Source: a virus. Taken from it: 35,330 nt of DNA. The stretch is taken from positions 1 to 35,330 of the IMG/VR virus record IMGVR_UViG_3300043464_000140. The stretch is one strand, 5' to 3'. The notes under the pieces were generated by a model that made no database searches, was not told the origin of the DNA, and saw only the letters and a program-made list of their open reading frames with translations. This document shows, one piece after another, positions 1 to 35,330 of the stretch. The position numbers and the translations under genes were made by a program. How positions within the stretch are numbered: the stretch's first letter is position 1; every line of letters begins with the position of its first letter.

Positions 1-180
1 AATTCAGTACCATAAGGTCTGTAATCAAAGCTAGTAGCTGTAGAACCTACCTCAAGCTGAACTCCAGTGATGTAAAACGTTGCTCCTGATGTTGCGGCTA
101 ATTGCACAGAACCTGAAGTTCTTGTTTTCCATCCAGCACCCCAAGAGCCAGCAGTTGCTTCTCTATCTGTGCCTGAGCCT
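1..180. repeat. Left copy of terminal near-repeat (circular overlap)
   Basis: This segment aligns without gaps to 35151-35330, with six mismatches in 180 bases (window positions 54, 66, 77, 117, 132 and 147). Both copies are in the same codon frame of a tail-fibre gene. Five differences are synonymous third-position changes, and the one at 77 changes Leu to Phe. Inference: the two ends are the same genomic locus read from slightly different phage variants, so the sequence closes into a circle. A true packaged terminal repeat would be expected to be identical and is not usually placed inside a fibre coding sequence. Confidence 0.85.
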
Positions 181-776
181 AAATCAACAAACATAAACAT
201 TCCAACGCCATTATCTTTAAGCCATGTTCCTGATGTATCGCCAGCAATGGTTACAGTTTTATATTCAAAAGTATTAGCAGAACTTATAGTAAAGTTTGTT
301 ACATAACTTCTATCTAGTCCGTTGTTTGATATTGCAACCGAATAAGTGCCTGTAACGCTTGAACGCACCCAAAAAGATACTGTTACTGTTTTAGCATCAG
401 CAGTTCCCCAACCTAAATCGGCAACATTAAACCCTTCAATTTGCTGATTAAAAATTGATACTTGCCCTGATGTTGGAGATGCTCCTGTGCCTACAGTAAC
501 GATAACACTATTTATAAAACCAGCAGGTGCTGTTGTTGAGCGTTGAGTAGTATGTCCTGAACCTTGTGCAATACGAACTTGGAATCTATCAACAGGATAT
601 ACAGGGCTACTTCCTACACTAATAGAAGCACCAGCATTACGCTGGTCAATCACCATCGCACCATTGATGATTCTTGACTTCATATTTACAGAAGGTGTAA
701 CTGCATTAGCGGATATAGCACCGCTATACATCGGTGTCGTAATTCCGTTTGTGCCGTCAATAGTTACTGGTGGCAT
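1..776 (-). CDS. Tail fibre protein, N-terminal part (continues across the circular junction)
   Basis: The gene starts at ATG 776 with a strong AAGGAG ribosome site and runs open to the window edge. The protein begins MPPVTIDGTNG and carries the fibre signatures NGAMVIDQRN, a YPVDRFQV segment, VSFWVRSS and YITGVQLEVG. These are typical of carbohydrate-binding, jelly-roll-like fibre tips in environmental phages (family knowledge). The frame continues exactly into the segment ending at 34796; joined, the gene is 1131 nt, or 376 residues. Its start overlaps the end of the upstream homing endonuclease by 13 nt. It probably contacts the host surface. Fibre identity is fairly secure; the receptor is unknown. 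Confidence 0.8.
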   Translation of the reverse strand, partial: MPPVTIDGTNGITTPMYSGAISANAVTPSVNMKSRIINGAMVIDQRNAGASISVGSSPVYPVDRFQVRIAQGSGHTTQRSTTAPAGFINSVIVTVGTGASPTSGQVSIFNQQIEGFNVADLGWGTADAKTVTVSFWVRSSVTGTYSVAISNNGLDRSYVTNFTISSANTFEYKTVTIAGDTSGTWLKDNGVGMFMFVDLGSGTDREATAGSWGAGWKTRTSGSVQLAATSGATFYITGVQLEVGSTATSFDYRPYGTE

Positions 777-1426
777 GATTGCTCCTTACGCTGTTGATGC
801 CATGCCTTTACAGCTTGGCTAATTTTTAATCTATCTTCATCTGTGTAAACACGCTTTGCTCTTGATGCTCTCATCTTAGCCTTTGTTTCTTCGGACATCT
901 TTTTACCTTTGTTAGGATGCACCTCAAGCGAATCCCAATGCTTACGCTGTGATTCACGCATCTTGGCTTTGGTTTCTTCGGATGCTTGTTTACCAAGATT
1001 ATGCCCAACACGACCTTTAAGGGCTTCTGAGAGCTTTCTTTTGCCTTCCTCAGGATAAGCCTTGCCTTTCATGCCCGACCTACTGCCAAGCCGTCTAGTA
1101 TGGATTCTGCCAGTCAATGCTAGGCTATGCTTGCGTCTGCGTTCTTCAGTCCATGTAGAGCCTTCAGAACCGCCCAATTCAATATTGTAGCCATTAGGTA
1201 CTATTGTATCCAATACCGCTATCCAAAAGCGTTCTACTGCGTTTAGCGTGGCTCTATTTTCAATACTTGTACAGAGTGGTTCGTAGTCAAAGTTATCTTT
1301 GCCATGTAGCTTATACGCACTTTTCATAATGCGACCATGCCCAATCGGTAGATGTGGGTTGATAGTCTGCCCGACATATTGCTTGCCGTTTAGCTTATTG
1401 GAAACTAAGTAAACTTGTGCGTTCAC
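764..1426 (-). CDS. GIY-YIG homing endonuclease (free-standing)
   Basis: This 220-residue protein has an N-terminal GIY-YIG nuclease domain: VYLVSNKLNG near residues 5-14, then YVGQT at 18-22, a conserved E in ERFW and the GYNIELGG segment near 80-87. The C-terminal half carries about five short repeats of the type S-E-E-T-K-A-K-M-R, resembling NUMOD3 DNA-binding modules of phage-encoded homing enzymes. The start is GTG at 1426, with AGGAG inside the end of the preceding gene. The stop overlaps the following fibre gene. It is inserted between fibre-module genes with no intron boundary recognisable, so it is a free-standing mobile gene expected to cut a related allele lacking it. The family call is strong; the target site is unknown. 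Confidence 0.88.
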   Translation of the reverse strand: MNAQVYLVSNKLNGKQYVGQTINPHLPIGHGRIMKSAYKLHGKDNFDYEPLCTSIENRATLNAVERFWIAVLDTIVPNGYNIELGGSEGSTWTEERRRKHSLALTGRIHTRRLGSRSGMKGKAYPEEGKRKLSEALKGRVGHNLGKQASEETKAKMRESQRKHWDSLEVHPNKGKKMSEETKAKMRASRAKRVYTDEDRLKISQAVKAWHQQRKEQSCHQ

Positions 1427-1687
1427 TTATGCTCCTAACTTATTGGCTTGTTCAGCCTTAAATGTTTCGTATGCAGACTTAACTTCATCAGTCCATGCAA
1501 CATTGCAAATGTCTTTAACCTTTTGTTCTTGGTCGCTAATGTCGGAATCAGGAGTTAATACCCAACGATGAAAGGTACGAGATACAAATTGCCCATCTCG
1601 TTCAATAATAGTAGCTTGACGGACTTGGATGTTCCAATCAGCAACTATTTCAATTTGGTCTATTTCAAAGCGTTCTGTAAGTGCCAT
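1427..1687 (-). CDS. Small fibre-module protein, possible assembly/chaperone role
   Basis: This 86-residue acidic protein starts at ATG 1687 with GAGGA upstream and ends one base before the GTG of the homing endonuclease. It has a beta-rich N-terminus (FEIDQIEIVADWNIQVRQ) and a helical C-terminus rich in K, E and A. No enzymatic motif is visible. Small proteins of this size between fibre genes are often fibre-assembly or attachment proteins, but that role is inferred only from position. Confidence 0.65.
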   Translation of the reverse strand: MALTERFEIDQIEIVADWNIQVRQATIIERDGQFVSRTFHRWVLTPDSDISDQEQKVKDICNVAWTDEVKSAYETFKAEQANKLGA

Positions 1688-1696
1688 TTTTTATCC

Positions 1697-2320
1697 TCAA
1701 GCAACTCTATAAGTTAGATTTACCATTACTTCTGAATTATTTGCAAAATCTGCATTAGTAAGTGGTGTTGATACTCCTGCATTAGTAGCTTCTGCAAGAT
1801 ATATACGAGTGGTGTTTACAATTCCAAACGCAATAGGATAATCTGTAACAGTTACATTTGCAAGATACAAAGCAACCGCAATATATGCACCATCAGCAGA
1901 ATTTATAGTAAAAGGTAATCCACGAACTTGGGCATCCCCAGTTGAACTGCCTTTTGCACTTAGACCAATATAACAACTAATTGTTACAATATTGCCAATT
2001 TTTGTATAAAGGCCTGTTAAATTTCCAGTTTGTGCTACTGCATTACCACCAAATGCAACTACTGGTGTCCAAGTACCTTCTTCATAATCATCTAGTGTAT
2101 TAGCGTCTGTGCTTGCTGATTGAGTAGCTGGGAATGTAATACCAGCACCGCTAGTAGATGGGGTAGCGTTACCCACACCCAAGCAGTTTAGGATTTGAAT
2201 ACCCTCGTTGGTGTTTACTTTTAGAGCAGTTGTGCCGTTAGATTGAAGTTCAATCTCACCGCTTGTGTCTGCACTCTGAACCAGCCCTGTGCTGGTGCTG
2301 GCATTTATCAATACGGACAT
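1697..2320 (-). CDS. Tail fibre / receptor-binding protein
   Basis: This 207-residue protein is low in charge and rich in T, S, N and G. The N-terminal part (residues 1-50) resembles a trimeric fibre attachment segment. Around residues 75-90 is the motif NTLDDYEEGTWTPVV, seen in many environmental phage fibres, followed by a beta-sandwich-like C-terminal domain ending in VNLTYRVA. Its ATG at 2320 overlaps the upstream stop (TAATG), and AAGGGG lies upstream. It sits in a run of four fibre-type genes, suggesting a multi-component adsorption apparatus. The fibre call rests on composition plus that motif. Confidence 0.7.
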   Translation of the reverse strand: MSVLINASTSTGLVQSADTSGEIELQSNGTTALKVNTNEGIQILNCLGVGNATPSTSGAGITFPATQSASTDANTLDDYEEGTWTPVVAFGGNAVAQTGNLTGLYTKIGNIVTISCYIGLSAKGSSTGDAQVRGLPFTINSADGAYIAVALYLANVTVTDYPIAFGIVNTTRIYLAEATNAGVSTPLTNADFANNSEVMVNLTYRVA

Positions 2321-2598
2321 TATGCTACCCCTTTAGGAAAGCGTTGCTTAACCGCCAAGCAGTCAGCAATGTATTTATCAATCTGTGCTTGGTCACCTTT
2401 TACCATTCCGTCTAGCCAATCTGTGACTGGTGGATATTCTGATGCTCTTTTAGCAATATAAGCATGAGCATTAACATAAGCCTGTACCGCAGATTTATCG
2501 TATGCGACTTCGTTGCCGTCTGCATCGTAAGCAACATCACCACGAATGACTACAACGCTAGGATTTAGTTTATGTATTGCTGTAATTTTATCAATCAT
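2320..2598 (-). CDS. Small fibre-associated protein
   Basis: This 92-residue protein starts with MIDKITAIHKLNPSVVVIRGD, a two-strand segment, followed by YDADGNEVAYD and a helical C-terminus. It overlaps the upstream fibre gene by 4 nt (ATGA) and the downstream fibre gene by 1 nt (TAATG), so it is probably translationally coupled to both. The D-A-D-G-N-E segment recalls short proteins next to fibre genes in other phages (some annotated XkdW-like), but the resemblance is weak. The function is unknown; an assembly role is inferred from location. Confidence 0.62.
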   Translation of the reverse strand: MIDKITAIHKLNPSVVVIRGDVAYDADGNEVAYDKSAVQAYVNAHAYIAKRASEYPPVTDWLDGMVKGDQAQIDKYIADCLAVKQRFPKGVA

Positions 2599-3134
2599 GC
2601 CGCAATCTCCATTAAAATAATAGTGTCTGTGCCAGCAATAGGTCTAAACTGAGAACTTGAGTTACTAACTTTTGCATATACTGTATAACTTGTTGCAGAA
2701 GTTGTTGATGGAGAATCGTAAAAACTAATAGGAAATGAAAATCCAACATTACCACCAGCGTGGTCATACATAGCTAAACAAGTTCCGCTAGTTCTCAAAT
2801 CTGTACTATCACGATAAATAGTAATAGATGACTGGTCGTTTGAACCACCATCTTGCGTTCCACTAAAGGTAGCCATTACATAAATCTTGCTACTGCTAAA
2901 TTTAGGTGTAATAGACGCTGTTAATCCCAATGTAATAAAAGATGTAGAAGTAAGACTTGTAACATTCAAGGTATTGTTAGCACTAACTACCTGAACAACA
3001 CCGCCTGATTGAAAATTATTAGTGGTTAGGATTGTTCCCGATACGGCTGGCAAGTCTAATACAGTAGTACCAGCAACGGCTGGTTCTTGTAATGTAACGC
3101 TACCTGAAGTTGAGCCTTGTAAGACAATAGACAT
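2595..3134 (-). CDS. Tail fibre-like structural protein
   Basis: This 179-residue beta-rich, Ser/Thr-rich protein starts at ATG 3134 behind AAAGGAG. The first 45 residues (GSVTLQEPAVAGTTVLDLPAVSG, a common fibre linker pattern) precede a domain of alternating strands. It ends in IAGTDTIILMEIAA. There are no catalytic motifs. It is part of the fibre cluster and overlaps the next gene by 4 nt. It is probably a short fibre or tip; the family is not certain. Confidence 0.65.
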   Translation of the reverse strand: MSIVLQGSTSGSVTLQEPAVAGTTVLDLPAVSGTILTTNNFQSGGVVQVVSANNTLNVTSLTSTSFITLGLTASITPKFSSSKIYVMATFSGTQDGGSNDQSSITIYRDSTDLRTSGTCLAMYDHAGGNVGFSFPISFYDSPSTTSATSYTVYAKVSNSSSQFRPIAGTDTIILMEIAA

Positions 3135-3170
3135 TATTTACTCCTTTTGTATATTTTAGTGGTTTTCATC

Positions 3171-3752
3171 TTACAATACCACCCATCTTTCGCCTGAACT
3201 TACTGTCACAGTAATACCTGCATTGATTGTGATAGGCCCTACACTTTCGGCTGATTTGCCTACAGGAATTGTATAGTTTGTAGTTACGACTCTTGAGTTT
3301 TCTACGAATACCTCATCCCCACCTGCACCCGTAGCACCACCACCTAATTGACCCCATGCACCGCCTTGATAGCCTTCAAACTGAGCAGTTGTGGTGTTAT
3401 AACGAATCTGACCATTTGCAGGGCTTGCGGGTCTTTCTGCGGTAGTTCCTGCTGGGATTAAGGCAAACCCAGTAGATGACATGGTGACATTACCTGTAAA
3501 GGTAGGTGTCTTAAATTGAGCAAACTCTATTGCATCTCCTGCCGCACTACCAGCTACTAAGTTAACTATCTTATGTGTATTTAGGTCTAAGTTACCCGTC
3601 ATTGGGGTTTGACCATCTGCGGCAACCGAGTCAGTTAAGGCGGCCGCCAAGTCATTCATAGTGTTATTAGCCCATGATGAACTAATCGTGGTTTGAGTTA
3701 CTACTGGGTTACCTGCTGGTAAAGAGTAAGTACCCGATCCATTTCTACTCAT
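3171..3752 (-). CDS. Tail fibre / collar-type structural protein
   Basis: This 193-residue protein has an N-terminus (SRNGSGTYSLPAGNPVVTQTTIS) and a TGNLDLNTHKIVNL segment near residue 55, both common in fibres of short-tailed environmental phages. The last ~25 residues, ending TVTVSSGERWVVL, closely match the C-terminus of the much larger protein at 16481-18238. The start at 3752 overlaps the upstream gene by 8 nt and is preceded by AAGAAGGAG. It probably forms a virion appendage or fibre; the shared C-terminal tag suggests a common attachment point or trimerisation unit. Confidence 0.7.
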   Translation of the reverse strand: MSRNGSGTYSLPAGNPVVTQTTISSSWANNTMNDLAAALTDSVAADGQTPMTGNLDLNTHKIVNLVAGSAAGDAIEFAQFKTPTFTGNVTMSSTGFALIPAGTTAERPASPANGQIRYNTTTAQFEGYQGGAWGQLGGGATGAGGDEVFVENSRVVTTNYTIPVGKSAESVGPITINAGITVTVSSGERWVVL

Positions 3753-5301
3753 TTGTTGCTCCTTCTTGAGCGGCTTTCATCATTAATAATTTTGCTATTC
3801 TTCGCTGTTCAGGTGTTCCTGAGTTAGCAAGATTAATAACAGGTCGTGATGCTTTACCCGCCAATATAGTTGCCTCACCCATTAGACGGGGTGATTGGGC
3901 GGGTAATGTTGCTAATAGCATAGGGTCTAAAGCAAATGCGCCAGCACCAGTAACCGATGGCAATAATCGCTGTAAACCTCTTGGTGTTGGTGAACTAAGT
4001 GCCTGTCCAGCTAACTGCGCCATGATGGGCTTACCGCTTGCTTGTTCTAACATTTCAGCGTAATTTACTCGGTTACCGTAGTTGGTGTTTACATTGTCAC
4101 GCATGACCGACTGTAATCTGCGTAACGATGAGTCGATTGATGATTTATTGCCTAAACCAAGTGCTTTTTTGAGTTCAGAAGCTTGATCTAAACCCTCAGA
4201 ATACTTCTTCATTACGCTATCGTATACGGGTGCTTGTTTCTTAACTTCATCCCGTACAGAAGAATAAATACCGCCTACTGCTTTACGCAAAGTTTGCTGT
4301 TCAAAAGGTATCTTTTCTAGTTCAAGACCAATCATTTGTTTAAGTTGATCCATGCCTTCAGGAGTATGGAAATCAGCAGGGTTTTCTTTTTTCCAATCGT
4401 CAACAATAGCTTTAATTCTATCTACTTCGTCAACAATTTCTTTTTTGTTTACTTTACCCTTAAATATGCCTAGATTTCTAGCATTATCAATGGATTTATC
4501 AATGCCTTGAAAGTCTAATATGGTCTTATCTTTTTTGATGTCGATCATACCGCTACGGTATTGGTTTTGTAGGTCTTTACCCATGTTGGTTAAGCCTAGC
4601 AAGGCATCATCTACAACATTCTCCATGGGTGCTTGTTTACGCAAGTTTGAAGCCAATGCTTTAAGCTTGTCACCGCCCTGTACAGCGGCATTGTATGCAG
4701 TCTTATAAGCTTGTGAACCTACACCGCTTAGATTGCCAATGACTTCAGATGCAAGATTGCCACCCATTTTGGCTATTGGTCTAATTAATTCACCTGCCGC
4801 ACCGCCTACTGCTCCAAAGGTTGCGCCTTGTTGACGATTTTCTTGGTCAGGAGTTAAGGCGTACCCAGTAGCACCACCAATAGCCGCCTGTTGACCTGTA
4901 GCCCTAGCAAAACTAGGAATCATGTTAAGCGTCTTAGCGACTTGTGGGACTTGTGCAACAGTATTTAATGTCTTTTGTGCCGCACCAAATGGCAACACAT
5001 ACGAACCAATCTGTCCTACAGTTCCCGATACAGGCGCAACACTCTTAGCACCCTCGGTCATTGCCCCGCCTACTTCAACAAGGCGATTACCAGCATTAGG
5101 AAAGCCAGCCATTTGGGTTAAAGCACCAGCACCTTTAATAAGTTCACCAGTACCACCAACAAGCATAGGCCCAACAACACCGCTTTTACCACCTGTTTGT
5201 GGGTTGCGTAAGCTGGTTAAAAAGCGGTCATAGGCTGTTTCAGGCTTTGCTTGGTCAGGAACAAACTGTAGTGATTGCTCGGTATCGGGTACAAATTTCA
5301 T
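3745..5301 (-). CDS. Putative internal virion / DNA ejection protein
   Basis: This 518-residue protein begins with a charged segment, then has a Gly/Ala-rich, weakly hydrophobic stretch (about residues 38-185) with repeated G-G-A and V-G-G patterns. It is followed by a long Lys/Asp/Glu-rich helical region (about 200-400) and another hydrophobic stretch near 425-480. Amphipathic, membrane-compatible architecture of this kind at this position, between tail genes and fibres, is typical of ejection proteins that form a channel in the envelope. No lytic domain is visible. It overlaps the gene at 5298-6557 by 4 nt (ATGA). The function is inferred from composition and gene order. Confidence 0.5.
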   Translation of the reverse strand: MKFVPDTEQSLQFVPDQAKPETAYDRFLTSLRNPQTGGKSGVVGPMLVGGTGELIKGAGALTQMAGFPNAGNRLVEVGGAMTEGAKSVAPVSGTVGQIGSYVLPFGAAQKTLNTVAQVPQVAKTLNMIPSFARATGQQAAIGGATGYALTPDQENRQQGATFGAVGGAAGELIRPIAKMGGNLASEVIGNLSGVGSQAYKTAYNAAVQGGDKLKALASNLRKQAPMENVVDDALLGLTNMGKDLQNQYRSGMIDIKKDKTILDFQGIDKSIDNARNLGIFKGKVNKKEIVDEVDRIKAIVDDWKKENPADFHTPEGMDQLKQMIGLELEKIPFEQQTLRKAVGGIYSSVRDEVKKQAPVYDSVMKKYSEGLDQASELKKALGLGNKSSIDSSLRRLQSVMRDNVNTNYGNRVNYAEMLEQASGKPIMAQLAGQALSSPTPRGLQRLLPSVTGAGAFALDPMLLATLPAQSPRLMGEATILAGKASRPVINLANSGTPEQRRIAKLLMMKAAQEGATNE

Positions 5302-6557
5302 TGTAATGTTCCTGTTACACCGTTAACTGTTACTTTATCGCCTTTTTCTACTTTCTTTTCTCTTATTGCTTTATCAAGATCGGCTTGGCTTGAAAACACT
5401 TTAGGCGTAGCAGGTTTTGCTGGAGCATTAGCCGTTGAAGCACTTGGAGCAGAAGGTTTAGATGTAGGCTGTCTTGTGCCTTTTTCCAAATCATCTAAAT
5501 ATTGATTAAACCCTTTTAGTTTACTAATAATTTGATCTGCTGTATCGGTTGTTGCTGGCAAGAATGAATTAAGTCTTGTTAACTCTTGTGCGCTTTGTGC
5601 TGTACCTGCTCGTTCTTTAATTACGGCTGACACATTGTTAAACACATAAGCACGGGCTTGAGTTTGTTCAGGTGTTTCAAATCTTCCAGCAATAGATTCA
5701 CCGTAAGGTAAGCTTTGCGCTACGCCACGACCAAATCCAAATGCTGATTTATTTGCTTGTACATCTGCAATAGCACCATTAACGGTTGCTCTTTGTTGAT
5801 TAATAGCAAGAATATCTTTGTTTTGTTCAGAACTTAATTTTGTTTCTAATGGCTTACCACCTGCCATGATTGGAGATGCTTCACCTGTGCGAGTATTTAC
5901 AATCATTGGCCCTTGAGCAGTTTCTACTACTTGACCTGCTTGTGGCATCTGCGCTTTAGGTATTCTTTGCAATACTTTTGTTGGGTCAACAGGATCACGA
6001 ATTTCAATATGTGTGCCAGTATCCACTTGAATAGGCGCACGAACCTTTGCAGGGCCAGCGGCTATTTCTCTTGTAGATCCGTCAGGCATTCTTTCAAAAC
6101 GAACTCCACCTTCAGTTAGGGTAAACGCTTCAGGATCAGCGGTTAACTTAGCAAACGCTAAGTCACGCATTCTTGGCGATGCTTTAGGGTTGTAATAAAG
6201 ATTAGCAAGTGCGGCTCTATTATTCGGTGGAATTGCTGGTGCATTTTCCTTAGCAGGAGTTCCTAGTCTAGTTTTCTCAAAATCAGCAAAAGCTTCAATC
6301 TCACCCTGACGAATACGGTTAGCTAAATCTAATGCTTTTTCATCCGCTTTGTACATTCCATATGCGCCAAGTGCGGTGTTAAATAAATTAGCTAGGTTTT
6401 GTGTTGGTGCTACAGGAATAAATCGATTTCCTACCATTTGTCCTTGTGGTTGTTGTTGACCTTGAGCAATAAGCATTTCAGCCAGCTTGCGCTGACGATT
6501 CATGCCTAATATTTCAGGCTGGTAAGGATTTGAATATTGATCTAATAAATTTGCCAT
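5298..6557 (-). CDS. Putative internal virion / structural protein
   Basis: This 419-residue protein has a Gln/Pro-rich N-terminus (residues 25-55), an Ala/Leu-rich helical region, a central beta-rich part around 160-230, and a Pro/Ala/Thr/Ser-rich linker near 360-385. It ends in a small KOW/SH3-like tail (KVEKGDKVTVNGVTGTLQ). It lies between the short Pro/Gln-rich gene at 6561 and the ejection-type gene at 3745, and the stop and start overlap. No known enzyme motif is found. It is probably a virion protein ejected with or surrounding the DNA; the exact role is not recognised. Confidence 0.5.
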   Translation of the reverse strand: MANLLDQYSNPYQPEILGMNRQRKLAEMLIAQGQQQPQGQMVGNRFIPVAPTQNLANLFNTALGAYGMYKADEKALDLANRIRQGEIEAFADFEKTRLGTPAKENAPAIPPNNRAALANLYYNPKASPRMRDLAFAKLTADPEAFTLTEGGVRFERMPDGSTREIAAGPAKVRAPIQVDTGTHIEIRDPVDPTKVLQRIPKAQMPQAGQVVETAQGPMIVNTRTGEASPIMAGGKPLETKLSSEQNKDILAINQQRATVNGAIADVQANKSAFGFGRGVAQSLPYGESIAGRFETPEQTQARAYVFNNVSAVIKERAGTAQSAQELTRLNSFLPATTDTADQIISKLKGFNQYLDDLEKGTRQPTSKPSAPSASTANAPAKPATPKVFSSQADLDKAIREKKVEKGDKVTVNGVTGTLQ

Positions 6558-6560
6558 AAT

Positions 6561-6917
6561 TTATCCTGCAAACGGGGTATTGAACGACATAAATTCAGGG
6601 CCACCCTGATTCATTAGCATCTGCTGTTGACTTGTCACTGGGTTCATAGCATCTTGCATATACTGACCCTGTTGACCATATGCGCCTTGAGGTGTACCAC
6701 CGTAAGGGGCTTTTTGTCCCTGTCTTAACATTTGTGCAAGAGCCATAGGGTTAATACCTAGTGAATGCCCTTGTCCTACTGGTGAACCTAAGTTCTGTTG
6801 CAACAATGCACGGTGCATTTGTTCTTGAGCAGACTCATTCATAAACACAGGTCGCTGACCCGATACATCCTGCATATTTTCCATCATCAACGGTCTTTGG
6901 GGTGTATACGGATTCAT
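6561..6917 (-). CDS. Small Gln/Met/Pro-rich hypothetical protein
   Basis: This 118-residue protein is unusually rich in Q, M, P and G (for example YGQQGQYMQDAMNP and SQQQMLMNQGG), with almost no hydrophobic core, so it is probably disordered. The start at 6917 has GAGG upstream, and the end lies 3 nt from the next start. It sits in the tail/internal-protein operon and may be a virion or assembly factor. No homologous family is recognised from the sequence alone. Confidence 0.6.
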   Translation of the reverse strand: MNPYTPQRPLMMENMQDVSGQRPVFMNESAQEQMHRALLQQNLGSPVGQGHSLGINPMALAQMLRQGQKAPYGGTPQGAYGQQGQYMQDAMNPVTSQQQMLMNQGGPEFMSFNTPFAG

Positions 6918-6919
6918 GT

Positions 6920-7645
6920 CTAAACCTCTGTAATTTGACGAATTTTGTTTATTTCTGCTGTTACTACATTATCGATTCTTTTTAGCAAATTGACTACTGC
7001 TTCGTGCTGTTGTGGGTAATGCTTTTTAATGTACTCAAAGCGTTGTTTACTGTCAGCAATATAAGCGGTGCAATTCCAACAATCTAGGCTAGAGTGCGAC
7101 ATCGATAGACGCTCGGTAATTTCAATGTCTTTGCTCTTTAGGTACTCGACTACATCTTGGTCAGACCAATGCAGTATTGGAAAAACATATTCAATGCCAT
7201 CAATGACTTCACCTGACTTAATAGGGTTTTTGTGTGACTCGGACTGTCTTTGACCCCGAACAACGCAGGTAATCCCTAGTTCTTGTATCTTTTGGTGCGC
7301 TGGTATCCATTGGTTCTCAGCACAGCAATCAAAGTAAGTGCGTAATTTAATGTCTTTTTGGCTTGTAACTGCTTGTCCAATATTGCTGAAATTGACAGGT
7401 AATATGTCTACAGGGTGACCGTTTACCTCTAACGATAACGGCTGGTTTGTGCGAACTTCTACAAAATTAGGAACATTTAACTGATCCATGTAATCTTCGA
7501 TTTCAGGGAAGTTTGCACCTGTATTGACCCATATTAGGGTCATTTTGTCTAAATAATCACGATATAACTCTAAACACGCAAGCGAATCTCTACCGCCTGA
7601 AAACATCAAGGCAATCTTTTCATGGCGGTTAAAAAAGTCTTGCAT
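6920..7645 (-). CDS. PAPS/APS reductase-like PP-loop protein with [4Fe-4S] cysteine motif
   Basis: This 241-residue protein has an N-terminal PP-loop (SGGRDS, residues 16-21) typical of adenylyl-binding enzymes of the CysH/DndC group. Cys107-Cys108 and Cys189-x-x-Cys192 fit the CC-X80-CxxC pattern that ligates a [4Fe-4S] cluster in assimilatory APS reductases. The C-terminal ECG(I/L)H catalytic-cysteine tail of true reductases is absent, so sulphonucleotide reduction is uncertain; a sulphur-transfer or modification role is possible. It is embedded among virion genes: its start overlaps the upstream stop (TAATG). It is a likely auxiliary metabolic gene. The fold call is strong, the substrate unknown. 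Confidence 0.82.
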   Translation of the reverse strand: MQDFFNRHEKIALMFSGGRDSLACLELYRDYLDKMTLIWVNTGANFPEIEDYMDQLNVPNFVEVRTNQPLSLEVNGHPVDILPVNFSNIGQAVTSQKDIKLRTYFDCCAENQWIPAHQKIQELGITCVVRGQRQSESHKNPIKSGEVIDGIEYVFPILHWSDQDVVEYLKSKDIEITERLSMSHSSLDCWNCTAYIADSKQRFEYIKKHYPQQHEAVVNLLKRIDNVVTAEINKIRQITEV

Positions 7646-8472
7646 TAGAAAAATGCACCAGCCATTAATGCTGTACCACCAAGACTATAGAGTCCTTGGG
7701 TATTAGCGTTTTGGGTAGCTACTTGGGCGTTGTAAGCGTTCATTGCCGCATTACCTTGCGCTTGTGCCGCACCGAGTAAGTCAGGGCCAGCGGTGACTGC
7801 TTGGCTGGCTGGGTTTACAAATTGTGGGCTAGTTACTTGTGCGCCTGAACGAACAGCGTTTAGGGTGTTAATAGGTTCATTTCTAAGGTACGCTTGTTCT
7901 TGTAGGGCTTGACCTCTAGCTTGTTGACCTACGCCAAAACCTTGGGTTGTTGCGCCCAAAAGAAGGTCATTCTCACGCTGGGCTTGTTGCATCATGGCAC
8001 GGTCATACGCTTCAGAACCAATGTCTATGCCTTGATTAGCTAATTGCTGTTGTAATCGGTCACGATTTTGTTGAAGCTGTGGGGCAAGCCTTTGCATATA
8101 GGCATCTTGGTACGACTGACTAGGATTAAAGCCTGTGCTTGGTAATTGGCTGACATCAAATGGCTTGTCAATCATGTTTTTTACATACCCAAGACCTTTT
8201 TCGCCTAGTTCACCAGTGCCAATGCTTAGTTGGTTTTGTATGTCTAATAAGCGTTGTTGGTCAGGAGCAAGCGTCTGAGTAGCTGTCCAAGTTGGATTAC
8301 CGTACTTATCCTCACCTGTCATTGCATAATTAACATTGCCATACGGTGTAATCTGATTTACACGGTTTGCGGCAATATTAGCCCGTGCCGCATCTAAATT
8401 ACCCGATGCAGTTTCTTTAGCCGCCCCTACATAATCAGGTGGTGGCGGTGCTGACGGTGCGCTCTTTCCCAT
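7645..8472 (-). CDS. Putative tail/virion structural protein
   Basis: This 275-residue protein has a short Pro-rich leader (SAPSAPPPPDYVGAAKET), then an Ala/Asn/Gln-rich helical body with a QLLANQG-type repeat region near residues 130-180. It ends with a hydrophobic segment (GLYSLGGTALMAGAFF). ATG 8472 lies inside the end of the GNAT-like gene (38-nt overlap) behind AGGAGAGAAG. Proteins with this leader and a hydrophobic tail are common next to tail genes in short-tailed phages and may be minor internal proteins. No enzymatic motif is seen. Confidence 0.55.
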   Translation of the reverse strand: MGKSAPSAPPPPDYVGAAKETASGNLDAARANIAANRVNQITPYGNVNYAMTGEDKYGNPTWTATQTLAPDQQRLLDIQNQLSIGTGELGEKGLGYVKNMIDKPFDVSQLPSTGFNPSQSYQDAYMQRLAPQLQQNRDRLQQQLANQGIDIGSEAYDRAMMQQAQRENDLLLGATTQGFGVGQQARGQALQEQAYLRNEPINTLNAVRSGAQVTSPQFVNPASQAVTAGPDLLGAAQAQGNAAMNAYNAQVATQNANTQGLYSLGGTALMAGAFF

Positions 8473-8875
8473 ACTTCTCTCCTAAAAACCTACATTTGTC
8501 TTTGGTTAATGTTAATAAGACCATATCCCCATCGGGGAACGCATCTTTAATCCGTGCTTCTTCAATAAAACCTAACTTGTAATTGAACCGCATTGCATCT
8601 TCGTTACTTGAATTGGTTGGCCCAATCAGCTTATTTACACCCAATTGTACAAAAGGATAGTCAAAAATAGTAGCTAGGAACTGTTTAGACATCTGCCCGT
8701 CAATGGCAATGTGGGTCATTATTGAGGTCTTGGTATAGCCTTCGTACCACACGCCCGCAATGACTGTTCCTGTCTTATCTAATAACCCAATACAGCTTGA
8801 GTTTTCAGGCGTAAACACTCCGTTTACACGGTTTGCTACCCATTGCCCGATTAGTTCTTTATCAAAACAGAGCAT
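8435..8875 (-). CDS. GNAT-type acetyltransferase-like protein
   Basis: This 146-residue protein has the organisation of a GNAT fold. An N-terminal strand-helix region is followed by a central strand (VIAGVWYEGYTKTSIMTHIAI), a helix, then N-S-S-N-E-D-A-M-R-F-N-Y-K-L-G-F, which matches the conserved N-x-x-A-x-x-x-Y-x-x-x-G-F element, and a final beta pair (DMVLLTL). The acetyl-CoA loop (Q/R-x-x-G-x-G/A) is not clear. It overlaps both neighbours inside the tail operon. It may acetylate a host or virion component; substrate unknown. Confidence 0.65.
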   Translation of the reverse strand: MLCFDKELIGQWVANRVNGVFTPENSSCIGLLDKTGTVIAGVWYEGYTKTSIMTHIAIDGQMSKQFLATIFDYPFVQLGVNKLIGPTNSSNEDAMRFNYKLGFIEEARIKDAFPDGDMVLLTLTKDKCRFLGEKYGKERTVSTATT

Positions 8876-10644
8876 TAGAGTACGCCACCTTTCTCCATTA
8901 CAAAGTCCGTACTAGCCCAGTGAAACTCAATGTTTTGCGATGCAACATTCATACTAACTGATCCCGCATAACCGAGTCCTGTCACGCCCTGCCATATCTT
9001 AGTCGTGGTCAATCCACCGCCCCAGTTAGCGTTATCCCATGTATCCACATCCCACTCACCCGTTTGTAAGATGGCGGGGTTAAAGGATATTTGGTTAGTT
9101 AACTCAACGGTATCAAAGTCCGTGCTTAAACCGCATAGAACAGTCGGTAAGCCGTTATCAGTCTGTAGGATAGGGCGTACTAGGGTAAAGCGTTTTTGCT
9201 GTCCCCTAGAGTCGAAATACGAGTATGCCTGTTGAACGAATGCCTTGATGTTTGTACCCGCATCGGCAAAAGTATCGTAAAACTTACCTACAAAGCCTGT
9301 ACCCCCAAAGTACATATCGTCACCGCTGGACTCCCAGCAGTTTGCGTTTATGTTGGTAAATCTTCCCCATGACTTTGTAATGTTGTGCATTACATATTGT
9401 TCAGAACCGCCAGTTATGGGAACATTGACGATCAGCATATTTTGTTTGGCAAAATAATTCATCTGCCAACCAAAGTTTGTAGCATAAAGGTCTGCCGCTT
9501 GATTAATAGCGTAGAAAATCTTATCGGTAATGTTGACACGGGGGTCTAGGCGGGTGGATTGAAGTCCTGCCGATAAGGGTACTAAGCCATCCTCGGTCAA
9601 AAGCAGGATGTCACCACCAAATTTAAACACGCACTTACGGGCAAAGGTTTGTCCGATGTTCCAAATACCTACTAAAGCCCAATCATTCGGGTCAGATGGG
9701 TCAGAACCCTTGTAAACAGCGACTTCCCCGTTACTTGTAACAAATACGGCTAGGTCATCGACCCCGTATCCAGCGTCAATAGTCCAAGTTCCCATTGCTT
9801 GTAGGTAACCACCTCGTTTAAAGATGCCACCCAAGGGGAATGAGGTTACCGCCCCATTAATAGAATCTACGGGTAAATAACAAAAACTAAGCGTGTTCTT
9901 TTCTACAAAATACAGACGCTCTTTAAACAAGTTTACATATGCGAATGTATTAGAGTTTTTACCTGTAATGTGGTAATCAATCGTATATGTGCCTACAACA
10001 GTCGCATTACCGCTAGGTGCGGTGGTCATTGTGTAGGTAAAGGTTGTCGCATTCGTGACCGTAATGCGGTAAGTACCGTTAAATTCTGCGGGTGTTGCTC
10101 CAGCTACGGTGATGGTATTGCCTGTCACTAAACCATGTGCGCTGGCAGTTACTAGGGTAGCGGTTAGGTTACCTGTGCCACCCCTAGTAATGCTTGAAAT
10201 AGTCTGTGCGGTGCTTGTAGTGGCACTTCTTGACCAGCGTGTACCATCATAGACCACCATCGGATCAACAGCATTAACGGCTGGCATGAACGAGCCACCC
10301 GCTGTAGTAATCATGGAATGAATCCACTTACCATCTGAGTTCCCTGTCAAGCTTGATGTAGCTGTTGAGGTGCTTGCATCGTAAATAATCGTAGAAGTAG
10401 CCGCAAACAGCTTGGTGGTCGTTGGGCTAGAGTAATTCATCAAAGATAGGACTGCGCCCGTTATCCCTGTTGAATACTTTGTGTAACCCTTACGCATAGT
10501 GACATCGGTAGGCGTAGGAAAGAAATTGACCATCTGAACCGCATCTAACGGGTTCATTTCAGCCAAAGAGTCCCTAGCATTCCAGCCCCCTATTGGAGCA
10601 GGTAACGAGGTAGTAGTAGCGGTAAACCTTTTAGCGACCGCCAT
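8875..10644 (-). CDS. Tail hub / stabilisation-like structural protein
   Basis: This 589-residue beta-rich protein begins with a conserved-looking N-terminus (PAPIGGWNARDSLAEMNPLDAVQMVNFFPTP) common to large tail proteins of P22-like and related short-tailed phages. Residues about 145-225 form an inserted Ig-like module (GTGNLTATLVTASAHGLVTGNTITVAG). The remainder alternates strands with aromatic residues, compatible with a beta-propeller-like hub. It follows the adaptor gene at 10647, matching a connector-then-tail-hub order. The role is inferred by position and composition. Confidence 0.55.
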   Translation of the reverse strand: MAVAKRFTATTTSLPAPIGGWNARDSLAEMNPLDAVQMVNFFPTPTDVTMRKGYTKYSTGITGAVLSLMNYSSPTTTKLFAATSTIIYDASTSTATSSLTGNSDGKWIHSMITTAGGSFMPAVNAVDPMVVYDGTRWSRSATTSTAQTISSITRGGTGNLTATLVTASAHGLVTGNTITVAGATPAEFNGTYRITVTNATTFTYTMTTAPSGNATVVGTYTIDYHITGKNSNTFAYVNLFKERLYFVEKNTLSFCYLPVDSINGAVTSFPLGGIFKRGGYLQAMGTWTIDAGYGVDDLAVFVTSNGEVAVYKGSDPSDPNDWALVGIWNIGQTFARKCVFKFGGDILLLTEDGLVPLSAGLQSTRLDPRVNITDKIFYAINQAADLYATNFGWQMNYFAKQNMLIVNVPITGGSEQYVMHNITKSWGRFTNINANCWESSGDDMYFGGTGFVGKFYDTFADAGTNIKAFVQQAYSYFDSRGQQKRFTLVRPILQTDNGLPTVLCGLSTDFDTVELTNQISFNPAILQTGEWDVDTWDNANWGGGLTTTKIWQGVTGLGYAGSVSMNVASQNIEFHWASTDFVMEKGGVL

Positions 10645-10646
10645 AG

Positions 10647-11549
10647 TTAGCTACCGTAGCCTGTGTCGGGGATATTGGCGTAACCAATAAGCACCTTGCT
10701 TGGGTATGGCGCAAAGGATAGGGTAGCAGAGCCTTTGTCGTTAGCCTTGGCAACGCTTAAATAACGGTTATAGTCTTGTTGCAATGATGTCGTATCGAAC
10801 GACTTGATTTGGAAATACTTGAGTTTTGTAGCCAAGACTAATACGGTGTCATCCAATACGGTCGTATCGGTATCAGCCGTAAAGCTGTTCTTTACTTGGT
10901 CGGTAGCACTTCTAGCCCAACCCTTAGAACGGTACTCAAAACCTAAATATTCTTGTGTGTTGTAAGGCGGCCAAATTTGGAACTGACCACCTAAGATACG
11001 CCAACGAATCCGTGGGCCTGTTGAGATATAACCCGACTTTAGCCATTGCCATTGCTGTGCATCTTCAGGCCCCAACATTTGCCAATGTTTCGTCTTGTCC
11101 CAATGAGTATTGTCCGTAATGGTTTCAAAGTCAGGCGGTAATGGATATTTGGTTTGTGAGAAGGTAACAGTTCCACCTACGCTGGTAGCCGATGCAAGCT
11201 GGCTAACAGTTACGGTAGACCCTGCTACGCTTTCTACATAAGTATCTTGTGGAACATTAGTACCGACTACTGAGTAATTGCTGTTTAGACCCGTGACATT
11301 ACCAACATTCAATAAGTTGTAGGTATTGTTGATCGTGTCGCAGGTCGTAGTAATTGCTGTGGTGTAGAAACGGTACTCTAGTTCCAAAGCTTGCCAATCA
11401 TACTCCTTAACCAAGTCATACCCAGCACGGTTCATCAAGGCTAGGACTTGTTGCACATCCTGACTTGTATTGCCCTGCACATAGGTAGGAATGGCTAAGT
11501 TTAGTTCAGCGGTTACTTGCTGGACTAATTGGAGCATGGTCGATGACAT
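10647..11549 (-). CDS. Head-to-tail adaptor-like protein
   Basis: This 300-residue protein has a helical N-terminus (LQLVQQVTAELNLAIPTYVQGN), an L-M-N-R-A-G-x-D-L segment and the W-Q-A-L-E element near residue 53. This is the typical start of adaptor proteins that dock under the portal in short-tailed phages. Residues about 80-130 are a Gly/Val/Ser-rich beta insertion absent from minimal adaptors. W-rich and P-rich segments (GPRIRWRILGGQFQIWPPYN) follow. It is immediately upstream of the large tail protein. ATG 11549 is preceded by GAGGAAG. A P22 gp4-type function is inferred. Confidence 0.55.
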   Translation of the reverse strand: MSSTMLQLVQQVTAELNLAIPTYVQGNTSQDVQQVLALMNRAGYDLVKEYDWQALELEYRFYTTAITTTCDTINNTYNLLNVGNVTGLNSNYSVVGTNVPQDTYVESVAGSTVTVSQLASATSVGGTVTFSQTKYPLPPDFETITDNTHWDKTKHWQMLGPEDAQQWQWLKSGYISTGPRIRWRILGGQFQIWPPYNTQEYLGFEYRSKGWARSATDQVKNSFTADTDTTVLDDTVLVLATKLKYFQIKSFDTTSLQQDYNRYLSVAKANDKGSATLSFAPYPSKVLIGYANIPDTGYGS

Positions 11550-11550
11550 A

Positions 11551-12198
11551 TTAAGCTTCCTCTGTGGCTACCGCTTTTTTACGGGTTTTCTTTTCACCAA
11601 CAGCGGCAAGTATAGCGGCCATTTGATCCTGCATTTGAGCCAGCTTCGCATCTGTTTCTGCTTTTATTTTAGCAGTTTCTAAGTCCTTTTTGGCAAGTTC
11701 TTCTTTCAAAGAATTGATTTCGCTTTCACGCTTATCGGTTTCTGCCGCATTGGTAGCTAGATTTAAAAATGCCTTTGCCTTGTCACGGAATGCGTAAGGT
11801 GACATTCCTGCCGCCATACCCATGCGCTGTAACTGTAGGTCAGATGCGTGTGCAATCGCTTCAACAGTGTGGAACTTCAATGCCCTTAACTCCTCGGCTT
11901 GGCTTTTTGAAACGATAGGCCATTCCGATACGGGAGTGCCAACAATATCAGGTTCGTTTGCGCCCACACGGTTCATGTAGTTAGCCCACTGGATCGGAAA
12001 ACGGGTCTTATGGCTAGGTAGCGCATAAGTATCGATCTCGGTCAGGGTATCGCCAGCTACACAGATGTGTACAAAGTCGAACTCTTTAAATATTGGTCTG
12101 CCAGCTTCTAGGGATTCTTGTTCTTGTTGTACGGGTCGTTTGTAGAAACGAACCTGTAAACGGCTGTCTGCGTTGTTTTCATCTGAAGGTAATGCCAT
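11551..12198 (-). CDS. Hypothetical virion-module protein with C-terminal coiled coil
   Basis: This 215-residue protein has a mixed alpha/beta N-terminal domain (residues 1-140) with polar, aromatic segments such as KEFDFVHICVAGD and TRFPIQWANYM. It then has a highly charged heptad-like region (145-200: ETDKRESEINSLKEELAKKD) and a basic tail. It sits just downstream of the strong terminator that follows the capsid genes. It is probably a structural or assembly protein found in similar phage late modules; I do not recognise a named family. Confidence 0.6.
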   Translation of the reverse strand: MALPSDENNADSRLQVRFYKRPVQQEQESLEAGRPIFKEFDFVHICVAGDTLTEIDTYALPSHKTRFPIQWANYMNRVGANEPDIVGTPVSEWPIVSKSQAEELRALKFHTVEAIAHASDLQLQRMGMAAGMSPYAFRDKAKAFLNLATNAAETDKRESEINSLKEELAKKDLETAKIKAETDAKLAQMQDQMAAILAAVGEKKTRKKAVATEEA

Positions 12199-12233
12199 TT
12201 TTAATTCTCCTAAGGTATTAGGTTGTTAAAAGG

Positions 12234-12263
12234 AAAAAAGGGGCTACCAATTAAGGTAACCCC
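12234..12263 (-). terminator. Rho-independent terminator after capsid genes
   Basis: On the leftward strand, GGGGTTACC-TTAATT-GGTAGCCCC forms a 9-bp stem with one G-U pair and a 6-nt loop, followed immediately by six T residues. It lies 23 nt after the stop of 12286-12579. It should uncouple the abundant capsid transcript from the downstream tail genes. Confidence 0.8.
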
Positions 12264-12285
12264 CCGTTTTTACTACAAAAAGCTA

Positions 12286-12579
12286 TTAAACACTAGCCTT
12301 ACTGAACCAACCATAATCGCCCGATGCCATAGAAGCACCTGACACATATGTACCAGCACCCAAGGTAACTTGGAATGTGGAAGCGTTGATTACGCAAGTA
12401 GCGGTTGATGCGGCAATTGCTACACCAGCTTGTGCGAATACATAGCGTAAGCCATTATTTGCAAAAGTCTGTAGACCGAGTGGCCCAATGGTAGGAATTG
12501 CTGTGCCAGCGGAATTTGAATTGGTGTAAGCAACACCATCCAAGTCTACGCCAGCGATGGGGAGAGTTGTATATGCCAT
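12286..12579 (-). CDS. Small Ala/Gly/Thr-rich protein, possible capsid decoration protein
   Basis: This 97-residue protein has almost no charge, is rich in A, G, T and V and is probably all-beta. It is encoded immediately after the major capsid protein and before a terminator, the usual place of head-decoration or stabilisation proteins. ATG 12579 follows AAAAGGAAA. No sequence family is recognised; the role is inferred from position and composition. Confidence 0.6.
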   Translation of the reverse strand: MAYTTLPIAGVDLDGVAYTNSNSAGTAIPTIGPLGLQTFANNGLRYVFAQAGVAIAASTATCVINASTFQVTLGAGTYVSGASMASGDYGWFSKASV

Positions 12580-12606
12580 GATAATTTTCCTTTTCTAATC
12601 AGTGGA

Positions 12607-13587
12607 TTAAGTGCCTGACAAGATGCCTTGCAATGAAGCATTAGAGCAGGTAAGGTTACCAGCCCAGCCATACAGCTTCACGATTGCATCTTGGTTAATC
12701 GATTGACGCTCACCACCGATAGGAACGAAATTACGCTCTTTGTGTGGGCGGAAGAAAATGTAGTTGGTGTTCAAGAGATACATATAAAGCGGATTCTCTT
12801 GTGCGCCAATACCACCACCGAGTACAACATCGGCAGACATACCACCACCGTAGAACTTCAAGGAAGCAAAGCCAGCCGCACCTTCGTCTACACCAGCAAT
12901 ACGCTGGATAGCCTGTAAGGATGCAACATAGCGTTGATACAGGGTGTTACCAGCGATGATGAGGTCTACCTTATCAGTTCCACGAACGGACTTGATTGCG
13001 GCAGAAGTCATAGCGGCTTGGATCAAGGTAGAAGAATCTGCACCTGTGGAAGATTGGTTTTGCCAAAATGTCCAGTTTGCACGATTAATACCACCGTATG
13101 TACCAGTTGTATTAGCAACAGCAACAGCGGCCGCTAAACCAGTAATGTTCTTACCACCGTTACCTGTACCGTCACCATAGATGTCACTTGAAATGCGGTT
13201 CAAAAGGCGGGCTTCAGAAACTTGCATACGACCATCTAACAGGTCGATGATTGCTTCTTTGCTTGAGTTTTGGAGCATCTCTAGACCACTCATGGTTACA
13301 GAGTCAGCGTACTGAGTAATGCTGAACTGTGCCGCAGAGATTGGGCTATCAGGGGTAATATTTAAAACTTCGTAACCACTGTATGAATTAACATTATTGG
13401 TCGAAGGATCGTTGTACATGATTTCCTCAAGGATTACATTACCGCCTGAGAATGGGCGTACATTGCCCTTTGAGTTAAGACGCTGTAGAACTGCATTGTT
13501 CTGCGTCAAGTTGTCTGCCAATACTCCGCTACGGCTTTGAATGGTAGTAGCGATAATATCGGTAATTGCACTATTAGCAAATGCCAT
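12607..13587 (-). CDS. Major capsid protein
   Basis: This 326-residue protein follows the acidic scaffold gene directly. Features consistent with a capsid subunit include an N-terminal extended segment, ILEEIMYNDPSTNNVNSYSGYEVL (E-loop-like), a long helix SKEAIIDLLDGRMQVSEARLLNRISSD (spine-helix-like), and a C-terminal beta-rich P-domain with FFRPHKERNFVPIGG. It has a strong ribosome site (AAAGGAAATATC before ATG) and a terminator one gene downstream, as expected for the most abundant virion protein. The HK97 fold is inferred from family knowledge. Confidence 0.8.
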   Translation of the reverse strand: MAFANSAITDIIATTIQSRSGVLADNLTQNNAVLQRLNSKGNVRPFSGGNVILEEIMYNDPSTNNVNSYSGYEVLNITPDSPISAAQFSITQYADSVTMSGLEMLQNSSKEAIIDLLDGRMQVSEARLLNRISSDIYGDGTGNGGKNITGLAAAVAVANTTGTYGGINRANWTFWQNQSSTGADSSTLIQAAMTSAAIKSVRGTDKVDLIIAGNTLYQRYVASLQAIQRIAGVDEGAAGFASLKFYGGGMSADVVLGGGIGAQENPLYMYLLNTNYIFFRPHKERNFVPIGGERQSINQDAIVKLYGWAGNLTCSNASLQGILSGT

Positions 13588-13600
13588 GATATTTCCTTTA

Positions 13601-13614
13601 TTAAGTTAAGTTAA
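13601..13614. promoter_or_regulatory. TTAAGTTAAGTTAA motif upstream of capsid gene
   Basis: The same 14-mer occurs in the early rightward promoter at 28895-28908, and a one-base variant occurs at 22516-22529 near the terminase promoter. Here it lies just upstream of the capsid ribosome site and overlaps the scaffold stop codon. No convincing -35/-10 pair was identified. It may be an operator or pause site, or a chance match. Confidence 0.3.
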
Positions 13615-14705
13615 ACCCTACCGCTTTCTGCTTCGGCTATTTGAGCCATTAGCATTGAGCGTCTGTCCTTTGCATCTGTCTTAGACACCTGACCGCTAGG
13701 AGTAACGGACTTCGGACTAACAGCAGTTGCTTTAGCTTTTGCTACTTGCTGTGCCTTAGATGCTTGGGTACTTGCTGACTTCAGGAGTCGATCCTGTTCC
13801 ATCTTGTACGCTTCATCATTAATACGCACTGCTTTGGCATAAGCCGTTTCAAGGTCTTGGGCTATACCTCGCTCAAGTAATTGAGCCATATCTTCCCTTA
13901 CCATGTCAAAGTGCGGAAACCGCTCCTTGTTACTGCTTACCCGTTCGATTTCTGTCATCAAACGAGCATTTTCTTCTTGCTCCCGAATCGCTGACAGTTG
14001 TTGCACTTGCTGTTGTGTTGCCTGTAGCTGTTGCATTAACTGCTGTTGATACGGGTCTACATACGCCTGTTCGGGCATTTGTAAGCTATCTGAATTTAAT
14101 TGTATTCCATAATCTTGTGCAAGTCTATTAAACGCTTGTAGCTTCTGTTCGTAAGTTCCATTAGCCAGCGTGTAGTGCGCCCGACCTAAGTTCTGTATCC
14201 AAGCTACTGGGTGAATGCCGTGCTTTTGTAGTTCAGGAACGAATGGGCCAATCGCCTCGGTTAGCTGTCTAGCGTTATCGGCTTCGGCTTTGTAGGCAGA
14301 TACGCCCTTCTTGTACTCGGCTTCACGCTGGTTAGCGTATTCAGCAAACTTAACGAAATCCTCTTTGTTAAGCTGTTCGCCCTTTTCCATCTTGTTCCAA
14401 ATTTCTACATACTCTTTCTTCCATGTAGTTGGGCGTTTTACTTCTTCAGCCACAGCAGGAACTTGTCCCACGCTGTCAGGTTCTTCAACGGCATTGGTTT
14501 CGCTATCGACTTCTGCGCTGGCTTCCTTGGCTTTGAAGCGACCTTTTTCGTCACGGTCAGGACTTTCTTCGCTACTTTCTTCACTGCTCTCGGCTTCGAT
14601 TGGATCGTCATTTACTTCAATCTCCTTTTCTTCAGGTGCTTCAAATGTGCCTTCTTCGGCTTGCTCTAGTGCGGCTTCCAGTAACTCTCTGCGGTCATCT
14701 GACAT
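13611..14705 (-). CDS. Scaffolding protein
   Basis: This 364-residue protein has an extremely acidic N-terminal third (repeated E/S/D to residue ~80), a charged helical middle with VKRPTTWKKEYVEIWNKM, a Gln-rich coiled coil (~215-245) and a Lys/Ala-rich basic C-terminus. This acidic-helical-basic layout directly before the capsid gene is characteristic of capsid scaffolding proteins, whose basic end binds the inner face of the shell. ATG 14705 has GGAAAA upstream. It is probably absent from mature virions. Confidence 0.75.
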   Translation of the reverse strand: MSDDRRELLEAALEQAEEGTFEAPEEKEIEVNDDPIEAESSEESSEESPDRDEKGRFKAKEASAEVDSETNAVEEPDSVGQVPAVAEEVKRPTTWKKEYVEIWNKMEKGEQLNKEDFVKFAEYANQREAEYKKGVSAYKAEADNARQLTEAIGPFVPELQKHGIHPVAWIQNLGRAHYTLANGTYEQKLQAFNRLAQDYGIQLNSDSLQMPEQAYVDPYQQQLMQQLQATQQQVQQLSAIREQEENARLMTEIERVSSNKERFPHFDMVREDMAQLLERGIAQDLETAYAKAVRINDEAYKMEQDRLLKSASTQASKAQQVAKAKATAVSPKSVTPSGQVSKTDAKDRRSMLMAQIAEAESGRV

Positions 14706-14713
14706 GGTTTTCC

Positions 14714-15112
14714 CTATCTATAGTTAAGTTTTGAATACGCTATTTCAGCAATCTGCCGTTTACGGGCTTCTTGGTCTTTACGGCTAAATTCATGGGTTTT
14801 CTGCTGTGTAGGCACATCGTTGCCTAGTTCGATGCAATTGTTGCGCTTTAGGTTCTCACGGTGCTTAGAACGGCTAGATACCCATGTGCCGTCTGCCATG
14901 CTTATATGACCCTCTATGTCAGGTATCACCGTTGGGGCTTCCTTGGGTGTCATCTCCAGCTTTGCTTGCCATGCGCTGTCAGCTTCCTCGCCCTCAAAAG
15001 GTAGATTCCAGTAGGCTAGGTACTTTTCACGGTCATCAAACTTGCTTTGGTCATATTCTTCGTGATCGACCTTGCAATGCGGGCATTTAACGGTGACTTT
15101 GACTAAAGCCAT
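14714..15112 (-). CDS. Zinc-ribbon-like hypothetical protein
   Basis: This 132-residue protein starts KVTVKCPHCKVDH, a single CxxC (residues 10-13) that could be half of a small zinc ribbon; no second CxxC is present. The C-terminal half has GTWVSSRSKHRENLKRNNCIELGND, a motif seen in small proteins next to capsid genes in several phages, followed by a basic tail. It lies between the glycosyltransferase-like and scaffold genes. ATG 15112 follows AGGAGA. Function unknown. Confidence 0.6.
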   Translation of the reverse strand: MALVKVTVKCPHCKVDHEEYDQSKFDDREKYLAYWNLPFEGEEADSAWQAKLEMTPKEAPTVIPDIEGHISMADGTWVSSRSKHRENLKRNNCIELGNDVPTQQKTHEFSRKDQEARKRQIAEIAYSKLNYR

Positions 15113-15864
15113 TACATTCTCCTTATGATGTCAGGTAATTGGTCGTATTCTTCGGGTCTAAGTAGGCAAACGCTGTCATACCAGCGAGCATTCTTCCACC
15201 GCCAACAGACAAATTCCTCTTTAGGTAGTAAAACCACGCATTTAAGGCCTAATGCGCCAGCCAAATGCGCTGTTCCTGTGTCTACGGTCACAATTCCCTT
15301 CATCGCCTTCATATGCGAAGCGGTTTGCACCCAGTTTTTCTTCCATCCATCGTCAGGCAAGGGGTGAAATAGCCCATCGGAGTTAGGATTTAGGCTATAA
15401 GCATCATCACCGACCAGTTCTGCCATGTGTCGGTAGTCAATTGACTTGATGTAGTACAGGGTTTGCTTACTTGCTTCCCAATTTACCCCGATCTTGGGCG
15501 GGATATTGCTAGGCAGGGCGTGTAAATAGCCTTCTGAACCCACAATCTTCTTACGGGTCACGGGAAACATAGCTTTGACTAGCGGGTGGGATAACGAAAT
15601 ATAGTACGGGAGCGACATTGACCCTATCCAGTAGTCTGATTGGGTTGCCGCACCTTCTGTCAAGTCATTACTAAACACATCTACGCTGTGTAATTGACCT
15701 AAAAGGTGGTGAAGTGTGCCTTCCTGTAAGACTACGACCTGCTTTGCGCCTAACGCTTTTAGGGCAGGCAGGAATCGGGCAAACATTAGGATGTCACCAA
15801 ACCCTTGCTCCATCTGTACGGTGATAGATTTGTTAATTAATGGTTCGCCTCTCCATACGGGCAT
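15112..15864 (-). CDS. Glycosyltransferase family 9-like protein (coding frame extends upstream to 16020)
   Basis: The first ATG gives 250 residues containing QMEQGFGDILMFARFLP (residues 17-33), the nucleotide-sugar-binding entry motif of GT9/heptosyltransferase-like proteins, and VDTGTAHLAGALG (~195-207), their conserved C-terminal signature. The frame stays open upstream and encodes AYEHLHAGRYESGFRLFEYRW, a TPR-like segment that normally precedes this domain in phage and bacterial homologues. The real protein therefore very probably begins upstream, with no ATG, GTG or TTG available. It could glycosylate a virion or host surface component. Family confidence is good; the start is unresolved. 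Confidence 0.75.
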   Translation of the reverse strand: MPVWRGEPLINKSITVQMEQGFGDILMFARFLPALKALGAKQVVVLQEGTLHHLLGQLHSVDVFSNDLTEGAATQSDYWIGSMSLPYYISLSHPLVKAMFPVTRKKIVGSEGYLHALPSNIPPKIGVNWEASKQTLYYIKSIDYRHMAELVGDDAYSLNPNSDGLFHPLPDDGWKKNWVQTASHMKAMKGIVTVDTGTAHLAGALGLKCVVLLPKEEFVCWRWKNARWYDSVCLLRPEEYDQLPDIIRRM

Positions 15865-16020
15865 CTTGAGCGCAGGAGCGTATGGCTGGGCTTGTTTAGC
15901 AATAATCTCAGGATGCCAACGGTATTCAAATAACCTAAAACCTGACTCGTATCTGCCAGCGTGTAGGTGTTCGTAAGCTAATTTATATTGTGCGTCTGCA
16001 CTTACAGAAGTAGTAATAAT
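15865..16020 (-). other. Probable N-terminal coding extension of the GT9-like gene (ATT start or frameshift)
   Basis: The same frame as the GT9-like gene is open from a TGA near 16030 to the ATG at 15864. It encodes 52 residues with the TPR-like pattern G-R-Y-E-S-G-F-R-L-F-E-Y-R-W. The earliest candidate start is ATT at 16020 or 16017, 4-7 nt after GAGG. Alternatively, ribosomes finishing the gene at 16002-16484 could shift -1 into this frame. No canonical slippery heptamer is seen. Confidence 0.6.
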
Positions 16021-16484
16021 GCCGCCTCATCGTCAAGTTCCTCTTGGCGTTTGGCTTCCATTACTCGCAATTGCTCTTGGATGAGATATTGCTGGTGTCT
16101 GTAAGCTACTGCCTCAAGGATGTTATCCCGTTGTCTTTCAAGGTAGCTTATAGACCGCTGTAAATCTAGTGTATCGTCTGACGGTATATCAGCCTTAACC
16201 TCTTGTTTGGATTGTACTTTAGCTTTCTTAACTTTTGCAACAGGCGTTGGATCAATTTGTTCCTTAAACGCTTGCTTGCGTTCTGCTTTAGCGTCTTTGG
16301 TTGCTTGATCTAGTTTGCGCTGTCTTTCCGCTATCTTTGCGGATATTTTGCGTAATCTTTTTAAATCATCCTCTGTCCAAGACGCATCATCACCGCCTAC
16401 TTGTCCTGTAGATGGGGGTGGTATGAATATTTGAAATGCGTTATTTTGGAACGCATTAGCTTGGAAAGCGGTAGCAAAACTCAC
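16002..16484 (-). CDS. Hypothetical coiled-coil protein with NAFQ repeats
   Basis: This 160-residue protein begins with short A-F-Q-x-N repeats (FQANAFQNNAFQIF). A charged, Lys/Glu/Arg-rich helical region follows (~35-95), then a second helix and a poly-Leu end (EAALLLLL). It starts at GTG 16484, overlapping the upstream stop by 4 nt (GTGA). Proteins with NAFQ-type starts are common beside fibre genes in environmental phages, function unknown. Its 3' end overlaps the putative GT9-like start by 19 nt. Confidence 0.6.
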   Translation of the reverse strand: MSFATAFQANAFQNNAFQIFIPPPSTGQVGGDDASWTEDDLKRLRKISAKIAERQRKLDQATKDAKAERKQAFKEQIDPTPVAKVKKAKVQSKQEVKADIPSDDTLDLQRSISYLERQRDNILEAVAYRHQQYLIQEQLRVMEAKRQEELDDEAALLLLL

Positions 16485-18238
16485 AGAACTACCCAGCGTG
16501 ACCCACTAGAAACTGTGACTGTTACGCCAGCCGATAAGGTTATTGGGCCTGATGACATAGCGTTATCCGTTGCTGGAATCGTAAAGCTAGTGCCGATGGT
16601 CTTATTGTTGGTCACAATACCGTTGCTTGCCCGCTGTACTGGAGCGGTTAGGCTAGTGCCATCAAAGGTTAAATTAGCCGATTGGTTAGGCGTTGTAGTG
16701 CCTTGACCAAAAGGAATATAGGTCGATGTGTAAGTAAATGGTACATCGGGTGCAGTATTGGTTACAGTAAAGTTAGGGTAAGTTCCCGTAACGCTAATTC
16801 CTGTACCAGCCGATATAGCGACTGTTTGGTCAGGAGCAGTATTCGTTACAGTTACCGCACCAGTTGAACCTGATACGCTGATTCCTGTGCTTGCTGTTAA
16901 TGAATTAACCACATTAGTAAGGCTTGCACCTGAACCCACAAAACTGGTTGCAGTAATGGTTGTGCCTGTAATGGCTAAAGGTGTAACTCCACCAATAACC
17001 ATGTTATTCATTGTTCCAGCCGTAGCTGGGTTAATTCGTACAGTTCCAGTACCAGTAGGGCTTAAATCAACTTGTGAATTAGCAGGGTTTAAGTTTACAG
17101 CTACATCAACGCTAACATTGTTGCCGCCACCACCGCCCCATTGAATCTGTGGTGTTCCGCTTGCGTTTCTTAATTGACCGCCAGCAGAGTTTTGGGCATC
17201 AAAATGTGGGCTAACGACTTTGGTGGATGCGGTTAATTCTGTAACGCCAGTTACCACGCCCGTATCACCTACAGTTACTACGCTGTTTTGCAGTAATTTG
17301 CCTGTGGTGGTGTCAAAACGGGCTATTGCATTGTCTGTGCTAAATGCAGGGCCAACCACATCACCACCTAACGATGGACTTGTATTGGTAATAGTAAAGT
17401 TAGGATAAGTGCCACTTGTGCTGATTCCTGTACCAGCGTTTAAAACAACGGTTTGGTCGGGGGCTGAGTTAGTAATTACACCTGTACCTGAAACATAACT
17501 AATGCCAGTTCCAGCACTTACAGAAGCCCTAGCCCGTGCATCCGTGTAATAAAGGTTTGTACCTTCAGCAATATTGGTCGTGGTTAATACGACTGCGCCT
17601 GTCTGCCCGTTGACCGAGGTTACCGTTTCGGTGTTATCAACCTTCTGCCAAACAGTTCCGTTATATACCGCCCAATCGCCCACAAGCCAATCAGTAATCC
17701 CATCAAGGTTAGTATTACCAGCAACGCTGACAACATAGTAATAACCTTTAGTACCAGTAGAGGAAGTAAGAGTAGGGGTGTTAGTGCTTGCATTCCAAGT
17801 TCCTTGATAGCTAAGTGCGCCTAAGACTGCGGCAGGAAGTTCAGAAACAGGTACTTTACCGCCAGCATCTAGGGTAGCTACTCCTAATGCCGCCCCAGCA
17901 TCCTTAGTCGATGCCGTGCCTAATCCCGTAATGTCTGTATTGGGAATGGTCGAGGATGCTGTAAAGGCAGAAGTTCCTGCGCCCTTAACATAGCCTGTCA
18001 GGGTTGTTGCACCTGTACCACCATTGGCTACGCCTAGCGTACCCGTGACATTCGATGCAGGGATAGTCACCCCTGATATTGTTCCACCCGTAATGGCTAC
18101 CGCATTGGCGTTTTGCTCTGCCATCGTGCCAAGCCCAGTAAGGGTATGGTCAGCATTCCAATCGGATGGCTGTACTAGAGTTGAATCCCCAGCGTCAGGT
18201 ATTGCTGAAGTCTTACTATGCTTAACTGTTATAGGCAT
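16481..18238 (-). CDS. Large fibre/appendage protein with internal repeats
   Basis: This 585-residue protein is rich in T, G, S, N and V with very few charged residues. The N-terminus (PITVKHSKTSAIPDAGDSTLVQPSDWNADH) is a common fibre attachment segment. A triple-helix-like GVANGGTGATTLTGYVKG segment occurs near residues 70-90, and a DARARASVSAGTG trimeric element near 235-247. A unit of the form APDQTV-x-x-x-AGTGIS-GTYPNFT-TNT occurs twice (about 17370-17468 and 16745-16840). The C-terminus ends TVTVSSGSRWVVL, shared with the protein at 3171-3752. It is placed between portal and scaffold, unusual for a fibre. Confidence 0.7.
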   Translation of the reverse strand: MPITVKHSKTSAIPDAGDSTLVQPSDWNADHTLTGLGTMAEQNANAVAITGGTISGVTIPASNVTGTLGVANGGTGATTLTGYVKGAGTSAFTASSTIPNTDITGLGTASTKDAGAALGVATLDAGGKVPVSELPAAVLGALSYQGTWNASTNTPTLTSSTGTKGYYYVVSVAGNTNLDGITDWLVGDWAVYNGTVWQKVDNTETVTSVNGQTGAVVLTTTNIAEGTNLYYTDARARASVSAGTGISYVSGTGVITNSAPDQTVVLNAGTGISTSGTYPNFTITNTSPSLGGDVVGPAFSTDNAIARFDTTTGKLLQNSVVTVGDTGVVTGVTELTASTKVVSPHFDAQNSAGGQLRNASGTPQIQWGGGGGNNVSVDVAVNLNPANSQVDLSPTGTGTVRINPATAGTMNNMVIGGVTPLAITGTTITATSFVGSGASLTNVVNSLTASTGISVSGSTGAVTVTNTAPDQTVAISAGTGISVTGTYPNFTVTNTAPDVPFTYTSTYIPFGQGTTTPNQSANLTFDGTSLTAPVQRASNGIVTNNKTIGTSFTIPATDNAMSSGPITLSAGVTVTVSSGSRWVVL

Positions 18239-20535
18239 TATTGAACTCCAATAATCTTACCGTCTTGTCCTCTAACCACAGTCTTAGGTTGGCTAAGTTT
18301 GTCTAGCAATGTAGCCAACATCTGCGCTAATTGCTGGTTGCTCATCTGCATACTCTCAATTGCGGGTTGTAGTGGGTGGTTTTTCATATCGGAATATCCT
18401 AATTGGTCTTGCAAAATGTTAGCCATTTGTACATTGTCAGCGTAAGCCGCCTCGCCCGTGTCTAGTCCTGCCGTGATACGGGTGGTTTCTATCTTAGCCG
18501 CATTGTTGAGGTAGGCAAGTAACAGTTCCTTGTTATTGCTAGAATCCATCTTGGTCTGTTCCAAGTCCATCTCCATCTGCATCTGCTCACGGTTGCGCTG
18601 ATCCTCAAGCTGGAACTTAAGCTGGTTCTCTTGGGCTTGGTACTCCTGTTTAGCCTTCTCAAGTTCAATCTGACCCTGAATCTTAGCTTGCTCAATCTGC
18701 TGTTGCATCTGCATTTTCTGTGCTTCTGCTTGCATCTTGGCTTGCTCGATCTGCATCTGCATTTGCATCTTCTGCTGTTCAGGGCTAGGTGGCTTGGGTT
18801 GTCCTTCTGCCATCTTTGCTTGCTCACGGAACTTGTCAGCGGTTTCGTCAATCATGCCCTCTAAGCCTTTACCAGCCTTAAATGCGGTGACACCAAACTT
18901 CAGCATCTCAACCAACATTGGGGTAAGTTCGGGGGTAGCCTGTGCCGCTGGTACTGCTTGCGATAAGAAGCCACTCATAGCGGATAAGAACTCTAGACGG
19001 TCAGCCTTTTCCTGCTGTTCGTCTTGGAATATCATCGAGTCGCTGGTCACCTCAACACGGAAGTTCTTAGCAGATTCGTTACGCAATAAGGCTAAAGCTT
19101 GTGGGATTAATTGTTGATCCTGTGGGCTTAGTTGCATTGCACCACTGATCTTGACGATGGTGTCATCGGTAAAGTGGTTGCAGATAATCTGCGCCTTGAT
19201 GCTTAAGAGTTCGGTAGCAAAGTCTACGACAGCGTGTTGCATGGTCTTTAATCGACCTGCCGCATTGTTAGACTTGATAATCTGTGCGCCAAGGGTTTCA
19301 TTGGGGTCTGTCTGTCCACGCTGGATGTCAGCGATACCCATGATCTCGTAGATTTGACCCTTAACCTGATCCATTGCCTGATACGACATCTGCAAGGCAC
19401 TGGCGATAGGTGCAATATCCACAAGGTTAATAGCCCCCATCATTCCACCCTTCTCACTGAAGGCGGCATAGTTCTTAACAGGAATCAGAGTATTGTTCTC
19501 ACCCTCGGAGAACAAGCGGGCAAGACTTGGTTCGGATGCGTCATAAACACCACGAACTTTCAGGGCGTTAATAAAGCCATCTATACGGTCTGCAAGCGTG
19601 TCTAACTGTTTGGCTTGGTCTTGGTATAGAACAAAGTCAGGAATCGGTTCTAGCTTGTCTGTAGTCAGCGTTGCATATAAAGGTTTCGGGCAGGGCCAAA
19701 AGTTCTCAAGCTTTAACGGGTCAGGGCGTGTATCAAGTATCTTACCTAGTGATTTAGAAATCCAAAGCACCTCGCCCGATGTCTTATCCCAAATCTCATA
19801 GATAACGGCTTCGGATGCGCCCTCACCCATCTTCTCGTTGAAAGTTTTAGAAGTTTCAGGTTTTGTGTCTAGGGGTATCTTGTTACCCAGTTCTTCACCA
19901 AAACGCTCGACTAGGGCAGGGCGTTCCATGTAGACCTTACGCCATACAGCGGTTACCTCTTCCCATGTACGGGCAATGGTATGTCCAAAGTCACGCCAAT
20001 ACACATAGTCAACAGGCGCACATTCGTACTCGATGCGTTCCTGATCCTCACGAAATATACCGCCTTCGGTTTCGGCTTCGTCTGTATCCTCTGTAACCTG
20101 TAGCCCATCTTCGGGCATACCTTCAGCCATACCGCCAGCTTCACCAGCAATGTGCGGTTCATAGCGTACCCATGATGTACCACGCCCACCAAGTAAACGG
20201 TCTAAGACCGACTGACTCATAGCAGACTTGTAGTCACCGTAATGAGTAATCTCGTAGTCCAATGCCCGTTCAAGCATCATTGACGCTACTCGTGCTACAG
20301 GATCGTTATCTCTGAACCTACGGCTTACATCGGGTCTTGGTAGACGGGCAAAGATAGCTGGGGTAATGGTCTGTACATTTGACCAAAGGATATTAAACCG
20401 AGCATTGGGGTTATTCCTAGTACGGCTGTCATCACGATACCGCTTAATGATGCGGTCAGTTCTGCTTTCCCATTCCTTGTACGCTCTTTCGTACCCTGCT
20501 ATGGTGTTATACCAATTTTCGTAGGTGTGATCCAT
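18238..20535 (-). CDS. Portal protein
   Basis: This 765-residue protein has the helical start WYNTIAGYERAYKEWESRTDRIIKRYRDD, followed by NILWSNVQTITPAIFARLPRPDVSRR and a central wing/stem region with WVRYEP and WDKTSGEV, as in large portals of P22-like and related short-tailed phages. The C-terminal 250 residues contain a long Gln/Met/Lys coiled coil (about 595-680), corresponding to the barrel extension of such portals. It follows TerL and one small gene. The dodecameric portal nucleates capsid assembly and passes DNA. ATG 20535 follows AAGGAT. Confidence 0.85.
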   Translation of the reverse strand: MDHTYENWYNTIAGYERAYKEWESRTDRIIKRYRDDSRTRNNPNARFNILWSNVQTITPAIFARLPRPDVSRRFRDNDPVARVASMMLERALDYEITHYGDYKSAMSQSVLDRLLGGRGTSWVRYEPHIAGEAGGMAEGMPEDGLQVTEDTDEAETEGGIFREDQERIEYECAPVDYVYWRDFGHTIARTWEEVTAVWRKVYMERPALVERFGEELGNKIPLDTKPETSKTFNEKMGEGASEAVIYEIWDKTSGEVLWISKSLGKILDTRPDPLKLENFWPCPKPLYATLTTDKLEPIPDFVLYQDQAKQLDTLADRIDGFINALKVRGVYDASEPSLARLFSEGENNTLIPVKNYAAFSEKGGMMGAINLVDIAPIASALQMSYQAMDQVKGQIYEIMGIADIQRGQTDPNETLGAQIIKSNNAAGRLKTMQHAVVDFATELLSIKAQIICNHFTDDTIVKISGAMQLSPQDQQLIPQALALLRNESAKNFRVEVTSDSMIFQDEQQEKADRLEFLSAMSGFLSQAVPAAQATPELTPMLVEMLKFGVTAFKAGKGLEGMIDETADKFREQAKMAEGQPKPPSPEQQKMQMQMQIEQAKMQAEAQKMQMQQQIEQAKIQGQIELEKAKQEYQAQENQLKFQLEDQRNREQMQMEMDLEQTKMDSSNNKELLLAYLNNAAKIETTRITAGLDTGEAAYADNVQMANILQDQLGYSDMKNHPLQPAIESMQMSNQQLAQMLATLLDKLSQPKTVVRGQDGKIIGVQ

Positions 20536-20543
20536 GTTAATCC

Positions 20544-20846
20544 TTAGGTAAAGTTACCCATTGCTATTACTTCTGCACCTGCGCCAGTAGTTACTTTCCA
20601 AGCACCATTTTTAGAAAAAGTATTTATTTCAATGGAATAAACACCGATTGCAGTATTGGCGGCTACTAATACATGAGATGTAGTATTGTCTAACAGGCTT
20701 ACAGTAGAAGTAGTTGTAGCGGATACAGTAATAACTAAACGGTGCAAATAATCACCAGTTGCGCCAGTTGCGCCTAATACTTGGGCTGTTTGTGAAGCGG
20801 CTACATGCTCGTAGGGTAATGCAAAGGTTGCGTTAGCGGCTGTCAT
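20544..20846 (-). CDS. Small beta-rich hypothetical protein between terminase and portal
   Basis: This 100-residue protein is rich in A, T and V with strand-forming repeats (YLHRLVITVSATTTSTVSLL, YSIEINTFSKNGAWKVTTG) and few charges. ATG 20846 has AGGAGAATTT upstream; the end is 9 nt from the portal start. Beta-rich small proteins here could be minor head or decoration proteins. No domain is recognised. Confidence 0.6.
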   Translation of the reverse strand: MTAANATFALPYEHVAASQTAQVLGATGATGDYLHRLVITVSATTTSTVSLLDNTTSHVLVAANTAIGVYSIEINTFSKNGAWKVTTGAGAEVIAMGNFT

Positions 20847-20847
20847 A

Positions 20848-22197
20848 TTAAATTCTCCTGTAAGTTGATTTAGGTGTTTGCTTCCACAATTCGTTTAGGG
20901 TTACTTCGTTTTCCCCGACAGATACGCCTTTAACCCTTGTATCTTTGAGGATAGGGCTATCTTCATCTTTCCAAACAATGCTGAGATAACGCATCGCATC
21001 GCTAGAGTGTGATGTCCAATCATGCTTCGGGCGATCTCTAAATACTTTCTTATCATCATCCCACTCCCTTTGGTATTGGCGCAAACATTCAATTAGTTCG
21101 TCACACTTATTATCGAACCAAGCACGGGTTAATGCAAGTCTTGTAGCTTGTATTCCATCCTGAAGTGATAGGTTTGGAACAATTTTTAGCTTGTTTATGT
21201 CAATTTTTGTCGCAATTTGTTCGATTATGCTCTTGCCACCACTAGCCAAGGTTTTAGCCCTAGCGTCATGGGGCAGGTAGTGATAGCCATACTTGTACCC
21301 GTATTCATCCTCTTTCTGCGCTAGTAGTCCAAGGTAGTACGGAATGGCTTGACCGTTAGACATATGGTGGTCTAGCACCCGTATCTCACCGTATACCACC
21401 TGAAACCAAATCACAGCCGTGGAATCATTAAAGCCCAAGTCCCATACGGTATGGCATGGGAACATGGGGTCATAGTCCACCGTAGTAATGCGTTCAAGGT
21501 CTGTAATCCTACGCATCTCCTGACCGTAGAATGCGCCAAGTATTGCGGCTTCAAAGCTACACAAGAACTCTTGCTCGTACTGGTTAGCTGACATAGATTG
21601 CTGTGCGTCTAAGAGTTCAGCTTCAGGCAATAATCCTGATTGGTCTGCTCTTAGGGTCTTGACATACCAGTTTGGGTTCTTTTGGGCTTCGTTATAAATG
21701 TCATAGAAGGCGTTATGCCCCTTGGGTGTACCGATAAAGGTAGCCCAGCCTTGGCGGTCTGTCAGCAATGGGCGAACAATCTCACCCCATAGCCTTGGCT
21801 TCATATCTGCGTACTCGTCTAAAACGACACCATCCAAGTATAGACCCCGTAAGGCATCGGGATTGTCTGCGCCAAATAGTCTGATCTTAGCCCCATTGAC
21901 TAACTCTATCCATAACTCAGATTGATTAGTCTTGACTATGGCTGGTTCTGCATATTTTAAAAGGTAGTCCCAAGCAATTGCCTTGGACTGGGAGTGGTAC
22001 GGGCTAATGTATGCATATCGGGCGTTTTCTTTCTTTTCCATGACTGCCCTACGGATCGTGTCTGCAATGGTCGCTACGGTCTTTCCTGCTCGTCTATGGC
22101 ATACCAGTACAGCCCAGCGTTGATCACGCTTGTGAAAGTCTATGAACGCATCCCGTGCCTTATAGGGATACTCATATTTGATTACTACTTCTTTCAA
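20848..22197 (-). CDS. terL: Terminase large subunit
   Basis: This 449-residue packaging motor has a Walker A variant CHRRAGKT (33-40), Walker B VVLDEYAD (124-131) and FIGTPKG coupling motif (154-160) in the ATPase half. A nuclease half carries the acidic residues of an RNase H-like fold (VWDLGFNDS near 251-259, PHDARAK near 310, SSDAMRYL near 405). It cuts concatemeric DNA and pumps it through the portal. The start is TTG at 22197, sharing TTGA with the terS stop, so expression is probably coupled; no ATG occurs before about residue 53. The family call is secure. Confidence 0.93.
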   Translation of the reverse strand: MKEVVIKYEYPYKARDAFIDFHKRDQRWAVLVCHRRAGKTVATIADTIRRAVMEKKENARYAYISPYHSQSKAIAWDYLLKYAEPAIVKTNQSELWIELVNGAKIRLFGADNPDALRGLYLDGVVLDEYADMKPRLWGEIVRPLLTDRQGWATFIGTPKGHNAFYDIYNEAQKNPNWYVKTLRADQSGLLPEAELLDAQQSMSANQYEQEFLCSFEAAILGAFYGQEMRRITDLERITTVDYDPMFPCHTVWDLGFNDSTAVIWFQVVYGEIRVLDHHMSNGQAIPYYLGLLAQKEDEYGYKYGYHYLPHDARAKTLASGGKSIIEQIATKIDINKLKIVPNLSLQDGIQATRLALTRAWFDNKCDELIECLRQYQREWDDDKKVFRDRPKHDWTSHSSDAMRYLSIVWKDEDSPILKDTRVKGVSVGENEVTLNELWKQTPKSTYRRI

Positions 22198-22496
22198 TCT
22201 AGGAACTTGTGTTCGTGAACTACCTTAACGGGCTGGTCTGCATCACCTGTGTGTTCTGTCCTAGCCAGCTTGGGTACATGGTATTCAGCTACCTGCATGA
22301 AGCAATCAAAGGCTACTTTAGGGCCAAGCTTCTCATTCATAGCGATCTCATCAAGCCATTCTTGAAGCTTGTGGCTATTACCATCTACGAACCGTGCAAT
22401 CGCCTCTCTAGCGAGGGCTGTTGACTTATTAGGCACACCCTTAGGTCTACCGTTTCTATTTAAGTTTCCGTCAGTTTTCGATACTTTGTCGGACAT
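22194..22496 (-). CDS. terS: Terminase small subunit (putative)
   Basis: This 100-residue protein starts with a basic, polar segment NLNRNGRPKGVPNKSTALAREA (a GRP-GVPNK DNA-contact motif found in many small terminase-like and DUF5681-type proteins). A helical oligomerisation region LQEWLDEIAMNEKLGPKVAFDCFMQVAEYHVPK follows, then an acidic C-terminus. Its gene is directly upstream of, and overlaps, terL. It should recognise the packaging site and regulate TerL. ATG 22496 has GGGTAAGG upstream. Confidence 0.75.
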   Translation of the reverse strand: MSDKVSKTDGNLNRNGRPKGVPNKSTALAREAIARFVDGNSHKLQEWLDEIAMNEKLGPKVAFDCFMQVAEYHVPKLARTEHTGDADQPVKVVHEHKFLD

Positions 22497-22528
22497 ACCT
22501 TACCCAAGTAGTTGATTAAGATAAGTTA

Positions 22529-22557
22529 ATTGTAGGCTATTTTTGATTATTAAACAA
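22529..22557 (-). promoter_or_regulatory. Candidate promoter for the terminase/late operon
   Basis: Leftward -35 TTGTTT (22557-22552), 17-nt spacer, -10 TACAAT (22534-22529), about 33 nt before the terS ATG. The -35 lies inside the end of the preceding gene. The sequence TTAAGATAAGTTAA (22516-22529) abuts the -10 and resembles the operator-like repeat at 28895. It is a reasonable sigma70-type match but is not supported by any other data. Confidence 0.45.
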
Positions 22558-24969
22558 TTTCTCTAACATATCCCGTCTACTATCTTCATCGGTTATAGCC
22601 ATTGCTGGTGGTACAGCAAATAGTGGTTGGCCTTTAGATAGGAAGGATTCTTTAGCTTCGGAGGTTAGGTCAAAGTAATGTACATTTTCGCCTTTACCTT
22701 CTTTGGCGGCCATGTAAGCGTCAAAGTCTGCGTAATCAGTAGGTTTGCCGCCTTTTACATCAAGTTTTGTTTGACCTACCTTTAAACCGTGCTTTTTACC
22801 GTACTTATTAATAAAGTCGGGCAGGATTTTGTCGTAAAAGCCTTTCATGCCTTCACCGCCAATTTCAAGATCAGCGTTGTTTAGGATGATTTCATCGTTT
22901 TCATTAGGCTTGGTTTCGTTTAACTTACGGGCGGCCTCTTTACCAATGTAATCGTCTACCTTATCTAAAGGTACATCTTGCATCATTACTTTTTGGTTGT
23001 TTTTGTCAAATGCTCGTAAAGTGCCTGTACCTTTGTCATAAATAACACGGTCTACATACTTAGCTAGGTTATAACGCTCTGCTTGCTGTTTACCAGTAGT
23101 AAATGCTACACGGTCATAACCACCTTCTGCGGCCATTTGCATGGCTCGTTTCATGGTTAGTTCTTGCCAGTTTTTCTTAAATGGTGCGTCAGGAATTGCA
23201 TTTTTTAACTTGCTTTCCTCTTTACGCAAAGCATTTAAGCGGTCATCCGCAGATGTGTACATATCTAGGATTTCTTGCGGTGCATCCATACCTTTATCAG
23301 TGTATGGTTCTGCATCTTTTAAAGCTTTGGTTTTAATTTCGACTAATCTTTTTTGTTCTTCAATGTTGTTATCAATGGCTTTTTGGTCAAAATACCCTTT
23401 TTTGCGCCCAGTTTGATGCCAGTCGGATTGGATTTCTTCTACAAATAGGGTCTTTTTACCATCTATGGTGCGGTCTGTAACACGCATATGGGCAAGAACA
23501 TTTGGCTCATCAAAGTGGCCTGATTGGTATTCTTTTTGACTACCTGCTTTGTATTCTTCGTTTTTTAAAAACTTTGTGCGCTCATTGTTTAATTCAGTGC
23601 GCTTACCAATTAATTGACCGTATTCTTCCCTGTTGCCAGCTTCTTTTAGTTGTGCAAGTTTGTCATTAACAGCATCTAGTTCAGCTTGTTTTGGAAAGGG
23701 TTTTGGTATGTATTCATTGGGGTATTGAATCAACACCTCACGGTAGTTTTCACCGTTAGGAAGTACATAATCAGCGTATTTAGGGCCTTCTTGCTCGTAG
23801 GTTAATAAACCACGGTCTAGCGCATCCTCTCGAATTCTAGCCTCTACATCACTAACATTGTATATACCGCTACGCCCAGTAGAAACTTCACGCCCTTGGG
23901 GGTCTTTTATGTAATATCCAACATCATCATTACCCGACACTTCGTACCCTAGATCATCGTAATAAGAACGGTATGGGTTATCGTAATACACATCTCTAGC
24001 ATATTGTTCAGAGCGTTCACGAATCAAATCATCTACATAATCGTCAACACGATTCATATCGCTAAGATCAGCATTTGCGGGATTTACTTCTAAATCATTG
24101 TATGCTTGTAGTCTTAATTCTTCTAAAAAATCAGGGTCATCGTTTTTGATGCGAAAGTATTCATCATTGGCAATGTCATCCATGTAAACGGTATCATCAA
24201 TAACATCACCACCTCGTAATTGGTAATCCTCTACTGTTCCTGCTTTATTGTAGTTTTCATCTAATACTTTTTCTTTAAGAGTTACGGGGTTTTCTCTTAA
24301 ATATTGGGCGATTTGTTCCCGTGATACTTTAGGATTGTTTGTCAAGAATGTATCTAATCCCCGTGTGCTAACTTCTTCCTGCTTTACGCCTTGAGTTTTA
24401 AGTAACTGCGCTAGGTATTGTTGACCTGTACCTTTGGGGTTTTGCAGGTTCATTACTGCTTCGTCTAGCGGTGAATAGAATCCTAGTTCATTCTTAGTTG
24501 GTTGGCGTAATGCTTCAGCTATCTTAACTGGTGATGGCTCTGTAATGTTTGCAATTGCGCCTGTTTTGGTCAGGTAGTTCTCAGCCATTTCTGCGGCTTT
24601 AGGTGCTAATGCCCGTGCTAATGGTTTAGCGGTCATCTGCGCTGTACCGACTGCTGGTAATGCCACATTAGCTACTACATCAAATGTCGGTTCAAAACGC
24701 CCTGTTTTCCATACATCAAGGCGGTTACCACCAGTGCCTACTACGGATGATGGGTTTCTAAATGGATAGTCACCATATGACCAACGGTTTACTTCTTCGG
24801 GTGCTTGGCCTAAAAATAGGTCACCAATACCTGTACCGCCAAAAAAAGGTACATAGTCTTTGACTTCGTACTGATTACCAAACTGTTTGGCTCTGCGTAG
24901 TAAGTCTGCAATCTTGCCAGCCGTAGGGTTTACTACGGGTTGCGCTTGGGCTATACCAAACTCATCCAT
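22537..24969 (-). CDS. Large polyvalent-protein-type (LPD-like) phage protein
   Basis: This 810-residue protein has an N-terminal region (1-150) with Gly/Pro-rich structural-looking segments, and a Tyr/Asp/Glu-rich acidic middle (~250-400). The C-terminal region has FVEEIQSDWHQTGRKKGY near 505-520, FKKNWQELTMKRAM near 595-608, VAFTTGKQQAERYN near 615-630 and EGMKGFYDKILPDF near 725. This set of motifs recurs in large polyvalent proteins of phages and mobile elements, whose C-terminal domain is of unknown activity (family knowledge). Such proteins are often carried into the cell with DNA. It lies just before terS, separated by a promoter. Confidence 0.6.
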   Translation of the reverse strand: MDEFGIAQAQPVVNPTAGKIADLLRRAKQFGNQYEVKDYVPFFGGTGIGDLFLGQAPEEVNRWSYGDYPFRNPSSVVGTGGNRLDVWKTGRFEPTFDVVANVALPAVGTAQMTAKPLARALAPKAAEMAENYLTKTGAIANITEPSPVKIAEALRQPTKNELGFYSPLDEAVMNLQNPKGTGQQYLAQLLKTQGVKQEEVSTRGLDTFLTNNPKVSREQIAQYLRENPVTLKEKVLDENYNKAGTVEDYQLRGGDVIDDTVYMDDIANDEYFRIKNDDPDFLEELRLQAYNDLEVNPANADLSDMNRVDDYVDDLIRERSEQYARDVYYDNPYRSYYDDLGYEVSGNDDVGYYIKDPQGREVSTGRSGIYNVSDVEARIREDALDRGLLTYEQEGPKYADYVLPNGENYREVLIQYPNEYIPKPFPKQAELDAVNDKLAQLKEAGNREEYGQLIGKRTELNNERTKFLKNEEYKAGSQKEYQSGHFDEPNVLAHMRVTDRTIDGKKTLFVEEIQSDWHQTGRKKGYFDQKAIDNNIEEQKRLVEIKTKALKDAEPYTDKGMDAPQEILDMYTSADDRLNALRKEESKLKNAIPDAPFKKNWQELTMKRAMQMAAEGGYDRVAFTTGKQQAERYNLAKYVDRVIYDKGTGTLRAFDKNNQKVMMQDVPLDKVDDYIGKEAARKLNETKPNENDEIILNNADLEIGGEGMKGFYDKILPDFINKYGKKHGLKVGQTKLDVKGGKPTDYADFDAYMAAKEGKGENVHYFDLTSEAKESFLSKGQPLFAVPPAMAITDEDSRRDMLEKLFNNQK

Positions 24970-25116
24970 TTACTTAACTTCTTTGTCCATGTCTTTCAAT
25001 TTGTTTGCAAGCATAGCCCTGCGCTCTAAGCGCAATCGTTGCTGTTTCTCTAGCGTGGATTCTTTATGGGGCTGTAATAAGCTGTTTTCGGGCTTAATCT
25101 TTTCTTTTTTAAACAT
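24970..25116 (-). CDS. Small basic protein (48 aa)
   Basis: ATG 25116 overlaps the upstream stop as TGATG and the frame runs 48 codons to TAA at 24972-24970, one base before the polyvalent gene's ATG. The product is Lys/Glu/Arg/Leu-rich (starts MFKKEKIKPENS, ends NKLKDMDKEVK), probably one helix. The last residues KLKDMDK echo the end of the preceding small protein (ASKMKDM). Function unknown; coupling and tight packing support it being translated. Confidence 0.55.
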   Translation of the reverse strand: MFKKEKIKPENSLLQPHKESTLEKQQRLRLERRAMLANKLKDMDKEVK

Positions 25117-25301
25117 CACATATCCTTCATCTTAGAAGCAATCATCTCTCTGCGGGTAGGTTTAGCAGTCTTAGCAGATTCTTTAAAATCTTTAGCTGTG
25201 GGTGCGCCTTCGCTACCTACCTTACGCATCTTTTCGCCTGATCCAGCCTTGATACGCTCACGCTTGGCGTGAATGTTTGCGTATAGTCCTTGTTTAGCCA
25301 C
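25116..25301 (-). CDS. Small basic conserved-type protein
   Basis: This 61-residue, strongly basic protein has YANIHAKRERIKAGSGEKMRK and GAPTAKDFKESAKTAKP. The pattern K-G-L-Y-A-N-I-H-A-K-R-R-I-K-x-G-S-G-E-K-M-R-K is familiar from many environmental phages (recollection, not a search). It overlaps the next upstream gene by 8 nt. It is probably nucleic-acid binding or disordered; function unknown. Confidence 0.7.
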   Translation of the reverse strand: MAKQGLYANIHAKRERIKAGSGEKMRKVGSEGAPTAKDFKESAKTAKPTRREMIASKMKDM

Positions 25302-25596
25302 AGTTCCATCTCCTCATAGATGCTTTTGCTCGTTCAGCGTTCTTGCTCTTAGCGACTACACCACCCATACGGGCGCAAAATGATGCCTTCCTGCCCTTGT
25401 CTGCCTCAGTTTTGGGGTTTGGTGCTGGGGCTTTTAGGTTAGCGTTGTTCTTACGGTTATACGCCTCACGCCCCTTGGCGGTCATCCCTGCGCCCTGCTC
25501 TGTAGGCAGGTAATTCTTATCCTTGCCCGTTGTTGTCTTAGGAATGGGTTTATCGTGCTTTTCTACTGCCGCACGAATGTCATCCCTACGACTCAT
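25294..25596 (-). CDS. DUF6321-like small basic protein
   Basis: This 100-residue basic protein contains GMTAKGREAYNRKNNANLKAP followed by NPKTEADKGRKASFCARMGGV and a C-terminal RAKASMRRWNCG. This motif series is that of the DUF6321-type phage proteins as I recall them; their function is not established. ATG 25596 overlaps the upstream stop (ATGA). It forms part of a run of four small Lys-rich proteins before the polyvalent gene, perhaps DNA-associated or head-internal. Confidence 0.72.
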   Translation of the reverse strand: MSRRDDIRAAVEKHDKPIPKTTTGKDKNYLPTEQGAGMTAKGREAYNRKNNANLKAPAPNPKTEADKGRKASFCARMGGVVAKSKNAERAKASMRRWNCG

Positions 25597-25778
25597 GCCT
25601 TTTCCTCAATATACTTAGCGTAGGCATCCTCTAGCTTTGCTTTACGGCTACCCTTGGCGTTCTCACGCTCAACGCTAAGTGCAATGGCTACAGCTTGTTT
25701 CTTTGGCTTGCCAGCTTTCATCTCGGTTTTGATGTTCTTACCGACTGCTTCTGCGCTACCTGATTTATCGAGTGGCAT
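25593..25778 (-). CDS. Small conserved-type basic protein (QAVAIALS motif)
   Basis: This 61-residue protein starts MPLDKSGSAEAVGKNIKTEM and carries GKPKKQAVAIALSVERE, a short helical motif very common in small phage proteins upstream of head or packaging genes. The family has no established function known to me. It overlaps the DUF6321-like gene by 4 nt, indicating coupled expression. Confidence 0.72.
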   Translation of the reverse strand: MPLDKSGSAEAVGKNIKTEMKAGKPKKQAVAIALSVERENAKGSRKAKLEDAYAKYIEEKA

Positions 25779-25788
25779 AAATATCCTT

Positions 25789-26145
25789 TTATTTCAAGAA
25801 CTTAAGTTTATAAGTTGTGGAATTGATAAGATCTGCAATCTCATCAATAATATTTTGTAGTTCGCTGTCTTGTGGCAAGTCTTGGCGGGCTTCTTTAACA
25901 AAACTCTGCAGGGATTCCATGTAGCGAATTGGGTCTTTTGGCTGGTGGTAAACACTTGGAAAAGCGGTAAATTTGCCGTACTTCCCCATATAGGATTCAG
26001 CAAAGGTATCGGTTAGGTTTACGATGCTGTCGTAATATTTGGCAAGGGCTTTGTGTTTGGCGTAAGAATCAGTAGACCAATGGAAAAAATGCGTGTTGGT
26101 CGCAGAATGTAGCATTGTTGCTAGGAATAATGCACAGTTTTCCAT
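25789..26145 (-). CDS. Ferritin/Dps-like helical protein (DUF5856-like)
   Basis: This 118-residue protein is predicted helical, with LFLATMLHSATNTHFFHWSTDSYAKHKALAKYYDSIVNLTDTFAESYMG at residues 6-54. The order H-x-x-H-W, A-x-H-K-A-L-x-x-Y-Y-D-x-I and D-T-F-A-E-S matches the metal-site layout of Dps/ferritin-like proteins (His on helix A, then H/D/E on helix B). It also resembles a family seen in T4-like cyanophages (DUF5856, from memory). It is shorter than bacterial Dps. It might bind iron or DNA. ATG 26145 has AAGGAT upstream. Confidence 0.6.
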   Translation of the reverse strand: MENCALFLATMLHSATNTHFFHWSTDSYAKHKALAKYYDSIVNLTDTFAESYMGKYGKFTAFPSVYHQPKDPIRYMESLQSFVKEARQDLPQDSELQNIIDEIADLINSTTYKLKFLK

Positions 26146-26153
26146 ACAAATCC

Positions 26154-26522
26154 TTATGTAATGGGTGTAGTTTCCTCTATTTTATCAATAACTACAAGAC
26201 AACCGCCACCTTTTTTTATTGCGCCACGCTGTACCATCAACACATCAATTTGTTCATCGTTATCAAATACACCAGCATCGGCTAGGGCATCCCAAAGGGC
26301 TTTAATTCGGTTATCGATGTCTTGCTTGCGTCTGTCTTTTGGGTACAGGGTGACCTGCATTTCTAGGCGGGCAGTACCTAGTTTGGGAACTTTCCACTCC
26401 ACCACATAATCGCTAACTTTTTCTTTAAACTCTTTTCCTGCCTTGCTGATATAACGCCTGTGTCCATGACTCCCCCAGTAATGATTGACGGATGGGGGTA
26501 GGGGTAGGTTTAGAATCAACAT
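26154..26522 (-). CDS. rusA: RusA-type Holliday junction resolvase
   Basis: This 122-residue endonuclease has PPSVNHYWG at 9-17 and RRKQDIDNRIKALWDAL at 64-80. D68, D70, K74 and D89 correspond, with a constant offset of two, to the catalytic D70, D72, K76 and D91 of E. coli RusA. It resolves four-way junctions as a dimer, removing branches from replicating or recombining phage DNA before packaging. It lies next to a YbcO-like gene, an association also seen in lambdoid prophages such as DLP12. Secure call. Confidence 0.93.
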   Translation of the reverse strand: MLILNLPLPPSVNHYWGSHGHRRYISKAGKEFKEKVSDYVVEWKVPKLGTARLEMQVTLYPKDRRKQDIDNRIKALWDALADAGVFDNDEQIDVLMVQRGAIKKGGGCLVVIDKIEETTPIT

Positions 26523-26563
26523 TAAGAGAGTTTAACAATTCCACGGTGTCTTGGGTCATTTGT

Positions 26564-26860
26564 TCAAAACTTGGTATATAAAAACCCCGACTCGAATAAG
26601 AGGGCAATCGTCTTTCGGTGCGCTTCTTCCCACCTACCCACTCTCTCTGTTTTGCTAAGTGTTGCACCTTGGTCGATTTCTGTGTGACAGGTGTAGCAGA
26701 GTGATGCGATTCTGTAATCGTGTGCTTTGAGTCCACGGCCTTTTCCATCCCTTAGTTGATTTGAGTGTGCGGCAACCACTGTGCCATCTGTAGCCCCGCA
26801 ATGGGTGCAGGGGAAGCTTCTAGCTATCTCCAGTAAGCTTTTATTACGATACATTGGCAT
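26564..26860 (-). CDS. YbcO-like (DUF1364) putative HNH-type nuclease
   Basis: This 98-residue protein has a compact zinc/HNH-like arrangement: C18-T-H-C21, VVAAHSNQLRDGKGRGLKAHD (His32, Gly-rich loop, Asp48) and C55-Y-T-C58-H59-x-E-I-D. This is the pattern of YbcO/DUF1364 nucleases. It precedes rusA, as in lambdoid prophages, suggesting joint work in DNA recombination. The start overlaps the 55-codon gene upstream by 17 nt; a second ATG is two codons downstream. Confidence 0.8.
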   Translation of the reverse strand: MPMYRNKSLLEIARSFPCTHCGATDGTVVAAHSNQLRDGKGRGLKAHDYRIASLCYTCHTEIDQGATLSKTERVGRWEEAHRKTIALLFESGFLYTKF

Positions 26861-27011
26861 GATCCACGCTGGCTTGTTCTAGCTTTACAGCGGATTCTGC
26901 AATGTCTACCGCAATCTCCATCATCTGTATGGCGTTGTTGCTTTTTAGGGCATCGTCATAGTGACGGACTAGGGTTCTAAGAACCTGAAACTCGTTGAGT
27001 AATTCAATCAT
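26844..27011 (-). CDS. Small helical protein (55 aa)
   Basis: ATG at 27011 overlaps the upstream stop as ATGA and the frame runs 55 codons to TAA at 26846-26844. The protein begins MIELLNEFQVLRTLVRHYDD and is a continuous amphipathic helix pattern without cysteines or membrane segments. Its end overlaps the YbcO-like start. It fills an otherwise empty 147-nt gap in a cluster where every gene is coupled, which supports real coding. No function is recognised. Confidence 0.6.
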   Translation of the reverse strand: MIELLNEFQVLRTLVRHYDDALKSNNAIQMMEIAVDIAESAVKLEQASVDHANVS

Positions 27012-27337
27012 TTTAAAATCCGATCTTGGTTACGGTTAGATACTTCTAAGGTCTGCCATGTAGCGTGGCGTAGTCTTGCGGCTTCTAGTTCCCACTTCAG
27101 CTTTTCAGCGTTCTCGGTCGCTACCCCAATAGCCTTGCATAAGTCTTGGTAGTCTTGGCTGGCGTATGCTTCCCGTTCCTGCGCCCCAATAGTCTGCTCA
27201 CCTGACTTCTGCATCATTATGGCTTTTAGACTGCTTTTAAAGGTTTCTAGCTGGGCTAAATCACCCTTGGCGGATGCGTACTTACCAGCGTTATCAAGGA
27301 TAAAGTCTATACATTTATTCGGGTCTATTTCTCGCAT
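27008..27337 (-). CDS. Hypothetical helical protein
   Basis: This 109-residue charged, helix-rich protein contains IDFILDNAGKYASAKGDLAQLETFKSSLKAIMM followed by GAQEREAYASQDYQDL and a C-terminal KWELEAARLRHATWQTLE. The layout (A-x-A-K-x-x-L, E-R-E-A-Y-A-S) recalls small early proteins of siphophages and podophages near recombination genes, function unknown. ATG 27337 lies behind AAGGAAC; the end overlaps the next gene by 4 nt. Confidence 0.65.
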   Translation of the reverse strand: MREIDPNKCIDFILDNAGKYASAKGDLAQLETFKSSLKAIMMQKSGEQTIGAQEREAYASQDYQDLCKAIGVATENAEKLKWELEAARLRHATWQTLEVSNRNQDRILK

Positions 27338-27485
27338 ACAGTTCCTTTATTCGTTTTTTTACATCCGCTTCTGTGTCTTTATTTTGTTCAATTAATTCTT
27401 TGACCATATCCCAGTTCCTATAACGCTGGGCTATGGCTATGTAAGATTGGGCCAAATACTCAATCCTTTGTTTATAGCTGTTCAT
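27315..27485 (-). CDS. Small charged protein (56 aa)
   Basis: The frame from ATG 27485 to TAA 27317-27315 gives 56 residues (begins MNSYKQRIEYLAQSYIAIAQ, ends KELYARNRPE). It overlaps the upstream gene by 14 nt and the downstream start by 23 nt. It is probably two helices. The 134-nt gap between neighbours has no other reading. No family recognised; the coding call rests on continuity of the coupled cluster. Confidence 0.5.
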   Translation of the reverse strand: MNSYKQRIEYLAQSYIAIAQRYRNWDMVKELIEQNKDTEADVKKRIKELYARNRPE

Positions 27486-27849
27486 CTAATTGCTTAATCT
27501 TTTGGCTAATCCTAGCCCGCCATTGTTGCCACGCCTCACCAGCATAAGCAGGGCATCCGACTTCCTGCGCTTTACGGGCGGTCAGTTCCTCAGTCGAGTA
27601 CCACGGTAATTCGGGTTTTTTGTTGGGTTCTAGGTCAATCTCGTCAGTCCAGCGTTCAGCGTTTAAGAACGAGGCAGGGTACGGGATGTAGTCTTTTTGG
27701 GTTTCCTTGATCTTCCAATATTTAAGGTAGTTTGGCATGGCTTCTAGGCATTCTTTTTGCTGGATAGGGGTTAGCCTATTCCATGCCCGTTCAGCGTCTT
27801 TGCGCCCCATTTTACGGGGGTATAGGGAGTAGAAATCTTGAAAGGTCAT
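27472..27849 (-). CDS. Hypothetical protein with YP-(R/K)-K...AW motif (replication-associated type)
   Basis: From the internal ATG 27849 the product is 125 residues, beginning MTFQDFYSLYPRKMGRKDAERAWNRL. The F-x-x-Y-P-x-K-x-x-K-x-x-A-x-x-A-W-x-x-L pattern is found at the N-termini of many phage replication-associated and DnaT/DnaC-neighbour proteins. I prefer this start to the upstream frame (27975) because the upstream part would encode a Cys/Asn-rich sequence antisense to nothing useful, while a small membrane peptide ends exactly at this ATG (ATGA). No ATPase motif is present. Confidence 0.65.
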   Translation of the reverse strand: MTFQDFYSLYPRKMGRKDAERAWNRLTPIQQKECLEAMPNYLKYWKIKETQKDYIPYPASFLNAERWTDEIDLEPNKKPELPWYSTEELTARKAQEVGCPAYAGEAWQQWRARISQKIKQLDEQL

Positions 27850-27947
27850 TTGTTCATCCAGTAATAAAGAAATGCGGCAATTATCATAAAAGTAGCAAAT
27901 ACAATAAATGTCGCTATTGCAAAAAAGGTGATTATTGTTTCGATCAT
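27846..27947 (-). CDS. 33-residue membrane microprotein
   Basis: ATG 27947 follows GGAGAAATTA (a good ribosome site) and shares one base with the previous stop (TAATG). The TGA at 27848-27846 overlaps the next ATG (ATGA). The peptide begins MIETIITFFAIATFIVFATF and is almost wholly hydrophobic (residues 4-28, a single membrane helix) with a short polar end YYWMNK. Coupling at both ends argues that it is translated. It is probably inserted in the inner membrane; it could be a toxin-like, exclusion or host-takeover peptide, but nothing in the sequence decides this. Confidence 0.6.
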   Translation of the reverse strand: MIETIITFFAIATFIVFATFMIIAAFLYYWMNK

Positions 27948-28123
27948 TAATTTCTCCAACGCATTGGTTGGTCATTTTTGGTTAATGCAGAAAAATGGCT
28001 GATTCTAATTTCAGTTGTTGATTTCCATTTAACCAAACCATCTTCGTCTTGGTCTTTAATTACATGACCATGACTACCCTCTTGGTGTTTTACTCTATCG
28101 CCTTCTTTAAACTGATATTCCAT
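27947..28123 (-). CDS. Small beta-barrel-like protein (58 aa), first gene of leftward early operon
   Basis: ATG 28123 to TAA 27949-27947, 58 residues, beginning MEYQFKEGDRVKHQEGSHGHV and continuing with KDQDEDGLVKWKSTTEIR. The pattern G-D-R-V-K-H-x-x-G-x-x-G-x-V-x-x-x-x-D-x-D-G-x-V-x-V-K-W is that of a small SH3/KOW-like fold. It starts about 24 nt after the predicted transcription start at 28147 and is the first gene of the leftward operon. Function unknown; possibly a small adaptor binding a host protein. Confidence 0.6.
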   Translation of the reverse strand: MEYQFKEGDRVKHQEGSHGHVIKDQDEDGLVKWKSTTEIRISHFSALTKNDQPMRWRN

Positions 28124-28146
28124 TTTCTATCTCACTTTTAATTAAG

Positions 28147-28182
28147 TGTTACCAGTTTATTAAGGTAGCTTAACCATGTCAA
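28147..28182 (-). promoter_or_regulatory. Leftward promoter with operator-like palindrome and 5' hairpin
   Basis: Leftward -35 TTGACA (28182-28177), 17-nt spacer, -10 TAAACT (28159-28154), predicted +1 A at 28147. The spacer holds TTAAG-N4-CTTAA (28160-28173). The transcript would start with ACTT-AATTAA-AAGT, a 4-bp hairpin whose first base is +1. The same design occurs at 28883-28918 and 31503-31539. It drives the 28123 to 25116 gene cluster. Confidence 0.72.
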
Positions 28183-28497
28183 CAGTTATTTTATAGGGAT
28201 TTACCCTAAGTGTTGCTTTTTTAATACGAGATTGCTAGATTTTGAGGACACACCTATCCCTAGCATGAGGAATAGGTGTTATTTACGATCTTGCTGAGTT
28301 TGTCGGTTCATATTGCTTCGATGTCTTTGTCGTGCCTAGGTCTGTCTTTATCACATCATCGGTCTATCCGTACAGTACGGTTCTCTTAGGTAGCCAAGCA
28401 ATAACGGCTAAATGAGGCGCATTTGCGCTAGTAGTTTCTAGGGGTATTTACAGCCTTTACCGTAGCAACACCAATGAGTACGGGCTAGGCAGAATAG

Positions 28498-28513
28498 AAA
28501 AACCCCTTGGGGT
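28498..28513 (-). terminator. Short hairpin-plus-T terminator for the regulator gene
   Basis: On the leftward strand ACCCC-AA-GGGGT is followed by TTTTCT. It is 128 nt after the regulator stop at 28641, so it could end that transcript. The stem is only 5 bp with a 2-nt loop (or 4 bp with 4 nt), so its strength is uncertain. The same bases also form part of the larger structured element. Confidence 0.4.
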
Positions 28514-28628
28514 AGCTCTAAGTTGATACCGCTTAATAAATGGGTCAACAGCATTTATTAAACGCTCAAAGCTACCTCAAAGGGTCTTGAGGGTTGACCA
28601 ATATAACTACGCAGGTATCAATCTGCGT
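28502..28628. other. Candidate structured RNA or origin element with nested stems and pseudoknot
   Basis: Outer stem: 28507-28517 pairs with 28570-28580, 11 bp including one G-U. Inner hairpin: TTAATAAATG (28533-28542) with CATTTATTAA (28552-28561), 10 bp perfect, loop GGTCAACAG. The loop's GGTCAAC (28543-28549) is complementary to GTTGACC (28593-28599). TTGATACC (28523-28530) is complementary to GGTATCAA (28614-28621), but the latter also lies in a competing hairpin ACGCAG/CTGCGT (28609-28614 and 28623-28628). Alternatives and a pseudoknot suggest a switch-like RNA or an origin. Confidence 0.45.
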
Positions 28629-28640
28629 CAACAGTATACA

Positions 28641-28862
28641 TCAATCTAATTCAGGCCAAATTAATTTATAACTTTCAGGAAATAGGGTCTTTCGGTTTAC
28701 TAGCCCGTGACTTTGTTTCTCAAGGGTTGCGGCTAGGATCACCAGCTTATCGTAGGGTATGTCCCCGTTTTGCCACATGGATACGGCAGGAACGCTGATA
28801 TTTAGCAATTTAGCAACCTTGGTAGGGCCACCCAATAAACGAATGATAGCGACTGAGTTCAT
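28641..28862 (-). CDS. P22-Cro/YdaS-type helix-turn-helix regulator
   Basis: From ATG 28862 the product is 73 residues. IIRLLGGPTKVAKLLNISVPAVSMWQNGDIPYDKL contains a helix-turn-helix (about residues 13-32), and NRKTLFPESYKLIWPE near the end is the C-terminal signature of the P22 Cro/YdaS family. An upstream ATG at 28877 adds five residues. CTTAAC at 28870-28875 lies next to the start, suggesting autorepression. It is the only recognisable repressor gene, placed divergently from the early operon. No larger CI-like partner or integrase is seen, so lysogeny is unproven. Confidence 0.82.
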   Translation of the reverse strand: MNSVAIIRLLGGPTKVAKLLNISVPAVSMWQNGDIPYDKLVILAATLEKQSHGLVNRKTLFPESYKLIWPELD

Positions 28863-28882
28863 AAGGTATCTTAACATATTTC

Positions 28883-28918
28883 TTGCATTGTTTGTTAAGT
28901 TAAGTTAATATGGGTGTA
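28883..28918 (+). promoter_or_regulatory. Rightward early promoter with operator-like repeat and 5' hairpin
   Basis: -35 TTGCAT (28883-28888), 17-nt spacer, -10 TAATAT (28906-28911), predicted +1 A at 28918. GTTAAGTTAAGTTAA (28894-28908) occupies the spacer. The transcript would start with ACGG-TATGTG-CCGT, a hairpin beginning at +1. The bases CTTGCATTGTT are identical to those in the promoter at 31502-31512. It faces the regulator gene and drives the operon from 28950. The gene's first usable start is therefore 28950, not the GTG at 28914. Confidence 0.75.
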
Positions 28919-28949
28919 CGGTATGTGCCGTGATAACAGGAGAACTCTT

Positions 28950-29159
28950 ATGAGTGAAATAGAATCGCAAACAAATGACTTACTTCAATTACAGGGTCAG
29001 CTAGAAAAAATTTTTGATGTACTAGAAGGTGGCTCTGATCTATCCAAGGAACAAATTGACTTACTGCGCTATGGCTGTGGCTTTGCGCCAGTTAATCGTC
29101 AGCGTGATTTTTTACAAGGTGTATTTGCAGACCTTAACCCATACGGGAGATCAATATGA
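28950..29159 (+). CDS. Small acidic early protein
   Basis: This 69-residue protein starts at ATG 28950, behind AGGAG and about 32 nt after the predicted promoter start. It is an acidic, helical protein (NDLLQLQGQLEKIFDVLEGGSDL) with a C-terminal YGRSI. It overlaps the next gene by 4 nt (ATGA). No domain recognised. The GTG at 28914 in the same frame lies before the predicted +1, so I discarded it. Confidence 0.65.
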   Translation: MSEIESQTNDLLQLQGQLEKIFDVLEGGSDLSKEQIDLLRYGCGFAPVNRQRDFLQGVFADLNPYGRSI

Positions 29160-29950
29160 CCCCACAAGTACAGTTAGTAACGCCTGAAATGGCAAAGGTT
29201 TATCTATCCAAAAACACCGATAACCGCCAGCAAAGGGGTTGGTATGTGTCTTGTCTAGCCAAAGCTATCAAGCGTGGTGATTGGATATTGACCCATCAAG
29301 GCGTAGCCTTCTCTGAGTCAGGCAAACTGATTGACGGGCAACACCGTCTAGAAGCTATTGTAGAAGCCGATACGCCCGTGCAGATGCTTGTCACCACTGG
29401 CGTGAGCAACGATGCTTACAAGGTCTTAGATAACGGCATTAAGCGTACATTGTCAGACCTGACAGGCATTAATGTTAGGACTACCGAGGTATGCCGTATC
29501 TTGGCTAGATTGGTCTACGGTGGTAATTCTGTTACTACCGCAGAAGAATGCCTAGAAATCTATAACACGGGTGTAGGAGAGGTATCCGATAGCCTAGTCG
29601 AGTATTGCGGTAAACAGATTAAAGTCTATTCCTCTGCACCTATGAGGACTGCGGCAGTCTGTTTAATCCTTGATGGGTATAACCAAAACTACATTAAGAA
29701 CCTGTACGCAAACCTTTGTCACCAGCAATTTAACGAACTGCCTAATGTAGCGCAAAACTTTATTCGTCAGGTTACCGATGGCAGGGTCAGCGCAAACAAG
29801 AAGTCAAACCTACTAGCACGGGGTCTAAAAGTATTTAATCCTGAGTATCAAGATGTAGCTAGACTTCAGATAAGTGATTCAGAAGAAACTGCCGCTAATG
29901 CGTATTGCAGAACCATTGTTAGAAACCTATTAACGAAAGAGAAAAAATGA
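29156..29950 (+). CDS. DGQHRL-motif (ParB/Srx-like) protein
   Basis: This 264-residue protein has LSKNTDNRQQRGWYVSCLAKAIKRGDW in residues 17-43 and KLIDGQHRLEAIVEADTPV at 57-75. The DGQHR motif (60-65 here) characterises the ParB/sulfiredoxin-like fold found in many phages and some DNA-modification systems such as DndB and DpdB-like proteins. The rest is helical. Its role could be nucleotide-dependent DNA handling or modification control, not proven. It is the second gene of the early operon, coupled to its neighbours at both ends. Confidence 0.72.
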   Translation: MTPQVQLVTPEMAKVYLSKNTDNRQQRGWYVSCLAKAIKRGDWILTHQGVAFSESGKLIDGQHRLEAIVEADTPVQMLVTTGVSNDAYKVLDNGIKRTLSDLTGINVRTTEVCRILARLVYGGNSVTTAEECLEIYNTGVGEVSDSLVEYCGKQIKVYSSAPMRTAAVCLILDGYNQNYIKNLYANLCHQQFNELPNVAQNFIRQVTDGRVSANKKSNLLARGLKVFNPEYQDVARLQISDSEETAANAYCRTIVRNLLTKEKK

Positions 29951-30564
29951 TTATTTCTGATACCCAACGAGATTTTAGAATTGCCCCTGCTGGCTTGCAT
30001 ATGGCTCGGCTTTATTCCGTTATCGACTTAGGCCATCAAGCTACCGAGTGGGCTGGAGAAACCAAGATCATGCACAAGGTCGTATTGACTTGGGAACTGC
30101 ACGGAGATGATGAGGATGGCAAACCATTACAGACAGACGATGGCAAGCCATTAATCGTATCTAAGCGGTATACCGTCAGCCTTGGAGATCAGGCACGATT
30201 ACGCCAAGACCTAGAAGCATGGTCAAACAAAAAAATGACCACCGAGGATCGTAAGAACTTTGACCTCAAGAACTTATTGGGTAAGTTCTGCATGGTCAAT
30301 ATTACGCACTCTGAAGATGGTAAGTACGCTAATATTTCAGGTATCAGCCCTGTTCCTAGCGCACTGCGTAACGCCCAGCCTGAAGGTGTTAACCCCACCA
30401 AAATCTTTTGGCTACAAAGTTATAAGCAGGAAGAATACGATGCGCTACCTAAGTATTACAAAGAAAAGATAACGGAAAGTAGTGAGTGGCGGGGTCAGCA
30501 GGAGCGTGAAAAGAATGCGCCCAAGCTGGCAGATGATGATGGTTTTGGCCCACCCCCATTCTAA
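29947..30564 (+). CDS. Single-stranded-DNA-binding-like protein (putative)
   Basis: This 205-residue protein has an OB-fold-like beginning (IAPAGLHMARLYSVIDLGHQATEW, MHKVVLTWELHGDD) and a second strand set (LLGKFCMVNITHSEDGKYANISGISPVP). It has a charged C-terminus rich in K and E, ending in an acidic DDDGFGPPPF tail, as in SSB proteins that contact partners through an acidic tip. Phage proteins with this PAGxHxARxxxxxDLG start are usually found beside RecB/Cas4-type nucleases, as here. SSB function is inferred. Confidence 0.65.
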   Translation: MIISDTQRDFRIAPAGLHMARLYSVIDLGHQATEWAGETKIMHKVVLTWELHGDDEDGKPLQTDDGKPLIVSKRYTVSLGDQARLRQDLEAWSNKKMTTEDRKNFDLKNLLGKFCMVNITHSEDGKYANISGISPVPSALRNAQPEGVNPTKIFWLQSYKQEEYDALPKYYKEKITESSEWRGQQEREKNAPKLADDDGFGPPPF

Positions 30565-30571
30565 GGAAACT

Positions 30572-31315
30572 ATGATAGTCAAGGAGAAATTAAGTGAATC
30601 AGGTCACTGGTATAAGAAAGACGGCACTCCAGCCTATACAGTCCACGGCAAGACTGGGGAGCGACCAGCAACGCTCCGTGACGCACGGAAACTCGGACTT
30701 TTGCCAAGTGTTACAACAATTAACGGAATGCTATCGAAAGCAGGGCTTGATACATGGAAGCAACAACAAGTCCTCTTAGCCGCATTGACTTTGCCTAGAC
30801 TGCCTGACGAACCTGAAGCCGATTGGTTAGCTAGGGTGATGCAGGATAGTAAGGCTACGGGCAGGGAAGCGGCAGAACGAGGTACTGCAATACACGGCAT
30901 CATCCAAACTTGGTTCGAGGGTGTGTATATGCCTGAAAAACCACCGTACATCAACGGCATCATAGAAGCTTTAGAGAACGCCTTTGGGAAGCAATTGTGG
31001 CTTTCAGAGCAGTCTTTTGGTCATCCGCTAGGGTATGGTGGCAAGTGTGACTTGATGGCTAGGGCGGGCTTTGTAGTCGATTTTAAGACCAAAGAAACCG
31101 ACTTGGATAAGGTGGATGTGTACTTTGAGCATGAGATGCAGTTAGCCGCCTACCGAGAGGGCCTAGGAGTACCAACTGCTAGGTGCGCTATCGTCTTTGT
31201 CAACGGTACGACCAATCAGGTCAAACTCATTGAAATTGAGCAGGATCGGCTTCAAAAGGGTTGGGAATGCTTTGAACATTTGTTACGGGTTTACCAAATA
31301 AAAAACGGCTTATAA
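30572..31315 (+). CDS. RecB/Cas4-type PD-(D/E)XK exonuclease
   Basis: From ATG 30572 (behind AAGGAAAC) the product is 247 residues. Motifs in order: RGTAIHG with His108, Glu146 in LSEQSFGHP, YGGKCDLM with Asp160, VVDFKTK with Asp170 and Lys172, and MQLAAYREGL with Gln190 and Tyr194. This is the full H-E-D-DxK-QxxxY series of RecB-family exonucleases. It probably resects DNA ends for recombination-dependent replication together with the SSB-like protein; no RecT-like annealing protein is recognised, though the SSB-like gene may fill that place. The frame is open upstream to 30482, but without a usable ribosome site. Confidence 0.87.
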   Translation: MIVKEKLSESGHWYKKDGTPAYTVHGKTGERPATLRDARKLGLLPSVTTINGMLSKAGLDTWKQQQVLLAALTLPRLPDEPEADWLARVMQDSKATGREAAERGTAIHGIIQTWFEGVYMPEKPPYINGIIEALENAFGKQLWLSEQSFGHPLGYGGKCDLMARAGFVVDFKTKETDLDKVDVYFEHEMQLAAYREGLGVPTARCAIVFVNGTTNQVKLIEIEQDRLQKGWECFEHLLRVYQIKNGL

Positions 31316-31320
31316 TTAAA

Positions 31321-31369
31321 GTTCCTTCACGGGAACGGGGGAAAGCGCAAGCGAGTACCCCACTTTTTT
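31321..31369 (+). terminator. Double-hairpin terminator after exonuclease gene
   Basis: GTTCC-TTCACG-GGAAC (31321-31336) is followed by GGGG...CCCC (31338-31341 with 31358-31361) enclosing GC-GCAA-GC, a GNRA-type tetraloop, then AC and six T residues (31364-31369). It begins 6 nt after the exonuclease stop. It is probably the end of the early rightward operon, though the second hairpin has an internal loop and might act as a regulatory RNA instead. Confidence 0.6.
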
Positions 31370-31370
31370 A

Positions 31371-31502
31371 TGGGCGTTAAGCCGCCAAAGTAGGATGCAG
31401 TAATTAGGGAATTTTGCGGCTTTCTGCCCTATTGCTAGTAACTGCTAAATACTGCCCTGTTGTTTTTTTCCAAAACATAGGGTTTGTCCTAATAAAAATA
31501 CC
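31371..31502 (+). other. Untranslated leader-like region with inverted repeats
   Basis: There is no gene in this stretch. GGGC-gtt-AAGCCGC pairs with GCGGCTT-tct-GCCC (31372-31385 with 31416-31429). GATGCAGTAAT (31394-31404) is the exact complement of ATTACTGCATC (31536-31546), which lies in the 5' end of the next transcript. Read-through from the left could therefore pair with, and alter, the leader of the downstream operon. Confidence 0.45.
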
Positions 31503-31539
31503 TTGCATTGTTAAGATTACTTAACTTATACTGTCATTA
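31503..31539 (+). promoter_or_regulatory. Rightward promoter with perfect operator palindrome and 5' hairpin
   Basis: -35 TTGCAT (31503-31508), 18-nt spacer, -10 TATACT (31527-31532), predicted +1 A at 31539. The spacer contains the perfect palindrome GTTAAG-ATTA-CTTAAC (31510-31525). The transcript would begin ACTGC-ATCGG-GCAGT, a 5-bp hairpin starting at +1. It drives 31575-32809; AGGAG lies just before ATG 31575. It is the clearest member of the three-promoter set. Confidence 0.8.
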
Positions 31540-31574
31540 CTGCATCGGGCAGTGAGATAGAAAAGGAGAATCAA

Positions 31575-31853
31575 ATGCAAGTTTTAGACCTACAAATTAC
31601 CAAAGTTGACCAATTAGGTATGCTCTTGGCACAGATTGCTGACCTAGAAGCACAGGCAGAAGCACTCAAGACCGAACTCAAGCAAGAAGAAGGACACATC
31701 GAGGGTAACCTTTATAAAGCGTGTGTGACCTTATCCCAGCGCAAGACCGTAGATAACAAGGCTGTGTACGCAGAAGCCAATGTACCTGCCGAATTAATTG
31801 AGAAGCACACCAAGACCACCGCAGTTATTACCCTCAAAGTTACAGCCCGTTAA
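31575..31853 (+). CDS. Small coiled-coil early protein
   Basis: This 92-residue protein starts behind AAGGAG. It has an amphipathic helix LGMLLAQIADLEAQAEALKTELKQEEG, then a strand-turn region KACVTLSQRKTVDNKAVYAEANVPAELIEKHTK and a final strand TAVITLKVTAR. This helix plus basic hairpin arrangement is common in small early proteins of environmental podophages and siphophages, function unknown. It is the first gene of the operon. Confidence 0.7.
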   Translation: MQVLDLQITKVDQLGMLLAQIADLEAQAEALKTELKQEEGHIEGNLYKACVTLSQRKTVDNKAVYAEANVPAELIEKHTKTTAVITLKVTAR

Positions 31854-31858
31854 TCAAC

Positions 31859-31872
31859 GCCCCTTCGGGGGC
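31859..31872 (+). other. GCCCC-TTCG-GGGGC hairpin between two genes
   Basis: A 5-bp all-GC stem with a UUCG tetraloop, one of the most stable RNA hairpins known, lies six bases after the stop of the coiled-coil gene and 12 nt before the lipoprotein ATG. There is no long T run, so it is probably an RNase-protection, processing or translation-attenuating element, not a terminator. Confidence 0.6.
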
Positions 31873-31884
31873 AGAAAGGTTTTT

Positions 31885-32136
31885 ATGAAGTATGTTTTGT
31901 TGCTAAGTACGCTAAGTCTTACCGCCTGTAGTTCGTTTGAACCACCCAATGTCAGCTTAGAAACTGACAAACAGGCGTATCACATGACACGGGCGCAAGT
32001 AATTCTAGGCATTAACGAGTGTGAGGATGCTGGCACACGCCCCGTAGTCATTACCGCCAAGCGCAGAATTAACGGGGTTACTACCGATGTACCCGTAGAA
32101 GTGACCTGCAATCCCCGTTATCGTATCTTTCAATAA
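31885..32136 (+). CDS. Small lipoprotein
   Basis: From ATG 31885 (AGAAAGG upstream) the product is 83 residues with a signal peptide MKYVLLLSTLSLTAC, whose L-T-A-C lipobox would give a lipidated Cys15. The mature part has PPNVSLETDKQAYHM and ends in a C-x-N-P-R-Y-R segment. It is expected to be anchored to the outer or inner membrane. Candidates are an o-spanin-like lysis protein or a superinfection-exclusion lipoprotein. The frame is open upstream to 31798 but that part overlaps the preceding gene. Confidence 0.7.
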   Translation: MKYVLLLSTLSLTACSSFEPPNVSLETDKQAYHMTRAQVILGINECEDAGTRPVVITAKRRINGVTTDVPVEVTCNPRYRIFQ

Positions 32137-32145
32137 GGAGTCATC

Positions 32146-32388
32146 ATGTTACAGAGTGAACGAGATGCAGAGTTATTTTATGAGGCCCAGCGCAAGTTTA
32201 CTGACCGCCAAAGGATGCTTGATAAGGGCTGGGGTGACCTAGATGCCTACAAGCGTTTACGGGATGCAGAAAAGAAGAAGGAGCGTATAGAGTCTATCCG
32301 TATGTTCCTCTTGGGTGGTTTGGCGGCAGTCCTATTTTGCGTACTATTCTTTGGTACTAACTACCTAATGCACGGCTATGCAATATAA
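32146..32388 (+). CDS. Small C-terminal-anchored membrane protein
   Basis: This 80-residue protein starts behind AAGGAG. The first 50 residues are charged and helical (YEAQRKFTDRQRMLDKGWGDLDAYKRLRDAEKKKER), followed by one membrane helix (IRMFLLGGLAAVLFCVLFFGTNY, about 50-72) and a short external tail. It is downstream of the lipoprotein and overlaps the next gene by 11 nt. It could be an i-spanin-like or exclusion protein; no family recognised. Confidence 0.65.
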   Translation: MLQSERDAELFYEAQRKFTDRQRMLDKGWGDLDAYKRLRDAEKKKERIESIRMFLLGGLAAVLFCVLFFGTNYLMHGYAI

Positions 32389-32809
32389 GAAGTTTGACCA
32401 AGCCCTGCACGATGCCTGTGACCCACCTGCCCGTGATGCGGTCGCTAGGTGGCTCAATAACCTTTGGTATATAGATGCCTTGCCGAACCCCGATAAATAC
32501 GCTGTAGACCTCATATTAAGCCGTAAAGGGGAGCATTTAGGGTATGCCGAGGTAGAGGTCAGGGATTGGGAGTTTTGCCCGTTTGATACGATCCACATAG
32601 CCCAGCGCAAGGATAAATTATTTAACCATCCTAGAACGACTATGTATGTGGTCAATAAACCCTTGACCCATGCCTACTGGATCAGGGCGAATAAGATTAA
32701 AGACTGCCCGTTAATAGAAGTACCAAACAGTGCGGTAGCCCGTGACGAATACTTCTACGATGTACCCAAAGACTTGTGGAAAATCGTAGACCTAACCGAC
32801 CTGTTCTAG
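32378..32809 (+). CDS. PD-(D/E)XK-like putative nuclease
   Basis: This 143-residue protein starts at ATG 32378, inside the previous gene. YAVDLILSRKGEHLGYAEVEVRDWE gives D44, E58 and E60, a D...E-x-E arrangement compatible with a diverged PD-(D/E)XK core, followed by IHIAQRKDKLFNHP and YVVNKPLTHAYWI. Such short D/E-x-E proteins are found in many phages, possibly acting in DNA end processing or host DNA restriction. The match is moderate; the final K is replaced by E. Its end overlaps the convergent endolysin gene by 4 nt. Confidence 0.6.
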   Translation: MQYKKFDQALHDACDPPARDAVARWLNNLWYIDALPNPDKYAVDLILSRKGEHLGYAEVEVRDWEFCPFDTIHIAQRKDKLFNHPRTTMYVVNKPLTHAYWIRANKIKDCPLIEVPNSAVARDEYFYDVPKDLWKIVDLTDLF

Positions 32810-33231
32810 TAAGGTCTTGTACCCTGTTTATCAATAATTAATGATTGCCTGCGAGGATTATCGCCAGCAGTACTAGGCACACTAATATGTGTCCACCTGT
32901 CAAATTCTCGAATAATTTGGTCATATCCAATCCCCGATGCGATCACCGCCTTAACGACTTCATCGGGGGTCATGCTCGGTACTCTAAAGTCACAAGCCGT
33001 TCCCACACGATGTTGGCTACTGTCCTTCGATCCTACCGCATCATTCACCTGTTTGCAACGGAACGCTGAATTGACCATGATTGGCTTGCCGCCTAGAACC
33101 GTTTTAACTTCCTCAAGAAACGCAGCCAAGCGCACAAGGTTAGCCATCTCGGTAGCGTTTGGCGTATTGTCAAACTGCCTATGATCTGTGTGGGTCAGTT
33201 CGTCTAGGGTGAAGTGTTCACTTAGATTCAT
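32806..33231 (-). CDS. Endolysin, peptidase M15A (L,D- or D,D-carboxypeptidase type)
   Basis: This 141-residue protein has the M15A layout: HFTLDELTHTDH at the N-terminus, NSAFRCKQVNDAVG at 54-67, SSQHRVGTACDFRV with zinc ligands His74 and Asp81, and WTHIS with His115. It cleaves peptide bonds in peptidoglycan cross-links; no signal peptide is present, so release depends on the holin next door. Start ATG 33231 overlaps the holin gene by 14 nt. The 3' end meets the rightward gene at 32809 with a 4-nt convergent overlap. Confidence 0.88.
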   Translation of the reverse strand: MNLSEHFTLDELTHTDHRQFDNTPNATEMANLVRLAAFLEEVKTVLGGKPIMVNSAFRCKQVNDAVGSKDSSQHRVGTACDFRVPSMTPDEVVKAVIASGIGYDQIIREFDRWTHISVPSTAGDNPRRQSLIIDKQGTRPY

Positions 33232-33628
33232 CTTTTTTAGCTTTCATATCCATGATTTTTTCTAGGGTACGGCCACCAAAATACGCACTCATTATTAGCA
33301 TACCCCATTGACCCAGCAGGTTTACATACGATTCTTTAGCATCGTAGCCAAAAGCCGACATCATGGCAAAAAGAAAATAACCAGCAAAAATAGCTACTAA
33401 AGACATAGGGCGTATGTTTTTAGATAGCCAAGAATCACTACCCAAATCAGCTTTCCAACGGTCAGATATATTGTTCTGTTCGTTCATGTCAGCGTTTAAC
33501 TCAGCTAACCGACCTTCTTGCTGCATTTTTAATAGCTCAGCTTGGGCTTTAGCCTTGGCTTCAGGATCAGGAATAAACTTGTCTAGGACTTTCATGCCAA
33601 CATCAACTAATGCGGTAAGTGGGAACAT
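33218..33628 (-). CDS. Holin (Holin_3TMs-like)
   Basis: This 136-residue protein has an amphipathic N-terminus with FIPDPEAKAKAQAELLKMQQEG and a basic linker WLSKNIRPM. It has two clear membrane helices (about 77-95 and 102-120) and a Lys-rich cytoplasmic tail. The F-I-P-D-P-E-A-K-A and S-K-N-I-R-P motifs match the Holin_3TMs family, first defined in gene-transfer agents and widespread in phages. It opens the inner membrane to release the endolysin encoded next. Start overlaps the upstream stop (TAATG). Confidence 0.82.
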   Translation of the reverse strand: MFPLTALVDVGMKVLDKFIPDPEAKAKAQAELLKMQQEGRLAELNADMNEQNNISDRWKADLGSDSWLSKNIRPMSLVAIFAGYFLFAMMSAFGYDAKESYVNLLGQWGMLIMSAYFGGRTLEKIMDMKAKKDESK

Positions 33629-33888
33629 TATTTTTTAGTCCTTTCCTCGATCAATTTAACTCGCACATGAAGGTCGTGTATTTCTTTGTAGATTTCCTCA
33701 CGCATCTTAGCTCTGCGTTCTGCGGATATTGGGCTGTCTGTAGGTACGCCTTCGTTGGTAATCAGGGCTGGCATCTTGCCTTCAATTTGAGTAAGGCGAG
33801 TTTGGAATGAAGATACTTGACCGAGTAGCCATGCTATACAGGCTACTAAGATCGGTATTACCGCTTTTAGTACATCTTGCATATTCAT
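33628..33888 (-). CDS. Small membrane protein of lysis cassette
   Basis: This 86-residue protein has an N-terminal hydrophobic helix (LKAVIPILVACIAWLLGQV, about 7-25), then a periplasmic or cytoplasmic charged helix (TRLTQIEGK... RAKMREEIYKEIHDLHVRVKLIEERTKK). This one-helix plus coiled-coil topology is compatible with an i-spanin or a holin regulator. ATG 33888 overlaps the upstream stop (ATGA). No partner lipoprotein lies next to it; the lipoprotein at 31885 is on the other strand. Confidence 0.6.
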   Translation of the reverse strand: MNMQDVLKAVIPILVACIAWLLGQVSSFQTRLTQIEGKMPALITNEGVPTDSPISAERRAKMREEIYKEIHDLHVRVKLIEERTKK

Positions 33889-34337
33889 TTTTTACCACCC
33901 CATACAATAAAATAAGCAATCCAACCTGCCGCCAAAAAGCACCAAAACTGCACCCATCTAACTTTTGATAACTCGGCATCAAAGTAGTCTTTGTCTGCCT
34001 TTTCTATCTTTTCAATCTCGGTTTTTATTTGAATGACCTTATCCCACTCTTTAGTACCGAACTTCTTTATAAACTCCACCCTTAGTTTGTACTCCTCATC
34101 CGTAATTTGTTTACGGTGTCGGTACTCCTCAAGGGCTTTAAATATTGCCCGTTCCTTCCTTAACTCCGCTTCCCTGCGTTCACGGATTCTTGCGTTTGCT
34201 TGCGCTTTTGCTACATCTACCGCTTCCTTCTGTACTTCCTCAATGTTCTTACCGATCTCACGACCAGCTTCACGACCAGTCTTTATACCCTCGCTAATGC
34301 CCTTTGCACCTGCTGACAACCCAAGATCATCTGACAC
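33885..34337 (-). CDS. Tail-anchored coiled-coil membrane protein
   Basis: This 150-residue protein starts at GTG 34337. Its first ~125 residues are charged and helical (REAGREIGKNIEEVQKEAVDVAKAQANARIRERREAEL), then a single C-terminal membrane helix (VQFWCFLAAGWIAYFIVWGG, ~127-146) follows. It is clustered with holin and small membrane genes. The role is unknown; related phage genes are usually annotated only as hypothetical. Confidence 0.6.
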   Translation of the reverse strand: MSDDLGLSAGAKGISEGIKTGREAGREIGKNIEEVQKEAVDVAKAQANARIRERREAELRKERAIFKALEEYRHRKQITDEEYKLRVEFIKKFGTKEWDKVIQIKTEIEKIEKADKDYFDAELSKVRWVQFWCFLAAGWIAYFIVWGGKK

Positions 34338-34342
34338 ATTGA

Positions 34343-34579
34343 TTAACTCTTACTGAACCAATGTGCAATAAACCCTACGAGTGAACTAATAACAGATACA
34401 ACCCCCAAGCCGACCCAAAGACCGCCCCTAGAGCGATTAGCCATTGCAACAAGTTCATCAATACTGGCTTCCATCTTGTCGATCTTTTTAGACATTTCAT
34501 CGAACTTGGCCTCGTAGTTCTCTACCTTTTGCCAAAGCACTCCATAGCGCACGGGGTCTATTTCAAAAGCCATATCCAT
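34343..34579 (-). CDS. Small coiled-coil protein with C-terminal membrane helix
   Basis: This 78-residue protein has a heptad-like region VENYEAKFDEMSKKIDKMEASIDELVAM (about 16-44), a GGLWVGLG turn and one hydrophobic helix (GLGVVSVISSLVGFIAHWF) at the C-terminus. The arrangement resembles several phage proteins next to holins that are annotated as hemolysin XhlA-like, but the match is only topological. Confidence 0.6.
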   Translation of the reverse strand: MDMAFEIDPVRYGVLWQKVENYEAKFDEMSKKIDKMEASIDELVAMANRSRGGLWVGLGVVSVISSLVGFIAHWFSKS

Positions 34580-34582
34580 GTC

Positions 34583-34795
34583 TTACGGCAAAGTCGCTAT
34601 AAAGGCATCAGCCTGTTCTTGTGTCATCACATTCCCATCGGCATCTTGCAGTTCTGCACCAGCTAAGACTTCTTTTTTGAAGTTTTGATAGTCTGTGTTG
34701 GCTGGGTCTGTAAAATTAAAAACAATTCGCCCACCATCATTGTTTTCTTTATATGCGCCAACAACTTGTTCTAAATATTTATATAGTGTATACAT
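34583..34795 (-). CDS. Small fibre-associated protein
   Basis: This 70-residue acidic protein contains DPANTDYQNFKKEVLAGAELQDADGNVMTQEQADAF. The D-A-D-G-N-V segment recalls D-A-D-G-N-E in the protein at 2320-2598, which also neighbours a fibre gene. ATG 34795 follows GGAG, which is inside the fibre gene's end. It is probably a fibre-assembly or tail-adaptor protein; function inferred from context. Confidence 0.62.
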   Translation of the reverse strand: MYTLYKYLEQVVGAYKENNDGGRIVFNFTDPANTDYQNFKKEVLAGAELQDADGNVMTQEQADAFIATLP

Positions 34796-35330
34796 TTATA
34801 ACTCCGCAGAAAAACCAATATAAGTAGATGAAGTTGCCGCACTAGCAATGTCTAACCGAACAGCCACACCTGTTGTTCCTGAGGCTACTGGAGTGCAATA
34901 GATTAATGCTGAATTTGTTGTTCCCCCATAAATTGTAAATGTAGATGTTGTGGTTGTATAACTACCATTACTAATACCAAAAGTATTGGAAACATTGCTT
35001 ACATAAAGAGAAGGCGAAGTTCTCATTGTTGTTTTAAATGGCAAAACATATTCAACTTGCGAAGAAGAATAGACAAGAGCAGTACCTATCATTTGGTCTT
35101 GTGCGCCATTTCCTTGTGCATGAAGATAAAAATACCTCTGACACAAAGCCAATTCAGTACCATAAGGTCTGTAATCAAAGCTAGTAGCTGTAGAACCTAC
35201 CTCTAGCTGAACTCCTGTGATGTAAAGCGTTGCTCCTGATGTTGCGGCTAATTGCACAGAACCTGATGTTCTTGTTTTCCAGCCAGCACCCCAAGAACCA
35301 GCAGTTGCTTCTCTATCTGTGCCTGAGCCT
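34796..35330 (-). CDS. Tail fibre protein, C-terminal part (continues at 776)
   Basis: The frame is open to the right edge and ends with TAA at 34798-34796. It encodes YITGVQLEVGSTATSFDYRPYGTELALCQRYFY, the classic fibre-tip end motif, followed by a beta-rich C-terminal domain. The GTG at 35257 is internal, not a real start. Translation runs on from the gene beginning at 776: the joined frame is 377 codons with no stop. Only L versus F distinguishes the 180-nt overlap at protein level. Confidence 0.8.
   Translation of the reverse strand, partial: GSGTDREATAGSWGAGWKTRTSGSVQLAATSGATLYITGVQLEVGSTATSFDYRPYGTELALCQRYFYLHAQGNGAQDQMIGTALVYSSSQVEYVLPFKTTMRTSPSLYVSNVSNTFGISNGSYTTTTSTFTIYGGTTNSALIYCTPVASGTTGVAVRLDIASAATSSTYIGFSAEL
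35151..35330. repeat. Right copy of terminal near-repeat
   Basis: This copy matches bases 1-180 with six substitutions and no gaps. Relative to the left copy it carries the alternative codons CTA, ACA, CTT, ACA, GGC and GGT; only CTT (Leu, against TTT Phe) changes a residue. The alignment runs exactly to the window end, so the true length of the overlap cannot be judged beyond 180 bases. Confidence 0.85.

Follow-up and report, generated by a model that had tools for sequence, protein, structure and literature searches.

The locus and its gene

The window, that is, the whole stretch of 35,330 nucleotides analysed from the virus record IMGVR_UViG_3300043464_000140, carries a direct repeat of 180 bases with 97% identity at its two ends (1-180 and 35151-35330), and because the ends overlap in this way, a circularly permuted or closed and apparently complete genome of about 35.15 kb is suggested. 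The gene under study (6920-7645, minus strand) starts with ATG, encodes 241 residues and adjoins genes on both sides. Upstream of it lie the gene of a virion structural protein (7645-8472, minus strand; phrog_6121) and that of a GNAT-type acyltransferase (8435-8875, minus strand; phrog_4470), whereas the downstream gene (6561-6917, minus strand), whose product has no cysteine, was recognised by flanking-gene comparison as the other edge of the site at which the studied gene is inserted as an accessory cassette. Elsewhere in the window, a GIY-YIG/NUMOD3 homing endonuclease-like gene is located in the tail gene region (764-1426, minus strand; TIGR01453, E 3.2e-18), a weak match to glycosyltransferase family 9/heptosyltransferases lies within the virion gene block (15112-15864, minus strand; E 9e-4 to 1.5e-3), and an 810-residue protein is encoded beside the terminase genes (22537-24969, minus strand), residues 479-727 of which match the 2564-position profile phrog_7348, labelled 'endolysin'.

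The 241-residue product matches Pfam PAPS_reduct (PF01507) above the curated cut-off (E 1.4e-21; 77.8 bits against 22.5) as well as phrog_424 (E 3.5e-30), a profile that matches 39/39 members of the family assembled here, and the gene is a further member of this known phage family, PHROG 424. Its PP-loop reads SGGRDS (residues 16-21; 7583-7600, minus strand). Six cysteines are present, at positions 24, 107, 108, 127, 189 and 192, among which the tandem pair C107-C108 (7322-7327, minus strand) and the C189xxC192 pair within DCWNCTAY (7070-7081, minus strand) are predicted cluster ligands, separated by exactly 80 residues between C108 and C189. The first-pass annotation, made from the sequence without database searches, had read SGGRDS together with CC-X80-CxxC as the cluster motif of assimilatory APS reductases, and the spacing it gave is exact. 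The bare pattern is weak evidence, since CC-X(70-90)-CxxC strings also occur in several non-genic frames of the window; it gains meaning from the invariance of the four residues among relatives, described below. The same annotation had pointed out that the catalytic tail ECG(I/L)H is missing, and indeed no cysteine follows position 192. A search of all six frames of the window revealed neither CG[ILMV]H nor RAGRW, and the tail is therefore not supplied by another gene, a circumstance that the annotation had named as one that would overturn its reading.

Relatives and their distribution

Relatives were collected by sequence patterns, some of which included DCWNCTA, DCCAENQW or the PP-loop, and the conservation of these motifs is therefore partly a matter of ascertainment. 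With this qualification, C107, C108, C189 and C192 show no variation across an alignment of 39 sequences in which identity falls to about 26%, and the complete CC...CxxC set is found in 100/100 distinct relatives. C24, which is adjacent to the PP-loop, is about 90% conserved in the 39-sequence alignment and C127 is not conserved; a conserved free cysteine able to carry a persulphide was not seen there.

Annotated phage records yielded 11 matches, mostly from Burkholderia Bcep22-like phages, at 35-37% identity over nearly the full length. In IMG/VR, 58 close loci were detected, and at least 349 loci were retrieved by a profile search in which the PP-loop alone could retrieve a locus and from whose pattern CC was absent. 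A DCWNCTA/PP-loop search of 84,980 prokaryote genomes returned a single close relative, which lies on a short contig, possibly itself phage, within a Rhizobiales metagenome-assembled genome. The other prokaryote matches among those listed were either distant, mostly with 21-29% identity across most of the protein, or short matches to the PP-loop. On this sequence evidence the PAPS-like subfamily appears to be essentially phage-borne, and a cellular source was rejected.

The closest named relatives are gp67 of BcepIL02 and gp65 of JC1 (Lessievirus/Bcep22-like; PHROG 424), which share 36-37% identity with the window protein over nearly the full length (E ~1e-47), together with the invariant motifs and the gene order. 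These phages belong to another lineage, and their records name the product a PAPS reductase, an activity that is unlikely given the missing residues discussed in the next section.

Comparison with sulphonucleotide reductases

The comparison set consisted of eight true APS reductases from bacterial genomes, extracted by a filter that required CC and a CG(ILM)H tail; all eight strong loci yielded an APS reductase frame that passed it. The two cysteine pairs of the window protein align with those of the Mycobacterium APS reductase 7LHR and of the genomic enzymes, and the spacing from CC to CxxC is 77-83 residues in the phage relatives vs 79-83 in the true reductases. The TGxxFPE and G-x-R stretches are also common to the window protein and Fe-S-type CysH (2GOY, 7LHR), as are the fold and the CC...CxxC spacing.

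The catalytic features are distributed quite differently. Catalysis by sulphonucleotide reductases depends on the lysine that follows CC, the arginines of RAGRW and the tail cysteine. The substrate lysine at CC+4 and the RAGRW segment were each found in 8/8 true APS reductases vs 0/100 phage relatives, and the same counts were obtained for the ECGLH tail, which the extraction filter had required of the reductases. Conversely, the ATP-type PP-loop SGGxDS occurs in 99/100 phage relatives and in 0/8 true APS reductases. The window protein also stays far below the curated cut-offs of APS_reductase (32 vs 235 bits), PRK02090 (50 vs 154) and cysH (40 vs 165).

These data bear directly on the reading that the annotation 'PAPS reductase/cysH' conveys, namely a working APS/PAPS reductase that acts as an auxiliary metabolic gene and boosts host sulphate assimilation. 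Phage cysH and the close JC1 homologue are read in this manner in the literature (PMC9144972, PMC10914622, PMC9301287), and the shared fold and APS-reductase-type cluster cysteines would agree with it. However, the tail cysteine, RAGRW and the substrate lysine are missing in all 100 relatives, the PP-loop is of the ATP type, the curated reductase models are missed by a wide gap, and matches to CysC, CysD or CysN were not found in a Pfam scan of the 47 genes of the genome. Because the three reductase features are absent while an ATP-type PP-loop is present, the sequence makes a sulphonucleotide reductase very unlikely, and the metabolic reading built upon it is highly improbable. The first-pass annotation, which had set APS reduction aside because of the tail, is thus upheld on broader grounds.

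Predicted structure and related PP-loop enzymes

An AlphaFold2 model built from 32 sequences (mean pLDDT 92) predicts a CysD/CysH fold, in which the loop with C189 and C192 is the least certain part (block pLDDT 71). Structure prediction and comparison had been proposed at the outset as a check on the family assignment, and the best matches were CysD and the APS/PAPS reductases: the ATP sulfurylase subunit CysD (1ZUN) is the best solved match (Z 14.7; 2.5 A over 146 residues), followed by the reductases at Z ~13. Further fold matches include the sulphur transferases LarE and NcsA, among other PP-loop enzymes, as well as GMP synthetase, FAD synthase and NAD synthetase, which adenylate without sulphur. 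CysD has an SGGKDS PP-loop, and its sequence match to the window protein covers the N-terminal part with the PP-loop and one short segment further on, leaving the CC and CxxC columns unaligned. Taken at the level of sequence and model, the window protein joins the PP-loop of ATP-using members with the cluster site of APS reductases.

The combination of SGGKDS, CC and CxxC found in the phage family is also present in the archaeal proteins PRK13795/PRK08557, whose function is unknown and whose sequence scores for the window protein are similar to those of CysH. They differ in being larger and multi-domain, with open frames of about 640 residues, and in the stretch after CC. Two Nezhaarchaeota loci (L153 and L154) encode proteins of this type, likewise of unknown function, in which SGGKDS, CC and CxxC occur together within open frames of about 640 residues.

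A PP-loop and a cluster site are likewise shared with DndC/SspD, members of the same superfamily, and the product could accordingly be imagined as a phage DndC/SspD that phosphorothioates phage DNA against host restriction. Its Fe-S PP-loop architecture and the matches of SspD and BrxP models to 31/39 and 35/39 family members speak for this idea, and the late-gene position would fit a modification made before packaging. In the window protein, however, the SspD and BrxP matches stem chiefly from the N-terminal stretch with the PP-loop, and DndC models reach only 1-3/39 members at marginal values (E ~1e-4) and leave the window protein unmatched at E up to 1. The published DndC ligands are Cys146/273/280/283 (PMC12193691), from which the tandem CC differs. 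As detailed below, a DndD/DndE-like partner was not found by Pfam among the 47 genes, and the lower frequency of DNA methyltransferases among carriers of the gene is not significant. Membership of the DndC family is not supported, and phosphorothioation by an enzyme of this type is improbable. The initial label 'CysH/DndC-like' is supported in its first half, as regards the APS-reductase-type cysteines, but not in its second as the name of a family, given the few DndC matches, the different ligands, and dndD/E and desulphurase genes that were not found in the genome.

An accessory cassette among virion genes

The order acyltransferase, virion protein, PAPS-like gene, virion protein is the same in BcepIL02 and recurs in divergent contigs. 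At 70 loci the PAPS-like gene separates the two flanking virion genes, usually by 700-740 bases, whereas at 94 loci without it the flanking genes adjoin or overlap each other, or are at most about 200 bases apart, with no further gene between them; the upstream virion gene then directly abuts the next gene. The occurrence of replacement genes at the insertion site was thus rejected, the slot being simply empty in all 94 loci. When mapped on the tree of the neighbouring tail protein, the cassette switches between presence and absence at least 11 times along well-supported branches. Among 12 records without the cassette at this locus, several of which may be fragments, a second copy elsewhere was not found. 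In one record, IMGVR_UViG_3300046779_000327 (45505 bases), virion genes occur in two regions (L258 and L275), of which only one includes the PAPS-like gene; this reflects either an assembly that mixed two related phages or a genuine duplication.

Patchy presence of this kind could be expected of a decaying or neutral passenger. This explanation is scarcely credible, since the dN/dS values of the gene against its relatives (0.01-0.18) indicate strong purifying selection and the motif residues are invariant in 100 members.

Absence from mass spectrometry of virions is no proof of absence from the particle. In JC1, the homologue gp65 was not among the proteins detected in purified virions, while its neighbours gp64, gp67 and gp68 were (PMC9144972, Table 6). 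The first-pass annotation had correctly placed the gene among virion genes, yet this location does not make the product a virion part, because the cassette is removable and the JC1 homologue went undetected (PMC9144972). With a gene that is optional at its locus, and on the same virion data, the PAPS-like gene is best described as a removable accessory ('moron') enzyme under purifying selection and not as an evident part of the virion.

Search for partner genes

Among the 47 genes of the apparently complete genome, cysteine desulphurase, thioredoxin, CysC/D/N and DndD/E-like proteins were not found by Pfam, and no dedicated partner of the PAPS-like gene emerged; host IscS could replace the missing phage desulphurase. 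Several candidates were considered and rejected. The GNAT acyltransferase (8435-8875) is equally present in phages with and without the cassette, and for this reason it is not a dedicated partner. A DGQHR/ParB-like protein (29156-29950, plus strand; phrog_5931), which carries a GKLIDGQHRLEAI motif reminiscent of DndB and has no NCBIfam match, was dismissed as a DndB-like partner because it occurs in only 2/29 carrier records, both of them close relatives. In a first comparison of five carriers with six non-carriers, C5-methyltransferases seemed commoner without the cassette; over 47 records, many of which are possibly fragments, DNA methyltransferases were present in 13/32 carriers and 9/15 non-carriers, a difference that is not significant (p = 0.35), and an exchange of the cassette with DNA methyltransferases was likewise rejected.

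Proposed activity and competing substrates

The reading that we tentatively favour, with a probability a little below even, combines sequence, model and analogy: the gene would encode a phage Fe-S PP-loop ATP pyrophosphatase, whose probable role is to activate a substrate by adenylation so that it can receive sulphur, the likeliest substrate being nucleic acid. A [4Fe-4S] cluster is predicted to be held by C107, C108, C189 and C192, in the position that the cluster of APS reductases occupies. The enzyme would bind ATP and split it into AMP and pyrophosphate, and the substrate would be transiently adenylated next to the cluster before sulphur is placed on it. This sulphur would be mobilised by a cysteine desulphurase of the host, which is invoked since the phage was not found to encode one. 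The nature of the substrate is the least certain step; by analogy, it may be phage DNA before packaging or host tRNA. Known PP-loop enzymes with a cluster transfer sulphur to nucleic acid, DndC/SspD acting on DNA and TtcA/NcsA on tRNA, and for this reason nucleic-acid thiolation is the leading candidate activity. Sulphur transfer to DNA or RNA by the window protein, which the first-pass annotation had also suggested, is plausible on this analogy.

Three observations weaken the case for thiolation, namely that a conserved free cysteine is missing, that the cluster cysteines number four rather than three, and that partner genes were not found in the genome. In TtcA/NcsA, one iron is free to bind sulphide. 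The four cysteines invariant in 100/100 relatives contrast with the three-cysteine cluster of these tRNA thiolases, and all four iron sites of the phage protein may be protein-ligated, unlike in TtcA/NcsA.

The missing free cysteine would also agree with an Fe-S PP-loop enzyme whose target, adenylated or otherwise modified, is a small metabolite, a protein of the virion or a signal in host defence; sulphur transfer might then play no part at all. This reading is unlikely but quite conceivable: the gene sits among virion genes in many divergent phages, and many PP-loop enzymes adenylate without sulphur, including the GMP synthetase, FAD synthase and NAD synthetase found among the fold matches. 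On the other hand, phages without the cassette keep the virion genes, which abut, so that the virion proteins show no obvious dependence on it, and clusters in PP-loop proteins otherwise serve mainly sulphur chemistry.

Extended to the whole family, the favoured sulphur-transfer reading would imply that Fe-S ATP pyrophosphatases restricted to phages, widespread across hundreds of viral contigs and recorded there as the 'conserved' auxiliary metabolic gene cysH, modify phage DNA or host RNA with sulphur in a manner not described so far. A single protein would then suffice, without the multi-gene machinery of Dnd/Ssp systems, a generalisation that we regard as distinctly doubtful.

Implications for viral cysH genes

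Genes of the PHROG 424 type usually go by the names PAPS reductase or CysH or are counted as auxiliary metabolic genes (PMC9144972, PMC10914622, PMC9301287). Few viral auxiliary metabolic genes are reported as often as cysH, which is taken as a sign that viruses influence sulphur cycling (PMC9301287, PMC10914622); the function of viral cysH is listed as not validated (PMC12713726). What is new here is a residue-level case that the annotated chemistry is very unlikely for the PAPS-like subfamily, argued from sequence, together with a clean map of presence and absence. Such a residue-level case against reductase chemistry was not found in the literature searched, a search that did not take in the annotation critique of Martin et al. 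(2025). Because the sequence of the subfamily argues strongly against reductase chemistry, inferences on sulphur cycling that are drawn from viral cysH need a residue check first. The window protein and its hundreds of relatives from environmental phages probably have a function other than sulphate reduction, perhaps the addition of sulphur to DNA or RNA. If it is true that the enzyme thiolates nucleic acid, it would constitute a compact phage modification system, testable by mass spectrometry.

Follow-up and report, generated by a model that had tools for sequence, protein, structure and literature searches.

The early region of the 35,330-bp viral record analysed here (the window, from a freshwater virus of bacteria) carries four copies of a TTAAG-N4-CTTAA dyad, which are very probably the operators of the P22-Cro-family repressor encoded at 28641-28862 and would together form a P22-type early shut-off circuit without cI. 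The early genes occupy roughly 26-33 kb, with a leftward replication arm, a rightward recombination arm and cro between them, and PR directly adjoins cro. Upon infection, the host's RNA polymerase would initiate at PR, PL, PR2 and the cro promoter. Cro would then accumulate and dimerise, with each subunit reading one TTAAG half-site. Since the dyads are all located in the -35/-10 interval or reach into the -10, the bound dimer would keep polymerase out and shut every early promoter at once, that of cro included. The perfect sites at PL and PR2 would be shut first, and the weaker sites at PR and cro later. This layout corresponds to the early region of P22 or lambda minus cI, with divergent arms back to back and cro as the first gene of the replication arm.

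The terminase of the virus is about 40% identical to that of HTVC010P-type pelagiphages, a likeness that does not fix the host, and a search of bacterial genomes for the host matched a single contig of a metagenome-assembled genome (a Spartobacteria bin), which is probably a stray viral contig. Covarying 5' hairpins were observed in the leaders of PR, PR2 and PL, as was a covarying pseudoknotted RNA downstream of cro, for which Rfam gave no match.

TTAAG dyads at the early promoters

A first-pass annotation had described a shared operator in the spacers of three early promoters. Upon re-reading of the sequence, all of its coordinates proved correct, and the common core of the sites was refined to the P22-type 14-mer TTAAGN4CTTAA (Table 1). 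Including its outer bases, the site in the PR2 spacer reads GTTAAGATTACTTAAC (31510-31525) and is perfect. The same annotation had proposed autorepression through CTTAAC at 28870-28875, beside the regulator start. As this hexamer is one half of a complete one-mismatch dyad at 28861-28874 (also given as ATAAGGTATCTTAA), there are four sites rather than three. The proposal of autorepression is supported. Each promoter has one dyad, and three-operator clusters were not found.

Table 1. Putative promoters, operators and genes of the early region.
Feature	Position	Strand	Description
PL	28182-28154	(-)	TTGACA 28182-28177, 17-bp spacer, TAAACT 28159-28154; replication-arm promoter
PR	28883-28911	(+)	TTGCAT 28883-28888, 17-bp spacer, TAATAT 28906-28911; recombination-arm promoter
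PR2	31503-31532	(+)	TTGCAT 31503-31508, 18-bp spacer, TATACT 31527-31532; second recombination-arm promoter
O_L	28160-28173	(-)	TTAAGCTACCTTAA; perfect dyad, within PL spacer
O_R	28895-28908	(+)	TTAAGTTAAGTTAA; one mismatch, 3-bp overlap with PR -10
O_R2	31511-31524	(+)	TTAAGATTACTTAA; perfect dyad, within PR2 spacer
O_cro	28861-28874	(-)	TTAAGATACCTTAT; one mismatch, abuts cro start codon
cro	28641..28862	(-)	73-aa P22-Cro/YdaS-like repressor (P0001); Pfam and PHROG
Genes downstream of PL	26154..28123	(-)	small KOW/Tudor-like ORF, O-like replication protein, HNH, RusA
Genes downstream of PR	28941..31315	(+)	72-aa ORF, ParB-like-fold protein, phrog_862 protein, PD-(D/E)XK exonuclease
Genes downstream of PR2	31575..32809	(+)	first gene encodes a 92-aa protein, weakly Mu-Gam/RecE-like

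The promoters have good, normal sigma-70 hexamers with spacers of 17-18 bp at PR, PR2 and most PL, relatives included (17 bp at PR in 73 of 79 distinct close-relative sequences), and at the same promoters the operator ends at the -10 or within 3 bp of it. At the cro start, the TTAAGAT of O_cro holds an extended -10, TGtTAAGAT (28876-28868), followed after 5 nt by the cro ATG, and TGnTAAGAT stands 5-9 nt ahead of an ATG in 84 of 98 distinct sequences. With an extended -10 lying within the O_cro half-site, the cro mRNA is predicted to be leaderless, which we consider probable. The double role of TTAAGAT would also explain why N4 begins with an invariant AT at O_cro only. CTTGCATTGTT, previously noted as shared by the two rightward promoters, was rejected as a separate element: it consists of the -35 hexamer plus the operator edge and is not conserved at PR, where the -35 becomes TTGCTT or TTGACT in relatives.

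In the window, TTAAGN4CTTAA with at most one mismatch occurs 11 times, against 2.35 +/- 1.6 expected, a number reached in none of 100 shuffles, and both perfect copies sit in promoters. While the 14-mer core is thus enriched, the longer GTTAAGN4CTTAAC motif that had been put forward initially is not when three mismatches are allowed in the 16-mer (27 occurrences versus 20.5 expected). Seven further one-mismatch copies lie outside the early promoters. One of them, upstream of the capsid gene (13601-13614), was dismissed as a chance occurrence, since three of the six relatives inspected there have lost the dyad and a promoter was not seen. Another candidate site was noted at 22516-22529.

Conservation of the dyads in relatives

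The decisive evidence for the shared element, at the level of sequence, is its conservation in relatives, whose homologous promoters do carry the dyads, as the first-pass annotation had anticipated. Relatives were collected through Cro, and counts were taken only from close relatives (group A) whose sequence reaches far enough. Within this group the PR2 dyad is perfect in 59 of 59 and the PL dyad in 74 of 77 relatives, the PR dyad has at most one mismatch in 107 of 107 (perfect in 55), and O_cro has at most one mismatch at the cro start in 106 of 107. Only three close relatives (L131, L145 and L153) have no PL dyad. O_R is perfect in more distant members (for example, L065-L081). Under a Markov null, 0.004 perfect sites would be expected in a 1,900-bp range.

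None of the 10 arm positions departs from the majority across 64 distinct PL sequences or 42 distinct PR2 sequences, whereas N4 takes 17 forms at either site and the flanks vary at about 40%. The distance from cro ranges over 636-2,050 bp for the PL dyad and 1,762-3,275 bp for the PR2 dyad, and because these distances vary by hundreds of bases, the position is not passively inherited. In the one exceptional relative (L039), an HNH-type endonuclease ORF is inserted in frame between operator and cro, and the operator has kept its place at the transcript's first ATG.

In groups B and C, whose Cro proteins are 47% and 51% identical to that of the window (reference records L083 and L082), TTAAGN4CTTAA or TTAAGN4CTAAA occurs at the same four places. 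The cro-start site is weaker there, with two mismatches in six of seven group C and five of 21 group B loci. An unbiased scan upstream of cro for 5-4-5 dyads with one mismatch ranked TTAAG top or tied-top in all three groups (100/102, 22/22 and 7/7). The genome-wide check that had been suggested confined perfect dyads to the early region: 27 records scanned end to end contain 0-3 copies each, those of the cI-less whole records all fall within about 3 kb of cro as judged against locus coordinates, and the reversed pattern used as control did not occur in any of the 27.

Cro as the candidate reader

The cro product matched the Pfam family P22_Cro (PF14549) with 32.1 bits (gathering threshold 30.2, E 1e-7) and belongs to PHROG transcriptional repressor/regulator families. 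Its structure model is all-helical (pLDDT 81), with weak best PDB matches (E 0.034 or worse) that include YdaS, Xfaso1 Cro, N15 Cro and P22 c2/Cro. The putative assignment to P22 Cro thus draws on a modest Pfam score together with a weak structural match. The recognition helix SVPAVSMW is unchanged in 14 of 14 aligned relatives, and almost every relative has a complete operator directly against the start codon of cro.

Across helix types, the residue A or P in front of AVS.W is mostly paired with TTAAG half-sites. With G at this place, CTTAG/TTTAG is the half-site in nine of the ten helix types and ranks second in the other one, and the helix PPSVSGW and two similar ones go with TTAGG; some A-type helices (L219, L221) have no clear dyad. 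A second set of relatives was gathered by the early exonuclease; here, loci were scored as dyad-less when neither a perfect nor a CTAAA-type dyad was found, and too-short loci were excluded. The Cro gene is kept in all 31 members with enough upstream DNA. The dyad-less loci all have another helix or an altered dyad. Four of them (L416-L418 and L420) have a similar early exonuclease, the helix VTTQAVHRW and no TTAAG dyad. Another (L419), with the helix SPPAVCVW, likewise has no TTAAG dyad and carries TTAACCTACGTTAA near the PR2 place, and two (L400/L401) with the helix SPAAVSMW have TTCAG-CTTAA versions of the dyad. Because the half-sites change with the recognition helix, Cro is likely the reader of the dyads, which favours the adjacent P22-Cro/YdaS-like protein that had originally been suggested as ligand. 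The match between helix and half-site is a correlation among phylogenetically related sequences and not proof; nor would it single out Cro, since the cI of temperate relatives presumably recognises these operators too.

In the classical picture, Cro is subordinate to cI, the second repressor that normally shares such sites with it. In the window and 21 relatives, no S24 cI, tyrosine integrase or serine resolvase was found and no HTH_3 match exceeded the cut-off; these 22 records are contigs of unstated completeness, and the absence of cI and integrase is therefore not certain. An S24 cI was present in four of five tested records of the temperate L187-L203 type. We consider it unlikely that the dyads serve another reader, such as a repressor from the phage or its host, or CI supplied by a resident prophage, with Cro merely adjacent. 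CI and Cro do share operators in temperate relatives (as in L189/G022, with TTAAG dyads between cI and cro), and the P22 sites are annotated as C2 operators, but the 22 cI-less records yielded neither an S24 cI nor an HTH_3 match above the cut-off, the complete operator abuts cro, and dyads are lost or altered where the Cro helix is altered.

Still less probable is MerR-like activation, instead of repression, by Cro or some other spacer-bound protein. The sites do lie inside promoter spacers; however, MerR-type promoters have a stretched spacer of 19-20 bp, unlike the normal ones at PR, PR2 and most PL, three of the sites overlap or abut the -10, and P22 Cro is annotated as turning early genes off. 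Least credible of all is that TTAAG/CTTAA is a compositional by-product of AT-rich promoters that no protein reads: chance does supply other one-mismatch copies in the window, but conservation already contradicts this account, with invariant arms amid varying N4 and flanks, and the reversed pattern is missing from whole records. Repression by Cro therefore stays the preferred reading.

Comparison with known phage circuits

The closest known system is P22 immC (c2, cro, OL and OR), which has in common with the window a Cro of family PF14549, the core TTAAGN4CTTAA, early promoters covered by operators, one operator directly beside a regulator's start codon, and a control region from which the recombination and replication arms diverge. 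The annotated C2 operator regions of the P22 record contain perfect TTAAGN4CTTAA, namely ATTTAAGACTTCTTAATT at OL and AGTTAAGTCATCTTAAAT at OR, the latter 2 bp from the c2 start codon. In contrast to the window, which has no detected cI/c2 and one dyad per promoter, P22 has c2 and three annotated operators at each of OL and OR, whereas the window has two more operator-bearing promoters, PL and PR2, about 0.7 kb and 2.6 kb from cro. The shared operator core and the P22-family Cro thus suggest a P22-like map with c2 missing, which by analogy would work like the Cro turn-off of P22 and lambda. It is not a lambdoid cI/cro lysis-lysogeny switch, because defining features of such a switch, a divergent cI, integration functions and three-operator clusters, were tested for and not found.

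Temperate cI/cro phages (L187-L203 and the Acinetobacter phages represented by L084) have a homologous Cro and 5-4-5 operators, but differ in having cI (in four of the five L187-L203-type records tested; annotated beside cro in L084), several dyads upstream of cro, and half-sites that are often CTTAG, TTTAG or TTAGG. The Cro of the telomere phage PY54 is likewise reported to bind a single operator site, while PY54 and phiKO2 are temperate, with cI/cB and other operators (PMC4488713, PMC4997575). The L5-type mycobacteriophage repressor with its stoperators likewise combines one phage repressor with dispersed sites; it is reported to be an immunity repressor with many asymmetric genome-wide sites that also stop elongation (PMC9283540, PMC6550527). 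In contrast, the window has few, symmetric sites, all at promoters. No Cro-only phage regulon of this kind appeared among the titles and abstracts listed in searches of open-access papers.

On balance, we lean slightly towards a wider interpretation, in which a widespread group of virulent freshwater viruses controls all of its early expression through a stable circuit of Cro alone, without cI and with a single P22-type operator at each early promoter, as opposed to a lysogeny system in decay. The recognition helix and its half-site would have co-evolved within the group, and cross-repression by prophages with P22-type CI specificity would be expected. A P22-type Cro and an unchanging arrangement of four operator sites have been retained, without a cI or integrase having been found, down to Cro proteins that are only about half identical. 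This persistence suggests that, among abundant uncultured phages, selection favours negative feedback on early transcription by Cro alone for its own sake. The relatives assembled here offer natural helix/half-site pairs from which Cro specificity could be decoded, and allow predictions of the prophages able to exclude such phages.

A structured RNA downstream of cro

The gene for the Cro repressor is followed on the minus strand by a structured RNA, which we analysed in 20 relatives. An extended -10-like TGTATACT sits at the cro stop, and an intrinsic terminator closes the RNA. Across the 20 relatives, the fold comprises 40 pairs, including one pseudoknot, with 97.5% of cells paired and compensatory changes in 18/40 pairs; double-change cells numbered 87, whereas shuffled alignments gave 24 (0/500). 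Most of the 20 also re-form the pairing of another, second pseudoknot with differing sequences. An Rfam search with the RNA gave no match, and in other relatives its place is taken by other RNA types or genes.

Between this RNA and the leftward promoter PL lies a second stretch (28183-28497), which has several unrelated versions in relatives, as noted at the same place in loci L002, L061, L062, L066, L069, and L124, and is apparently non-coding or a short ORF. In the relative's locus L039, an HNH-type ORF is inserted in frame upstream of cro, after the operator and start codon, possibly giving an HNH-Cro fusion or hijacking the promoter.

Positions of RNA elements and additional genes in the window
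Feature	Position	Strand	Location
Structured RNA	28640-28498	minus	immediately 3' of cro
PR leader hairpin	28918-28933		leader start
PR2 leader hairpin	31537-31555		leader start
PL leader hairpin	28133-28148	minus	leader start
PAPS-reductase-like gene	6920-7645		late region
Dps/starvation-inducible-like protein	25789-26145		late region
GIY-YIG homing endonuclease	764-1426		late region

Hairpins in the early leaders

Small hairpins open the leaders of PL and of the rightward promoters PR and PR2, and their stems covary among relatives. A stem was present in all distinct leaders of PR2 (55/55) and PR (62/62), and in 67/78 for PL; GTGAGATAGAAAA is common to the PR2 and PL leaders, ahead of the start. 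These hairpins could represent an mRNA-stabilising or nut-like element.

Late-region genes and viral affinity

Three further genes were noted in the late region (see table). The terminase (20848-22197) shares ~40% identity with HTVC010P-type pelagiphages, and this sequence similarity suggests that this freshwater virus is related to that podovirus group.

Follow-up and report, generated by a model that had tools for sequence, protein, structure and literature searches.

A covarying double-pseudoknot RNA between a phage repressor gene and a second structured RNA: a possible conditional terminator

What is encoded by the untranslated, densely self-complementary stretch next to a small repressor gene in the virus record IMGVR_UViG_3300043464_000140, whose 35,330 bases we refer to as the window? 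A sequence-only reading had delimited the structure to 28502-28628 and, deeming so many long complementary segments hard to explain as coding or terminator sequence, had suggested a switch-like small RNA or a replication origin. The complementarity is above chance (z of -4.6 on the plus strand and -7.1 on the minus strand, none of 200 shuffles being as good either way), and the interval is structured but was drawn too short: a promoter and an RNA, RNA1, form a unit on the minus strand that starts with the -10 element at 28638, extends to 28489, and is followed by another structured RNA, RNA2.

RNA1 begins at the stop codon of the repressor gene. Left of 28.9 kb, the genes lie mostly on the minus strand (repressor, replication-initiator-like, RusA, terminase, portal, head, and tail genes), and to the right start plus-strand genes for an 81-aa product, a 264-aa product of unknown function, and an exonuclease-like protein. 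The repressor matches the Pfam family P22_Cro (31.8 bits, cut-off 30.2) and PHROG repressor families, as well as YdaS_toxin below the cut-off (24.1 bits against 30). A palindrome like TTAAGNTANCTTAA occurs at 28160-28173, before the downstream operon, and at 28862-28874, at the repressor's own start; such palindromes are possible repressor operators, and a similar site lies near 4890 in the distant locus L255. Near the end of the contig, the window also carries a homing-endonuclease-like gene (PHROG 314; 764-1426, minus strand). The features of the region are as follows.

28641-28877, minus strand: Cro/YdaS-like helix-turn-helix repressor gene, 78 aa, directly upstream of RNA1
28633-28644, minus strand: putative RNA1 promoter, TTG-ATG-TATACT, overlapping the repressor stop codon
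28489-28628, minus strand: RNA1, complete structured module (R1 covariance model, 130.1 bits; covariation)
28609-28628, minus strand: hairpin H1, ACGCAG (28628-28623) with CTGCGT (28614-28609); its 4-bp core can form in 80/80 relatives
28622-28626, minus strand: P0 5' strand, GCAGA, pairing with TCTGC at 28493-28489 and excluding H1 (covariation GCGGA/TCCGC)
28615-28621, minus strand: pk1a, TTGATAC, the loop of H1 (two-sided change in 7/7 pairs, 80 RNAs)
28593-28599, minus strand: pk2a, GGTCAAC, linker strand of pseudoknot 2 (complementary versions across RNAs)
28565-28588, minus strand: P1 5' strand, 24 positions with one A-C mismatch in the window (two-sided change in 9/24 pairs)
28552-28564, minus strand: P2 5' strand, 13 bp (two-sided change in 8/13 pairs)
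28543-28549, minus strand: pk2b, GTTGACC, apical loop of P2 and partner of pk2a
28530-28542, minus strand: P2 3' strand (covariation, 80 RNAs)
28523-28529, minus strand: pk1b, GTATCAA, between the 3' strands of P2 and P1 (covariation, 80 RNAs)
28499-28522, minus strand: P1 3' strand (covariation, 80 RNAs)
28498-28502, minus strand: T-run, a terminator-like end whose first four T are the end of P1 (five T in 80/80 aligned RNAs)
28489-28493, minus strand: P0 3' strand, TCTGC, beyond the T-run (motif-anchored counts)
28240-28488 (approximate ends), minus strand: RNA2, class c, between RNA1 and the replication genes, where relatives carry other structured RNAs
27472-27975: replication-initiator-like gene, downstream of RNA1

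Fold and covariation of RNA1

The segments named by the sequence-only reading are all present and are components of a larger fold. The 11-bp outer stem with one G-T (TTGGGGTAGCT, 28507-28517, with AGCTACCTCAA, 28570-28580) is not a complete unit, since it is part of the 24-position stem P1. The perfect 10-bp inner hairpin was correctly seen (TTAATAAATG/CATTTATTAA, 28533-28542 and 28552-28561, with the 9-nt loop GGTCAACAG), as were the complementarity of GGTCAAC in that loop to GTTGACC at 28593-28599 (50 nt apart, start to start), the pair TTGATACC (28523-28530) with GGTATCAA (28614-28621), and the hairpin ACGCAG (28609-28614)/CTGCGT (28623-28628). Where one pseudoknot had been noticed there are two, both backed by covariation: pk1 joins the H1 loop to the strand between P2 and P1, and pk2 joins the linker to the P2 loop. 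With the chain bent at the pk1 bulge, P1 (24 bp) could lie alongside the roughly 21 bp of P2 plus pk2, and in such a model both pseudoknots would fit into one molecule; the pseudoknot strands could also pair between two RNA1 molecules, as a dimer.

P1 ends in GGGGTTTTT in the window, and P1 together with GGGGTTTTT is, as judged from its sequence, terminator shaped, contrary to the view that the stretch resists explanation as a terminator. A GC-containing stem stands directly before the T-run, as in intrinsic terminators; the CCC/GGG pairs of this stem are kept in 77, 80, and 80 of 80 RNAs, and the TATT that follows the T-run is invariant in all 80. The inner part of P1 contains the motif UUUGAG/CUUAGA, which could be a protein site. 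When we looked for a riboswitch-like pocket, the conserved columns proved to be mostly paired, and the conserved unpaired ones lie mainly in the joint after the T-run.

Conservation and covariation of the pairings among related phages, the lack of which had been named beforehand as grounds for abandoning the idea, are both present. In the first 45 distinct RNAs aligned (H1, pk1, P1, and P2), 97.7% of the cells are paired, two-sided change occurs in 26/48 pairs, and the covariation score is 0.404 against 0.152 when shuffled (0/500). With 80 distinct RNAs, pairing amounts to 97.5%, versus 84.6% after shuffling and 35-58% for slid controls, with two-sided change in 25/48 pairs and a score of 0.383 against 0.148 (0/500); the count of further pair types was no higher than in shuffles in either set. 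Most RNA1 helices thus vary by compensatory change, H1 only weakly. The wobble cells of the 80 relatives comprise 552 G-U and 21 A-C, and a reading of the opposite strand would give 552 A-C; RNA1 is therefore assigned to the minus strand, which the sequence-only reading had not recognized. One pair is G-U in 80/80 RNAs.

The mutual exclusion that had been proposed, between the ACGCAG/CTGCGT hairpin and TTGATAC/GTATCAA, does not exist, since TTGATAC is the loop of that very hairpin, but a different pair of helices does exclude each other. A conserved TCYGC comes after GGGGTTTTTCTATT and pairs with the 5' GCRGA to form P0, and H1 and P0 cannot coexist because they use a common strand (GCRG). Across 73 distinct end combinations (10 of 175 rows without one of the motifs being left out), P0 is fully Watson-Crick in 59, against 50.0 in shuffles (0/2000), and its first outer pair in 49, against 38.7 (0/2000); the next two pairs outward show no or a weak excess (29 against 29.1 and 31 against 26.2). 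These figures are motif anchored, the alignment itself being one base out of register in P0 for eight rows, the window's included. In the 80 anchored RNAs, the central pair of P0 is A-U in 66, G-C in 10, and G-U in 4, and the 14 RNAs with GCGGA have a matching TCCGY in 10 cases and a matching H1 strand in only 2. H1 can form in 80/80, four pairs of P0 in 80/80, and the fifth in 79/80. Two conserved, mutually exclusive pairings, as looked for in an attenuator, are hence found in P0 and H1, the latter with little two-sided change. The linker also tends to mimic the 5' strand of P2 and to pair with its 3' strand (102 RNAs, mean z of -0.85, 35 below -1 and none above 1); this tendency reaches 21 unbroken bp in L075 and is not universal.

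The pk2 helix deserves separate mention. Its best version within the molecule has a mean length of 7.4 bp across 113 distinct RNAs, and combinations with the loops of other alleles give 4.65 bp; it measures at least 7 bp in 97 of the 113, with 52 distinct self-complementary versions that fall into 24 groups when those with a common 6-mer are merged; 13 of 126 distinct RNAs could not be parsed for pk2, and 16 of the 113 parsed have a best helix below 7 bp. This helix can change faster than the RNA1 body: between L132 and L239, only 3 of 83 body positions are different, compared with 6-7 in either strand of pk2; the 5' part has 8 differences. Some related RNAs lack pk2, e.g., an allele found at one of the ends of contig G016, and we therefore consider H1-pk1-P1-P2 to be the core of RNA1.

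Promoter, spread, and exchange of RNA1

In 83 nonredundant regions upstream of RNA1, the -10 hexamer is mostly TATAMT, behind unrelated genes too; T, T, and G occupy -6, -5, and -4 before it in 63, 70, and 57 regions, and no clear -35 element was found. The transcription start would lie near 28626 in the window. Among 141 tabulated loci (redundant contigs kept separate, with approximate positions for three type B rows), the gene closest upstream is the repressor in 80, a 103-aa family without a Pfam match in 23, DUF5672 in 16, a PAPS-reductase-like gene or a similar family in 14, and one of a few others in the remainder; in 4 loci, the upstream gene is on the opposite strand. Cargo genes of these kinds, among others, sit between the regulator and the RNA1 promoter in, e.g., L157, L133, L075, and L188, and this gap is likely a hotspot for accessory genes. 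The idea that RNA1 is a partner of the repressor was rejected, as RNA1 also occurs behind other genes and behind a second type of small helix-turn-helix gene.

Relatives were collected with the repressor protein, for which the best 80 of 201 matches were taken as loci, and with its 264-aa neighbor (48 loci). Behind the repressor stop codon, many loci have RNA1 in different letters, and others have a different RNA or a further gene. A pattern of the 3' part retrieved at least 120 stretches, and the R1 covariance model scored above 94 bits in 99 of the 100 loci given to it; these were chosen by their 3' part, so that only the remainder of the RNA is independent evidence, and L216 is cut off. R1 also matched 24/24 long records, which had been picked for carrying RNA1, with two matches above 50 bits each in G014 and in G016. 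Other folds, types B, C, and D, take this position in other phages and, by eye, have the same topology, in which the H1 loop pairs with a strand before the 3' side of P1 and a T-run follows.

Comparison of neighboring sequences shows that the alleles of RNA1 are swapped like cassettes. Identity between L088 and the window is 95-100% for the repressor, for the 264-aa gene, and for the 299 downstream bases but 80% for RNA1; L097, conversely, has the RNA1 of the window unchanged, next to a repressor with 93% identity and a 264-aa gene with 91%. RNA1 is exchanged independently of the class of RNA2 and of the repressor. The two ends of contig G016 (L280, 1-870; L281, 16950-17846) duplicate the locus with flanks that are close by eye and quite different RNA1s, apparently a population polymorphism at RNA1.

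Rfam 15 does not include this phage RNA family. The whole window had no match in that database; the sole hit from ten loci searched at an E value of ≤1 was sok, on the other strand of L068 and with 22.4 bits against a cut-off of 59; and the RNA1 stretches of the window, L012, and L133 gave only microRNA and snoRNA matches far under the cut-off. In a collection of cultured phages, neither the 1.3-kb region nor the L131 unit had a DNA match, and protein relatives of the repressor (9 records) were at most 51% identical. Five of these records were opened, and only MW202674 matched R1 (26 bits, L255), with the same H1-loop/P1 topology by eye; L257 resembles L255 by eye only. One distant relative comes from Manatee Spring. 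In bacterial genomes, the RNA pattern found nine stretches, of which one matched R1 and eight did not at an E value of ≤1; the match is in L254 (2608-2749, minus strand; 127.9 bits), a contig of 3.5 kb that belongs to a Bacteroidota MAG and may have strayed there from a phage. None of 369 genomes of one class matched RF02932 or R1, a result that is uninformative, as the control genomes were silent too. The literature on phage structured RNAs, put RNA, Betaproteobacteria-1 RNA, EGFOA RNA, and attenuation, partially covered through titles and the beginnings of abstracts, yielded no description of RNA1.

The second structured RNA

RNA2 measures ∼190-250 nt and exists in several unrelated-looking, exchangeable classes. 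Two-sided change affects 16/27 predicted pairs of class a (27 sequences), and for class c, that of the window, covariation was judged by eye. The class d RNA2 of L131 is the Betaproteobacteria-1 RNA, RF02932 (94.6 bits, cut-off 49.4; 6464-6589, plus strand), the other class d loci being assigned by sequence pattern only. The Rfam name of RNA2 is the sole pointer to a possible betaproteobacterial host. The RNA2 of the window resembles EGFOA, RF02955, below the cut-off (21.2 bits against 37.7; 28309-28447, minus strand), and one representative each of classes a and b had no Rfam match. In L164, L170, and L206, a stretch with long G and T runs (GAGGAAAGAGAAAACACC...) lies behind RNA1, in the place of RNA2.

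When loci were collected from RNA2-only scans, RNA1 was found upstream of RNA2 in 43/43 distinct regions of class b and 27/27 of class c; for class d, a script found it in 65 of 82 regions among the matches listed, a number that includes L318, L326, and L394, of a doubtful other type. Counted over all loci instead, class d gives 64, with a slightly different pk1 criterion, and class b gives 44. The script left 17 class d regions without RNA1 among the matches listed; by eye, one of them, L328, carries an RNA1 with a poor T-run, which counts against a conditional terminator. The other 16 of the 82 have no RNA1 and instead a -10-like hexamer (TAAGAT, TAGAAT, TAAACT, or TATAGT) directly before RNA2, abutting it at the stop codon of similar kinds of genes. 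This form of hexamer, chosen after the sites had been seen, stands just before RNA2 in only 2/65 RNA1-bearing regions of class d (among the matches listed), 0/27 of class c, and 0/43 of class b. This contrast makes RNA1 look like an optional module inserted between a promoter and RNA2. By plain similarity to TATAAT, the RNA1-bearing and RNA1-less loci are not clearly different, with a best match of mostly 4/6 in both, and RNA2 may have a weak promoter of its own; for the RNA2 of the window, neither a promoter nor a terminator of its own was seen.

Possible function and comparison with known systems

Where RNA1 is present, no clear promoter is seen for RNA2 itself, so that polymerase probably passes RNA1, and because passage is probable yet nearly all members have the shape of a terminator, conditional or partial termination is the simplest reading. 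Based on these sequence comparisons, we propose that RNA1 is an optional, exchangeable, double-pseudoknot conditional terminator, i.e., an attenuator, between a promoter and RNA2, and we put the probability of this reading at roughly 0.46. RNA polymerase would start near 28626, and H1, P2, and the pseudoknots would form during synthesis; P1 would then zip, and some or all polymerases would stop in the T-run. If the T-run is passed, TCYGC would emerge, displace the 3' strand of H1, and close the module as P0, which would form only on read-through transcripts, and RNA2 and the replication genes behind it would be transcribed. Candidates for tipping the balance are a host or phage protein, another RNA, or the speed of transcription. 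As allele exchange keeps the fold and changes many of the paired bases, such a partner would either recognize the shape or work via the complementary segments that each allele carries. The nested stems, the two pseudoknots, and the exclusive helix pair fit a switch-like small RNA, a suggestion of the sequence-only reading that is supported in part. Against conditional termination, the alignments of RNA1 revealed no conserved antiterminator strand opposite P1, and P0 could do no more than close a longer, stable RNA, one without any 3' end at the T-run, which would fit the invariant TATT as well.

In a reading that we regard as possible but doubtful, RNA1 and RNA2 are tandem stable small RNAs, RNA1 acting in trans as a structural RNA (a decoy or partner of a protein) made together with RNA2 from a shared promoter and separated from it by leaky termination or by RNase cleavage in the U-rich joint. 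The promoter directly before RNA1, the pairing of most of its bases, a fold kept while sequence is exchanged, and an exchange independent of RNA2 class and repressor would all be expected of such an RNA, as would the invariant G-U pair, the possible protein site in P1, and the conservation of P0 and other bases beyond the T-run. In the loci read, however, RNA1 is immediately followed on its own strand by a structured RNA2, as would befit a cis element, and some phages have RNA2 without RNA1. We consider unlikely an extension of conditional termination to a self-recognizing gate, in which finished RNA1 would act in trans on nascent RNA1 of the same allele through pk2 (and pk1) and decide on passage into RNA2 and the replication genes; recognition would be allele specific because the pk2 and pk1 segments are complementary within an allele and mostly not between alleles. 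If true, the allele would be an RNA incompatibility or superinfection type, swapped as a cassette between near-identical phages. If RNA1 were simply an always-active terminator or insulator for the repressor operon that drift has elaborated, this would explain P1, the T-run, and the position behind repressor or cargo genes; we find it quite improbable, as it has no need of pk1, pk2, and P0, all kept by compensatory change, nor of a -10 element right before RNA1, and RNA2 would be silent behind it unless a promoter has been missed.

Two further readings can be weighed against counts already at hand. It is very unlikely that RNA1 is an antisense regulator of the phage's own messages acting through hypervariable segments: the pk2 loop is hypervariable like copy-control loops, and single contigs exceed expectation for 9-mers (88 against 51 in G010, 79 against 61 in the window), but 23 RNAs from 21 contigs, with G002 included in part and G014 mostly, show no overall excess of matches to their own genomes (9-mers, 1292 against 1198; 10-mers, 333 against 315; 11-mers, 89 against 88.7; 12-mers, 25 against 25.3). 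Least credible of all is a DNA structure at a replication origin, with hairpins in single-stranded DNA, the alternative suggested earlier alongside the small RNA. The stretch does lie upstream of the replication-initiator-like gene, and the cumulative GC skew, proposed as an origin sign, turns near 27-29 kb, but it does so where the genes switch strand and is no evidence for an origin, and the promoter, the T-run, and the abundance of G-U cells over A-C, including a pair that is always G-U, point to RNA, since G-T is a mismatch in DNA. A type III toxin-antitoxin arrangement finds no counterpart here either: directly behind the terminator stands the structured noncoding RNA2 and no endoribonuclease toxin gene.

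RNA1 combines strong compensatory evolution with a double pseudoknot, one helix of which is hypervariable yet nearly always self-complementary, and its presence or absence and the allele swaps at one site provide natural controls. The Betaproteobacteria-1 RNA is not known to have a function; our results suggest that in phages it is frequently preceded by a 5' partner, possibly one that gates its transcription, and the roles of both thereby become testable. The two RNAs are distinct: the class d RNA2 of L131, a member of RF02932, follows RNA1 immediately and seems to share its transcription unit, so that Betaproteobacteria-1 RNA is the downstream neighbor of RNA1, which has no Rfam match of its own. 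EGFOA RNA (RF02955), in turn, is only a weak, below-cut-off match to the RNA2 of the window.

Among systems known from other elements, intrinsic terminators and the antisense-controlled attenuators of plasmids pT181 and pIP501 are alike in having a promoter, an alternatively pairing leader, a GC-containing stem with a T-run, and a gene behind; RNA1 differs in its two covarying pseudoknots, in being an optional and exchangeable module, and, in the mechanism proposed here, in governing an RNA. The put RNAs of HK022 are likewise phage RNAs near a Cro-side early operon that affect termination, as is proposed for RNA1; RNA1 would differ from them in its greater size and in having a terminator-like end of its own. 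The packaging RNA of phi29 is a phage RNA with covarying loop complementarity, as RNA1 is, but its gene context and fold are different, and nothing in RNA1 pointed to rings. We suggest that RNA1 belongs with the structured leaders and conditional terminators, a kind already known.
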